Position numbers and translations under genes: made by a program. A stretch of 64,000 nt of DNA from Diabrotica undecimpunctata (Eukaryota > Arthropoda > Insecta > Coleoptera > Chrysomelidae): assembly GCF_040954645.1 (NCBI RefSeq), contig NC_092806.1, positions 117,596,458 through 117,660,457 on the forward strand, read 5' to 3'. The notes beneath the pieces were generated by a model. That model made no database searches, had not been told where the DNA came from, and was given only the letters and a program-made list of their open reading frames with translations. Of the stretch, positions 1 through 64,000 are shown one piece after another; the stretch's first letter is position 1; each line of letters begins with the position of its first letter.

Positions 1-2
1 TA

Positions 3-1256
3 GATGTCTCAGCGTCGAATATATGTAGACGATTGAGAAGAGAAAATATAACTTATAACAAAATAGTAACGAGGCCAATGGACACATTTAAAAAAGTTAG
101 GGCCAAATTCTACCCATGGCCTCCTTTTACTATGTACAACGGTATTTCTTTTAACTTAAAAAAGCCGGGAATAGAGATAAGGCTAATAGAGACATTAGCT
201 CAAACATTTAAACTTACTGTGGAGTATTATGTAATTGACCCAAGATATCCTAGCGGAGAAATTTTCGACAATGGGACTCTAACAAAGGAGTTTAAAGAGT
301 TATCGGATAACAAATTCGATATAATATTTGGTGGATATGTATTAACCTACGAAAGAATATTGTACTTCAGTCCTAGTATTTCCTATTACTATGATGAATT
401 ACAATGGTGCGTCCCAAGCACAAAACTTTACGAAGATAACATATACATTCAAAACATGGTAATCTTGCTTGGCTTACTAATATTATTAGTGTTAATAGTT
501 TTCATTTGGTATGCTAACAGAAGCGAAGAACCCAAATTAAGATTTGACTCATCTATCGATGGTATCGTTTTAAAAGCATTTGCCATTTGTTTGCAGGTTA
601 CGATTACGCGCTTGCCAAAATCTAACAGGTTAAGATACTTTGTGGGTTTATTAATTATTTTTTCATTTTTCTGCAATACCATGTTTACCACGAAAATAAC
701 AAGTTTCTTTATAAGAAGGGAACCATGCCAGATGTATGATTCAATGCCTAAAATATATAAACATAATTTAACAACTTATTTTGTTACAAATTCTTTAAAA
801 TATTTCAGCAGTGACTTCATTGAGGCTATATCGAGAGATGAGATAGTAAAGAGGAAAATTGATTGTCACGATGCACTAAAATGTTTAAAATTTATTCCAG
901 AAAGAGGTTCCGCTTTTTTGACTACGAAAAGTAATACTGAGTATTTGCTAAATATTAAAGAAGTTAATAAAAAATCCATTTATTGCTTTCATTATTCATA
1001 TGGAAACTCCGTGTCTTTGATTATGAGGAAAGGTTTTGTATATATTAATGAATTTAATACGATTATTCACCAATTGTTATCTACAGGAGTATTTCAGAAA
1101 TGGAAACAAGAAATTTTTTCCGTTAACAATAAAGGTGAAAACGAACTTGACGTTGAAGCACTGAAACTCCAAGATATTATTATAATATTTTATATACTAA
1201 TATTTGGTTGCATTTGTTCAATTCTAGTATGTCTTTGTGAAATTTATACGATTTAG
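3..1256 (+). CDS. Divergent ionotropic receptor (IR), copy 1, 5' end outside window
   Basis: This is the C-terminal two thirds of a chemosensory ionotropic receptor, a variant glutamate-receptor channel of insect sensory neurons. The reading frame is open from base 3, so the gene starts upstream of the window; a TTG near base 33 is not a credible start. Visible parts are the S1 ligand-binding lobe (KFYPWPPF, then FDIIFGGY), the IR-type WCVPS motif before the first membrane helix (about 460-520), a pore region, a second helix (YFVGLLIIFSFF), the S2 lobe, and a last helix (IIIIFYILIFGCICSIL). It aligns over its whole length with the two complete copies at 28299 and 39181 and has no internal stop. 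Divergent IRs are often intronless, as here. The ligand cannot be told from sequence. Confidence 0.88.
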   Translation, partial: DVSASNICRRLRRENITYNKIVTRPMDTFKKVRAKFYPWPPFTMYNGISFNLKKPGIEIRLIETLAQTFKLTVEYYVIDPRYPSGEIFDNGTLTKEFKELSDNKFDIIFGGYVLTYERILYFSPSISYYYDELQWCVPSTKLYEDNIYIQNMVILLGLLILLVLIVFIWYANRSEEPKLRFDSSIDGIVLKAFAICLQVTITRLPKSNRLRYFVGLLIIFSFFCNTMFTTKITSFFIRREPCQMYDSMPKIYKHNLTTYFVTNSLKYFSSDFIEAISRDEIVKRKIDCHDALKCLKFIPERGSAFLTTKSNTEYLLNIKEVNKKSIYCFHYSYGNSVSLIMRKGFVYINEFNTIIHQLLSTGVFQKWKQEIFSVNNKGENELDVEALKLQDIIIIFYILIFGCICSILVCLCEIYTI

Positions 1257-1554
1257 AACGAACGTAATTATGCTTATAAAGTTGGTTTAGTAATCAAGTA
1301 AGGTATGTGCAGGTAATATTGCCACCTTAAGAACATTTGTGGGTTTTCTAAATATATATTTGTTTTATTATATTTCAAAGATTGATAAAAGTACGATAAG
1401 TATTTATGACGTAATTAAAAAAATACTTCTATTAGTCATATTACCAACATGGTGTCGGCAATTTGGCCACTCTACAATAAGTAAATTTTTATCTCTAACT
1501 ATGAAACTTAACACATAAAACAATAAAATAGTTTCAGAATGTTTAACAGTTTTA
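1257..1554. other. 3' flank of IR copy 1, no gene seen
   Basis: This AT-rich stretch follows the stop codon of the first receptor. Its first 50 bases or so resemble the sequence after the stop of the copy at 28299 (shared CATAAAGTTG-like words), which supports tandem duplication. No other coding signal is seen. Confidence 0.5.
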
Positions 1555-3341
1555 TTAAATGTTAAGCAAATACAGTACAAAAACTTAATATTATCTTATT
1601 TTCACAATCAGGACATAAGAATGTATCAATTTTGTCTTTGGCTGTGAGACCCATGCACTCTTCGTGGACATAAGTGCTACATACGCTACATAGTCTCATA
1701 TCTACTATTATGTCTTCCTTGCATAATTTGCAGAACCAAGATTCTTGTTTTTTTTTGTTCCCTTTTTCTTATCAGGCAAAGACTTCAATTTTTCTGTTGA
1801 ATTGGGTAATTTTCGTAGCATTGACGAGACTTTTTTACCACCTGTAGAATACGTGTTGGCTTCAATATTTCCTGAATCGCTTATTCTAATGCAGCTACCG
1901 AATAAATATTTAGTAACTACATGAGTTCGACTATTGATAGCTAGTTTTCTTGGATTTTTGTTATTGTTCTTGATTGCTGCATTTTCAGGAGTTTCGAGCA
2001 TACTTCTGAATGAAGTATTGTGGATGTCTCTGTGGATGAATGAAGGAATCACTCTGATCGTCTTCTGAATCAATAACTTCAGAGGATCGGTCCAAGTTGC
2101 TACTATCAGTGTCTAGAAAGGGTTTTTCGGGCGATTTTTCGGTTGAATACCCAAAGTGAAGGGGGCGACAAGAGTTGCTATTATCAGTGTCCAGACATAC
2201 TTCTTTTGAGCTATTTTTCGATTGTAATGCGAAAGTAGAATGACAACGGTAATCTTTTTGTTGCATGTCTGAAGTTGATGAGATACAATCTTCTGCTTTA
2301 TACCAACGTTAGTTTCTGACAATGGCATATTCTCTTTATCTTTCTGATGTTGGTACGTGATAGTACTAGGAGCAAACGCTATCTCTGGGATAGCTTCTGG
2401 GTTGAATGGATAAATTCTTGTTGAAGAAAACCCCGATTTTATATTAAATGATGTCATTGTTTTGTCCTAAACAGTCTAAAAAATTACCCCAAATCTCTGT
2501 TTAGTAATAACACGATCCCTATGGATAGAAAAATATTTCATAACTTCATCATTCCAGTAATATTTAAAAGCTCTAAATACAGCTTTGTCCATTGGTTGGA
2601 GCTCGTGAGTAGTATTACTAGGTAAACAGTATAAAGTGATTTCGTATCTTTTGGCAGTTTCTACAATAATGTGATCCAAGTGACATCTTGCACCATCAAA
2701 TATGATAATGCACGGACCAGCAGTCTTAAATTTTGCAAAGTGTTAAAGCCAAACTAAAAAAGTTTTAATATTGATGCTGCCTTTTGCAGTCATTTGAACA
2801 ACAGCACCTGGAGGTAATGAGTCAACCCATTCTAGCTTACTACTTTTACCCTTAAAAAGCACCATTGTGATACATGTATTCTTCATGCGCCATTTTGTGC
2901 CAAAACTTTTTTGTTTTGTCCTGAAAGGTTTGTTGCCAAACCTTTCTCGTCTATATTATATATCCTTTCGGGTTTATCGATTATGTACATTTCTCTTAAA
3001 ATACCTTCCAGCTTAGTAAACTGATCTTTTACAATAAATTTATTAAGCCTTTCTGCCCTAGCCGGTTTTAGGTTTTGTGCTTTCCTAGACCTGATTTAAG
3101 GATTTCGCTTCATATAACCACGTAGCCAATAACGACCAGCTATTCCTTTTCTTTCTTGAAAAAGATTTGGGATTTTATTGAGTTTTGTATACCGATATAC
3201 ACACTTACAAAGTACCCTTTCAGTAAGTGGATATTCAATTTGCGATGGACGGATAATACGTTGAACTAATTCTGCTTCTTGAACAAAAGAAATCATATCA
3301 ATACAGCAAGCAAAATATTTATTGTAGAGTAATATGGCCAC
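1555..3341 (-). mobile_element. Degenerate pogo-like DDE transposon with C-terminal zinc finger (copy A)
   Basis: Minus-strand remains of a pogo/Tigger-like transposase, the cut-and-paste enzyme of a Tc1/mariner-superfamily transposon. In transcription order they are: a CENP-B-type helix-turn-helix segment (GRYWLRGYMKRNP, about 3105); a DDE core with IIIFDGARCHLD (about 2690) and LQPMDKAVFRAFKYYW (about 2590), which hold the second and third acidic residues; the family motif IYPFNPEAIPE (about 2410); and a C-terminal Cys/His finger (WFCKLC, CSVCSTYVHEEC, CPDC; about 1600-1740). Frameshifts separate these pieces, so no single frame survives and the copy is dead. It resembles the plus-strand copy at 33960-35120, which has the same IFDGASSHLD and WYCFLC motifs. 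Terminal repeats were not found. Confidence 0.8.
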
Positions 3342-3403
3342 AGGAAAATAAATATGGTCATGGCCATATAACTCTACTTTTCACCTGGCCATATTACTCA
3401 ACA
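3325..3403. repeat. Short hairpin built on GAGTAATATGGCCA
   Basis: The left arm GAGTAATATGGCCA (from about 3328) is matched in inverse by TGGCCATATTACTC (about 3387-3400), with a further palindromic core (TATGGTCATGGCCATA) between them. The same TGGCCATATTAC word recurs near 3728. It lies just upstream of the pogo-like copy A and may be a degraded terminal repeat, which I cannot prove. Confidence 0.55.
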
Positions 3404-3782
3404 CTGTATTTTGATATTTGTCTAAGAAAAATTTAATAAATCAAATATTATACACTAAAATAAGAACATGTACACGATTATTAAGGTCTACGAAACATGT
3501 AAGTACAATTAATATAATAAAAACTTACCTATTAAACGAGTTATGATTTTTTTTTTAAATATGGAATTAATAACCAGCTTCTACAATGGCGACTGACGTA
3601 TAGTGAATGTGGGACCATCTGTTTAACAATTTCGAAACTAAATTTGTATTACTATGCTAGTATCAAGATTTCTATTGTTTAAACATAAAAATAGGAAATT
3701 TGTTAGGTGCCCTTATTACCGTAGGTACATGGCCATATTACGTACACCTACTTTACATACATTTTGACATAAATAAACTATA
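3404..3782. other. AT-rich stretch, no gene seen
   Basis: Between the hairpin and the TA microsatellite I see no coding motif. A TGGCCATATTAC word near 3728 repeats the hairpin motif. Confidence 0.4.
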
Positions 3783-3858
<76 letters not shown>

Positions 3859-3869
3859 GTATATATATA

Positions 3870-3909
<40 letters not shown>
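3783..3909. repeat. (TA)n microsatellite
   Basis: About 127 bp of nearly pure TA dinucleotides with a few TG or TT interruptions. Apparent reading frames here (Tyr-Ile repeats on both strands) are artefacts of the repeat. Confidence 0.97.
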
Positions 3910-3910
<1 letters not shown>

Positions 3911-4256
3911 ATTCAAAATTTCAAAATTCTTGAGGTTTAGGTCAAAAGACTTAGTGATTAAAACACCACTGTACACATATATTTGTAGGTACTTTATTAA
4001 AAGATCGAGCTTTCGAAACTGTTTTTTTTTTATCAAGACAACTGAAATATGTTTGAATTAGTTTCATGTCATTATAATCGTAGAAGTACTTATTAAATTA
4101 GACTACTAACTTAGTAAAACGTATTGCACTAAACCGCACTACTGCGTCAAATATGGTGGTTAACATGATACAAAGTCTTGATATTGAAACATTCCGACTA
4201 AGTGTGTAGTATGCAAATAAGATCACTCTGTTAACTATAAGGGCTGTGTAGTCTAC
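3910..4256. other. Intergenic, no gene seen
   Basis: No coding, repeat or terminal-inverted-repeat signal was recognised between the TA microsatellite and the LINE fragment that follows. Confidence 0.4.
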
Positions 4257-5150
4257 ATGGAACTAATAGAAAAAAGAAGAGGAAACCAACAGATCCAAAG
4301 AACAACATTCAACAGCCCACATGTACGTAATGAAACAAATGAGCTATACACCACTCTGCAAAACCATCAAAAGACATATGCAAACTTGACAGCACATCAA
4401 ACCAACCACGAACCAGAACCTAAAACTAATACAGAACAACAACTAATGACATTCCTTAACGAGCTCAAAAATATGTTCTCGCAACTGGTAAGTTCAAATA
4501 GAATGAGATTAAACTTACTAACATAATTACTTTCGTAAACCTGGATAAAATAGTTGTACTGCTTATTTCAGAAACCCACTTTGCCGATCTAACTACGTTC
4601 AATATTCCACTCTATACCACATACAGCACACCTCACCCGATGGTACAGCTCATTGTGGCTCGACAGTAATCATCGGCAGGTGCATATCACATCATGAATA
4701 ATTTTCAACAGAAAAAATTCAAGCAGCAATCGTTCAAGTGAATGCAATGCCATGGCACTTTAACATATCTGAAATCTACAGCCCACCTCGTCATGCGGTC
4801 TCCACAGATGAATACAAAGCTTTATTCCAATTGCTTGACAGTAAATTCGAAGCCGGAGAGACTAAAATGCGAAACACATACACAGTGCTTAAGACTCACA
4901 ACAACAGAAGGTCGTAATATTTTAAAAGCAATGATCAAGAACAACTATGATTGCCACACCAGCAGAATCCCTACATACTGGCCGAGTGACCCCTGAAAAC
5001 TTTCAGATCTACTGGGCTACTACATAATCAAAGGAGTATCCAGAAACAACTGTCTAATAGAATCCAGCTATGATCTCTCATCAGATCATACACCGGTTAT
5101 TATGAGCAAGAGTAGGTACCACAGTTATAAATAACCCACCCCCTCCTCGA
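4257..5150 (+). mobile_element. Degenerate LINE endonuclease-region fragment
   Basis: Non-LTR retrotransposon remnant covering the junction of ORF1 and the apurinic-like endonuclease of ORF2. The frame changes several times, but these pieces are readable: LLISETHF near 4560, an IYSPPRHAVSTDEYKALF segment (about 4775-4835), the KHTQ/TTEGRN region (about 4870-4920), NNYDCHTSRIPTYWPSDP (about 4942-4996), and SSYDLSSDHTPVIM (about 5060-5105), which holds the C-terminal endonuclease SDH motif. The reverse transcriptase is absent. The order is that of jockey-type endonucleases. It is a pseudogene fragment with no intact product. Confidence 0.72.
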
Positions 5151-5544
5151 CCCACGTTAAAAAAAAATCAACTTTCAATCCTACCTAAGTATTCAAAAGA
5201 CATTATAAAAAATATTTAACTTCTACATTGAATTAAACTGACATGACACGACAGAGTTGCCAACTGACAGATATACTTTATCGACTGACTAAAGTGAGGC
5301 ATAGAAATAGACAGGAGGAGTGTGACGTCACAACTGTCAATTACTTTCCAAACAAAAGTTGAAATGCCCAATCTCAAGACTTTTTAATTTCTATAAAGTT
5401 AACATTTTGCTTCCTCTGCTGCTTTTTCTTTTAAGTATAGTGTTTTTACGATAATACCATCATAATTCAGTGTTCTATTTCTATAGTTTAAAAGTTTAAA
5501 TTAAAGACATTCTAAAATTTGACTAAATAAAACTAGGGGCGACT
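5151..5544. other. Spacer, no gene seen
   Basis: An AT-rich run between the LINE remnant and the pogo-like element. It may include the transposon's 5' untranslated and terminal region, but no inverted repeat partner was recognised. Confidence 0.4.
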
Positions 5545-5841
5545 AAATTAAGTAATTTTGAAAAAGCTCTCAATGGTGAATTGTCCATACGGGTAGCTCC
5601 TCGCTGTTATAATGTGTCTAAAACAACACTTATTAGGCACATGACTAAACATAAAAATTTAGAAGGCACAAGTTTTTACAATTGAAGAAGAAAATAGTTT
5701 GAAAGATTATTTAATAACAGCAGCACGCTTTCACTATGGCTTGACAAGAATGGAGGTTCGTTGTTTTGCTTACCAATTCGCTCTTGCAAATGATAAAAAG
5801 TTTCCATCATCATGGGAGTAAAATGAGAAAGCCGGTAAAGG

Positions 5842-6618
5842 ATGGCTAAGATATTTCCCAAGGCGTTACACAGTAGAATTATCACTTCCAAAAAACCAGA
5901 GCCTACAAGCCTAGCAAGATCCAGCTCGTTTAATAAAGCCAATGTCAGCTCATTTTTTACAAATTACAAGAAAGCTCTGTCTCGAAATAAATTTTCTCCA
6001 CACAAAATTTGGAACTGTGATGAATCTGGTTTTACAACCGTCCATGTCCCTCCTAAAATAATTGGTCCAAAAGGCATAAAACATTTTGGACAGATAACAA
6101 GTGGAGAAAGAGGACAGAATATTACTGTAATTGCGGCAGTAAATGCCTCTGGTACTCATATTCCATCTATGATGGTGTTTCCTAGAGTACATTTCAAATC
6201 CCATATGTTGAAAGAAGCTCCTGTAGGCACAGTTGGAGGTGCCAATTCATCTGGCTGGTCTAATGAGTCACTTTTTTTGCAGTTGCTGAAGCATTTTAAA
6301 TGTCATGTACAACCATCTATTGAAGGCCCAGTTATTTTACTTCTTGACAACCATGATAGTCACGTTAATATACCAGTGATTCAGTTTTGTCCAAAAAATA
6401 GCATAACATTGGTTACTTTCCATCCTGACACAAGCCACAAGCTTCAGCCTCTCGATAGAACTGTCTTTGGGCCATTGAAAACGTATTACAATACAGCTTG
6501 TAGTGAATGGGTGCTTATGCATCCAGGGCAGCCTGTAAGTATCTACGACGTTGCAGAGTTAATAGGGAAAGCATTTCCAAAAGCTTTTTGTCCATCGAAT
6601 ATTCTTAAACGATTTTAA
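5842..6618 (+). pseudogene. DDE transposase core of pogo-like copy B
   Basis: A 258-codon open stretch encoding the RNase-H-like catalytic fold of a pogo-family transposase, which cuts and joins transposon ends. The motifs NCDESGF, LLLDNHDSH and PLDRTVFGPLK supply the expected three aspartates. The true protein began upstream near 5570, where stop codons now interrupt the helix-turn-helix domain, so the ATG at 5842 is not the native start. The frame ends 50 to 100 codons before the natural C-terminal tail. It is best read as the longest surviving piece of a dead transposase. Confidence 0.82.
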
Positions 6619-6848
6619 TTATCGGGGCTTTATCCCCTTAATGAAGACATATTCCAAGAACACGAATTTCTCACCTCTTATGTTTCGGATCGTCCACTAG
6701 AAAACAACAACAATGGTGTTAATGCTCAATCTGAAAGTACCTGAAAGGACTTTGATGTTTAATCTAAAACTTCAAATGGTTCATGTGATATTGTAGTCTG
6801 TTCAAGTGTTGCTTTAGCTAATCAGACCGAAAACTGTTGTAGTATTCT

Positions 6849-6983
6849 TCTTCTTCTTCACGTGCCATCTCCGCGACGGAGGTTGGCAATCATCATGGCT
6901 ATTCTGATCTTAGATGCTGCTGCTCTGAATAGTTCAATTGATGTGCATCCGTACCATTCCCTCAAGTTACGCAACCATGAGAA
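6849..6983 (-). mobile_element. 5'-truncated LINE 3' end with 11-bp target duplication
   Basis: A 135-bp insertion inside pogo-like copy B, flanked by an exact 11-bp direct repeat TGTAGTATTCT (6838-6848 and 6984-6994). Read on the minus strand it encodes the last 40 or so residues of a LINE ORF2 (SWLRNLREWYGCTSIELF, then IAMMIANLRRGDGT and stop), followed by an AAG-rich tail that appears as CTTCTTCTTCTT on the plus strand. The same family contributes the fragment at 30466-31130. Target-primed reverse transcription with extreme 5' truncation explains it. Confidence 0.9.
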
Positions 6984-7690
6984 TGTAGTATTCTAAATAA
7001 CCGAAACCCAATTAATTCTCCTTCGACATCTGTTGCTGTTACTCCAGAAATGCTACGTCCATTTCCTAAAGTACCTCCTCGAAAAAAGGTCAGTGGAGGA
7101 AGACTAGGGAAATCTCGCATATTGACAGACACTCCCGAAAAATATGAAATATCACAGTTAAAAAAAAGTAAAACCAACTACTCTTAAAAATACTAAAAGG
7201 TAAGTTTTTGGAGATTCTACGCAAAAGAGTTTATCAAAAAAAAGAAAAACTTTTACTTCTAAGGCCACCAAGAAGGAATTATCATCAAGTTCAGAATCCG
7301 AAAATGAAAACTTATCCCTTCGCAGTGAAAGCAGTGACGAAGAAAATTGGAAGAAGCATATTTAAATAAAGGAAGAAGCAACACTGCTGGAGAACAAGTT
7401 TGGAAATGCTGATTTAAAAGCTGGCGACTTTGTATTGGTGAAAGTTCAGATAAAAAAAGGTTCCGTTATTATTTAGCTGAAATAATACGTTGTGACGACG
7501 AAAACGAACTAAAATATTTACGTCGGTATAAAAACACCGATAAGTTTTTCAATGATGCAACTACAAGCTTTAATTTTCTCGAAGAAGATGTAAGTGCAAA
7601 ATTACCCCCTTCAATTTAAGTTAGTGGAACAGCTCGTCAAGCTCAAATGTTGAGATTTGGAATAAGTTTTGGACAATATGACGTTGAATG

Positions 7691-8409
7691 ACCAAAAATA
7701 TGTTTAATTTTGCTTTTTTTCTTTATAAAAATAATTTTAAGAGTTTCGGTTGAATAAAATTTAGATCTGAAAGAAGCAGTTTTTTTATGCTTGTCAAAAA
7801 TGTTAACCCTATTTACTATTTTCATTTTTATGCATTGTTGTTGTGATATCTTTTTACATCATTTTGGTAACTGAATTAATGTTCCAAGGTACAATACTAG
7901 GAGGTCCAAGGTACAAGACCAGATTGTACCTCGGTCCATTCTACACCAAATTAAAAATGATTAAATTTATGTCTTACACATAAACATATTTCTTTAAACC
8001 TTTTAAATACATTGGTGCTTAAGAAACATATTGCTAATTTGCTATGTTAAATCCCAACTCAATACGTTAAATAGTAAAATATGTAGTTACAAGTCATTAA
8101 AAAAAAGTGGTCCAAGGTACAACACTCTCCCCTATTTATTTTGGTCTTAACAAATTTGCAAATTTTATGCAGTAATTATAACAGTTTATTTATAAATAGT
8201 TAAGTGACAATTACATGAAACACCAGTAAGTGAACACATCATATTAGTTTTCATTAATATAACGTGATCAACCAGTTTTTGGTTGATTTGTAATTTAACA
8301 ATTATCAATAAGATAAGACTCAAGAAACATAATTACAGTTTTATTACCTGTTTGATTACTAGTCAGGTCCGTATTATTTTTAAACACATCTTCCGTGTCA
8401 AAATCAAAA
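7691..8409. other. Intergenic; repeated GTCCAAGGTACAA words
   Basis: No gene is seen. The words CCAAGGTACAA (about 7886), GGTCCAAGGTACAAGACC (about 7903), its inverse TTGTACCTCGGTCC (about 7934) and GGTCCAAGGTACAACAC (about 8109) recur. They could be remnants of terminal repeats of pogo-like copy B, but no matching left end was found near 5.5 kb. Confidence 0.45.
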
Positions 8410-9701
8410 ATGGAACCTAATATTCAGAGTCTCTCTAACATACCACATGTATCGCAATTACAGACAAATACTAATAAAACCTATTCATCAGCAGCTTCTA
8501 CACAATTTCTCTCAAAACATCAAGCAATTGTCTTCAGCGCCTTAGAAAATAAGCGATTTAATTCCTTTGGGTAACCTAATTCATCCCAAAAATATTATAT
8601 TTTCCTCCTGACTATCCAATAATTGGATTTGCATGTACCTTGCAAACAAACAAATCGTGGACGAATCCATGCAAAACCATGGACAAATCGAAATCCAGAA
8701 CAATATTGTCTAAGCTAAAAGACTAATTTCACCAGCGGAACGAACTGTTTTTTCAAACGTATGTCCAACAATACCACACAGTCTGTTAGTTAATTATCTA
8801 CAAAGTATTGGACTTAACATGATCTCTCCTGTCCCTTTTCTAAAATTCAGTTCCACTCTTTCCCAATATAATCATATTTTGAGTTTCAGAAGACAAATAT
8901 ACGTAAGTCCCCATAATATCTCCTTACCCGACTCATTCACCTTGGACTTCGATAATACAACATATCGAATATTGTTATCTCAAGAAACTATGGCCTGCTA
9001 TAACTGCAAAAAGTTTGGACATATCGCCACCCACTGTCCCGATAAACTGGAATCAACAACAAATTTAATTGATTCTAATAACAGTCTACCTACTACTCCT
9101 TTCTCCCTTGATATCATGCCTAAAACAGTAGCAACAACTCTATTAAACGAACAAATTTCCGTCCAAGAAAAATTAGCAAATAATCTGAGCAATCCTAACA
9201 TTGCTAATGGTCAAGGAGAAGTTAATACCATGGAAAGCTGCAAAGTAATTAATATCGATCTTCAGCCGAAACGTAGTATCAATGATGTTCTTACGTCTAG
9301 AATCAAGTCATACAGAAAAATCATTTGCTGTACCTACATCCAAACCTAGAGTCAAGAAGGTTAAAAGCAACGAGGAGCATACATGCATAAAATCAACAAA
9401 ATCGTATGATCTTGAGCCTGCCAAAGATTTTATCCAAAATCATTTATCCACATTTGTTCTCAATTTTGACCAATTAAATCTACTTCTAAGCAATGTTATC
9501 GGCGTGCAAGATCCTTCTAACATAATTCAAGAGTTTACTTCTGACCTCCTGGGATTAGTTCATATGCTAACTAAAGTTCATCCGCAATTAAACGATAGAT
9601 CAACCAAACGTTATATCGCCTTCTTAAGAAAGAAAATCCTCCGACACTTGGGTAACGATATCTCTGAATCTCAAGGCGAGTCATCTCAGGTTAACCCGTA
9701 A
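8410..9701 (+). pseudogene. LINE ORF1 (gag-like, CCHC zinc knuckle), broken
   Basis: ORF1 of the I-like LINE, an RNA-binding protein that packages element RNA. An ATG at 8410 opens a frame of about 54 codons (MEPNIQSLSNIPHV) that stops near 8572. Homology-like text resumes in another frame from 8819, with one zinc knuckle, CYNCKKFGHIATHCPD (about 8997-9044). The frame shifts again near 9330, and a Ser/Lys-rich tail continues to the stop at 9701. At least two frame changes make it non-functional. The gap before ORF2 is about 40 bp, as expected for a bicistronic LINE. Confidence 0.75.
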
Positions 9702-9741
9702 ATTTATATTTTCGTATATAACATAATTCACTAAACTACTG

Positions 9742-12700
9742 CAATGGAATATAGATGGATTTTTTCATCGACTTCCAACCTTACAAAAACTTATTTCTGA
9801 ATTCTCTACCGAAATAATATGTCTCCAAGAAACAATTTTAAACCCCAAAAAAAAATATAATTCCAAATATTTTAACATTTTTAGAAAAGATAGAGTACAT
9901 GACAATAATTTCTCTTCAGGTGGAGTTATGGCACTTGTCAAAAAATCTTTGGTTGCAAAGATACCCTCTCCTCGAATCATCGTAGGTGACTTTAACGGTC
10001 ATAACTTTATTTGGGGTTCTAAGCATACTGATCACAGAGGAAAACTTCTAGAAAAGGTAATGCAGGATCTTCAATTAAATTTCCTAAATGGGTCACCTAC
10101 AAGATTTAACATCTGCACTGGAAAATCCTCCGTGATAGATTTAAGCTTTTGTGATCCAGGTCTAGCTCCACGTCTCTCTTGTACTGTTCTTGAGTATACT
10201 TATGGTAGCGACCATCACCCTATTACCATTGAGAATCTCTCAGGTCGGCCTTGCCCAATATCTTTCTTGCCCAAATGGAATATAAATTCGGCTAAGTGGA
10301 TCGATTTTGAAAATTATATAGATAAGGCTTTGGAGAGTTGCATACTGAATGATAATATAAACAATTTTTTAGGTACTTTTAATAGTGTCATCTTGCAGAG
10401 TACGAAGCTCTTTATTGACAAAACAAAGCCCATTAAAAATCATGTTTCTGTGCCTTGGTGGAATTCGGAGTGTAAGCAGTACGTGCCAGCAGAACAGCTT
10501 TTAATAGATTTAAGAAGCATAAAACACTCGAAAATAAAATTAACTACAAAAAAATGAAGGCTCAACGTTTAATAAATCAAACAAAAAAATCCAGTTGGAC
10601 CCAATATGTCTCTAGTATTAACAGCTCCACTCCTGTAAGAGAAGTATGGAAGAAAATACGTAAAATTTCTGGTAAAAAGGAGTCATCTCCAATATCTAGT
10701 CTCAAAATAGGTAATCAAATTGTCACTTTTCCACTTGAAATTGTTAACACATAAGCTAAAAACTACAGAGAAATATCTTCCAATGAAAATTTCGACCCTG
10801 TATTTCTAAAAAATAAACTGGAGGCCGAAAGGTCTAACCTCTCTCTAGAAAACTACAACATTTCATTAAACGCTCCTCTCACGTTACAAGAACTAAACAA
10901 CTCACTGAACGATCTAAAAGAAACAAGTCCTGGGCCTGACGATATTCCAACTATTTTCTTAAAACACCTACCCACATCTGCTAAAAATTACATGCTTCAA
11001 TTATTTAGCTTCATCTGGCAGCGACACCAGTACCCATCTGTTTGGTCAAAATCTATCATTCTCCCATTTCTCAAAAGCCAAAAATCTCGTCTAGACCCCG
11101 ATTCCTATAGACCGATAAGCCTAACTTGTGCAATGGGTAAGCTACTAGAAAAAATCATTAACTCAAGGCTGACTTGGCATCTTGAAAATTCGAACTTACT
11201 TATAAACGAACGAAATGGTTTTCGACAAAACCGATCCGGGATAGACAACATATTAGACCTGAAAAGTGATATTCATGAATCTCTGGCAACAAAACAGCAT
11301 TGTATCGCAGTATTGTTTGACTTAAGAAAAGCATTTAATACATGTTGGAGATTCAACATTTTAAAAAAGTTACAATCATGAAATATTCGTGGAAATTGCC
11401 TTCATTTTATTAAGAACTTTATAGTAAACAGATCTTTTCGTGTAAGAGTTAACAACTACTATTCCGAAAAAGCAGGAGGAAGAAAACGGTATCCCTCATG
11501 GCTCAATTATTAGTCCTACACTTTTCTTAATCGCTATTAATGACATAATTAAAAACCTCAAAACCTTTAAAAGCATGTTTATATGCAGATGACTTGGTGG
11601 TTTATGTAAAAGGCAAAGATATTAATTTAACTTCAACAATTTTGCAAAGTTTTACAAAAACTCGAAAAGTGGTCTCGCGATACCGGTTTTCAATTCTCGG
11701 TTACAAAAACCGTAGGTATGGTATTCTCAAAAAAGAACTTCTCAAATAATCCCAATCTCAAATTTTTCAATACATCGCTATCCTTCAAATCATGTATAAA
11801 ATTCTTAGGTATGTGGTTTGATAATCAACTTACTTGGAAAGAACATATTAGGCAATTAGTATTGACTTGTAATAAGAAACTTAATCTAATGAGAACGCTG
11901 TCAAATAGATATTGGAGCTCTGATCTCTCTACCTTACTTACAATCTACAGAACTCTAATTAGATCAAAAATTGATTGTGGATCAATCGCTTACGCCTCTG
12001 CTTCCTCCATATTGTTAAAACAGCTAGACTTTATCCACAATATAGCACTTAGACTCTCTCTTGGTGCATTTCGAACGTCACGGGTGGAAAGTTTATATTG
12101 TGAAAGTGGGGAGCCTTCATTATATCACCGCCGAATTTCCTTAACACTATCACACGCAACGTCAATAGTCCCAAATGTAAACAAACATCTATTTAATAAT
12201 ACGTTCACTAATAAATATATAAATCTCTTTACCAATAGTACCAAACATAAGCCTTACTATGAGCGAGTACGGTGTTACCTGAGATGTCTTAATATCGAAT
12301 TTCCAAATACTTTTTCAATCAATATGAAAAGCCCCTCACCTTGGATAATTAATACTCCAAATACAAATACTGGTCTAACCCAATTTGACAAACATATTAA
12401 TAGTCATGCAGAGATTAAGATTAATCTAGACCTAATTCTCCGTCAGCATTACGAACATTGTTATAAAATCTTTACAGATGCATCCAAGTGTGATAAAGGA
12501 GTAGGTGGTGCATTCGTTACCCCAAGCGATACATATCAATTTCATCTTCCAACCTTCTTTTCGATGTTCTCCGCTAAACTCTATGCAATGCTTAAAGCTA
12601 TCATGCATATAAATTTTAATAACATTCCTAACTCTGTTATCTTAAGTGACTCACTAAGCGCCCTTCAAACCCTTAAACAGATCTATCCTAAAGGTCTTCT

Positions 12701-13058
12701 TGAGAAACATAAAACTAGAACTCATGGAGGCTCAAGAAAATTCTAGGAGTATCAGATTTATATGGATTCCATCCCACATTGGCATCACAGCAACGAAAGT
12801 GCGGACCAGTGCGCGAGTGAAATTGCTAAATGTGCCGATATAGAAAAAGCCGAGTATCGAAATACCGCGAGTGGTATAAAAGCATTTTTAAAGAAGCGAG
12901 TTTTGTGCAACTGGAAAAACGAATCGCAAACTTCTCAAACATCACTAAAGCAAATTAAAAATGACGTTACAGCTTGGGAACTCTCAACCAGGAACAGAAG
13001 AGAACAATTGGTGATAACGAGATTACGAATTGGACACACGAGACTTACTCATTCATAT
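9742..13058 (+). pseudogene. LINE ORF2: endonuclease, reverse transcriptase, RNase H (broken)
   Basis: ORF2 begins near QWNIDGF (about 9742). Endonuclease motifs are CLQET, GDFNGHNFIWGS (about 9985) and GSDHHPI (about 10207); a deletion seems to join VAK to IPSPRII near 9960. The reverse transcriptase spans about 10800-11720, with SYRPISLTCAMGKLLEKII, GFRQNRSG, a first-Asp segment VLFDLRKAFNT (about 11313) and YADDLVVY (about 11585, in another frame). RNase H follows, with FTDASKCDKGVGGAF (about 12472) and ILSDSLSAL (about 12640). A Lys (SAKLYAM) sits where the catalytic Glu is expected. Stops occur near 10752, 11379 and 12744. The frame is cut at 13058 by the gypsy insertion and its Cys/His tail lies at 27655-27860. 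Confidence 0.82.
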
Positions 13059-13348
13059 TGTTACGAACATGCATTCTACATAGCCCATATAACGGTTGCA
13101 GCCCGGGACGAGGATGATCTGTCTTTCTAGAAGCGATCGGAACTGTCGACCGCTGGAGAATTCGACCTGACAAGCAAACGAATTAGAGGTAGACTACGCC
13201 AGAATATTCTAGTACATAATAACTTTTATATATAAGCATACCTTCTACGAGTTAAGTTGAAGTTGATAAGATATTTTCGTACTGTAAACTTATAAATAAA
13301 TATATTTACATAAATTAAGAACCGCTCGTTTTATTTAATCTCGCTACA
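13059..13348 (+). repeat. 5' LTR of gypsy element
   Basis: 290 bp beginning TGTTACGAAC and ending CTCGCTACA, directly after the LINE target ATAT. The part from 13110 onward aligns with 27416-27650. A TGGTGTCCGGTG run begins at 13350, one base after the LTR, where a tRNA primer-binding site (starting TGG) is expected. Confidence 0.88.
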
Positions 13349-13349
13349 G

Positions 13350-13367
13350 TGGTGTCCGGTGTGAAAT
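13350..13367 (+). promoter_or_regulatory. Candidate tRNA primer-binding site of gypsy element
   Basis: TGGTGTCCGGTGTG begins one base downstream of the 5' LTR. Primer-binding sites start with TGG because they pair with the CCA end of a tRNA. The matching tRNA was not identified. Confidence 0.5.
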
Positions 13368-13511
13368 TTCAAAATAAATTCAGCAGTGATTGCTTAAAAA
13401 AAGAGACTTTGGGACTTTTGAAAAGTATTGTTAGTCGGGAACATTCGGGTAGTTCGGTAGTGATCTTTGTACGAAAGAACATTTGAAAAGTACGTGTGCG
13501 CCTGATCAAAG

Positions 13512-14520
13512 ATGCTGCTAGTACAACTTTCAGTAAAACAGTTGCGTGAGTAACTAGAAGAACGCGATGAAGACTGCAGCGGGTCGAAGAAAATCCTCCA
13601 AGAACGAATGTTCTTAACAAGAATGGAGATGACCCAGAGACATTCCAGTTTCAATCAGCAGGAGAAACAGTTTTAACAAAAATGAATGCGAAATTTAAAA
13701 ACGTGTCGTAAATGATTGAAGAAACTTCTAGAAAGAATGATGAAAGATTCGATGAAACGCCTCAAATTATTAAAGAAGCAGCTAAACAAAATGACTAGAA
13801 ATTTGAAAATGTGTCTAGAAGATTCGACGAGGTTCCTCAAATAATTAAAGAAGTATGTATGCAGAACAATGAAAAATTTGATAAAGTTTCTAAAACATTC
13901 GATAAAGTAGAAGAGAAGATCAAACAGTTATAGAGCATGATAACCAATACAAAAGTTCTACCACCAGTTAATACAGTAGCCTTAGATCCGGTAGTGAAAG
14001 AAGAATCACCTAAAGACGAAACGCCACATCATATGAGATTCAAATTGCCACCATTTGATGGAAATTCCTCTTGGTCCATATACCTTAGACAATTTGAAGC
14101 TATTGCGACAGCCAATCATTGGACAGAACAAGAAAAAGCTGTTTCCTTGACTGCTGCTTTACGAGGTGATGCTGCGGATATCCTAAGATCGATTCCTAAG
14201 GGTCAAGAAAAATGTTACCAGACCTTCTAGACAAACGTTACGGAGATGCCCGTCTACATCAAGTCTACAAGGTGCAACTAAGAAGTAGAATTCAACGAGC
14301 AAGTGAAAATTTGAAAGAGTTTGAAGCAGATGTTGCTCGTATAGTGCGGTTAGCTTATCCAGAGGAACCAGACAACATTTTGAAAGAAATTGCTGTAGAT
14401 ATCTTCGTCAATGGGTTAAAAGACAATAAATTACAGAAATCTTTACGACTAGCAAGACCGAAAGTTCTAGATGATGTTGGAATTGTGGTGACGTAGGTCA
14501 CATTCGCCGTAATTGCAAGA
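13512..14520 (+). pseudogene. Gypsy gag with SAP-like N-terminus and CCHC knuckle, broken
   Basis: Capsid/nucleocapsid gene of the gypsy element. The ATG at 13512 is followed by SVKQLRE, a stop, then LEERDEDCSGSKKILQERM, which has the helix-Gly-Lys-helix pattern of a SAP nucleic-acid-binding motif. Next come a Glu/Lys-rich coiled region with three spaced repeats (EE/FDE..PQIIKE, about 13710-13860), a capsid core (FKLPPFDGNSSW, YLRQFEAIA, about 14040-14110), a frame change near 14212, the second capsid half (LKEFEADVARIVRLAYPE), and a zinc knuckle CWNCGDVGHIRRNC (about 14479-14520) in yet another frame. At least four stops and two frame changes make it inactive. Confidence 0.8.
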
Positions 14521-14521
14521 A

Positions 14522-15428
14522 AATGATACAACAGTCGAGAAACTAGAACGGGTTGACACCAAGGGGCAACTGCCGACCTCGAAAAACACAGCCACCATAG
14601 TAACTGTGAACATTACGTCCTCCGGCGGAATTCATAGCTTGTACATCGAGGGTCGTGTCAATAATAAATGTAGATCGTTTTTCGTAGATACAGGTGCAAC
14701 AAGAACTATTGTACATCCAGAAGTAGTACGAGGCCCTCTTAAATTATCGCCTGCAACAGTAAAGCTTAGAATAGCAGCTGGTGAGATAATTAATACATAT
14801 GGCGAGGCTAATATGTCAGTATCCATTGACTACACCACAGTGAAACATAGAGTATTAATTGCAGAGATCTCCGATGAGTTCATATTGGGGATGGATTTAC
14901 TAAGGAAAGTTGGTGCTGTATTGAATTTCAAAGATCGAGTTCTCGAGATCAGTGGTAAAGAGTTGCCGTCTCATGAAGACAAAGAAGATTTTATCAGCTT
15001 AATAACTACTTGTGACGTAACAATACCCGGTAATAGTGAGAAAATTTTGATGACCAGACCTGATGGTTACTGCCGAGAGGGAAGTTTAAGGATGATCGAA
15101 GTTGTGAACAATGCCGAGTTCCTAACGGCAAAAGCTTTGGTGAGATTTCGAGATGTCGTTCCTGTAAGAGTTATAAATTTAAAGGGAACTGTTATTAAGT
15201 TAAGTAAAAGAACTTTGATCGGACAGTGTGTTCCCGTGGCTTCGATTTGTTCTATGAATACTAATGAGAAACCATCGAAATCTAAGTATCCAAAGGAGCT
15301 TGTTGAGATGGTGATTAAAACGTGCCAAGATCTTGATGATGAACGAACTAAAAAAGTGAAGTCTATGCTGATAGAATTCCAAGATGTTTTTGCCATTGAT
15401 AAGAAGGATAAGGGCAAAACAAGCATAG
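14522..15428 (+). pseudogene. Gypsy protease and start of reverse transcriptase region
   Basis: Open frame carrying a retropepsin-type aspartic protease: FFVDTGATRTIVHPEVV (about 14680) supplies the DTG catalytic triad and FILGMDLLRKVGA (about 14880) the flap-side ILGMD motif. Downstream lies the usual linker to the reverse transcriptase (IEFQDVFAIDKKDKGKTSI), where the BEL/Pao element interrupts at 15428. Reading resumes at 24918 with VKHKINTGYAQPIRQQPRR. The frame upstream, from the zinc knuckle, is shifted, so the polyprotein cannot be made. The protease motifs themselves are intact. Confidence 0.85.
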
Positions 15429-15893
15429 TGTCCAATATCAAATCTTCATAATTCATATCCGAAATTGGACAGTATAATTTTATCACCCAGTAGACCGAAT
15501 GAATCTATTTGTTATTAAATACACACACGTAGTTAATTAGGTTACATACACATTTGGTCAATTATAAATAATAATTTGGACATCAGTAAAAAGTACTGAC
15601 AAAGTTAAACAATTTACATAAATTAAATACACATATCACGCTAGGTCCGCGAAAATATTGACCCAATTAGAATTTATATAAAACTAATATCTCTTGACTA
15701 GAGAAGCATTCAATCAATATTCACTCAACGAACATATAGTCTTCAACGATCAACTGCATCAGTCTCTACTCAAAGTAATCCCGGGTCTACACCCATAGTG
15801 TACGTCTCAACAATAAACTCTGCTACTATTATTTGGTGTTTCCATTACAACAGAACGAACATCTTCACTGAGCCAACGAAGGGAATTTGTTCA
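15429..15893 (+). repeat. 5' LTR of BEL/Pao element
   Basis: 465 bp, TG...CA bounded, same sequence as 24448-24912 by eye. It should contain the element's promoter. TGGTCCTATCGAG follows immediately, beginning with the TGG expected of a primer-binding site. Confidence 0.96.
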
Positions 15894-15911
15894 TGGTCCT
15901 ATCGAGAAACA
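15894..15911 (+). promoter_or_regulatory. Candidate tRNA primer-binding site of BEL/Pao element
   Basis: TGGTCCTATCGAGAAACA directly abuts the 5' LTR end. Position and the leading TGG fit a tRNA 3'-end primer site. The tRNA identity was not determined. Confidence 0.55.
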
Positions 15912-16002
15912 GAATACTTCAAGGAAGTTTGAGAGAGCCTATACAGTCCACGCCAGCAACACCCTCAGTAGCAGAGAGAGACCACTAGACCCGGGAGAAC
16001 GA

Positions 16003-16452
16003 GAGCCATACCAAAGCCAAGAGCCACACTAGAGCCGAGAGCAGTACCAAAGCCAAGAGCCATACCAAAGCCGAGAGCCATACTAGAGCCGAGAGCGGTA
16101 CCAAAGCCGAGAGCCATACTAGAGCCGAGAGCGGTACCAGAGCCGAGAGCAGTACCAAAGCCGAGAGCCATACTAGAGCCGAGAGCGGTACCAAAGCCGA
16201 GAGCCATACTAGAGCCGAGAGCGGTACCAGAGCCGAGAGCAGTACCAAAGCCGAGAGCCATACTAGAGCCGAGAGCAGTACCAAAGCCGAGAGCCATACT
16301 AGAGCCGAGAGCAGTACCAAAGCCGAGAGCCAGACTAGAGCCGAGAGCAGTACCAAAGCCGAGAGCCATACTAGAGCCGAGAGCAGTACCAAAGCCGAGA
16401 GCCATACTAGAGCCGAGAGCAGTACCAAAGCCGAGAGCCATACTAGAGCCGC
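16003..16452 (+). repeat. 18/36-bp minisatellite in BEL/Pao 5' leader
   Basis: About 25 tandem copies of an 18-bp unit in two alternating forms, AGAGCCATACTAGAGCCG and AGAGCAGTACCAAAGCCG, giving a 36-bp higher-order period with point variants (GGTACC, CAGACT). Because 18 is a multiple of three, long artefactual open frames appear on the minus strand (Gly/Ser/Ala-Leu repeats). On the plus strand one frame is also open (RAILEPRAVPKP repeats), but it has a TAG just upstream and no ATG. It lies between the primer site and gag, so it is most likely untranslated leader or cis-regulatory DNA. Confidence 0.93.
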
Positions 16453-16519
16453 AGAGCAGCCAAAGGACAGGACCGATTGCAGAACCCACCAGAAGCGAGG
16501 GATCCTCAACGTCTAAGAA

Positions 16520-17094
16520 CACAAAAAACCGTAAGTTTTTGAATAATTAGAAAATCTTCCAACTTTTACAATCTTACAATTTAACAAGTTTTTTTTATTA
16601 CAATTTAACAATTTAAAACAACAATCTCCACTCTATCAATCGTATAATAATGTACTTTAGAATGCATACCATTTAAATAATACAGAGAATCGATAAAACA
16701 AAAATAAACGTCATTCACAACTATAATTAACTAAACAGTAATTTTGTATGACAATTTGAAAAAAGAAACGTTCATACATATAGCTTGCTTTTAATTACAA
16801 TTAAATATTTTATTTCGAAAAATTAAAATAATTACGTAGCAAATAATTTCATTTATTTTGATAACAATATATATATATATGTATATATATCATTATAAGA
16901 GTGTGTGGATTACATCTTGACCTACCTCAATGCAAAGAATAGCACAGCAGGCAAGGTCAAACTCATATTTCGCTAAATTGCACATTCCGATAGAAAAGAA
17001 AGTGTTATAATACAGGTATACTTATTTAATACATAACGTACATTTACTATTGTCTAATATATTTACCGCTGAATGTAAAAATTTTAAAATAATC
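16520..17094 (+). other. Remaining BEL/Pao leader, AT-rich
   Basis: Between the minisatellite and the gag ATG there is AT-rich DNA with a short TA/TG microsatellite (about 16868-16890) and no coding motif. It is probably untranslated leader. Confidence 0.5.
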
Positions 17095-17679
17095 ATGGAG
17101 AGTCTATACGTTAAGCAAGCGGAAATAGGAACAGAAATAGTGAAACTCGTTTCAAATACAAAAAAGGATTCCCAATCTCGGAAAAATCAACAATACATCC
17201 GGGATAGACAGGAAAAATTAGAAGAATATTGGGCAAAATTTTTAAATAACCACGAAAAGCTGCTAGAAGGGGGTATAACGAAAGAAAAATATTTTGAAAC
17301 AAAATACTATGATCAGGTATTTAAGACATACATTGAGGGGAAAACCCTGTTGGAAGAATATGGAAGGGTGCTGAAAAGAGGAAAAGCACCGAAAGTAAAG
17401 GAGATACAGATAAGAAAACAAAGAATCGAGGAATTATTACGGCCAGAAAATGAACAAGACTTGCAGGAGGATGAAGAATTGCAGTCAGAGTTAAGAGAAT
17501 ACATGGAAAAGGTGAATACACTAATGATTGAAGCAGCAGTAAATGAGGAACTGGACGCTACAGATATTGGAGAAGTAGAGAGAATAAATCATCTAAAGAG
17601 GAAAGTCAGGGAAGTTTTAAAGAAAATAAGGCCAGATATGAAACGTGGAGAACTTTCCACGATCTGTTTACTAAAGTAA
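17095..17679 (+). CDS. BEL/Pao gag, N-terminal part (frame breaks near 17640)
   Basis: Start of the gag gene. The first ATG is at 17095 ([18 protein letters not shown]); the frame is open a little further upstream but only through a TTG. The product is very rich in Glu and Lys with long predicted helices and coiled-coil character ([11 protein letters not shown]), typical of the N-terminus of BEL/Pao gag. The last 12 or so codons before the stop at 17677 read as non-homologous text, because the capsid sequence continues in a different frame from about 17643. The short Leu-Pro-rich block that normally precedes it in this family is not visible. A small deletion with frameshift is the simplest explanation. 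Confidence 0.75.
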
Positions 17680-19382
17680 TACATGAAAACGACCAGTTAT
17701 CAAACGCAGAAAAAATGCAGTACCTAAAAACTCAAGTAAGAGGGGAAGCCAACAGAATGATACAACACTTAAACATATCCGAGGCCAACTACGAAGTGGC
17801 CTGGAACATGCTAAAAGATAGGTATGAGAACCCAAGGATGATATTGTTTAAATTAATAGACAGGATGCTACTAGCGCAGGAAGTAAAGGAATCTTCTGCT
17901 AGAGCATTGAAATCACTACATGACACCTTCCACGAAAGTCTGGGAGCCATAGGAGGGTTAGGAACAGACACGGAAGCGTGGAGCCCATTGATAGCCCGAA
18001 TTATCATAACGAAATGGGACAATGAAACTAGGAGGCTGTACGAAAACCACATTGGAGACAGTAGAGAGATACCGACGTACAAATCGACACAAACATTCTT
18101 ACAGCGAAGATTTCAGACACTGGAACTGCTGGAGTCAGAAAAAAGACAAGAGAAGCAAGGAGGATCTCTTAGGAAACCAAGAACACATTGCGTGATATGC
18201 AACGGAGATCACGGAGTACCGAACTGCAGAGAATTTCAGGAACTCAATGTAAGAGACCGGAACAGGATGATAAAAGAAAAAGGATTGTGTACAAACTGCC
18301 TGGCACATAAAAAAGAAAAACAATGTTATTCACAATATAGGTGCAGACACTGTGGCGGAGACCACCACCATATGTTGCATTATGAAAAAGGAAACACAAG
18401 CAACAAAAGAAACTCCAATGAAACGAAACGAGAACAAACACAAGAAAGAAATGGAAGAGATTCAAACAATAGAAGAAACGGGTACCAAGCTGATAGGTAC
18501 AGAGGAGGAAATAATAATCCATACAACGCCAGAGAACAAAATAACGGAAGGCGAGAAAATACACAAGATACCAATGGGCCTAGGAATAGCAACGACCAGC
18601 AAAGAGGGCAGAATTCAGTAAACTGTGCAAGCCATAAGGAAGGTGAAGCATTACTAGCGACAGCTGTGGTACGCATAAGAGATGCGAAAGGAGATTCACA
18701 CATAATGAGAGCACTAATCGACCAAGGGTCACAATGCGCATTTATAACGGAACAAGCTGCGACGACGCTAGGAACAACAAGGAAGCCCATACAGGCGACC
18801 ATATCCGGGATAGGCTCGTCAGGAGAAAAAACAGCCAACTGGAGTATGAAACTTTTAATCGAAACTCATTACGAAAGTGACTTCGAGATGGAAATAGAAG
18901 CACTAGTACTACCGAAGATAACAAGGAATTTACCGGAAAAGGATATAATTCTACCGGACTATAACGAGAAAAATGCAATACTGGCAGATCCAAGATATTA
19001 CAAGGTAGGAAAGATAGACTTACTACTAGGAGTAAAAGAATACAGTTACATATTGACAGAAGGGATGCACAGAATAAGTAATGGACTCCTGAGTCAAAAC
19101 ACCAAACTAGGATGGATAGTTTCGGGAATAGCACGAGAAAGGGAGAATATAAAAGCAGAAGTATGCTGTATGATATCAAGACAAGAAATGGACGTACAAA
19201 TAAAGAACTTCTGGGAATTAGAAGAAGTAAATCAGGATACAAGTTTCTCAGTGGAAGAACAAGAATGTGAAGAACTGTATCGGCAGACTGTAAAAAGGAA
19301 TGAAGAAGGGAGATACGAAGTAAAAATTCCGTTTAGGGAAGACGTCGCAAAGTTAGAAGAATCTAAACAGCAACCAGATTGA
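17643..19382 (+). CDS. BEL/Pao gag C-terminus plus Pao-type protease
   Basis: Continuation of gag-pol in a shifted frame; the first ATG in this frame (17715) is probably not a real start. The capsid region ([17 protein letters not shown]) is followed by a Cys/His nucleocapsid region starting at residue about 159 counted from 17715: [40 protein letters not shown] low-complexity Asn/Arg/Glu linker precedes the Pao-family aspartic protease ([12 protein letters not shown], Asp at residue about 336; [10 protein letters not shown] further on). The frame stops at TGA 19380-19382, overlapping the pol frame by about 13 bases. A one-base deletion is one explanation and -1 ribosomal frameshifting is the alternative. 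Confidence 0.85.
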
Positions 19383-22300
19383 TGCAACTAGAAAGGAAGT
19401 TTGCAAAAGACAAACAGTTAGAAGCGAATTACAGACAATTCATGGAAGATTATGAAAACCAAGGTCATATGGTAATAGCAGAAAACCAGGGAGATGGGTA
19501 CTACTTACCTCATCATCCAGTGAGAAAAGAGGACAGTACTACAACGAAAATAAGAGCCGTGTTTGACGCATCAAGCAAAAGCTCATCGGCAGTAAGCCTG
19601 AATGATATTATGCACACAGGGCCGAAATTACAACAAGACTTGACAAATATACTATTACGATGGAGATCCAATAAGGTAGCATACTCAGCGGATCTGGAAA
19701 AAATGTTTAGACAAATCAGAATGGCAGAAGAAGACCAAAAATATCAAAAAATTTTGTGGAGAAAGGACACAAAGGACCACATACAAGAGTATAACTTAAC
19801 GACGGTGACATACGGCACGGCCGCAGCACCCTTTTTAGCGTTAAGAACAATACAACAATTACAAGAAGACGAAGGAGCGAGGTTCCCGTTGGCATCGAAA
19901 ATTGTAAAAGAAAACATGTATGTAGACGATATACTAGGAGGAGCTGAGACAGTGCAGGAAGCAGAAACAGCCCAAAAGGAATTAATACAACTGTTCAGAA
20001 AAGGAGGTTTCACTCTTAGAAAATGGTTGAGCAACGAAGAAAAAATAATGGAGAACGTACCGGAGGATATGAGGAACGTAGACTCGAAGGCATTCAAACA
20101 AGAAGAAGTACGGAAAACGTTAGGAATACACTGGTCACCTAAAGAGGATATAATCACATTCAAAATAGGGATAACGACGGCAAAGAAAATAACGAAAAGA
20201 CACGTACTGTCAGAAGTAGCAAAACTATACGACCCACTGGGATGGATAGCACCTGTAGTAATTCAGGCGAAAATGTTCATACAGGAATTATGGGAGCAAA
20301 AGACCAGTTGGGATAAAGAATTAACTAGCAACCAACAAAGCAGGTGGAATACATACCAGGCGCAATTAGTAAATCTGGAGAAAATAACATTGCCCAGGTG
20401 GAACAACTTAAGCAAGATAAACAGAGTAGAACTGCATGGATTTGCAGATGCGTCTATGAAAGGATATGGAGCGGTAATCTACTCAAGGGTATTAGGCCCA
20501 GAAATTAAAACGAATCTAATGATAGCAAAATCGAAAGTCGCACCATTGAAAGGGAAAACGACGTTACCGAGGCTCGAGCTGTGTGCCGCGGTACTACTAG
20601 CAAATTTAATGAAGAAAACCCTACAAGCATTGAACAGGGAAAACATTGAGGTATATGCATGGTCGGACTCAACGATAACCCTGGCTTGGATAAGGGGATC
20701 ATCAAAAAGGTGGAAAATGTTCGTCGCCAACAGAGTAGAGGAAATAAGACGCGTTATAGGACCGAAAAATTGGCATAAGGTAGATACAAAGGAAAATCCA
20801 GCGGACATCCTCTCACGTGGAAGTACCGCATCAGAATTATTAGAAGCAGAGCTATGGTGGAAGGGACCAACTTGGCTGACTAGTAACAAAACTTTAACGC
20901 AGGAATCAGAAGAAATACCAGAGACAAATGAGGAGGAAGTCAAAACGAAAATAACGGTGCACACGACAACGATAAAGGAGGACATATGCGAGAGATTCTC
21001 AAATTTAGAAAGAATGAGAAGAGTACTTTCATATTGTAGGAGATTTGCAGACAAATGCAGAAAAAAGAAGGACAATGGACAAAGTCAGCTTACAGTCCAA
21101 GAATTAGAGGAAACGCTATTAAAGGTGATAAAGCACACACAGCACGCCTACTTCAAACCAGAAATAAATAAGCTGGAGAAGAAACAGCAATTAGACAAGA
21201 AAAATAAATTAGCGTCATTGGTACCATTCCTGGATAGACAAGGAATTCTAAGAGTCACCGGAAGACTGAGACACACGAATCTAAAGTACGGAGAAAAACA
21301 TCCGATAATTTTGCCAAAGGATAGTGCATTAACAAAGTTACTTATAACAGATAGTCACGCAAGAAATCTACATAGCGGATTACAACAAACACTACAGTAC
21401 ATAAAAAGGAAATACTGGATAATCAACGGCAGAAGAACCGTGAAAGATCATCTAGCAAAATGTTTAAGGTGCAGGAGGTATAAAAGCCAAGCAGCACAAG
21501 AATTAATGGGAGATCTACCGAAAGACAGAGTGAACCCGAGTCATCCCTTTACTAACACAGGGATAGATTATGCCGGGCCAATAAAAATAAGTACCACGAG
21601 AGGCAGAGGACAGAGGAGCTATAAGGGCTACATCTCAGTATTTGTGTGTCTGTCAACGAAGGCAGTACACCTTGAGGTAGTAAGCGATATGTCTACGGAT
21701 GCTTTCATCGCAGCGTTCAAGAGATTTACGGCACGCAGAGGACAGTGCAACAACGTATACAGCGATAACGGAACCACATTCGTAGGAACAGCAAATTTGT
21801 TGAAAAAAGAAAATCAAAAAATAGATGACGAGATAAAACAAGGATTACGGGCACTAGGTACCCAGTGGCATGTCATACCTGCATATGCACCACATTTCGG
21901 AGGATTATGGGAGAGCGCAGTGCGAATAATGAAATATCACTTGAAAAGAATCATCGGGGAAACAGTTCTAACATATGAAGAATTGAGTACGGTGCTGGCA
22001 CAAATAGAAGCATGTATGAACTCGAGACCATTATGTGGGTCATCAGAAGACCCTGAAGGGAAAATAGCCCTGACACCAGCTCACTTCCTTATAGGGAGAG
22101 AAATTATATCACCAAATCGGGAAGAAGAGCTTACGACTTATTTGAAGATGCCGACGAGGTGGAGATTAGTGGAGAAAATAAAAAGAGACTTCTGGAAAAT
22201 TTGGAAACAGGAATACCTGCACCAATTACAACAGAGAAATAGATGGCATAAGGCGCACCCTAACATAAAAGAAGAAGAAATAGTTATAATTAAAGAAGAG

Positions 22301-24313
22301 GATACACCTCCAGGCAGATGGCCATTAGCGAGGGTAACAGAAACACACCCTGGAGCGGAGGGATTAACCAGAGTAGTAACAGTGAGAAAGGCAAACGGGA
22401 AACTGACTAAAAGACCCATACATAAGCTAATACGACTGGAAGAAGAGAAACAGGAAAAGCCGAAAAAGGCAGCAGCACTAAGATGGAAGAAAATACTAGT
22501 AGCTATAATGTTTTTAACGATGTTAAAACCCATAAAGGCAGAACCGTATAAAATATATAATCCGGTACCAGGATTTTTCACAGAAGACCTTGGAGAGGTC
22601 GTCATAGACCGGGGAACATTTCGAATAAAGGTGTTACTCGAAAAAGGAAGAATTCGAACAGAGCACCAACTAATAGGAAATATGATACAAGGCGTACGAG
22701 AACTGTGTCATGAGATAAAAATCGTGAATTGTAAGGATATAATAGAGAAATTGGAGGAAGGACAAAGAAAGGCGGAGTCAGTAAGCGAGGGGCTGACAGT
22801 AGAAATAAAAGGAAGGGAAAGAAGAGGAATATTAGGAACAATATTAACCTCAGTATTTGGAGTCAATGACGAAGCCTACAGTAACATTGAAGCATTAGAT
22901 AATAACCAAAAGGAGCTAATAAAGGGATCACAGCACCAGGCGAAGATAATGTTAGAAACAATAACATCAATCAATCACACAGAGAACAGGATAAACGAGC
23001 AAATGAACAAGTTTAACAAAGCACTAATCACAGGTCTACAAGAAATATCTAAAGGACTTAACGAAGTAGAAGACAAAGCACAAAAACTAGAAACCGAATA
23101 TAGCACGTTACGAATACAAACGATAGCATTACAAGTTATGGACTTCATAAACGAATATGCTCAATTTTACGAGGGAATATTAAACCTTCACTATAACCAC
23201 GGACACTTCATTGATATAGTGAAACCGGGTGAAATAACCAAATTAATAGGGAAAGCAGGGCAGATACTGCCTCAAGGGGTCGAAATACGACGACAACCCA
23301 TTATAGAAACAGAAGTCAGTCATGACGACAGATATATAACAGTCATCGGCTACTTCATAGTGACAGGGAAAAATAAGTACAGCATGCTCAAAGTCACGGC
23401 CATACCACTTAATGTTGAGGGGTCGGTGTTGCGCACATTTGTCGCCCCAAGGAATCTACTGGTCGTAGATTATAACACACTGCACTACTTCGAATTGACC
23501 ACGGAAGATAGAGAAAGGTGCTTACTGTTGACAAAGGCGCAGATAGCGTGCTCACCAACGGCTATAAGAAACATGGATACCCAACCAAACTGCATACTAG
23601 AAGAAATTTATGAGCGATCTAAGAATAGCACATGTCCAGTGGTAGCCAGGACAATACAGACAGCTCAATGGAGTAAGATGGGTACTCCCAACCTCTGGCT
23701 AGTTATCACGCCAGTCACGATACACATATCCATTATTTGCGATGGAAATCGGAGCGAAAGAGTACTGGAACGAGTCACATTCCTGAAGCTTTCACCCAAA
23801 TGTATCGCCCAAACGAAAAATATTACATTACTCCCCACTAGCAGTGGGGTGGACAGAGCAGTGACGAGTTACCTGAAGTCGCCAATCACTCCCGTGGCCC
23901 AACTGGTGGCGAGGACACCCCGCAAGTTTAACACGCCTCTAAACACCTACCTTGACATACCAGGAGGAGAGCTACGTCATGTGTTACTTGAGGAGGAGAG
24001 TCTGGAACAAGAAATGACGCATACGCAGTGGCGATCGATTCACGAATCTAATTGGCATTATTTTGTGGCCACCGGGATCATTACTATAATGGTAATAATT
24101 GGGATACTCACGTTATGGAAGTACCGTCCTGTTGCACGACTATGTCGTTCAGGGAATCCACAAACTCAGACTAACGAACAGGAAGTACCTGTATTAGTTA
24201 GTAATCGGCACAACAATGTACGGTCGACTTCCCAAGTTGACATCCCACTTTCCACATTTTCATCCAATTGCCCTAATTTTAATCTAGAGATAGAGTCGGA
24301 CATTGATAGCTAG
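19379..24313 (+). CDS. BEL/Pao polyprotein: RT, RNase H, integrase and env-like protein
   Basis: A 1644-codon intact frame; residue numbers count from 19379. Reverse transcriptase: [12 protein letters not shown] (Asp about 105) and YVDDIL (about 181-186). RNase [17 protein letters not shown] (about 353) and [13 protein letters not shown]. Integrase: a His/Cys finger ([15 protein letters not shown]), core TGIDYAGP (about 727), YSDNGTTF (about 794) and [10 protein letters not shown] with the catalytic Glu. A BEL-specific tail follows ([28 protein letters not shown]). From about 1036 an envelope-like region begins with a hydrophobic signal-like segment. A basic RERR site (about 1146-1149) is followed by a glycine-rich hydrophobic stretch ([13 protein letters not shown]), then coiled-coil and Cys-containing regions, and a C-terminal membrane helix (about 1562-1580) with a short cytoplasmic tail. 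This resembles baculovirus-F-type fusion proteins acquired by some insect retroelements. Whether env is spliced out or cleaved from the polyprotein is not visible. Confidence 0.92.
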
Positions 24314-24447
24314 GGTACGGTTGGAAGATTATTGATTATTCTTAAACTATTTATAATTTATCATGTTTGAATTTTACTATGTTATGTAATACTTATATGT
24401 AAACTTTGAGTATTGACACTTGGGCCAGATTGCCCGATTCCGCAGTA
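24314..24447 (+). other. BEL/Pao 3' untranslated region
   Basis: Short AT-rich sequence between the polyprotein stop and the 3' LTR. A clear polypurine tract, normally the plus-strand primer just before the LTR, is not obvious: the bases there read GATTGCCCGATTCCGCAGTA. Confidence 0.55.
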
Positions 24448-24912
24448 TGTCCAATATCAAATCTTCATAATTCATATCCGAAATTGGACAGTATAATTTT
24501 ATCACCCAGTAGACCGAATGAATCTATTTGTTATTAAATACACACACGTAGTTAATTAGGTTACATACACATTTGGTCAATTATAAATAATAATTTGGAC
24601 ATCAGTAAAAAGTACTGACAAAGTTAAACAATTTACATAAATTAAATACACATATCACGCTAGGTCCGCGAAAATATTGACCCAATTAGAATTTATATAA
24701 AACTAATATCTCTTGACTAGAGAAGCATTCAATCAATATTCACTCAACGAACATATAGTCTTCAACGATCAACTGCATCAGTCTCTACTCAAAGTAATCC
24801 CGGGTCTACACCCATAGTGTACGTCTCAACAATAAACTCTGCTACTATTATTTGGTGTTTCCATTACAACAGAACGAACATCTTCACTGAGCCAACGAAG
24901 GGAATTTGTTCA
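24448..24912 (+). repeat. 3' LTR of BEL/Pao element
   Basis: 465 bp, the same as 15429-15893 by eye, followed by the target duplicate CATAG (24913-24917) and then the resumed gypsy reading frame. Confidence 0.96.
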
Positions 24913-24917
24913 CATAG

Positions 24918-25790
24918 TAAAGCATAAAATTAATACCGGATACGCTCAGCCAATCAGACAACAACCTAGACGACTTCCATTTGCGAAAAGAGATGAAGCC
25001 TAAGACATCATCAAAGATATGAACAAACAAGGGGTAATTGAACCATCAAACAGTCCATGGACATCACCAGTAGTGCTGGTAAAAAAGAAAGATGGTTCAA
25101 CGCGTTTTTGTATTGACTACCGACAGCTCAATTCAGTAACTAAAAAAGATAGTTTTCCTTTGCCCAGAATAGACGATACTTTGGATACTCTTTCTGATTC
25201 TCGTTGGTTCTCCACACTTAAGAGGTCTAACATGGAAAACATGCCTGGTTTATTTGCACGATGTAATTGTGGTTGGTAGATCCTTCGATGAACATGCCAA
25301 CAATCTGAAAGAAGTCTTTCAACGATTGCGGGGAGCGAATTTGAAGTTAAGTCCGAAGAAATGTCACATGTTTCGACGAGAAGTGAAGTACTTGGGACAT
25401 ATTGTAGCAAGTAATGGTATAACAACTGATCCTGAAAAATTTGCAGCAATTAAGGATTGACCAGTACCAAGAGACAAACACGAAATTAGAAGTTTTCTTG
25501 GTCTATGTACATATTACCGAAGTTTTGTCAAAGGATTTGCCAACATCTCCAAGCCTTTAACAAAGTTGACAGAAGAAGGCAAATAATATACATGGAGCAA
25601 AGAGTGTCAAAAAGCTTTCGAACAATTAAAAATGGCTCTGATCAGTGCACCGATTTTAAGCTATCCTAGACAGGCAGGAAAATTTGTGTTGGACACCGAC
25701 GCCAGCAACAGTGCAATAGGAGCTGCTCTCCCAAATCCAAGATGGGCAGGGGAAAACCATCGCTTACTTTAGCAAAGTCTTGTCGAAACT
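24918..25790 (+). pseudogene. Gypsy reverse transcriptase and RNase H, broken
   Basis: Resumption of the gypsy pol after the BEL/Pao insertion. Motifs: [31 protein letters not shown] and [11 protein letters not shown]. Then a deletion joins WFSTL directly to the segment before the active-site box (near 25220), removing the palm region with the first Asp. The YLDD box reads YLHD at 25251-25262, in a shifted frame. The downstream text SFDEHANNLKEVFQRL, KYLGHIVASNGI, SFLGLCTYYRSFVKGFA and the RNase H start FVLDTDASNSAIGAAL (about 25683) is still readable with stops (near 25460 and 25585). RNase H is cut short and joined to integrase near 25800 by another deletion. Confidence 0.82.
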
Positions 25791-25799
25791 AGAAAGAAA

Positions 25800-26929
25800 C
25801 TATTACTACTAGAAAGACTCTGCAAAAGGTTCGAGAACGGTTCTATTGGATGAACTGTAAAGATGATGTAGGAAGATGGTGTCGAAAATGTGAACTGTGT
25901 GCAACCAGTAATGGTCCAGTTGGTAAAAAGAGGGCACTCATGAAACAGTACAATGTTGGTAGTCCTATGAAAAGAGTAGCAATCGACATTGCAGGTCCAC
26001 TTCCAGAGACGAATGATGGAACTAAATATATCTTGGTAGCCATGGATTATTTTACGAAATGGACTGAGGCCTATGCGATACCAAATCAAGAAGCTGGTAC
26101 CGTTACAGAGGTACTTTTTAAAGAATTCTTTAGCCGATTTGGTGTTCCCTTGGAGATCTACTCCGACCAAGGGCGAAACTTCGAGTCAACCCTTTTCCAA
26201 AACGTTTGTAAATTGATTGGTGTCAATAAAACCAGAACGACACCCCTGCATTCTCAATCAGATGGAATGGTCGAAAGGATGAACCGAACGATGGGTAAAC
26301 ACCTGTCCAAAGTTGTATCAGAACATCAAAGAGATTGGGACCAGCACATTCATTTATTCCTAATGGCATACCGCTCGGCCGTGAATGAAACTACAGGCCA
26401 GACTCCAACTTGCCTGATGTTAGGTCGTGAGGTTCGTTTGCCCTGCGTCCTAGAGTTTGGCTGCAGACCTTCCGAAGAACATGTTGGAAGCGAAGATTAT
26501 GTCGACCGCCTGAAGTTAAGAATGAACAGCATTCATGAACTTGCCCGACAACACATCCAGTTAGCCAGTGACAGAATGAAAGATCAATAGAATTCTCGAT
26601 GCAAGAATGAAATCTATGAAGTAGGTGATCTTGTTTGGCTTTATAATCCAGAACGTCGTCGAGGCTTGTCTCCTAAATTGCAAAGACAATGGGAAGGTCC
26701 GTATGAAATTAAAAAGAGAATAAATGACGTAATATACCGAATTAAGAAGTTGCCGAAAGGTAAACCAAAAGAAGTTCACATAAATCGTCTTGCACCTTAT
26801 GCTGGCTCAAATGAAACAGAAGAAGCACGAACCCTTCAACATGAGATCAAAGATGACCGGCGCGGCGACCAAGCTTTATTGAATTTATGTCAAATTACGC
26901 AGAAAGAAAGAGTGCTAGATTCGGCGTGA
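25800..26929 (+). pseudogene. Gypsy integrase, one stop, N-terminus damaged
   Basis: Integrase joins element DNA to the host chromosome. The zinc-finger region is only partly kept (WMNCKDDVGRWCRKCELC, about 25848). The catalytic core is open from 25850: VAIDIAGPLPETNDGT (first Asp, about 25983), IYSDQGRNFES (second Asp, about 26157) and SQSDGMVERMNRTM (Glu, about 26253). A TAG stop at 26588 precedes the C-terminal SH3-like part (YEVGDLVWLYNPERRRGLSPKL; GPYEI; VHINRLAPY), which runs to the stop at 26929. All three catalytic residues are present. The last 43 bases overlap the start of the macrodomain frame in a different register. Confidence 0.85.
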
Positions 26930-27350
26930 TCATAGAAAATCAGCAGGATCTTTTTAGTGTTCCGCATAACGTCTCTCTAGCCCACTGTGTTGCCCAAGAT
27001 CTTGAGATGACTAAAGGAATCTCATCCGTATTTTATAAGAAATTCGGTCGTTTGGACGAGTTAAAAAACCAGCAGCCTAAAGTTGGAAGAGTACTGAGAT
27101 TAGAAGATGGTTCTCGATCTTTGTTGTATATGGTGACCAGGAAGTCGTATACAGACAGGGCAAGCTACCAGGATATATGGCGTGCTCTAACTAATTTGAA
27201 GAAAATCGTGTGTAATTATGCCATCAAGAATTTAGCCTTACCCAAGATAGGCCACGCACTAGAAAATCTGGATTAGAAGATTGTCAGAAGCACGCTTGAA
27301 GTAATCTTCCGAGAAACCGGCGTACGAATTACTGTGTGTTGCGTTAACCC
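26887..27350 (+). pseudogene. TARG1/OARD1-like macrodomain carried by the gypsy element
   Basis: An extra frame between integrase and the 3' LTR, the slot where env genes sit. It starts with ATG at 26887, overlaps pol in the -1 register, runs to TAG at 27274, and remains readable to about 27350 (IVRSTLEVIFRETGVRITV), so the TAG replaces a single codon, probably the Trp after LENLD. The text DLFSVPHNVSLAHCVAQDL, then TKGISSVFYKKFG, then LLYMVTRKSYTDRASYQDI, then LALPKIGHALENLD matches the whole macrodomain fold of the TARG1/OARD1 group, enzymes that remove ADP-ribose from glutamate-linked sites. The catalytic Lys (human residue 84) is Arg here, the catalytic Asp (human 125) is Glu, and the preceding Gly is Ala. 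It may bind but not hydrolyse, or it may be decaying. A host-gene origin is likely and the role in the element is unknown. Confidence 0.8.
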
Positions 27351-27381
27351 GAAGAGATCGTGTTCTTCAAAGTCAGTAGAC

Positions 27382-27650
27382 TGTTATTTCTTCTTCATGC
27401 AGAGCTGGAGAGTCTGAGGATGATCTGTCCTTCTAGGAGCGACCGGAACTATCGACCGCTGGATAGTTCGACCCGACAAGCAAACGAATTAGAGGTGGAC
27501 TACGCCAGAATATTCTAGTACATAATAACTTTTATAAGTATACCTTCTACGAGTTTAGTTGAAGTTGATAAGATATTTTCGTGCTGTAAACTTATAAATA
27601 AATATATTTATATAAATTAAGAACCGCTCATTATATTTAATCTCGCTACA
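27382..27650 (+). repeat. 3' LTR of gypsy element
   Basis: Alignable to the 5' LTR from 27416 to 27650 (ends CTCGCTACA), followed by the target duplicate ATAT. The left boundary is uncertain; TGTTAT at 27382 is the best match to the TGTTAC start of the 5' LTR, but the next 30 bases have diverged or been shortened. No clear polypurine tract precedes it. Confidence 0.75.
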
Positions 27651-27654
27651 ATAT

Positions 27655-27960
27655 TTATTGTTCAAAAGTGATCCACCTATATGTGAAACATATAATGTAC
27701 AAGTTATCGTTAACCACTTATTAATTGAATGCCATAGTTTTACCAATTCTCGTGTTACATTTAACATACCTAACAGTATAAGTAATTTATTAGGCACTAA
27801 CTTTTCAGCTAATAATATTGTAATTCTCTTAAAATCTATAGGAATATTTTATAAACTCTAATTTTGTAATTCTATAGCCGCCGCTAATAACAATTAGGTA
27901 TGGTGGATGCGGCTGTAATTTTTAATTAAAAAAATTCGGAAAACTGTTTAAACTTTACCT
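27655..27960 (+). mobile_element. I-like LINE, downstream part (ORF2 C-terminus and 3' UTR)
   Basis: The remainder of the LINE interrupted at 13058. It encodes the Cys/His tail of ORF2 (PPICETYNVQVIVNHLLIECHSF, a CX..H..C pattern split here by its positions 27673-27735) and ends at a stop near 27859. An AT-rich 3' UTR follows, with an A-rich run near 27930. The exact 3' end and the LINE's own target duplication were not found. Confidence 0.85.
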
Positions 27961-28129
27961 TTTTAATTAATGCTACGGATATCGACCGTAACAAATCCTT
28001 TGTACTTGGTTCGTTACAATAAATTTTAGCAAAACGCTTTTTACGAATGGTTTTTCATATTAAATATTTATAATGTGGTTTATATTTGTAAACTGTTCAT
28101 GTATAATTATTTTTATGTAAATTTATTTG

Positions 28130-28298
28130 TAACAAACAAAATTGTTACCGTAAGTAATATTCTGTTTTCATAACGGGTTAAATACACGCAAAATGATTTA
28201 TTAACATAATTACTTATACCATAGAAATCTCTACATGTAATAATGTATCCAAAAAATGTTCAATCGATATTTAACAGCCAAAGCTGCTCGTATAAAAT
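28130..28298 (+). promoter_or_regulatory. Conserved upstream block of IR copy 2
   Basis: The 170 bases before the ATG align, with small gaps, to 39001-39180 upstream of IR copy 3. Shared words include ACAAACAA, CGTAAGTA, CATAGAAAT, TATCCAAA and the ATG-proximal GCTGCTCGTAT. It probably holds the 5' UTR and proximal promoter. No TATA box at a sensible distance is shared by both copies. Confidence 0.6.
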
Positions 28299-30107
28299 AT
28301 GCTTGTTGTGATTATTCAGTTATTTTTTATATCTTCTGTTGAAAAAATATTAAATATTGATCCACTTGAAGATCTAAGCACTGAGATGTCTTTAAATAAT
28401 TGTGCTGCTGAATTGTCAAGAACCCATTTTAAAGACCAATTTAATGAAAGCGTTATAGTAATTTTCGAAAATTCTACCAGATTTTCAACACTCCGTTCAT
28501 TTTTAGTCAACAAATTAGCCAATGAAAATAAACCATGCTATATATTATCCCTTAAAAAAGCAGTATTGAGTTTTAAGTCAACAAAATTGTTCAAATATAT
28601 ATTAATCGAAATATCATCTGTCGATAAATTTAAAGAAACACTTGAAAGGGTAAAAGTTTTACCGAGTTGGAATCCCAAAGCAAACTTTTTAGTTGTATCG
28701 TTTACAGCATTTGAAAATTCTAAAGTAGTAGCAACTATAATTTTTACTTTGCTTTGGAAAGAAAATATAGTTCCAATAGCTGTTCTACTAATAGATCAAA
28801 AGAACTTAACAGACTTCAATATTTTTACAAGATGTTCCAATAACGATACTAATATAGAGGTCTCAGCGTCGAATATATGTAGAGGATTAGCAAGAGAAAA
28901 TACAACCTATAGCGAAACAGTACGATCAATAAACAAATTTAAAAAAGTTAGAGCTAAATTTTATCCATGGCCTCCTTTTGTCATGTATAATGGTATTTCT
29001 TTTAACGTTAAAAATCCGGGAATAGAGGTACAACTGATAGAGACATTAGCACAAAAATTGGAACTTACTATGGAGTATTATGTTATGGACACTACATATG
29101 CTAGTGGAGAAGTTTTCGACAATGGAACTGTAACAAAGGAATTCAAAGAGTTATCTGATAACAAATTTGATATAATATTTGGTGGATATGCGTTAACACA
29201 CGGAAGAATATTGTACTTCAATCCTAGTATTTCCTATTACCTTGATGAGTTGCTATGGTGCGTCCCAAGTAGAATATATTACGAATTTAATATAAATATT
29301 CAGACAGTAGTAATCTTAATTGTTTTATTAATACTGTTAGTCTTGATATCTTTAATTTGGTATGTTGACCAAGACACAGAACCAAAATTAAGATTTGATA
29401 CGTCTATTGACGGAATCGTTTTAAATATCTTTGCCATATGTTTACATGTAACTATTGCACGTTTGCCAAAAACTGACAGGTTAAGATACTTTGTGGGTTT
29501 ATTAATTATTTTTGCATTTTTTTGCAATACTATGGTTACCATGAAAATAACAAGTCTGTTTATTGGAAGGAAACCATCGCAGAAGTATGATTCCATGTCA
29601 AAAATATATAAAAGCAATTTAAAAACTTATTTCGTTACTAACTCATTTAGATACTTCACCAATGACTTTATTGAAGGAATACCCAGAGATATAATAGCAA
29701 AGAGAAAAATTGATTGTCTAGATAATCTAGAATGTTTAAAAATTGTTGCGGAAGGGGATTCTGCGTTATTAACCAAGAAGAGTAATACTGAATATTTGCT
29801 AAAGAAAAATTATGTTGATAGAAAATCATTTTATTGCTTTCATTATTCATATGGAAGCTCCATATCTTTGATTATGAGGAAAGGTTTTACGTATATTAAT
29901 GAAATAAATAAAATTATTCATCATTTAACATCTACAGGAGTAATTCAGAAATGGAGAAATGAAATTTTTTCCATCGACAATGAAGATAAAAGTGAACTTA
30001 ACGTTCAGGAATTGAAACTCCAAGAGATTATCGTAATATTTTATATTTTAATATTTGGTTATACTTGTTCAATTTTAGCGTTTCTTTTTGAAATTTACAC
30101 GATGTAA
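28299..30107 (+). CDS. Divergent ionotropic receptor (IR), copy 2, complete single exon
   Basis: A complete 602-residue chemosensory ionotropic receptor, an amino-acid-derived ligand-gated cation channel family of insect sensory neurons. A signal peptide (MLVVIIQLFFISS) is followed by a short N-terminal domain to about residue 205. The S1 lobe (KFYPWPPFVMYNG, about 220; FDIIFGGYALTHGRILYF, with an Arg at about 303) is followed by WCVPS (320) and the first membrane helix (about 336-355). Then come a pore segment (IVLNIFAICLHVTIARLP), a second helix (about 397-420), the S2 lobe, and a last helix (about 575-597). The length fits divergent IRs. The gene is intronless with no stop and has paralogs on the same strand at 3 and 39181. 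The subfamily (Ir7, Ir52, Ir60 or another) cannot be assigned by eye. Confidence 0.93.
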   Translation: MLVVIIQLFFISSVEKILNIDPLEDLSTEMSLNNCAAELSRTHFKDQFNESVIVIFENSTRFSTLRSFLVNKLANENKPCYILSLKKAVLSFKSTKLFKYILIEISSVDKFKETLERVKVLPSWNPKANFLVVSFTAFENSKVVATIIFTLLWKENIVPIAVLLIDQKNLTDFNIFTRCSNNDTNIEVSASNICRGLARENTTYSETVRSINKFKKVRAKFYPWPPFVMYNGISFNVKNPGIEVQLIETLAQKLELTMEYYVMDTTYASGEVFDNGTVTKEFKELSDNKFDIIFGGYALTHGRILYFNPSISYYLDELLWCVPSRIYYEFNINIQTVVILIVLLILLVLISLIWYVDQDTEPKLRFDTSIDGIVLNIFAICLHVTIARLPKTDRLRYFVGLLIIFAFFCNTMVTMKITSLFIGRKPSQKYDSMSKIYKSNLKTYFVTNSFRYFTNDFIEGIPRDIIAKRKIDCLDNLECLKIVAEGDSALLTKKSNTEYLLKKNYVDRKSFYCFHYSYGSSISLIMRKGFTYINEINKIIHHLTSTGVIQKWRNEIFSIDNEDKSELNVQELKLQEIIVIFYILIFGYTCSILAFLFEIYTM

Positions 30108-30142
30108 AATATAGTTATACTCATAAAGTTGATTTAATTAAA

Positions 30143-30170
30143 CTCGGACAAGAAAATGAAGACGGTGACT
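30143..30170 (+). repeat. Left terminal inverted repeat
   Basis: Starts CTCGGACAAGA and ends GAAGACGGTGACT. It pairs with 32395-32422 with about two mismatches. Confidence 0.8.
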
Positions 30171-30465
30171 AATTTTTACTCATCATTTAATTTTGGTCAA
30201 AATACTACCAGGTGCAGTTTATAATATGAGGTTTACAAGACCTAACCGACTGTAACCGCTTAAAAATCTTCTGATTGTCCTTCGTATCAACCGTGAGTCG
30301 TGACGTTGAGTAAAGTTAGCCAACTATAGTGTCAACGACAGTACGCGTGTTACTTTTAAGTAATTAATTTGTTGCATATCAGATAACCGAAATAAAGTCA
30401 TAAAATGCATACATTCCATCAAATTCCATAATCAGTGGCGTATCCGCATAGACATAAATATTTAG

Positions 30466-31130
30466 TATGTATACCCTTAGAATAATGAAAGAAAGAATTG
30501 AGAGGGTACAGTTTACCATCAACCAAAAAGTAGTAGAACGTGTGCCAAAATGCACGTACCTTGGCACTACATTAAATGAGCAGTGGGACCACTCCCAAGA
30601 AATAAAAGCTCGAATAGAAAAAGCAAGGGTTTATCCAAATGTCCAAGCTGTTCAAATCACACAATTTGAATTTAGAACTGAAACTTAGACTCCTCCGATG
30701 TTATATATTCTCCCCATCTTATTATATGGAGTAGAGTCTTGCACTCTAACGGAAGTAACAACGAAGAGACTGGAAGCGTTCGAAATGTGGATATATAGAA
30801 GAATTCTTAAGATATCATGGATGGACAAAATATCAAATGCCAAAAGACTTCAAAAACTTAACAAAGAGAAGAAAATAATATGCACAGTGAAAAGAAGAAA
30901 ATTAGAATATTTCGGCAAACATCACAAGAAATGAAACAAAATATAACCTGTTAAAATGCATTTTGCAGGGAAAGGTGAATGGTAAAAGAGGCATCGGAAG
31001 AAGAAGAATATCTTGGGTCAAGAACTTGAGGACCTGGTTTGCGAAATCCACTACAGGGCTTCTCAAGGCAGCAGCTAATAAGATTATCATTGCCAGAATG
31101 ATTGCGAACATTCGTAACGGATAGGCACCA
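30466..31130 (+). mobile_element. 5'-truncated LINE ORF2 C-terminal fragment
   Basis: C-terminal region of a LINE reverse transcriptase protein: KCTYLGTTLNEQWDHSQEI (about 30550), LLYGVESCTLTEVTTKRLEAF (from about 30721, motif LLYGVE), WIYRRILKISWMDKI, then RKLEYFGKHHKK, RGIGRRRISWVKNLRTW (about 30990, shifted frame) and AAANKIIIARMIANIRNG before the stop, followed by an A/G-rich tail. This is the same family as the tiny fragment at 6849-6983. It has several frameshifts, and no target duplication was recognised. Confidence 0.82.
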
Positions 31131-31210
31131 GAAGAAAAAGAAGTCACTTATCTAATTTAGACCTATTGACTACTTACTATACATAGAGTGCGGTTACAAT
31201 TTTTAAAATA

Positions 31211-31738
31211 CTAATTTTTATAAACGCGATAATTCCTAATAGTGCGCAGATATTTTCGTCGCCATGATACTATTTCCTCTTTATCTATTAGAATTAATTG
31301 CCGAGACCGTTTCATATACCGAAAATTCAACTTATGTAAAACTGTTCTTAGGGTTTCACGGCTCATTGGAGGAATCATATTGTTTTCCAGTAACTTGGCC
31401 TTAACTTTTTTGATCGTTGAAGGCTTATTTTCTAAAAAGAATGTATGCACAGTCCTCCGGATTAAATTCATTTGCGTTTCGTTTAAATCGAGAGGTTTTC
31501 GTCCACGCTGGCGAGTTTTTGGCGCACTTAAAGTTTCTGTGATTTTTACTTCACGCACAATCCGCTCCACTGTCGAGGCTGACACCCCTGTTAAAATCGA
31601 ACAGCGATCTACAGTTTCCATTGTAGGATGTGTTTTCTTAAGTCCATCATACACTTTCTACACGATTTGTTTCTCAGCTTTTGAGAGTGGTTTGTGCCGA
31701 TGAGATTTTGTGGTACTTGCGCCAGCAGCTGCATCCAT
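31211..31738 (-). pseudogene. Mariner/IS630-type transposase N-terminal half, truncated
   Basis: The minus-strand frame begins at ATG 31738 (MDAAAGASTTKSHRHK), has one stop near 31660, and continues as two helix-turn-helix segments (CSILTGVSASTVERIVREV; MSRETLRTVLHKLNFRYMK) separated by an AT-hook-like RQRGRKPLDL. This is the DNA-binding half of a Tc1/mariner-superfamily transposase. The DDE/D catalytic half is missing, since the sequence stops near 31211 before the first Asp. It sits between the inverted repeats at 30143 and 32395. Confidence 0.78.
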
Positions 31739-32394
31739 TTCTATTTTTATAAAGACGAAAATATACTCTCATTAATATTGCCGAATTTTATTATTTATTA
31801 CATGTTTTAACTTGTAAACTTGAACAAAAATTGAAAGGACATAATGAACAATATTTCTTACCTTAACTTAAATATGGTGATAAAAGTTTTTAACAGTAAC
31901 CCCGTTCTATATATTTTTTCGAAATTTTCTTAATTAAAAAAAATTGATAATACAATAATTAATTACTGACTTTTCGATTAAAAATCAAGTTAGTATTATG
32001 TAATGGTTTTGCTTTATTACAATATAATAATTAATTCTTGATTTTTTTATTAGACATCTAAGTCTTAATAGTTTTGTATTAAATTTTACAATGCGTTTAA
32101 TGTGTTACTTGTCATTTCATGATTTCATTTAAGATAAGAAGTAACTATGGCAAATCAATAAATCTAAATCTCACAGCTAACTGTTTAAGAAGAACCTCGA
32201 AATACTACTAAATAATGAAATATATTTAAATATATTTAACAATAATAATAGAATTCTATATCCACGAGTTTCCAGTGGAAACTTTCCACTATTCACTATA
32301 ATATCGTATCAAAAATCACACACGCTCACTGTGCACTACAGTACGCTACTGACACTCGCTAGATTTGCCAATTTGCCATCCCTGCAAATGTATG

Positions 32395-32422
32395 AGTCAC
32401 CGTCTTCAATATCTTGTCCGAG
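32395..32422 (-). repeat. Right terminal inverted repeat
   Basis: The inverse partner of 30143-30170: AGTCACCGTCTTC at the inner side and TCTTGTCCGAG at the outer side. Confidence 0.8.
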
Positions 32423-32799
32423 CATAGTAAGTTTAAGTTAAGTTAAGTCTAGGTTCTATTTTCAGATGCAACGTATCATGTTCAAAGTAGGGCTTACCAA
32501 GTTGTTTTGCTTTGTTGTTTTCACCCATTTTATAACATTAAAATGTAAAAACCTTGAATTGCCCATGTCTGTCTGTCTGTCCGTAAACACAACTTCTCCG
32601 TTATTAGAACAGATATAATGACAAATGAGGCGTTGAATGAAAGCTTATAACCCAAGGACGGTATTAACCCACATGTGCCTGATATAAAATAAATTGTACA
32701 CCATAAACATTATCTGACTTGTATAGACGTGCGCGTTCTTTCTCTTGGTAAAAGCCTGAATACTTTCAGTAAGTCTTATTTGATTTTCAAACTAATTAA
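32423..32799. other. Intergenic, no gene seen
   Basis: Contains a TGTCTGTCTGTCCGT run (about 32567) of a kind common in dispersed insect repeats. No coding signal is seen. Confidence 0.4.
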
Positions 32800-33720
32800 T
32801 AATGAAAACAGGTAAATTACCGAAATTCAAAAAATAACCACCATGATAGGAAACTACTACCAAATATTATACGAGTCAAAAGCAACACCACCACCAGGTA
32901 AAAACGAAAAACGCTGAAAAATAGTAAAACATGTTGGATCAGAAGATTTACCAGATATAACGTAGGATGAAATAAGAAACATAGTGAGCCCTATGCCAAA
33001 TAGGTGAAGATGGACTAGTATTAGAAATGATTAAGTATGGCGGACAATCATCATCATCATTCAATCTTCGCTTATCCACTGCTGGACATAAATCTCCCTC
33101 ATAATTTTCCATCTATTTCGATCTTGTGCCTCTTGCATCCAATTCCTATGACAACGTTTTAGATCGTCAGTCCAACGTGTTGGTGGACGACCTCAGCTTC
33201 GGTAGGCATCATCTCTTGGTCTCCATTCCAGTATCAGCTTTGTCCATCTATTATCTGTCATTCGAGCCACGTGACCTGCCCAGTTCCATTTCAGTGTTGC
33301 TACTCTCTCTACTGCATCAGTGCATCAGCCCCTTCTGTTCTTTGTCGTAGCTGGCGATTAGGGATCTTGTCTCCTCGTAGTGAAACGCCCAACATAGCAC
33401 GCTCCATCGCCCTTTGACACACACGGATCTTTTGAACTGTTCTCCTTGTCATGGTCAACGTTTCCGCACCGTAAGTTAACACTGGCAAAACACACTGATT
33501 AAACTTTTTTCTTTTATACCAATATTGGTATATAGCATATATACCAATATGCCTTAAAAGAAAAACGTTTAATGGCGGACAATACGTCATAAAAATACTT
33601 CAGGTGAAGACGGACTAGTATTAGAAATGATAAAGTATGACGGACTAAAAATAATTTTTAATAAATGTGTAGAAATAAGTGAAGTACCCACAGCTTGGTT
33701 AAATGCTCTTATAATACTGA
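32800..33720 (+). mobile_element. RTE-like LINE remnant interrupted by a second LINE
   Basis: Degenerate reverse transcriptase N-terminal region: QKITTMIGNYYQILYES (about 32828), KIVKHVGSEDLPDIT (about 32918) and GEDGLVLEMIKYGG (from about 33003, frame broken nearby). After the insertion at 33049-33571 the text resumes with another GEDGLVLEMIKYDG (from about 33603) and IIFNKCVEISEVPTAWLNALI (about 33650-33712). The repeat of the GEDGLVLEMIKY segment on both sides is not a simple target duplication and suggests a local duplication or two overlapping copies. No catalytic core remains. Confidence 0.72.
33049..33571 (-). mobile_element. 5'-truncated LINE with 12-bp target duplication
   Basis: The insertion is flanked by ATGGCGGACAAT at 33037-33048 and 33572-33583. 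On the minus strand it reads LINE ORF2 C-terminus (VLPVLTYGAETLTMTRRTV, RAMLGVSLRGDKIPN, then MTDNRWTKLILEWRPR, GRPPTRWTDDLKR, WMQEAQDRNRWK) and ends in an ATG-repeat tail, seen as CATCATCATCAT on the plus strand at 33047. The motif set is that of RTE/BovB-like elements. Near its truncated end is a small palindrome (ACCAATATTGGT). Confidence 0.88.
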
Positions 33721-33959
33721 CTAGTGATTTTGCCCAATAAGGCCAATTGTAAATATTTCCTTGAATATAGATATTATATACTAGATGTCACTGTAAATCG
33801 CTTTCCCAGTCACAATAGTCTCCGCCATTCAGTCGGTAGTATCAAACAGCAGCGCGAAGTATACTAGACACTTTTTTACTACTATACTAAATCACTATAA
33901 AGTTACTTAAATAATATATACCAAATATTAACCAACAAACTGTATTGGCTAGTAAAGGT
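33721..33959. other. Spacer, no gene seen
   Basis: No coding motif or repeat boundary was recognised between the LINE remnant and the following pogo-like element. It could include that element's 5' region. Confidence 0.35.
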
Positions 33960-35120
33960 GCTAAAAGGGCGAATATCATTGCACCAGAGCACGGCGAAAA
34001 TATAACACTATCATTATGAAAGGGCAACGAGTTAAACCACAATGGTATTGTAATCTTTCAGCAGAAACAAAAATTATAATGACCAAGAAAGGAAGCATGA
34101 CAGCAGATGCATTTATAGAGTGGTTAGATCACTTCTGCCAATTCAAAAATCCAGGACCAGCCCTTTTAATTTTTGATGGAGCTTCATCTCATTTAGACAT
34201 TAGAATTGTAGAAGCTGACATAAAAAAAAGATGTAACTCTGTTTTGTCTACCGTCCAACACCACCCATTAGCTTCAACCACTGGATAAAGCAGTCTTCAG
34301 GAGTTTTGAATATTACTTGGATGAGGAGGTGTTAAATTTTTGGCTAAACCATAATAACGAACGTACCATGAACCGAGCAAGATTTGGGCAAATATTTACG
34401 CCGTTTTGGAAAAACGCAATAACGCAAAAAATATTTTTTCTGGATTTGAAGCAACTGGAATATGGCCATTCAATCCAAATGCTACTCCGGATGCTGCCTT
34501 TGCACCTAGTTGTCTGACACAACGAGAGATTGAAACAATCGCCGAAGATTTTCAAGAAAATCCTACAACCGAACCAGAAATTGAAACAACTGGCAAAAAG
34601 AATACAAATTTCGAAGAACAGCTATCCTGCAGCGATGTAAACAAAAATAATAAAAGCAAAGCATTAAATAATTAAAGCAAAGCATTCTCGAGTAGTGAGA
34701 AAAGAAAAATTACCAAAAAAAAAGAGTGACCAAAGTTTTTTAAACTTACATCTCAGATGAAGACAGTGACTCATCTGGGTCTTACACAAGTGGTACAGCT
34801 TCCAGCGAGGATTATAGTGATGCAGTTTACACGTCAAATAAATATGATAAAAATAAGGTTGCAAAAATAAGTAAGACAGGGCCATGTGAAGAACTAAATG
34901 CAAGTTTTAGTTCCAGTGGTTTGCTGATTACACCGGAGATAAAAGTATCAACAAAAAAACGTCGACAGGCCATTAATGTGAAAGAACAAGAAGTTATCAG
35001 AGATTTATTTAGTACACAGTCTCATAGCTCAGCAAAACCAAAACCAAATTTAAAAAAAGATTTATGGTACTGTTTCTTGTGTGATAAGGATAGAGTGGCT
35101 GATTATTTACAGCTTTTATA
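33960..35120 (+). mobile_element. Degenerate pogo-like transposon with C-terminal finger (copy C)
   Basis: Plus-strand pogo-like transposase missing its N-terminal DNA-binding domain. Readable parts in order: KPQWYCNLSAETKIIMTKKG, GPALLIFDGASSHLDIR (second Asp, about 34160), a run near 34250 with the third-Asp segment MDKAVF in a shifted frame (LDKAVF-like, about 34285), RARFGQIFTPFW, and FEATGIWPFNPNATPDAAF (about 34446). A Ser-rich tail leads to a truncated C-terminal finger LWYCFLCDKDRVADY (about 35065). It ends abruptly where a mariner fragment begins. It resembles copy A at 1555-3341. Confidence 0.8.
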
Positions 35121-35122
35121 GA

Positions 35123-35509
35123 ATGAGACCATTCCGGCCTTTCCGTTAATTTTCAGGAGGTTTATTTCCAACAGGATGGGTGTTTGGCTCACAACTCTAG
35201 AGAGGCTATTAACTTCCTCAATCAAATGTTTCCTGATCGACTGATAAGTACACGTGGTACAATTAAATGGTCTGCTAGATCCTGTGACTTAGCGCCTAAC
35301 GATTTCTTTTTCTGGGGTTTTCTCAAAGAAAACATTTATAGGCATCAGATTGAAAGGGCCACAAACCTAGTCGAATTAAGGGCAAAAATACTTCATTTAT
35401 CTGCAAGCGTTACACCAGCTCTACTCCAAAATATGAGGTGAAATCTGTATGACAGATTTGGTTACTGTTTAGCACAAGGAGGTGGAATATTTGAGCCCTT
35501 AATTCATTA
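35123..35509 (+). mobile_element. Mariner-type transposase C-terminal fragment
   Basis: Encodes the C-terminal half of a mariner-like transposase: FQQDGCLAHNSREAINFLN (second Asp, about 35168), SARSCDLAPNDFFFWGFLKENIY (split by positions 35268-35337; third catalytic residue in the DLAPNDFFFWG motif), and, after a stop at 35439, LYDRFGYCLAQGGG. The N-terminal half is absent. It abuts pogo-like copy C, so one element either landed in or deleted part of the other. Confidence 0.83.
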
Positions 35510-35805
35510 ATCTGCTTTCCTAATTTTTATTTTTTGTTAGGTACGTTTTTTTTATTTAAAAGTACAAACGATTCTTATTCTGCTTTTTTCTTCTTTCTTG
35601 TCTTATTGTTATAAGCTTTGTCCATAAACTGTGTACAATGTTCAGTGACAATAAAGCATATTACTTATTTACTTACTTGTTTATTTGTATTGCTATTAAA
35701 GCTAAAAAATAACCAAAAAATTAGTTTTAGAGCATTATAATAAATATGCTCTAGAGATGGGATTGCAATAAATCTTAATTCCTATGGTCAACAAAACAAT
35801 GTCGT

Positions 35806-35847
<42 letters not shown>

Positions 35848-35860
35848 ATGACACGTTATA
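35510..35860. other. AT-rich spacer with (TA)n microsatellite at 35811-35845
   Basis: No gene is seen. A pure TA repeat of about 35 bp lies at 35811-35845 and is followed by TATACCGGGTGGTGAATCG, which resembles the start of a transposon terminal repeat but has no partner that I found. Confidence 0.5.
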
Positions 35861-36013
35861 TACCGGGTGGTGAATCGTCAAACCGAGCATAGGAAACTCA
35901 ATGGAAAAGTCTAAATTCCTGCTTCCCTAATTATTTTACACCAAAAGTCATGTACAACTATTTGGAGAGTGAAACACATTAGAAACATCTTTATTTAACA
36001 ACATTTCAAAACA

Positions 36014-36632
36014 TTAATTCACATAAAACTGGCAATTCTGAAAGGATCCGGTGATATTTAGATTACCCGCGGCAAACGTTGACTCATGTTTCATAGCTTG
36101 AGTGTCAAGTTTCTGTAAGGAAACGCCGGATCCAGAAGGTATGCTTGCTAGAAGTCTTGAAACCTCATTCTTTGAACATATGCTGTCATCTAAATATCTT
36201 TCAGTAACCGACGTATTCTTCCATCCACCATGGCGCTTCAACGTGGTCATACTGTCTCCAGCTTTTGCCAGAAGAATTGCCGAAGTCCGACGCAGGCAAT
36301 GACCTGTGTACTTCTCAGGACTGCTCAAACCCAGATATTTTGCAATGGTGGACGGAATTTTTCTTCTTTCCAACTGGCCGTACAGTACAACGACCTTGTC
36401 TGTAGGTAAAAAAACCCTTGTTTCTGAAGAATCACGGGGTCGTAAAGACATGTAATCCCGTATTAACTTCAAACACTTCAGTTCATCTTTACGACGAAAA
36501 CTGATTTTCTATCTTCTACGTGAGTAATCAACATATTCACAAGTTCTTGTCGTCGACACCTACCAAATATACCAAATATTAATGCTACTTTGTTCGTTAA
36601 AAATATTTCTTTTGGTGCTTCGTGAATAAATT
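36014..36632 (-). pseudogene. Tyrosine recombinase catalytic domain
   Basis: C-terminal catalytic domain of the Crypton-like gene. The start of the domain reads FLTNKVALIFGIFGRCRRQELVNML (positions about 36600-36530) and holds the first catalytic Arg. After a break near 36475 it is open: MKLIRDYMSLRP, the HxxR box TGHCLRRTSAILLAKAG (about 36305), LKRHGGWKNTSVTERYLDD (about 36235) with the His/Trp and the nucleophile Tyr, and a Ser-rich tail. All signature residues of the tyrosine recombinase fold are present in this half, which is notable for a gene broken elsewhere. Confidence 0.83.
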
Positions 36633-36924
36633 TTAACCCTCTATATCCCCTTGTGTACTCAAGACAACAAAGAAAACTTTTTTAAAACAATTTCCGACTC
36701 TAAGTTGCCCTCTGTTGATTTCAGGCAACATTTGGTTATACATTTTAATACACTTAGTGCCATCTATGAACCTATGACAAAACCTATATGGAAATTTTTA
36801 ACAGTATGTCAAATGCACATGGCTGCCTTATTAGTTTGTATTTTCGATCGTGATTTATTGTTATAAAGTATGTATAATTTATATAAAAATACGTAGAGGC
36901 ATTATATCAGCATTTAGATATTGA

Positions 36925-37401
36925 TTGCCGTTGAAATTTGTTTATTTTATTGTGTTGTTTCAGTACTGTGATAAAAAACAAGTATGTTGCTTTGAATCCA
37001 CACTGGACCATATCATTTCAAATTATTTTTTTAAAATAGATACAAAAACGTTCTACGGGAAAAGCAGTAAATATCCGTTATTGTTTGTAAAAGTTCCCAA
37101 CAAATCCGAGGAATCCGAAGACTCTGACTTTGAAGAGAGTGATAATGAATTTTCCATAGGTACTCAGATATCAATCGATCCAGGATCAAATGAAATGGAA
37201 AATGAAGACGATTTGTACGAAGCAAATTTAGACCAGGATACCAATTTAGATTTAGACCAAGATGAAGATGAGGATGATACCGATAAAACAGAAAAACACA
37301 CTGAACAAAATGTGTTCGAAAGGTCAAAAATGATCGAAAAAAAACATTCGGTGGAAGAATGGTCCCCGAACAGTATTTCCAATTCCAGAATGGAAAGGTA
37401 A
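36925..37401 (+). pseudogene. piggyBac transposase N-terminal segment
   Basis: An open frame of about 158 codons with an acidic, Asp/Glu-rich stretch (DQDTNLDLDQDEDEDDTD) that is typical of piggyBac N-termini. Its start is uncertain and its first codons are probably not native. It runs out at a stop at 37399, after which homologous text (WKGNLPTCKLLEPES) continues in another frame. Confidence 0.65.
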
Positions 37402-37651
37402 TTTACCGACATGCAAATTATTAGAACCGGAATCTTCTCTACATTATTTTAAAAAGATGATATCTACCAATATGCTGGAAACATAGTAGAACAAAGTAAT
37501 TTGTATGCACTGCAAAAGAATATAAATAAACCATTGAATATGACACTAGCAGAATTAAACCAATTTATTGGATCTGTTCTACTGATGTCAATATATGGCT
37601 TGCCAAGGACAAGATTATTTTGGCAGAAGGAAACACGTGTTGCTCAAATAG

Positions 37652-38104
37652 TTGACACTATATCTAGGAATCGCTGGTAAGAAACAAAAATCAAGAATTT
37701 ATGAATGCTGTCCAAATGCAGTGCAATTTTATAATAAATTTATGGGAGGTGTCGATCTTATGGATTCACTAATTGCTCTTTACCGAACAGACATTAGATC
37801 TAAAAAGTGGTATCTAAAAATATTTTTTCACTTTTGATCAGATCAGAAACAAAGGACGTCCCAGGCTCAGTGAAATTGAGAACGAAATTGTAAAAAAAAC
37901 AGAAGAGAGGACCTACTGCTATTGTACCACCAAAGGAAGTTAGGCTTGACCAAACCTCCCAATGGCCAGTATTTTCTGAAAAAAAAAGGAAGATGCAAAA
38001 AACCAGAATGCTGTAATACTCCTAAAGTAATGTGCGATAAATGTAAAGTTGCTTTATATTTTACAACTACAAATAATTGTTTTTTTGATTGGCATAATAA
38101 ATAA
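37652..38104 (+). pseudogene. piggyBac transposase C-terminus with Cys-rich finger
   Basis: Two open stretches. The first (37652-37837) has YECCPNAVQFYNKFMGGVDL, the GGVDLMD motif holding the third catalytic Asp. The second (37922-38104) has the Cys-rich DNA-binding finger KKKGRCKKPECCNTPKVMCD, followed by CFFDWH. A stop and frame change separate them near 37838-37915. Confidence 0.8.
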
Positions 38105-38288
38105 GTATATAACTTAATTCGTTAGTTTTTGCTGCCCACAGTTGCGTGAGGGCAACTCTTCCAAAGCTCTCGCCAAACAAAATTTAAAAAATCTAAAAAA
38201 ATTACTAGTTATGTAAATGCATATTTGAGCATATATACAAATTAAAACATTTTCTCATAAGTTTACAAAAAAATCGGGCAATAGAGGG

Positions 38289-38649
38289 TTAAAACATTTT
38301 CTCTAGACAAGACTCTAGACTTTTTTGGCTGCCTTTCGAGCCTTGCTTCAAATATTCGGTCAATTTATGGTAATTGACAATGTTGATATTCTTATTTACG
38401 ATTAAAGTCTTCTTTACCATTGAATATTTGGACCATAGGGAACTCGGAGAAAATGTTTCGGCGAGATCGGCAAAGTATACAAGTAGCACAGTTTCACTAA
38501 TGTGTTCTACATGGTTTTCTGTCATCCAGTGCTGTAATTTTTCATATTCCTTATCGTAGGCATCTCTCTACTTATGTGGTAGTAACTTTTGCGTTGCTTT
38601 TTCCGCTTTTTTTTTAAATTTGGTTAGGGATCTCAAAAATATCTTGCAT
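38289..38649 (-). pseudogene. Tyrosine recombinase N-terminal (core-binding) domain
   Basis: The first part of the Crypton-like gene on the minus strand. ATG at 38649 (MQDIFEIPNQ), stops near 38610 and 38570, then TENHVEHISETVLLVYFADL, SPSSLWSKYSMVKKTLIVNK and KLTEYLKQGSK, a core-binding (SAM-like) domain that grips DNA next to the crossover. A frame change near 38320 leads to PKKSRVLSRENVL, which reads straight into the catalytic domain once the piggyBac insert is skipped. Confidence 0.75.
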
Positions 38650-38758
38650 TTTCACGGTTTTAGTTTGACACGTTTGACAAAATGAAATCGAAATTTCGGA
38701 TTTTTTAGAACATATTTATTTGTAGATGCAATAACGAACTAGTATGACATAAAAGTTT

Positions 38759-38888
38759 GTATGCACCGCGGGTATTAATAGATGTATATGCCCTCGGGCT
38801 ACTTACAAACCCTCCGGCCAGAGGCCTTAGGGTTTGTAACATCGTCCCCCTCTGTGCATAAACATCTATTTAATACCCTTGATGCATA
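38759..38888. repeat. Fold-back hairpin of about 130 bp, nested arms
   Basis: Outer arms TATGCA...GGGTATTAATAGATGTATATGC (38759-38790) match in inverse GCATAAACATCTATTTAATACCC...TGCATA (about 38856-38886; arms given by position). Inner arms TTACAAACCCT and AGGGTTTGTAA (38802-38812 and 38828-38838) bracket a GC-rich loop CCGGCCAGAGGCCTT. No coding signal is seen. It could be a MITE or a structured RNA; it lies 300 bp upstream of IR copy 3. Confidence 0.8.
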
Positions 38889-39000
38889 AATAACTATTTT
38901 ATAATAAAAAATGTTTTTTTTTTTCACTTCCTGAATAATTTTTAAACTGAATTGTGAACTTCCTGAATAATTTAAATGAATTATTGATATCTTCTATTTG

Positions 39001-39180
39001 TGACAAACAATATTTTCTATCGTAAGTAGTATTATTATATGTTATATATGATATCATATCAGGATATCTACATGCAAAAATAATTTAAGGTAATAACTTT
39101 TTGCATAGAAATATATACAACAACTTATCCAAATAATTCAATTTATTAATGCATAAGAGCCGAAGCTGCTCGTATTAAAT
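39001..39180 (+). promoter_or_regulatory. Conserved upstream block of IR copy 3
   Basis: Aligns with 28130-28298 upstream of IR copy 2. The closest match is GAAGCTGCTCGTATTAAAT against AAAGCTGCTCGTATAAAAT immediately before the ATG. It is likely 5' UTR plus proximal promoter co-duplicated with the gene. Confidence 0.6.
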
Positions 39181-41004
39181 ATGTTTGTTCTGATAGTTCA
39201 GTTACTCTTGATATCTTCTGCTGAAACAATATTAAATATTGATCCACTTACAGATCTAAGTACTGAAAAGTCTTTAAACAATTGTGCGGCTGAACTATGT
39301 CGGATATATTTTAGGGACCAATTCAACGAGAGCGTTATTGTAATCTTCGAAAATTCTACGAAATTTTCAACATTGCGTTCATTGTTAATCAATGAATTGG
39401 CCAATGAAAATAAGCCATGCTATATAATATCTCTGAAAAAAGCAATATTGAGTCTTAGGAACAAATCATTAAGAATGTTCAAACATATATTAATAGAAAT
39501 GTCATCTGTCGCTACATTTAAACAAACTATTGAAACACTAAAAGTACTACCGATTTGGAATCCTCAAGCGAACTATTTAGTTGTATCGTTTACAGCAGTC
39601 AAAAATGTCAAGGCAATAGCTAATGTAATTTTTAATTTACTTTGGAAAGAAGATATAGTACCAATAGCTGTTTTACTAATAGATCATTACAACTTAACAG
39701 ACTTCAATATCTTCACAAGGTATTCCTTTAAAATTCTAAATATATATCACGCAGCTTCGAATATATGTAGACAATTACCAACAGAAAATACAATATATAA
39801 CAATAGAGTACTTTCAACTAACACATTTAAAACAGTTAGAGTCAAATTCTATCCATGGCCTCCTTTTGTCATGTATAAGGACAATTCTTTCAGTTTAAAG
39901 AACCCAGGAATAGAAATAAAGCTGCTAGAGACACTAGCAAAAATATTAAAACTTACTGTGGAGTATTATTTAAACGATCCTAGATATATTACCGGAGAAG
40001 TTTTCGATAATGGAACTCTAACAAAGGAGTTCAAAGAGTTATCTGAAAACAAATTCGATATAATATTTGGTGGATATGCGTTAACGCACGAAAGACTATT
40101 GTACTTCAGTCCTAGTGATTCCTACTACCATGATGAGTTGCTATGGTGTGTCCCAAGCAGAAAATATTACGAATATAACATAAAAATTCACAAAATTGTG
40201 ATCCTAATTGGTTTACTAACACTGTTAATCTTAGTAGTTTTTATTTGGCATGCAAACAGAAGCAAAGATCCGCAATTAAAATTTGATACGTCTATTATTG
40301 GTATCATTTTAAATATATTTGCCATATGTTTACATGTAACTATTGCACGTTTGCCAAAAACTGACAGGTTAAGATACTTTGTGGGTTTATTAATTATTTT
40401 TGCATTTTTCTGTAATACCATGTTGACCACCAAAATAACAAGTGTATTCATAGGAAGAAAACCATCGCAGGTATATGATTCGATGTCAAAAATATATGGA
40501 GATAGTTTAAAAACTTATTTCTTTACTAACTCTATCAGATACTTTACCGGTGATTTTATTGAGGGAATGCCCAGAGATGAAATAATAAACAGGAAAATCG
40601 ATTGTCATGATACAGTCAAATGTTTAAAGATTGTTGCAAAAGGAAATTTTGCTTTGTTAACTAAGAAAAGCAACACTGAATATTTGCTAAGGATGAAAGA
40701 AGTTGATAAAGAATCCATTTATTGCTTTCATTATTCACAAGGAAGCTCAGTGTCTTTGATAATGGGGAAAGGTTTTATGTTTATTAATGAATTTAATAGA
40801 AATATTCAGCTTTTATTATCTACAGGAATAGTTCAGAAATGGAAAAAGGAAACTTTTTCCATAAACAATGAAGATCAAAGAGATAATGTTCAGGAATTGA
40901 AACTTAAAGATATTTTCGTAATATTTTATATTCTAATATTTGGTTGGAGCTGTTCAATTCTGGTGTTTATTTGCGAAATATTTATTCACTTAAAATATAA
41001 ATAG
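39181..41004 (+). CDS. Divergent ionotropic receptor (IR), copy 3, complete single exon
   Basis: A complete 607-residue ionotropic receptor paralog of the gene at 28299, intronless and uninterrupted. It has a signal peptide (MFVLIVQLLLISSAET), a divergent N-terminal domain, S1 (KFYPWPPFVMYKDNSF; FDIIFGGYALTHERLLYF), WCVPS, membrane helix 1 (IVILIGLLTLLILVVFIW), pore segment (ILNIFAICLHVTIARLP, nearly the same as copy 2), helix 2 (YFVGLLIIFAFFCNTM), S2, and a last helix (IFVIFYILIFGWSCSILVFI). The C-terminal tail differs from copies 1 and 2 (EIFIHLKYK against EIYTM/EIYTI). Conserved pore and S1 text with a variable tail and N-terminus fits chemosensory tuning, but no ligand can be predicted. 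Confidence 0.93.
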   Translation: MFVLIVQLLLISSAETILNIDPLTDLSTEKSLNNCAAELCRIYFRDQFNESVIVIFENSTKFSTLRSLLINELANENKPCYIISLKKAILSLRNKSLRMFKHILIEMSSVATFKQTIETLKVLPIWNPQANYLVVSFTAVKNVKAIANVIFNLLWKEDIVPIAVLLIDHYNLTDFNIFTRYSFKILNIYHAASNICRQLPTENTIYNNRVLSTNTFKTVRVKFYPWPPFVMYKDNSFSLKNPGIEIKLLETLAKILKLTVEYYLNDPRYITGEVFDNGTLTKEFKELSENKFDIIFGGYALTHERLLYFSPSDSYYHDELLWCVPSRKYYEYNIKIHKIVILIGLLTLLILVVFIWHANRSKDPQLKFDTSIIGIILNIFAICLHVTIARLPKTDRLRYFVGLLIIFAFFCNTMLTTKITSVFIGRKPSQVYDSMSKIYGDSLKTYFFTNSIRYFTGDFIEGMPRDEIINRKIDCHDTVKCLKIVAKGNFALLTKKSNTEYLLRMKEVDKESIYCFHYSQGSSVSLIMGKGFMFINEFNRNIQLLLSTGIVQKWKKETFSINNEDQRDNVQELKLKDIFVIFYILIFGWSCSILVFICEIFIHLKYK

Positions 41005-41127
41005 AGTTATAGCCTTCGTTAAGGTTTTTTCTCATAAAATTTGAAAGTTCGAAATCAAGCGACTTCATAGCTTACGAGGATCCTCTGACATCGGGTGTGG
41101 ATACCAAAAGTAGATGTGCCAAAATAT

Positions 41128-41527
41128 TGTAATGTCTTTTATTTATTTATATTTTATTTATTAATTATTTACTAATTTATTATATTGTTCTTATTTTAAT
41201 TTATTAAAAAGCACGATAATTTATATCAATTTATTTAACTAATAATACAATTTATTTGACGAACGTAACATTTTACACGCGGCGCGAATCTTCAGAATTA
41301 ACTGTACCTTCCAAATAAAATGTCCTGTTTTATACGCCAGTACCGTTAAGCTAGAAACATCGACAGCCCTCTCGACTAGCGGTAAACTGGTATTTTCATA
41401 TCGGCTCGTCCAGAAGGTTCGAATTGTTGTTCGTGTGTCAGGTAGGCAATACCTAGAAAATACTCGAATGAATAAGCATATTAGTAATAAACATGTTTAC
41501 CGTTTTGGGTCAGAATTTATCGTAACA
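41128..41527. repeat. Candidate solo LTR with ATAT target duplication
   Basis: A 400-bp segment starting TGTAATGTC and ending CGTAACA, flanked on both sides by ATAT (41124-41127 and 41528-41531). The TG...CA bounds and 4-bp AT target match the gypsy element at 13059, although the LTR sequence is different. No internal coding region adjoins, so recombination between LTRs would have removed it. Confidence 0.5.
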
Positions 41528-41531
41528 ATAT

Positions 41532-42055
41532 ATTTATATATTATTTTTGCACATCTACCTTCGTTATCCTCACCGGATGCCAAAGCATCTTCATGACCTA
41601 AGAAGTCACCTCATTGCAAATTTTCTAAATTTTCCTCCCCTAATTTTCACTTTACTTTAGGTATAGGAAAATAGCCGTTTGAAAAGTTACATTGAGATTA
41701 CATTTATAAGAGGACACAATTATATTTTTTTTTATGTATGGGGTGGTTAGTATAAGCTTAAGTTCAAGTTTGTGGGTCGTCACCCTTGTCCCCCGGCCAC
41801 CATCTTGGAAAAGGGAGGGAAAGGGTTTTCGTGCTGTATCTCGTGAATTAGCAACCCTACAGAAAATTTTATGAAATAATATTTGTAGTAAATTAAATTT
41901 TCTACAACTTTATTTCTATAACTTTGTATCGTAAAATTGAAAATAAAAAAGTTGTAAACAAAAATACTAAATATTTTTCAACAAATTTTCAGAGGGTTTT
42001 CAACGAATAATTTTCACTACAAATGTGTTTATTTTCATTCATTTCTCTTACTCCA
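41532..42055. other. Intergenic, no gene seen
   Basis: AT-rich sequence with a GC-richer patch near 41775-41830 (CACCCTTGTCCCCCGGCCACC). No coding or repeat structure was resolved before the large fold-back. Confidence 0.4.
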
Positions 42056-42839
42056 GTCGTCAGAGACGAAAATGCTACTGAACCTCTAAAAATCATACGA
42101 ACAAGCCAAATTTTGCTAAAAAAATTAATTTTGGAACCCCAAAAAATTTGCAAAAATGTTTATCAGTTTTACCCACGGGCTTCCCCGTAAAACTCCCCTC
42201 GTAGGGGGGTAAAAACGCAACATAATCAATTTACCAAGAATCTGTACTCCGTAGAAAAAAATATTTCAAATAAAAAATGTAGCTGAGATAATTTTAAATA
42301 AAAATGTTTATAAGCAGTTTTTGTGTAGAATAAACCGTTCTCTTAGAAAAACCACTTGAAGCGACTGTCGATTTTAAATGTCAGTTACGCGTGCGAAATC
42401 AATGTTCAATAAAATTTGTATCAGCTCGACAAATTTTTTGTCGATAGGACATATATCAAAAGATATCAAATTTTTACCGTCGAGGTGATACCAATTTTAT
42501 TGAACATTGATTTCGTGCGCGTAACTGACATTTAAAATCGACGGTCACTTCAAGCGTTGTTTCTAAGAGAACGGTTTATTCTACACAAAAACTGCTTATA
42601 AACATTTTTATTTAAAATTATCTCATCTACATTTTTTATTTGAAATATTTTTTTCTACGGCCTACAGACTCTTAGTAAATCGATTTTTTGCGTTTTTACC
42701 CACGAGGGTGTTTTACAGGGGGGTAAAGCCGGGGGTAAAAGTAATAAACTTTTTTGCAAATTTTTTAGGTTCCAAAATTAATATTCTTAGCAAAATTCAG
42801 CTTGTTCGTATGAATTTTAGGGGTCATCTCTCTGACGAC
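42056..42839. repeat. Large fold-back: ~370-bp inverted arms around a 48-bp loop
   Basis: The left arm (42056-42430) begins GTCGTCAGAGA and the right arm (42479-42839) ends TCTCTGACGAC. Matching inverted words run throughout, for example CATACGAACAAGC / GCTTGTTCGTATG, TTTCAAATAAAAAATGTAG / CTACATTTTTTATTTGAAA, and TTCTCTTAGAAA / TTTCTAAGAGAA. The arms are close but not perfect. The loop contains a mini-hairpin CGACAAATTTTTTGTCG. No protein is encoded. It is consistent with a long-arm MITE or fold-back DNA transposon. Confidence 0.9.
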
Positions 42840-43186
42840 TCTATTATCTGGGTTTTACATCACTCCGAAGTTGACCGGGTTCTTGAATACTCACAATAAT
42901 ACGATAAAAAGAACCATTGGCTTAGTTTTTTATCGACCTTTTTCCTGACCACCCTTGAGAAAGAGTCTGGAGGCGCGTTTTTTAAAGTGGTATCTCTATT
43001 AGGCCTAATTCACTGACAATTATCTAGCGAGATAATATTGAGCATAATTGTATATTTAAAAAGTTCTTTTCCAGCTATTGCTTTTTCATTTTAATAGACC
43101 ATCTTTGATGGTACAGAATCTAATCAGTATCGAAGGTGAATGTTTGCGAAAGAACGAAAGTTCTTTATCTTTTAATTCTTAAAATT

Positions 43187-43555
43187 AAAAAAAACTGCAA
43201 AGAACTGCGAGAAGAAGGAGTAAACATGCATTATCTACTGGAAATGGAAAATTTTGGGGACATTCGATGGCTCTTCAAATTAAGATGTGGAGTTCTATAT
43301 TTAAATGATCGACCTGGCAGAAATGATGAAAGAAGGTTTTGCTCAATGTGTAACACGAAGGAAAGGGAAGATGTGATACATTTTTTGGGAAAATGTTCGG
43401 TGTTGAGACATATTAGGTTAAAGTGGTTGGGTAGACATGAACTTAGTAGAGTGGAAGTAGTTACTATGATGAGACAGGGAAAGGGTGAGTTAGCAGGTTA
43501 TTGTAGGGAGGCATGGGCGTATAGGTATGAGTTAGTGAGCCTACTTAATTACTAA
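43187..43555 (+). pseudogene. LINE ORF2 C-terminal Cys/His domain
   Basis: The last 120 or so codons of a LINE ORF2, in frame to the stop at 43553: WLFKLRCGVLYLNDRPGRND, then CSMCNTKEREDVIHFLGKC, the CX2C..H..C motif that ends many LINE ORF2 proteins and is thought to bind nucleic acid. The ATG at 43136 lies outside the element in flanking DNA, so the apparent N-terminus is accidental. Confidence 0.82.
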
Positions 43556-44047
43556 ATCTATTAGCATGGTGTTATTTTAATAGGATTAAAATATTAAAAT
43601 TAGTATTAATAATTTGTTTGCGAATAGCTATTATCTTTTTATCTGTCTTGTCTATCTTGACTATCTTGTTATTATTATTATTATTATATCAACAGCTTTC
43701 ACCCCCTCTAAGGGACACATTCAATCATTTTAAATGCAATATATACCTTACTGACTTTGTTATTACTGTTTAGTCTAGTGCGAAGTGCTACTTAGTAGGA
43801 TATACACATTTAGTTTATTACTAACATTTATATGAATATTTATTTAATTTATTTTTTATTAATTTTAATGAACTTGTTAGATGTAATGAGCCTTAGTGTA
43901 ATTTTTTGTATATTAATTAGGGAATAATATTAGTTTTCCAACCCTCCTGATGGCATGTGCCAGGGAGAACAAATGTCACTAAAAGAGAAAACTATTTTTT
44001 TTAATGGGAAATAAAAACACATTATTGATTGATTGATTGATTGATTG
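43187..44047 (+). mobile_element. 5'-truncated LINE with 13-bp target duplication and (TTGA)n tail
   Basis: 861-bp insertion between exact copies of AATTCTTAAAATT (43174-43186 and 44048-44060). It carries the end of ORF2, a 3' UTR of about 480 bp, and a terminal ATTGATTGATTGATTGATTG tail. Simple-repeat tails are seen in I and related LINE groups. The precise duplication and uninterrupted remaining frame suggest a fairly recent event. Confidence 0.93.
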
Positions 44048-44099
44048 AATTCTTAAAATTTTTCGATTAATTTTAATATTTCCATGATGTCACTGCAAG

Positions 44100-44890
44100 T
44101 TTCACCAGAACAATTGAGTCACACTACAGAGCATTTGAGACCAAGTTGTCAGGAACCACATATACTTTCACAGTTTCCCTTGCAAATGCAGAAAATTAAT
44201 TTCAATAGTTCGGAGGTGCTGGAGTTTTGAAAGTTTTGATTGGTATCCAAATTTTTCTATGCTTTTTCCAGCCCCAATTTTCAGGATCGCAGTGTTTCCT
44301 GGTGATAAACTCGAACACTGTGGAAACGAGCTGCATCTTGTGTTGGCGGAATCGATAATAAGTTAAATATAATTTTGTTCACTGTATTGGCGAATCGCTT
44401 GTATCTCATGCTGTTGGAGAAAGATCTTTATTTCCACCATATAAAGAGTTGAAAAAACGACAGTGGGCAAAGATGGCCTGGCTTTCTCACTGAGAAATAG
44501 TGCTGTTCCGCTAGCTAACTCAAGATGTTTCTGTAAAATTTTGATGAATTTACGTTTGCCGATCTTGTAAGCTACTAATGTTATTTCGTATTTCGCAAAA
44601 GCATGGAGAACAGCAAATTATCTGCATTGATGTCGCCTGCAAACTTGAAGGACAGTAAAATTGTTGCGACTTACCCCCTTTTAAAGATTTAAAAAATTTA
44701 ACACTTGGACACTTTGGACACAGAGCATTAGACTGCTCCATTCCTAATGCAGTGAGCAAGACAAGAATGTCAATATCCTTTGCTACGATAGTCACAGAAT
44801 CATAGGCTTGGAATACAGCAAGCGCAGAACGGATGATGACTATATATGTATCAGATTCAGCCTTATCGACACTGAAATCCACTTCTGATA
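44100..44890 (-). pseudogene. Fragment of an unrecognised gene family ending in a Cys-rich CXC-like domain
   Basis: Minus-strand text: SDTYIVIIRSALAVFQAYDSV, then VTIVAKDIDILVLLTALG (about 44760), which I associate with a repeated insect gene family of unknown function, then a frame change to LLRNT/KIGKRKFIKILQKHLEL (about 44540). Near the end is LLKLIFCICKGNCESICGS (about 44190), with later Cys pairs in LKCSV and NCSGETC. That Cys spacing recalls tesmin/TSO1-like CXC domains. A related Cys cluster is at 45380-45574 on the plus strand. It has several stops. Function is unknown, and it may be a captured or domesticated repeat. Confidence 0.5.
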
Positions 44891-45379
44891 GAACAGTTTT
44901 GAAAAGGTCTATTATGTTTGTTTTGTTCTTTTCATTGCTAAGAAATTTATTTTGAAATTTTCTTCTGAAGTTGATTTTCTCATCTGCTCACTTTATTTGA
45001 CTTCAGGAACGGATTGTCTATGTCCTTCATGGTTTGTATATTGTCGTAAATCCTGTATCACAATTAAATGTTTTATATATCACGAAAATTGTTTATAGGA
45101 CGCCTATTAATTTATTTGCCGGTGTTTAAAGGAAATATTACTTCGGTTATTTTATTTTCAATTTTATAGAGCACTGATATATTACTAACTACTAATTAAT
45201 TACTAACTGAATTACTTTTTCGAACAAAAACTGGTTACTATATATATTTTTGTTTAAAAACTTGTTTATTCACACAAAATCTAAAAAGTATGTATTTACA
45301 AGTTCATAGTTGATTCCACGGAGGAGTTTGGAATGTAACAGACTGAAGATGAGAGCCCAAAGAAAATTCCTATCATCCA
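44891..45379. other. Spacer, no gene seen
   Basis: AT-rich sequence between two opposed fragments with the same Cys-rich domain. No further coding motif is seen. Confidence 0.35.
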
Positions 45380-45574
45380 TTGAATGTGACACAGCCTCCT
45401 GGTCCACCAAGTGTTATGAGTTTAATTTTTTGCAGTTGCAAAAAAGTCTGCGGCAGCTCATGTGGATGTAGAAAGAATGGCTTCGTTTGCAATTTGGCAT
45501 CTAAAAATTGTACTGGTTCCAATTGCACGAATATAGAGAATTATGATCAAAATCAATTATTTAATACAGAATAA
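45380..45574 (+). pseudogene. CXC-like Cys-rich domain fragment
   Basis: A 64-codon frame: SLIFCSCKKVCGSSCGCRKN, GFVCNLASKNCTGSNCTN, then stop. Nine cysteines are spaced as in tesmin/TSO1-like CXC motifs, and it resembles the C-terminal end of the minus-strand fragment at 44100-44890. No upstream exon or domain was recognised, so it is probably a remnant of the same repeated family in the opposite orientation. Confidence 0.5.
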
Positions 45575-45764
45575 TATGATAATTTGTTAATCATATTTGT
45601 TAAATTTTTTGTATTTATATTCAAGAAATCATATTTTAACTTTTATTTAATATCACACCTTAAAATAACAAAACTCCAGTAGTTAATATCGAAAGCTACA
45701 AAAAAAATGTGATAAAAGTAAAATGACAACTAAAAAATTGACACAAACTATATAGATAACTTAC

Positions 45765-48720
45765 CCAGAAAATTTTAGCAAAATGATTGGGCTGGGGTTT
45801 CTAAATAATTCTCTATCCCTTACATCTCTCAAATACCAATACACTCCAGCGACCTTAACGAGAAGCTTTTGTGTGATTCGTAAAAGTTTAAATACGTTTT
45901 GTAAAAGATGGTGATCGAGACCACCCTTATGAACACAAATAATGATGACTGTCTTTAGACACTGGAAATAAATCTTTTTCAAAGAAATTATTAATTAGTG
46001 AGACCAGGACTTCCAACACATTTTTTGGGAGATTTAAGAAAATTTTTATGGATAGTCCATCAGTAATACAGAAAGATTAGCTTTTGATACTATTAATTGT
46101 TTGGATCAGTTCAGATTTATCAACTGATCTTATAAAGGATAAATTCGAGACATTTTTTGTTTTGGGTAAATAGGAAATGGGATCTTGTTGTGACAAAATA
46201 GTTGTATGTGTGGAAAGATAATGGCACGGAATCAAGTTCATTTGCCACGGAAAGTTGTATACAGAACTTTTCTTATAATATGAATACAAAGTTGTGGGTT
46301 ATGCTGCTTTAAATTTCTATTTTTACCTCTTTAATAAAATTTACTAAAAGTTCTAAGGTGTTTCTATTGGCAGTTAACAAAATGTGTGATATATTTAATG
46401 GAAGAAAGTATTTCATTTTAATGAGTTTACGAATTAAATCATCAGATTTTTTTAAATGTTTTTTGTAACCGAAGAATATATGGGTTAGATCTCCGTAAGA
46501 GATCTGATCACAACTACTGGCCGATAACTGTAGGCAAAATAGTTGATGTTATATTTTTGCTCACATTAACGAAACATTCACTTAGATTTTTAGGGTTTGG
46601 AAGAGAAAATATTTGAGATGTGTTAGTTTTATTTCGAAGATCGTTTATTATGGACCAATTTTCTTTTGCAACATTTTTAGAGCTTCCCAGACGATTTTGA
46701 TGGTACATTTTTTAGCTGTTTTGCATTTTTTTTAGATAATTTTTAAATAAGTTCCTTTGTACTTGGTGATATATTCAGTGACAAAGACGTTGGTAGTAAA
46801 TTTCTTGATGTACTGTAGTGAACGCATATTCTTGGCTAATATGCGGATACCTTTGGTAGTCCAGGGTTTGTGATGTTTTGACTTAATTGTAATTAAAGGA
46901 AATGTTTTATTAAAAATACAGACAAGCCTATCTAAAAATCACTAAAATTATAGTCCACGTCCACAAAAGGAAAATGCCATCCAGAAGTCAAGTACAAATT
47001 TTGGAATTTACGAAAGTTCTGAGCGGAAAAAATCCTACCTAAACGTTGGGTTTTCGAGGATGGTTTGTTGAGAGTGTTAAACTTGGTATATACTGCATCA
47101 TGATCAGATAGTCCTGAATTAATAATAGTGTAGAGCATACATTAAGGGGTGAGAAATCTGAGACAATATAATCAATTATGGTAGATGTTGTTTTAGTAAT
47201 TCTTATAGGAAAATTAACGTGCATTATGAAACTATACTATTCGAATATATGGACCAAGAATAATTAGGTAGCACAAGTAACAACGTTATTAATATTAAAG
47301 TCACCGCATCGAATTTTAATGCTTTTATTGGGCAGGTCATCTAACAAATTTAGTAGGTTCCGAAAAAATAGTTCCGTAGAAGAATGATCTATAAGTGCAA
47401 AGAATGTATAGATTAGGATTCTTGTTATTAACCTATGAAAACTCAAAAAAGGCTTCAATCAACATAAAGTCAGATTTTGTTATAGGAGAGAAATCATTAT
47501 TTCTAGAAAGAATTAGGGTGCCACCATGAGCTGAACTTGGACGATCATACCTAGCAATTGCGGTATCTATATTTTTTTACAAAAAAAGGCTCGTTGACTT
47601 CAAGCCAGTGCTCTGTAACCGCAACTATCGGGGGAAATCCTAATTCTTCTAGAAACAAAAATATTTCATCTGTTTTATATCTTAAAGAACGAATATTAAT
47701 CAGAATCATGCTAAAGTTGTCATCACTAAAATAATTTGAGGTTTTTAGTCTCACAGAACACGTCGTATTATTTAAAAATTTCGTTTTGAAGACAACAAAA
47801 TAGTAATTTCGTTGACTTTCACTTGATTTTTGCAAGTAAATAATTCTTTCCGAAGTGAGAAAAGACCTAAAAGCAGCAAGATTAGCTTCCACTTCAGTTG
47901 GACCAATTGTATAGGCATCGTTAAATTCTAGAAGGATTTTTCGTAGATCTTTAGTCTTAGTGGGAAGTCTTTTGGAAGCCAAAAAGAGTTTAACGTTTGT
48001 GTTGGTGAATCCTTCGTAACATACTGAAGCAGTTTCGTCGTATAGAAAAGCAAGATGTAGTTTAATGGCTTTCAAGATATGGTTTCCTTAATCTTGCTAG
48101 AAGATATCGACTGTTCGAATTATGGGTTAATCTAACTCTTGGTGGGGTCAAAGAATCCAAATTATCTATGGTTCCAAAGTATCCTTCTTAATGAAGTTAA
48201 TATGATAATGGAAAACATTCTTAGATTTTCAAATTTCTGTGGCCTGCTTGTCTATAAGCATTTTTGTTGTTGCTTAAAATGGTAATTGGATTTTCCAAGC
48301 TAACGGGGCTTCTGATATTCTTCGGACTCATATTTGACTTAGATGAAAGTGTTGTTTGGGAATATGAAGATTCTATAGACCATTAAATGTTTACACCAGG
48401 TGGCCAAATTTCATTATTAAATAATAAGTCAATGGAGGTTTTAGATTTAGCCTATTTTGAATGAGGAACCACTCACTCTGTCGGCATCTTGAAGGAGGGC
48501 ATAACATTTAATATATTTCTTGATACTTAGCTTCTCTTTAATAAAGTGAACAACTTGTATGAGGGTGTAAATTGTGGTTAAGCTGGTAATAACTACAAAA
48601 TGGCATTTATCTTCTGTAATTTTTGGCGTTTTCTCTGTACTTGATACGAAATGTTGAGGAATTTCAGTTTGGGTACCTGAGGTGGCATAATAAATTTTAT
48701 TCTTCAATACTTCTTTTTTC
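45765..48720 (-). mobile_element. Degenerate LINE (CR1/jockey-type), minus strand
   Basis: Read from 48720 downwards: an ORF1-like segment (KLHLAFLYDETASVCYEGF about 48050; LTSERIIYLQKSSESQRNYY), then the ORF2 endonuclease start (FSMILINIRSLRYKTDEIFLFLEELGF about 47700; VAVTEHWLE), then GDFNINN (about 47290), VNFPIRITKTTSTIIDYIVS (about 47215), SDHDAVYTKFN (about 47100). A linker follows (KENWSIINDLRNKTNTSQI about 46665), and the first reverse transcriptase block (FQCLKTVIIICVHKGG, about 45960) ends near 45765. The rest of the reverse transcriptase is absent, so the copy lost its 3' part. Many frame breaks are present. Confidence 0.75.
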
Positions 48721-49147
48721 GTTGGTATAGTAGATAATTTGTTGGTAAGATTACATATTTAATTAGATATTTCACTGGTGTTTGAAGGGAACCTTTCTAA
48801 TCCCATCTTAATCTCAGTTGAATTTAAGTCTTTGATTTGAACCTTGATAGTGTCATCAGAACGGCCGAAAAATACTGACGATATTATTGAAAATATAGTG
48901 TTCTATCTGCCTTATAGATTTTAAAACATTGTCAGGATTTAGCTTGTTATTTAATTTATGGATCTCGTCAATTCGTTTTATAAGATAGTCCAGTTTGCCC
49001 CCATATAGGGGTCGGTGGTTGTTTTATGGGGGGAATAGTAAAAAATTAACAAATTGAAAAAATGCGGAAAAAAGAAAAAATGATAAAACACTAAAATTTT
49101 AGTGGTTGGTGATACTTTTATAAATGTAAAAATATGTTAGAACTTAA
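48721..49147. other. Spacer, probably further LINE 5' remnants
   Basis: AT-rich. It could be the upstream part of the minus-strand LINE, but no recognisable motif remains. Confidence 0.3.
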
Positions 49148-49149
49148 TA

Positions 49150-50696
49150 CACTCGCGATCATAAAATCCGGGTCACCTTGAAAATCACCGATATTTCATT
49201 TTTAACAAGCTTTATCGTAAATAATAATAACACAAATACAAACTAATGCATGTTTCTGAGAATTGTTGCGGTTTCCTTTGTAACAAAGAATTCCAATAGT
49301 GCCGATTTCGCGGTAAAGTGCACACTTCCCAAAATGAACGCTACCTGTAACTCCGCTTGTTTTAAATGTCTCGTTTGTACTTCGACTTTCTGTTCAAATG
49401 CAACGGACAAACGTTTATTATTGCCACCATTAGTGTTTATTAGTGCCATTATTAGTGTTTATTTTTTGACAAAAATGCCTTTGACTGTTGTTGAAACGGC
49501 ACAAATTGTTGCACTTGTGGAAGACAGTCACACTCAACGGCAAGTCGCAAGAACGGTTGGCGTAAGCCTTTCTACGGTTCAACGAGTGCTTCAACGCTTT
49601 CAGAAGGCAAGTTTGCTAACCAGGCGACCTGGCTCTGAACGAAGAAGAATGCCCAAGGCACTAGATGACCGTTTCCTTGTGTTTCATGCTTTATGAAACC
49701 GGACCTCAACTGCGGTTATGCATCAAAATCGTCTAGAGGAAGAAGAAGACTTCGTTCTCCTTGACTATCTTCTCGGGTAATGGCTAGAGGACCGCCACTT
49801 CGCCGGGTGCCTCAAGTTGCACGACTAGCTTTTCCTCGACAATACGCGCATTGGAGAATTAACGATTGTAGCAAAGTGTTATTCTCAGATGAATCCCCTT
49901 TCTGCCTAACTGGATCCGATGGACGTGTAAGAGTTTGGAGGAGAACCGGTGAACGATTTTCACAAGCTTGCATTGCTCCAACAATGCCATTTGGTGGAGG
50001 CTCGGTCATGGCTTGGGGAGGTATATCTTCCGACTTCCACACAGAGTTACCCTTCATCGAAAATGGGTCCCTAACTGCACGAAGGTACATTACGGAGATT
50101 CCGGAAGAACATGTTATGCCCAACATGGCAGGGCTTGGAGAAAACGCCGTTTTTATGCAGGACAACGTGCGACCGCACGTTGCCAGGATCAGTATGTAAT
50201 ACTTGGACGAAGTTGGAATTACCAGCCAGCTAGGTCTCCGGACCTGAATCCCATCGAACATCTCTGGGACGATTTGAAAAAACGTATTCAAACCCATACA
50301 CCTCCTCCTAACAACGGACAGAAGCTTAAGGATCTGTTAGTGAGAGAGTGGAATAACATACCACAACATGTAATCCGGAGAAAAATTGAGAGTATGCCCC
50401 GTCGTCTGCAAGAGGTTATTAGAGCAAGGGGAGGCAATACACGATATTTGTCATTGAAATTTCACTGATTTTTTACCACGTTCTTTATTTTCTATTTTTT
50501 TTTTCGTATGTCTGTTTTATCAACAATTTGATTTGTTTTCTGTTTTTTCAATAAAAACAATAAAAAACCATTTTTTTTTCTTTCACAACAAACATTGATG
50601 ATAAATAAAAAAAAAAAGGTTATTACTGCACCAGAGGCAAAAATATTTAAGAAACTTGAAATTTTCAAGATGACCCGGATTTTATGATCGGGAGTG
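49150..50696 (+). mobile_element. Tc1-like transposon with near-perfect inverted repeats
   Basis: 1547-bp element between TA dinucleotides (49148-49149 and 50697-50698). The ends read CACTCGCGATCATAAAATCC and, in inverse, CACTCCCGATCATAAAATCC, and the match continues inward about 35 bp with few changes. The transposase inside is on the plus strand and carries all parts of a DD34E Tc1 enzyme but has frame breaks. TA target and end sequence are diagnostic of Tc1 elements. Confidence 0.95.
49473..50468 (+). pseudogene. Tc1-like DD34E transposase, frameshifted
   Basis: The ATG near 49473 (MPLTVVETAQIVALVED) starts the paired-type DNA-binding domain (RQVARTVGVSLSTVQRVLQRF). The frame stops at 49694 and a short deletion region follows. 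From about 49780 the catalytic half is open: HWRINDCSKVLFSDESPF (first Asp, about 49890), MAWGGIS, VFMQDNVRPHVARI (second Asp, about 50150), a frame change near 50190, and ARSPDLNPIEHLWDDLKKRI (Glu, about 50245), ending at the stop at 50466. All three catalytic residues remain. Two or more frame breaks inactivate it. Confidence 0.9.
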
Positions 50697-50698
50697 TA

Positions 50699-51249
50699 TT
50701 TAGACGAACTACTCCGAATCAAAAAAAAGCTATACGTGAAAAAAAAACCCGAGAAGTTGTAAAGGTTTCAAGCGCGCTTCATTTTCAGTTTTCATAAGCT
50801 TGAAAGAAATTCACCCCACTATGCAGCCTGGGCGACATTTCTTTCGGTTTACTAACTTTAACAAGTTTCCACAATATTAATTAGGCATATATTAAACTTG
50901 ATTAAATTTTTAATGAAAAAGTGTAAGTAATTGCGCTGTCAATTAAAAAAAATATCTCCGGTTTTCTTCAAACTTCTTTTTTTCCAAATATTTGTTTTTT
51001 TATTACCTTTTTCGTAAAAGTTAAAATGGCGCAGATAATTTCAATGTTTATAAGGCGAAAAATGGTACTTCCGTCTGCATCAATTAGTTTTAAGTAAACA
51101 ACTAAAAATTAATATACTTTTTTAAAAAGATGAAAATTTGAGAACTTACGAAGACTATTTTTAACTGATAAAACGTCATAGCAACGCCATATTTCCTACT
51201 GGCAAAACTCCTTCCCACCCGTAATTTCTTAGTGACAAAAATTCTATTG
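50699..51249. other. Intergenic, no gene seen
   Basis: AT-rich stretch between the Tc1 element and the second Crypton-like gene. A small inverted pair around AAGCTTGAAAGAAAT / GACATTTCTTTCGG (about 50797-50850) is the only structure noticed. Confidence 0.35.
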
Positions 51250-51890
51250 TTGTCAGTTGACATACGTCATTGAGGCGTAATCAATTTTGGACAGATATAA
51301 TGAATCCAGACGGAAAATCAAGATTTGGATGCCAGTCAGGTGAAGAAATCAAAAAATTGGTTTCGGAAAATGTCCTATTGAACACGCAGAGATCCAGAAG
51401 CTCTATTTGGACCAAATTTTCGGAGTTCCTACGGGTGAGAAATTTTACGCTTGAAAGATGTACTAACATAATGAACATAGCAAAAATTCTCAAGGATTAT
51501 GCCTTTAACATGAAAAAAAAGCAATGGCGAAGACTATAAAGCGTTGTCTGTAAAGTTTTTTCAAAACAAATCAAGGCGGTTCGAAAAGTTTGGCAAGCAG
51601 CAAATGGCTGGTAAGAAATTCATCAAACAAAAATTTATGCCGAGTTAGATTATTTTTGAAATTAATGGAAAAAAAGGGAACAAATATTTTATCAGACAGA
51701 CTCTTTCTTACCGTTCACCTCAACTGGAAGAATGGATCTTGGTTCAAAAACTGTCCACTTGGACTCAAGGTCGTATCTGAGTGGACAAAAATATCAGCTG
51801 AAAAAATTGGAGTAGACACAAAAAAAAAACAAAATAACAAACCATTCTCATCGATCTTCAGCTGTCAGCCTTGTTTAAGCAAGGTGTTTC
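51250..51890 (+). pseudogene. Second Crypton-like tyrosine recombinase, upstream part
   Basis: Plus-strand recombinase in pieces. Core-binding region: VLLNTQRSRSSIWTKFSEFL and RVRNFTLERCTNIMNIAKIL (51380-51500), stop at 51537. Then a shortened catalytic region in two frames: IASD-like NILSDRLFLTVHLNWKNGSW, LKVVSEWTKISAEKIGVDTK, and the HxxR-type box ITNHSHRSSAVS (about 51836-51870, shifted frame). At 51890 a hAT element interrupts and the gene resumes at 53971 with its active-site tail. The family resembles the DUF3504/Crypton-derived recombinases. It is dead. Confidence 0.78.
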
Positions 51891-53962
51891 CAGCGCCGGT
51901 TTAACCAGGGGTTTTTTCGGGGCTGTAACACCGGGCGGTTGAAGGTTCCCGGACGGTACACGCGAAGCGCTTGCTGTTCTGAAGTTATATGGTTATGGTA
52001 AAATAAAATTTGCATTTAAATCATACATATACAGGTACTCATGAAAGAATTGGCGAAAAACGGAATGGAAACTATTTAGGTTTACTGGAACTACTGTCAG
52101 AATATGGTCCATTTTTAAAAGATTATATTACTAAACGAGCAAATTTAGGTAAGGGCAAAACGTCATATCTTTCAAAAGATATATATAACGAATTACTAAA
52201 TATTTTGTCCAATCGAGTCATTGATGAAATTGTCAGGCAAATTAAGGTAAACAAATACTATTCTATAAGTGTAGATTCAACACCTGACATAACACATCAT
52301 GACCAATTTACAGTCATTTTGAGATATTGTAACAATAAAGGGAATCCCATGGAAAGATTCTTCGGATTTTATAAAAACACTGAGCATAGCTCACAAGAAC
52401 TTGAGGAAACAGTTATTGGGATGTTTGAGTCTTTGAAATTAGATATTTCAAAGACTCAAACTGTAGAGACCAGTCTTACGACAATGCCAGTAATATGATT
52501 AGCAAGTATTCTGGTTGGCAAGAACGTATTAGAGTTAACAATGATTTAGCTCTCTTTGTGCCGTGTGCTGCTCACTCTTTAAATTTGTTTGTCCAAAATG
52601 CAGCAGACTGTTGTTTGGAAGCAACATCTTTTTTAAGTTGGTACAGGCTATCTACAATTTTTTCTCCACAGGTGGGAGTTATTGTCTCGTGCAATAAAGG
52701 ATTCGGCTGAGTCGGGGCAGACAGTGTTACCTAAAAGAGTGAATACAACCCGTTGGTCTTCTCGTTTTGATGCCGTAAAAGCATTAAAAAGCAATTACGG
52801 TTTGATTGAAATGTTAATGGATATAAATGAAAAAAATGTAAGAGTTGAAGCATCTTCTCTATCGGAAAATCTTGATATGTTGGAAAACTGAATAATTTTA
52901 TTATTCTGGCTTGACGTTTACAAAGGGTTAATGCGGTGAATAAAGCAGTACAAAAGGAAAATATGGATTTAAGCACAACTGCTCATCTATTATCATCTTT
53001 CGCAAATTACTTTAATTTCTTACGTGATCGTTTTTTATCACTACGAGGCTTTAGGAATGTTGTTAATAGGGAACGAAAATTATGCTGAGAAGAGGATTAT
53101 CAAAAAAAATTGCAATTAGGAGAAAAGAATTTGGAGGCAAGTTTAAGCGAAAATGAAAAAATGCCAACACAATGTTATGTTTTTATAATAGACAATCTTA
53201 AGTTGGAGATTATTCGCCGATCTGATAGTTATAAATCTTGTTCAAGAAATCCGTAGTTTTGTTTAAACTAAAAACTATGGAAGATGAAGATATTTTCAGA
53301 TCGGCAACCGAATTACAACAACAATACAAGGAGGATTTGGATGAGTATTTTCCCCAAAAACGGGTTCATTTAAAGTTCTAATTAAAAATATACACTGCTT
53401 TAGAATTGGTACAGGTTTTATATGAAAATAAGTTAATATCTTCATTTCCAAATGTTAGTATTTGCCTCTGCGTATTTTTTTGTCCATAATGGTCGCAAAT
53501 GCAAGTGGCAAAAGCTCTCTTTCGACAATAAAAAGGGTACAGACTTACTTAAGAAAGGCAATTTCCCAAGAAAATTTGAAGTCCTTAGCATTTTTATCCA
53601 TTAACTAGGACCGGCTAAATGAATTAAATATAAATGATATCGAAAACTTCGCTTCAGTAAAAACAAGAAAACAAGCTTTTCAATAGTAAACGTATTTGAT
53701 TACCTACCTCATGTTACCTGTTTGAATGGTATTAGGTACATTTTTATTTTACTTTTTGAAGTTCACGTTCAGTTAATATTTTTCTTGTATTTTGTTGGTA
53801 CTCATTTAAGCTTGAAAAAAAGATGGAATTATTGTCATTATTTTAATAAACTTGTATTCAAAATATGTTTTGTTGAATTGAAATAAAGTTAAGAAATACT
53901 TTTGAGCCTGGGCGCGGCATCCATTTCAGCATCGGGCGGCAGACGGTGTTAAACCGGCACTG
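51891..53962 (+). mobile_element. hAT transposon with 8-bp target duplication inside Crypton-like gene
   Basis: 2072-bp element flanked by GGTGTTTC at 51883-51890 and 53963-53970. The ends are inverted: CAGCGCCGGTTTAACCAGGG and, from the right, CAGTGCCGGTTTAACACC. The 8-bp duplication and CAG-type ends are hAT hallmarks. The transposase inside (52010-53670) is in several frames. Skipping the insert rejoins the recombinase codons without a break, so the hAT came later. Confidence 0.95.
52010..53670 (+). pseudogene. hAT-family transposase (DUF4371/ZMYM1-like), broken
   Basis: Segments of a hAT transposase. RNGNYLGLLELLSEYGPFLK and TSYLSKDIYNELLNILSNRV (52060-52215), then YYSISVDSTPDITHHDQFTV (about 52257; the first catalytic Asp region) and FFGFYKNTEHSSQELEETV. 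A frame change at 52490 leads to YDNASNM-type text (about 52478), then VPCAAHSLNLFVQNAADCC (about 52558), and later RVNTTRWSSRFDAVKAL (about 52735). C-terminal dimerisation-domain text persists to about 53660 with stops. The N-terminal BED finger is not seen. It is not functional. Confidence 0.82.
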
Positions 53963-53970
53963 GGTGTTTC

Positions 53971-54208
53971 TGAACAGGAGTTAATTAAATTAACGGGTCA
54001 CTCAAATGCAAGCTCTCTAAAACCATATTTGCAGTTGGATTCCAGTCACCACCAAGTTGATCGAAAATCTCAGCACAACAAATAAAGCTGGGCCTTCGAG
54101 TTCCCAAATGCTACAGGCCAATTATACACAAAACCATGCTTTGGTAGAAAAGAATGGGCAAACTACTATAGCTTATAATAATTGCAGTTCTGATTCGTAT
54201 TTCGAATA
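53971..54208 (+). pseudogene. Second Crypton-like recombinase, active-site tail
   Basis: Continuation of the gene broken at 51890: VSEQELIKLTGHSNASSLKP, then YLQLDSSHH (53972-54050). This is the last catalytic box with its His and nucleophile Tyr. A frame change near 54052 precedes a Ser/Gln/Asn-rich tail (AGPSSSQMLQANYTQNHALV) to a TAA at about 54208. Confidence 0.82.
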
Positions 54209-54302
54209 AATAACGATAAAAACGCTACGATATTATAGTTTGGTAGTTTATATTTTTAGTTTAAAAACAGACAGTTTGGGTGATTGAAGTGAGGCATTTA
54301 AG

Positions 54303-55655
54303 ATGAGCGGACACCGGGACGGTGATCCGCCCGATCCGGAAGAAGAAGAGAATCATATGGAGATAGCATCAGAGGTTTTGAGTAATAATAATATAAATAA
54401 AAATAGTAATAGCATCCCAAACGTAAGTACCAATCAGATTAATATAGGAGATTTTTTCGTAAATTTAACAAATAAAGACAATAAGATAGATAAAAATAAA
54501 TTTAGTTCATCTGAAAACGACAATTTATCGATGGCAAACAAAAACTCGTCCGATTTTAATAACATAAATACTCGAATTAACTATAAATATTTACAAACCG
54601 ATACAGGTTCTTTTGAGGTCATAATCGAAAACAAAAATGATTCACGTTTAAATGCAATTAAGGTTGGTGAAATAATATTAAAAAATTGGCCGGAACTAGA
54701 AAATAAAATAAAAAGAATTGATTTGGCAGGAAAACATCGTGTAAAGTAGTTTTAGTAGAATCTAAGTGGGCTAATTTTCTAGTAGACCAAAATAAATCAA
54801 AAGTTTCATTGAACATAAACTTGAGGCTTATATACCCAAATTTATGATTCATCGTCAGGGTATTTTGAGAGATATTGATAAAATATTTCAGTCGAGGATC
54901 TAAAAGATAAAATTAAAGCATACGATTATTATTGTAAATTCACAGTAGTTGAAGTCAAAAGACTAAAAAGAAAAATTGTTGAAAATAACACTACGGTTTA
55001 TTTTCCAACTAAAAGTGTTATTGTGACTTTTAGGGCACAAAATTTACCAAAATATGTGGTTATTAATATAAAGTATTAATAGAGGTAGAAATATTTGTAC
55101 AAAAAGTAGTTTTATGTTCTAATTGCTATCGTTACGGACATGTAGGCAGACAATGTCGCGGTAAATCTAGATGCTTCAAATGTCACGGTGAACATGTATC
55201 CTCCAAATGCACGGAACCCCCAATAAATAAATGTCTTCATTGTAGGGGAGATCATTCAACGACAAATTTTCAAATATGTCCTGAGTATTTGAGGCAAAAA
55301 ACTATTAAAGATATCATGTCCCAAAAGAATTTAACATATAATGACGCAATTAAATTAGTTCCTGATAGATCCCATACAAATGCAACTATTAGTGAAAACA
55401 AAACATTAAATTCCCAATTACCCATAGATTCAGCATCCCAAAAAACATTTCCATCCCTTCCAAATCAAGCGTTTCCATATTCTCCAGGTTTTTCGCAGCC
55501 TAACCCCATGAACTCTCATAAGTACACTATTCACAAAAATCCAATCAAAAGGCCCAGACCTCAATTATCCGATCCTTCTATTGAAGAAGTAAACAAAATA
55601 ACTAAACGAATCGAAATTGCTAGGTTACATAGAAAAGCGCATCTAAAAATTAATG
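54303..55655 (+). pseudogene. Jockey-like LINE ORF1 with three zinc knuckles, broken
   Basis: ATG at 54303 (MSGHRDGDPPDPEEEENHME) opens an Asn/Ser-rich N-terminus and an RNA-recognition-like region (TDTGSFEVIIENK, KVGEIILKNWPELENKIK) to a stop at 54747. The frame shifts several times (VYFPTKSVIVTFRAQNLPKY about 54998), then three Cys/His knuckles follow: CSNCYRYGHVGRQC, CFKCHGEHVSSKC, CLHCRGDHSTTNFQIC (55117-55280). A Pro/Ser-rich tail (FPYSPGFSQPNPMN) continues to about 55655. The layout is that of jockey-clade gag-like ORF1 proteins. It is dead because of stops between the parts. Confidence 0.82.
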
Positions 55656-56059
55656 GAATGATAGGTATGCCTAAATCAACATCAGAAGGATTGTCACAAG
55701 GAAGCATCGTTGGTCCATTATTATTTATGTCATACACTGCGGATGTTACCAGGTCTATTTCTGAAGAAACTAGATTACTTCAATACGCAGACGACTTTTG
55801 CATTTATACGGAAAATAAGTCGATCGAAACTTTCATTAATGCATTAAAAAATGCCACGGAAAAAATTGTCGAATGGTCGCAAAGAAATGAATTCTGCATT
55901 TCTCAAGAAAAATCAGTCATGTGTTCATTTACAAGAAGACGATATCAGCCACCAAACCAAATTAATATAGGGACATTGACATTTCCATACAAAACATCAG
56001 TTAAATACCTTGGCATAATTTTAAATCAGAAGCTCTCTTGGAAAGAACATATTAGGTAA
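55289..56059 (+). pseudogene. LINE ORF1 tail fused to reverse transcriptase core by deletion
   Basis: One open frame of 256 codons runs from the ORF1 tail straight into the middle of ORF2. ITKRIEIARLHRKAHLKING (ORF1 side) is followed at about 55660 by LSQGSIVGPLLFMSYTADV (reverse transcriptase), LLQYADDFCIYTENK (active-site YADD, about 55780) and VKYLGIILNQKLSWKEHIR, ending at 56057. The endonuclease and the N-terminal half of the reverse transcriptase are missing, so a deletion of perhaps 2 kb fused the two ORFs in frame. It is an accidental chimera and unlikely to work. Confidence 0.78.
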
Positions 56060-56076
56060 CCTTTTTTCTCTTTTAG

Positions 56077-58680
56077 ATGCCCTCCAATTACAAACATGTT
56101 GCTAGTAGTAGAAATTGTGGAAATTACACGGAATATACCAAGGCTGGCCTAGATATTAACCTCGCGAAAACAAAGTACCTATCTACAAGTGAAGAAGACA
56201 TAGAAGATCTACAGATTGATGACAACGTAACAATCAAAGGAAAGGATAAATTCAAATACCTGGGGTTCATAATCACGAAAAAGGCAACAACAGAGGAAGA
56301 AATTACACAAAGATTAGGACAAACAAGAACAGCAATCCGACAACTTAACTCAGTATGGTGGGATAGACACCTAAATATGAAGACAAAAACGCAGATTTAT
56401 AAAACATTAGTGCGAAGTATTATGACATATGGGGCCGAAAATTGGATCATAAACAAGAAAAACAGCAGTAAGATAATAGCAACAGAGATGGAATGCCTGC
56501 GAAGATGCTGCAGAGTAACAAGAATGAATAGGAGAAGTAATGACGAAATAAAGCAAAGAACATCAATAGAAACAGACATACTAACATATATAGAACAAAA
56601 AAGACTAAAGTGGTATGGACATGTAAGAAGAGCTAGCGACAGCAGATGGATAAAAAGAATAACCGAATGGAGCCCCATAGGAAGGAGGAAAAGAGGACGA
56701 CCCCGAAAATCCTGGAGGAACGAAGTAGACGACGCCATGAGTAAGAGAGGACTAAACGATGGAGAATGGAACAACAGAGAGAGATGGAAACGGTTGAGCG
56801 AGGGAAGGCAGTGAATACTGTAGAATCCCTAAATATATATATACACGGAAGCCACAGTAGAAAGAGCTCTAGAAGCTATCAGAAATGGAGTTCTATCTCA
56901 GAGAAAAGCTGCAATAGAATTTGGAGTGCCAGTAAGTACTTTAAAAAATTGATTAAAAAGTAGGCATACACAACAATATGGTGGTTAGACAAATTTTACG
57001 AAAGCTGAAGAGGACGCCTTCACGTCTCATATTTGTAGCTTATCTTTATACGGATTTCCATTGGATCAGGCAGATTTACGAAATTTATTGAAAAATTATT
57101 TAGATCGTTATGGTCGAATTATTAAGCAATTTAAAAATAACTTGCCAGGAAAATACTGGTTAAATGCTTTCCTTAAACGAAATCCGTTGTTAACTCAATG
57201 TTTTGCAAGCAACATACTGTACGAGACCACTATAAGAGACTACTTTTACAAATTGCAGAATGAACTCGTCGATGTTCCAGCTAACAACATTTGAAACTAC
57301 AATGAAAAAAATTTAAGTGACGAAAAAAGAAAATGTTAACAATCGTGGGATTTAACGTGGGACTAAATATCTTGAAAGAATGATGAATTTTAGTAAATAG
57401 GCAACATCAATAATGTTTTGTGGAAATGCGGCTGGAGAAATGCTACCTCCATACGTCGTATTTAAATCCAATAAACTGTGGTCGACTTGGGTAGAAAATG
57501 GCCCAAATGGGGTACGGTACAACAGATCGAAAAGCGGATGGTTCGACACAGATAGTTTCGAAGACTGGTTCATTCCTGGCATTAAAGTCTTAATTGGTGA
57601 CAATTTATCGTCCCATATATCATTAAAAGTTTTACAGCTTTATGAAGCAGAAAACATTAAATTCGTGTGTCTTTCTGTCTTTCTATGAAAATAGTTTGGC
57701 GTAATATTTTGGTAGAATACAAAACAATGAATGTTAACACAAACTTAATTTCAAAAAGCACCTTTCACATCCTTTTAAAAAAACTGGTTGAAATAATTAG
57801 TGTAAATGGCAAAAAAAATTTGGAAAGTGGCTTTAGAAAATGTGACATTTTTCCTCTAAACGCAGAGGAAGTACTAACCAGAATTCGAAACTATAAAACT
57901 AATGCTGCGCAAGTACCTACGAGAGTAAGTGACGCTGTTTTAAATTTTCTTGTAGAAAAAAGAGGATTACAGTCCACAGCTGACGGAGTTGTTAAAAGAA
58001 AAAGAAAAATAGAAATTGCAGCAGAAAAAAGTATCTGTGAAACGAAGCCAGTAAAAGAAAATGGCACTATAAGAAAATCAAAAACGAAAACTGGAATGGC
58101 AGCAAAACGTAACATTGGAAGGAAAATTGTCGCCAACATCCACTAATTGCATAGGGCACCATAAGAAGGAGGAAGGAAAACTGAACAGGCGAGCAATCAA
58201 GCCAATAATCAGATTTGCGAAATAGAGAAAGAAAATCTACAAAATGAGGTCCTCGAAGACGTTATTGAAGTTGTATTGGCAGTAACCTCGATCAAGAAAT
58301 CTCTGAACAATCGACTATTGCTGAAGCTGGCTCTATTGAATTGCCTAAACATAAGATGGTAAAAAAAACAAAACGTTTCAATAAAATACAAGATTTTGGA
58401 AACACTGCATATACTACGTCTAATTCTGCATCTAATAAGAGCTATAGAAATAATGCAGATCATAAGAGTTTTCCATTCGAGTTGGAGACTTCGTAATTGT
58501 ATCCGACTACTTGGACAGCTTTCCAGGAAAATTCGATGGATTTGTAAGAAGTAATAATAACTGTTAAGGTTGGGTGCAAGTAATGGTACTGAATGAAAGA
58601 AGTTTATGGCAATGGCCCGAAGTCGCCATAAGAAAAGCCATTGGAACTTGGAGATAACCGATGTTTCTTTCCAGATTTAA
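56077..58680 (+). mobile_element. Pogo-like transposon with pipsqueak-type domain (copy D), split by LINE
   Basis: ATG at 56077 begins MPSNYKHVASSRNCGNYTE. After skipping the LINE at 56134-56841 it continues EATVERALEAIRNGVLSQRK, then AAIEFGVPVSTLKN, a pipsqueak (Psq) helix-turn-helix at 56851-56955. Next are a CENP-B-type domain (PLDQADLRNLLKNYLDRYGR; GKYWLNAFLKRNPLL, 57055-57200) and DDE pieces (MFCGNAAGEMLPPYVVFKSN about 57413; IPGIKVLIGDNLSSHISLKV, second Asp, about 57570). The family motif FRKCDIFPLNAEEVLTRI lies at about 57833, a Lys-rich tail follows, and a last piece GDFVIVSDYLDSFPGKFDGF is at about 58485. There are multiple stops. Confidence 0.85.
56134..56841 (+). mobile_element. 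5'-truncated LINE with 9-bp target duplication
   Basis: 708-bp insertion between TACACGGAA at 56125-56133 and 56842-56850, inside the start of pogo-like copy D. It has one uninterrupted frame to the stop at 56812, the C-terminal part of a LINE reverse transcriptase protein: LDINLAKTKYLSTSEEDIED, FKYLGFIITKKATTEEEI, LVRSIMTYGAENWIINKK, LKWYGHVRRASDSRWIKRI and RKRGRPRKSWRNEVDDAM. The tail is (TA)n. It is the same broad group as the RTE/BovB-like fragment at 33049. The lack of stops suggests a younger insertion than its host. Confidence 0.92.
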
Positions 58681-60308
58681 AAAAAAATCTTGTAAATAGT
58701 TTTACTGTTCATTTTTTGTTAAGAAAGTATGTTTTTTGTAAACTTAGGGCTCTATGTAGAGTTATTATATTAATAAATATTTTTTTATAGATACCTAACA
58801 AAATGTTTGTTTCTGATTCATCTTGTAGGGTGACTTTAGCCCAAACAATAATAATCACAGAGAATAAATGTAAAATGTAGCTTGAGACAAAGTCACTCGA
58901 CACTAGCAGGTGACTTTGTACACCACATATTTATTTTTTTTATAATAAAATAAGCGCTTCGTTGAATTTTAGTGTAATTTTTGTTAAAAAGTAGTCAAAA
59001 ACTCAAATACAAATAAATAAAGATACATACTTTTATATATTTAGAATACTGAAATCTGCATTTAAACTTCGAAAGTGAGTCAAAGTCACCCGAAATTACG
59101 GTAGGTACATAAAAACTCATTTCTCAAATGGAATAAACAAATTGAATTGTTTAAAAACTACTCGACCGATCTGGCCCATCTTTTGCACATACAGCAATTA
59201 CATAAAAACTCACATTTTTAAATGTGTTTTAAGTATTTTTATTGCTTATTTTAATAATTAAAAACAATTGAAAAACAAATCTTACTTTCGGGTTTAATTT
59301 GGAATAACTTTTTTGTCTATAAACATTTTTTAATTCAGAAAATCTCATCAGAACAAGTATTTTCAAGACAGTTGTCTCTTGAACGTTTTCATCTACAATG
59401 TGTAGTTTTTTCACAATATTGAAATGAATGAAAAATTTCGCTTTTTTGCTTAAACGTTAATAAAAAACATGATGTAGTAAAAATTTCGATACTCACGAGA
59501 TGGTACGCATTTTCTATTGACTTCTCTAAGATATACCAGTTGAAAAATAGCGCACAGTAATTTTTCGATTTTTAAATAGTTTGTTTCCTGGGGTAGTGGT
59601 TTGAAATTTTTAAAAATGACACACCAGTTTTAAATTCATAAATAAAGGAATTATCACTGTTCAAAACCCTGTGTTAATCTCTCAAAACTAAAATAAATAA
59701 ATACCTTAAAAAATGTAAATGTTTGATATATAGGTACCTACCTAATATCTTATACAAAATATCCAAAATTTTACGCAAAATCTAAAAACATTTCCAGTCC
59801 TACCGGAAGTAATGCGAGCATTTAATATTTTAGAGATGTATATGCTACAGATATGTGGAAGTGCAAATTTTCAGATTTCAAACAAAATAAAAATATAACA
59901 AAACAAAATTGATGTATCTATAAAAATAATATTAGGTATATGTAGTACTAACATTCTAATAATAAGAAAATTTTGATTATGAATCAGGAATCAATAATAA
60001 ATAAAATTCAGTCGACTCTAAAAACAAACAAAAACAAGTCTGGCTAATATTCCATTTTTCCGTAAGAAAAAAATCTGTGGTCTACGTGAACCACCCTGTA
60101 TACATATTTCCTTCAATTAGCTCGTATCCTAAAAAACAATCCTCAACTGCTTATCGCTTATTGGAATTTTATTTTGTAGATTTAATTAATCAAAATATAT
60201 ACGTTATAAAAATATATTTTGTAAATAATTATTTTTAGCTTAAGGTAATGATGTCATGATGTCAAATTCCTTACAATTAGTAATCCAACTATAACTAGTT
60301 ATAAATTA
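58681..60308. other. AT-rich intergenic region, no gene seen
   Basis: No coding motif was recognised over about 1.6 kb. Notable words are GGTGACTTT near 58830 and 58910 and AGTCAAAGTCACCC near 59082 (inverse), possible degraded ends of pogo-like copy D, and CACCCTGTATA near 60092, a word common at transposon ends. It includes the 3' flank of the LRR gene. Confidence 0.45.
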
Positions 60309-61205
60309 TTAAACAGTAGTTATATTGAGTTTATTTATACACATTTCAGATAAAGGATTCGATTGCAGATAGTACACTATTTTAGGAGAAATTTCCACTA
60401 GTTTGTCAGGCACACACTTCAGTTTATTATGATCGAGTCTCACCCATTCGATGGTCTTTAGAGATCCCAGACTGTTTTCGCTTATTTCACCAATTTCGTT
60501 TCTGTGCAAAAACAACCAACCCAGCGTTTCAGGACCATTAAAAGCACCATCTTCAATTTTATGGATGGTGTTGTCGTTTAACATAATATTCGTCAGAATG
60601 GTAACATTTCGTACTATATGCTCACCATGTATGTTTTGCAATATCTTGTTGGGGATGACAGATATATAATTTCTTTCCAAGTTAATGTTTCCCACTTTGG
60701 GACTGGATTTAAACCAATTGTTAGAAAGAGATGTAATTTTGTTTTCGTTGAGGGAGAGCATTATTAAGTTGGGCATGTTGTCAAAAGCATTTGGATGAAT
60801 GATTTCTATGCTATTGTTCATTAGATTTAGCTCTGTAAGTGGCAGATCAGCAAACACACCTTCGCGAATCATTCGGATGTTATTATTTCTTATTTTAAGT
60901 AGATAAAGCATTGAAAGATTTCGAAAAGCTCCAGGTTCAATATCTGTAATGTTGTTTTCCTCCAGAATCACGTCTATGAGCTTCGGCAAACTATTTATAG
61001 CGTTTCTTTTTATAACAGGAATATTTTGGTTGATGATCTGGATGTAGGATACCTTTATTAAATCTTCTGTGGGTTCGAAACATCCTGTTATTTCCTTAAT
61101 ATCTTTAGCACCTTTCAGCGTAACATTTACGTTGTTAAAGGTAACGTCACTGCAGGGATACACTGTATAAACACAAAACAAGAAGACAACACTTTGGAAA
61201 AACAT
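60309..61205 (-). CDS. Secreted leucine-rich-repeat protein, single exon
   Basis: A 298-residue minus-strand gene. A signal peptide (MFFQSVVFLFCVYTVYPCS) is followed by a short N-terminal region with a Cys pair and about eight leucine-rich repeats between residues about 74 and 281, for example LIDVILEENNITDIEPGAF, LTELNLMNNSIEIIHPNAF and LGWLFLHRNEIGEISENSL. It ends in a short Cys-containing cap (NPLSEMCINKLN). No membrane helix or GPI-like tail is seen, so it is probably extracellular. LRR folds bind proteins; partner and pathway are unknown. The frame is intact and intronless, unlike the surrounding repeats, so it is a likely host gene. Similar small secreted LRR proteins occur in insects, but I cannot name an ortholog. 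Confidence 0.88.
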   Translation of the reverse strand: MFFQSVVFLFCVYTVYPCSDVTFNNVNVTLKGAKDIKEITGCFEPTEDLIKVSYIQIINQNIPVIKRNAINSLPKLIDVILEENNITDIEPGAFRNLSMLYLLKIRNNNIRMIREGVFADLPLTELNLMNNSIEIIHPNAFDNMPNLIMLSLNENKITSLSNNWFKSSPKVGNINLERNYISVIPNKILQNIHGEHIVRNVTILTNIMLNDNTIHKIEDGAFNGPETLGWLFLHRNEIGEISENSLGSLKTIEWVRLDHNKLKCVPDKLVEISPKIVYYLQSNPLSEMCINKLNITTV

Positions 61206-61216
61206 TGTGTGTATAA

Positions 61217-61261
61217 ACTGAGAATACTGATTTTAGTTTCCACATGATGATCGGGTTTATC
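61217..61261 (-). promoter_or_regulatory. Possible core promoter of the LRR gene
   Basis: On the minus strand, TCAGT (61226-61230), the arthropod initiator consensus, lies about 22 nt before the ATG. A GATAAA (61256-61261) sits about 30 bp upstream of it, where a TATA-like box is expected. A second TCAGT-like word lies at 61217-61221. This is a motif-only prediction. Confidence 0.35.
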
Positions 61262-61959
61262 AAAGATCAAAGGTCACAAATGAAATAATTAATAATGGAT
61301 CTTGACACAGAGTAGTCTTTTAATTTTTTATGAATGCCGTATATTAATACTTGCGAATGCTATATCTATATCATACTAATGTGATAACATAGGCGCCAGC
61401 ACCAAACGATTTGCAGCAATTAATATTTTTATTAAATCGATAATTATAATGTTATATTTTTTGAAATGTGGTGCAATGTTTAAGATTATAATTTTCTTGG
61501 GAAATGATGCCATAATTGTTACAAAAATTAGTTTTTGATCAAATTTTGAATTTAAAATAATTAAAACATAAAAACAAGTTTCGAATTTAAAAAACAAAAT
61601 TGAGATACCGTAAAATGGAGTGAAATTGATCACTCTAAAATTATTCATTAAAAAATATAATAGGAAATTGTAAAATTCACTACATATTTTTTACCAATAT
61701 GATCTATATCATATTAGTAAAAAATATTTTACTAATATCATTTTTTACTAATATCAAGATCTATATGTAATATTTCTCCATAAAAAAGATTTTAACTAAA
61801 AATGAAAACAACTGGATGAACAATTTCATACCCTGAATGGGGCGAAATTGATCTTTTTAAGTGGGTTTGTTATACTCTGTTGGCTTTTTGTTATAATAGT
61901 GACTCATTTCTGTATACTTTTCACTTTTGTTGAATTTGTGACTTAATTATTGTTTTGCG
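61262..61959. other. AT-rich intergenic region, no gene seen
   Basis: Upstream of the LRR gene and before the right-hand BEL/Pao fragment. Palindromic words around GATCTATATCATATTAGTAAAAAATATTTTACTAATATC (given by position, about 61700-61740) form a small hairpin. Confidence 0.4.
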
Positions 61960-64000
61960 GATATTCGTCAGATATATCGTAATATTTTAGTCGCTCCTGA
62001 GCATACGGATTATCAACGTGTGTCATTCAGATTTTCTAGCTTTGAGGAAATTCAGGAATATCGTTTGTTAACTGTTACTTTTGGAATAGTATCTTCGCCG
62101 TATCTCGCTTTAAGAACCCTCCAACAATTAGTATTAGACGAAGGCTCTCGTTTTCCTAAAGCCGTCTCGCTTATTCGTCATGCTTCGTACATTGATGATT
62201 TTGTTTTTGGTGCTTCGACTCTCAAAGAAGCACAAATTTTAGTTGAAAAATTAGTCGCTTTGTTAAAGTTAGGAGATTTTGAATTACGGAAATAGTGTTC
62301 GAATGAACCCGAATTGGTGTCGCAATTTCCTGAATCCCATATCAATCCTCACTCGATTAATTTTGATCCAGAATCAAATGAACCTTCATTAAAGATCCTT
62401 GGTTCGAAGTAGATTGCACAGTCCGTTGTCTTTCAATTTTCAGTCAAATTGCAAGACGTCCCTTGTACCAAAAGATCGTTTTTGTCCGAATTAGCTCGAA
62501 TTTATGATCCTTGTGTTTACTTTAACACCTATTACCTTTTTCATTCAACATTTAATCCAACAACTTTGGGCAACAGGTCTTAAATGGGATGATCGTCCCA
62601 TAGTCAAAATTATTCTTGGCATTATATCGAATCTCAAAATAATGCAGCCGATGCGGCTTCGCAAATCATGCTACCGACCGCTTTTCTATCAAAGGAAAAA
62701 TCCTCTTTCCTCTTTGAAATAGATAAAGAAAAGTTTAGTGTTTGTTTCCACTCGTGAGGAACATTTTTTGTCTTGTTTGCTGAAAAATAAATCGTCTTTT
62801 ACCTCGATTCAAACAATTTTAGCTTTTATGTTGCTAATTGCGCATAACTCTCGTTATAAAAAGTCGAAACGGTCAGGACCCTTGGCGTTCGTAGAATTGG
62901 AAGACTCGTTGATTATTCTTATCAGATTTACACAGGAAAATTATTTTGAAGAACATTTTCAATCAAACTCGTTTCCAAAACCATTTCGTAAATTGGGAGT
63001 ATTTTTAGATGATAGTACTCAGTGTTTAAGAGTAGGTGGTCGCCTATCTGTCTTCATGATCGTATAAAGAAAAACGCCCGCTTTTGTTACCAAGAAAATC
63101 TCGCCTTACTACTCTTCTAGTTCGTCATCCTGGATTTAAGAGTACTCAGTTTTTTTAGTCAAAGGTTTTGGATACTGTCTTCTAAACAAGCCATTAATTC
63201 AGTATTGTCCAAGTGTTTTAGATATTGGAAATAATCTAATAAATTGCCTAAATTTCGTCTCCGTGTCATTAAATCTTTTTCGATTTGTGGGTTAGATTAT
63301 GGTGGGCCGTTTTCGATAACTATGTCTCGTTCCAGGGGAGTTAGAACTCAAAAGGCCTATTTGAGTCTATTTGTATGTTGCGCTACAAAGGCTTTACATC
63401 TTGAATTGGCTAGTGATTTAACCGCTTTACTACGGTTTATCGCTCGGAGAGGTCGAGTATCTCAAGTATTTTATGATAATGGCATTAACTTTCATTATGC
63501 TTATAGACAACTTAGTAGATTTATGGAGCGTGTTCTCGATAAAGAAAATATTAAGTTTTCATTTGCTCCTCCTACTGCTCCACATTTTGGCTGTATTTAT
63601 GAACGTAAAGGAACATATTGCTCGTATAGTCAGGGCACAAATTTTGACCTACGAAGAATTTTATACCGTTTTGACTTTAATTAAATCCGTCTTAAACTCA
63701 CGCCCTCTTACAACATTAACTAATAATGTTGAAAATCTCAATGCTTTGACCCCAGGACATTTCCTGACTCTTGAACCCTTGAGGTCTTTGTCTGTGCCTG
63801 ATTTTTCATAGGTATCCTTTAATCGTTTGTCCAGATGACAGTTGTTACAACGCATCCATAGAGATTTTTGGACTCGATGGCGAAAGGAATATCTGCACAC
63901 CTTGCAACAAAAGTCCAAATGGTTAGATTCTGCCTTTGTACCTAAAATCGGTGCCTTAGTTGTTTTAAAGGAGGATAATTTGGCTCCGTGTAAGTGGTAA
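61960..64000 (+). mobile_element. Second BEL/Pao element, degenerate pol, runs off right edge
   Basis: Pol-only remnant of a different BEL/Pao element. Reverse transcriptase from about 61960: DIRQIYRNILVAPEHTDYQR, VTFGIVSSPYLALRTLQQLV, and the active site SYIDDFVFGAS (about 62188). Stops break the RNase H region (LPTAFLSKEKSS about 62670). Integrase: ICGLDYGGPFSITMSRSRGV (about 63278), YLSLFVCCATKALHLELASD, VFYDNGINF (second Asp, about 63468) and PPTAPHFGCIYE with the Glu region, then LTYEEFYTVLTLIKSVLNSR (shifted frame) and a BEL-type tail (GALVVLKEDNLAPCKW) at the window edge. No 5' LTR or gag is in the window. It is much older than the element at 15429. Confidence 0.85.

Follow-up and report, generated by a model that had tools for sequence, protein, structure and literature searches.

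A family of insect Ty3/gypsy retrotransposons carries a macrodomain of the TARG1/OARD1 class, which most likely extends Pol at its C-terminus, where it follows the GPY module of integrase and often precedes a CCCH finger. The copy described here lies in a window of 64,000 nucleotides from Diabrotica undecimpunctata (by the window we mean the whole stretch of DNA that was analysed). The proposal to which the sequences lead us, and in which our confidence is slightly better than even, is that the family captured TARG1 as an integrase-fused ADP-ribose module, which would act as an eraser where the catalytic dyad is intact and at most as a reader in Diabrotica.

The Ty3/gypsy copy spans positions 13059-27650 of the window, with a 4-bp target duplication, ATAT, on both flanks (Table 1). 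Over 13110-13348 the 5' LTR matches the 3' LTR at 221 of 239 positions; 14 of the 235 aligned bases differ, and there is a single 4-bp gap. Joining the flanks with one copy of ATAT gives an open reading frame over the junction that resembles, by eye, the end of a LINE protein. We regard the bounds of the element as supported, because the duplication is present and the joined flanks restore a LINE-type frame. The insertion site itself (12762-13058 and 27651-27800) is a LINE-type C-terminal frame, jockey-like by eye, so that a BEL element lies in a gypsy element that lies in a LINE.

The earlier note's identification of the host element as Ty3/gypsy is borne out by the LTRs with their ATAT duplication and by the protease and integrase domains; the order protease, reverse transcriptase, RNase H, integrase is also as expected of Ty3/gypsy, the reverse transcriptase and RNase H being recognised by eye only. 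The two gag-remnant ORFs gave no Pfam match at E 0.05; over 34 residues there is weak similarity (E 1e-5) to the gag-like part of P0054, a relative in which a gag-like N-terminus runs straight onto the macrodomain leader of the family, as a deletion in the copy or splicing of its message might produce. The final 23 bases of the protease ORF come from the LTR of the BEL element. Of the reverse transcriptase, the stretch due after 25219 (part of the palm) is absent from this copy, the active-site box reads YLHD in a three-frame reading by eye, and Pfam gave no match on 25019-25279. The ORF at 25850-26590 is the integrase core (PF00665, E 2.3e-13), while 26666-26929 matches PF22938 above its cut-off (E 1.8e-11) and PF24626 below it (24.4 bits against a cut-off of 30). 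The window copy is dead: its frames are broken and interrupted by stops, its reverse transcriptase is incomplete, and a BEL element is nested in it.

Table 1. Features of the Ty3/gypsy copy and of the element nested in it, in window coordinates.
Feature	Position	Strand	Basis or remark
5' LTR (TG...CA), target copy ATAT just before	13059..13348	+	LTR alignment, duplication, closure of LINE frame
gag remnant, two overlapping ORFs	13937..14496	+	assigned chiefly by position
pol start with aspartic protease	14513..15451	+	PF13975, E 2.6e-9
Younger BEL/Pao element within gypsy pol	15429..24912	+	separate from the macrodomain system
Reverse transcriptase, part one	24913..25219	+	three-frame reading, by eye
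Reverse transcriptase, part two, and RNase H remnant	25227..25800	+	two more frames with stops, by eye
End of integrase zinc-binding domain and catalytic core	25793..26590	+	ends in TAG 26588-26590
Integrase C-terminal SH3/GPY module	26594..26929	+	Pfam; GPY motif read in frame
TARG1/OARD1-class macrodomain, ended early by TAG	26887..27276	+	dyad positions R84, E125; sequence, model, stop
Remainder of macrodomain and start of CCCH segment	27277..27396	+	same frame past the stop; tblastn
CCCH finger piece, CRAGES in another frame	27398..27415	+	compared with P0006, by eye
3' LTR, beginning lost, target copy ATAT after	27416..27650	+	LTR alignment, duplication

The nested BEL/Pao element (9.5 kb) has 465-bp LTRs that are 100% identical and a 5-bp target duplication, CATAG, and its insertion looks recent; its assignment rests on the LTRs, on Baculo_F and DUF1759 matches, and on inspection by eye. 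A single long ORF in it (19379-24313) joins pol with a Baculo_F-type envelope part, and an array of 18-bp units occupies 15910-16541, between its 5' LTR and first gag-side ORF. Just downstream of the gypsy copy, at 28299-30107, is an open ORF of 602 aa that by eye is like an insect ionotropic receptor.

Read from the window, the macrodomain ORF begins with ATG at 26887 and ends after 129 aa in a TAG at 27274-27276, and not at 27350, the end that the earlier note had given it. The 43-base overlap with pol is as that note described, the macrodomain being in another frame than the integrase-tail ORF at 26666-26929. The TAG takes away the last helix and strand of the domain. Translated searches (tblastn) with D. 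virgifera relatives match the macrodomain frame past the stop, to 27381 with P0003 and to 27396 with P0006; all the motifs that had been quoted for the domain are present, although the one reading RITV falls in this part, past the stop in the same frame. Directly after the CRAGES piece comes the interior of the 3' LTR; between them this copy has lost the rest of the finger, the polypurine tract and ~50 bases from the start of the LTR. No env gene was found between integrase and 3' LTR in the window; the macrodomain and CCCH remnant abut the LTR.

The class of the domain, as the earlier note had proposed it, is upheld by sequence and by fold. Residues 19-128 of the window ORF match human TARG1/OARD1/C6orf130 chains at E 5e-20 in a PDB sequence search. 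An AlphaFold2 model of the ORF (pLDDT 86.5, with the 37-row alignment A4 as input) matches TARG1 with bound ADP-ribose (4j5s) at E 1.4e-10, with an rmsd of 1.0 Å over 110 columns at 36% identity; its top eight structure matches are TARG1 throughout, and DarG, alphavirus and other macrodomains rank behind. We assign the window domain and that of P0053 to the TARG1/OARD1 class on this combination of sequence similarity and a macro fold closest to TARG1. An HMM or structure search had been suggested as a check, and one part of it was silent: the Pfam Macro model reported nothing against the window ORF at E 0.1. It gave 19.1 bits for P0001, below the cut-off of 22, and scores mostly below cut-off for the relatives scanned. 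Pfam by itself would have overlooked the window macrodomain.

Three protein searches, the last of which contributed its best 120 of 1445 matches, yielded a family of at least 33 proteins, sorted by hand on an integrase tail, a common leader ahead of the macrodomain, or close similarity (P0001-P0011, P0013, P0023-P0025, P0035, P0040, P0049-P0059, P0063, P0077, P0079, P0087 and P0112). Among the matches listed, these come from at least 12 insect genera: Diabrotica, ten other beetle genera (Pyrocoelia, Aquatica, Aromia, Exocentrus, Molorchus, Acanthoscelides, Callosobruchus, Brassicogethes, Gonioctena and Leptinotarsa) and Ladona, whose member is one 92-residue fragment, P0035. We take Ladona to be a dragonfly and the other named genera to be beetles. 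The proteins closest to the window macrodomain are from Diabrotica, with up to 88% identity in the protein search, and the Diabrotica relatives come from different D. balteata contigs and from two other Diabrotica species. Scans of viral contigs with P0001 and P0056 gave no relatives.

The search for further copies that the earlier note had called for thus succeeded, in Diabrotica and in other genera, with integrase domains in some of the proteins. Given a TARG1-class match and related copies in other hosts, neither of the grounds named in advance for dropping the idea (no macrodomain match, or a sequence confined to this one copy) applies. That the window simply holds a one-off insertion of a host gene, an annotation artefact or a chance ORF finds nothing in its favour save the window's single copy, and is refuted by relatives in 12 genera and on different D. 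balteata contigs, some of them with integrase domains; the target duplication, which supports the bounds of the element, also speaks against it. We give it practically no credence.

Integrase C-terminal sequence and the macrodomain stand in one protein in 14 of the 33 relatives, by a motif scan in which many of the others are fragments, P0024 is counted on one short motif alone, and insect gene models may have joined frames where contig-derived proteins presumably did not. PF22938 scores above its cut-off in seven (P0007, P0013, P0051, P0053, P0063, P0077 and P0079). Behind the macrodomain, the CCCH motif C-x7-C-x5-C-x3-H is intact in 12 of the 33, again by a motif scan with many fragments among the rest. 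Seven of these 12 were scanned with Pfam (P0010, P0025, P0051, P0053, P0055, P0077 and P0087), and a CCCH cut-off is reached by P0077 and missed by the other six; P0051 carries a precomputed PF15663 in the search listing. P0013 and P0079 have no CCCH motif though the ends of these proteins are present. Several relatives end in LRRGQCNE-like peptides, which we infer to be the translated polypurine tract and first bases of the LTR. No env match was found in the Pfam-scanned relatives, which are partial proteins, and no chromodomain was found behind integrase by Pfam in the scanned pieces of the window and the relatives; the macrodomain occupies that place.

Because 14 of the relatives hold integrase C-terminal sequence and macrodomain together, a C-terminal extension of Pol is the most likely arrangement, and the earlier note's placing of the gene in the env position is doubtful. 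In the relative P0003 (D. virgifera) the residues ahead of the leader read EDDAQPSFKEFM. The pol frame of the window reads KDD, and its macrodomain frame picks up at PSFIEFM. Since the integrase tail and macrodomain are in different frames in the window, the frame break would be a local indel near 26858-26868, that is, decay. The overlapping separate frame could also be taken at face value, as a free-standing accessory protein encoded where env would be, and translated from its own frame or from a spliced RNA. In its favour, the predictions for many relatives give a macrodomain protein that begins at an internal Met, and the gag-like part joined to a macrodomain in P0054 is what splicing, or a deletion, could give. 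However, it does not explain the 14 relatives whose macrodomain protein also contains integrase C-terminal sequence, and the break in the window is readable as an indel in a pol that is broken elsewhere too. We consider a separate accessory protein improbable, and continue with the extension of Pol.

Catalysis by TARG1 is described as running via K84 and D125 (PMC6397177, PMC5413906). In relatives outside Diabrotica, K84 is kept in all 27 rows and D125 in all 24 that have the residue, the three without it being two fragments (P0011 and P0035) and one local gap (P0077). The same holds for 124 rows from outside the family, with K84 in all 116 and D125 in all 114 where the residue is present. In the five Diabrotica proteins and the window, by contrast, position 84 is R in six of six and position 125 is E in five and V in one; the window copy (R84, E125) lacks the dyad that relatives outside Diabrotica possess. 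As both positions of the dyad are replaced, hydrolysis of ADP-ribose in the Diabrotica lineage is doubtful. The earlier note's expectation that the domain removes ADP-ribose therefore agrees with the residues of the family outside Diabrotica, and not with those of the lineage in which the note was made.

Beyond the dyad, a pattern published for TARG1, TKx(30,35)Px[IL]GxGxD (PMC6397177), fails in the window. It is found in full in six of the 33 relatives (P0007, P0008, P0013, P0055, P0058 and P0079) and, with the first G left free, in 22 of 33, several of the remainder being fragments. S35 has become Ala in most relatives and G121 is Ala, Ser or Val in many; T83 is altered in two relatives (P0063, P0112) and P118 in one (P0087). 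Mean pairwise identity among the 27 non-Diabrotica macrodomains is 0.56 (346 pairs). When the macrodomain is set against the integrase module in ten integrase-bearing proteins, of whose 45 pairs 26 have enough overlap, mean identity is 0.57 for the macrodomain and 0.69 for the integrase module, and the macrodomain is the higher in only three of the 26.

Such a rate of change, the loss of the dyad in Diabrotica, and the lack of a CCCH motif in P0013 and P0079 although their ends are present would all suit a functionless captured fragment, kept by its place between integrase and LTR. Yet open frames occur across 12 genera. The 27 non-Diabrotica rows also agree throughout at 18 of the 135 columns of the macrodomain, and these include H32, C33, K84, G123 and D125. 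We hold a mere passenger to be very unlikely, if anything a shade more so than a separate accessory protein.

Another reading keeps the domain functional but makes hydrolysis secondary. The macrodomain would then act mainly to steer integration to ADP-ribosylated chromatin, DNA-damage sites for example. In chromoviruses the chromodomain sits behind the GPY module of integrase, the same place as the macrodomain has here. Although they lack the dyad, the Diabrotica copies are found on more than one D. balteata contig and in two further species of the genus, and overexpressed TARG1 is reported at DNA-damage sites (PMC4695847). On the other hand, a pure reader would have no need of K84 and D125, which are retained wherever a non-Diabrotica copy shows these positions. 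We judge a role chiefly in reading to be unlikely, while ranking it well above a passenger.

A macrodomain tree of 84 rows was built from 30 of the 33 family members (P0005, P0006 and P0040 being left out), the window, and 53 other sequences picked by hand. The earlier note had asked for a phylogeny, and in this tree (support 100/95) and in a tree of 49 rows (98/93) the family copies form one clade. Its neighbours in the 84-row tree are P0084 (94/73), then flea OARD1 (92/89), and next out the fly and mosquito OARD1s with four further rows (96/75). This nesting among insect OARD1s is absent from the 49-row tree, where it is not rejected (p 0.27). A single capture behind the family is well supported by the trees, and the donor was likely an insect OARD1. 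As a source, solved viral macrodomains were set aside, TARG1 being a far better structural match.

Two further arrangements were seen among the matches. P0012 has an integrase H2C2 zinc-binding domain (PF17921) and a TARG1-like macrodomain (PF01661, 39 bits) in another place in pol, and may be another capture. In P0022 and P0047 the macrodomain follows residues that, by eye, are like the tail of a Ty3-type RNase H (LSR), and it may here sit at a third place in pol. Tests on the 49-row tree do not reject a family clade that takes in P0012 (p 0.096) or P0022 (p 0.12), so that separate captures for these two are unsupported.

Put together, the course of events that we propose is as follows. An insect Ty3/gypsy lineage would have acquired the TARG1/OARD1 macrodomain of a host, in the simplest case by a single event, and its integrase (Pol) would have been extended in frame at the C-terminus by this domain, a fusion seen in the proteins of the relatives. 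The CCCH finger often comes behind it, directly ahead of the 3' LTR and of what the terminal peptides suggest is the polypurine tract. The macrodomain would ride with integrase to chromatin and there bind ADP-ribose on proteins or nucleic acid. Copies with K84 and D125 would strip ADP-ribose and clear PARP-made marks from the element or from the place where it integrates; in Diabrotica, where the dyad is now R/E, the domain is predicted to be at most a reader. The more specific version, in which an active integrase-borne hydrolase stripped PARP marks as a counter-defence and later became a hydrolysis-dead reader in Diabrotica, we put forward only tentatively, as possible but on the unlikely side.

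C-terminal modules of integrase help to set where LTR elements land, and the known examples recognise histone marks or attach to host factors. In Drosophila without PARP-1, several elements of the gypsy superfamily are reported to be expressed more highly, possibly indirectly (PMC7712786), and SIRT6 is named in a review among mono-ADP-ribosylating enzymes, as one that takes part in silencing retrotransposons (PMC4695847). From these reports, the element would have something to gain from an ADP-ribose module, and the earlier note's idea that retrotransposons meet ADP-ribosylation as a restriction system is plausible. An insect family of jumping genes with a captured ADP-ribose domain suggests that retrotransposons deal directly with ADP-ribose marks. 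If integrase does carry a reader or eraser of ADP-ribose, integration would be linked to DNA-damage signalling and PARP silencing, and copies with the dyad intact (in Aromia, Pyrocoelia and Acanthoscelides, for example) would offer, against the dyad-lost copies of Diabrotica, a natural contrast of eraser and reader.

Among known systems, the domain is closest to TARG1/OARD1 (C6orf130) itself, in the PDB match given above, in a TM-score of 0.96 by TARG1 length for the P0053 model, and in K84 and D125 in all non-Diabrotica relatives that show them. It differs from TARG1/OARD1 in being fused to integrase, often with a CCCH finger, in S35 being mostly Ala and G121 often Ala or Ser, and in the replaced dyad of Diabrotica. 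The macrodomains of alphaviruses and coronaviruses share the macro fold, the ADP-ribose ligand and a place in a parasite genome, but are unlikely as the source because their structural matches are weaker than TARG1. Our literature search, limited and covering few subscription papers, found no report of a macrodomain in Ty3/gypsy or on integrase. Fish epsilon-like ERVs with macro-domain proteins, from work of 2009 cited in PMC4977317, are likewise retroelements with a captured macrodomain; by that citing description, through which alone we compare them, they differ in being fish retroviruses that have it in additional ORFs. A macrodomain in a retroelement is already on record there, and its fusion to integrase in insect Ty3/gypsy appears, within limited searches, to be new. 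LTR elements of bdelloid rotifers have also captured enzymes as extra coding sequence, in their case a GDSL esterase and a DEDDy nuclease as ORF3 (PMC5408684); the word 'macro' has 0 occurrences in the main text of that paper. Chromoviruses are alike in fusing a fold of chromatin-reader type behind the GPY module of integrase, and differ in that here a macrodomain and CCCH finger replace the chromodomain, and the ligand would be ADP-ribose.
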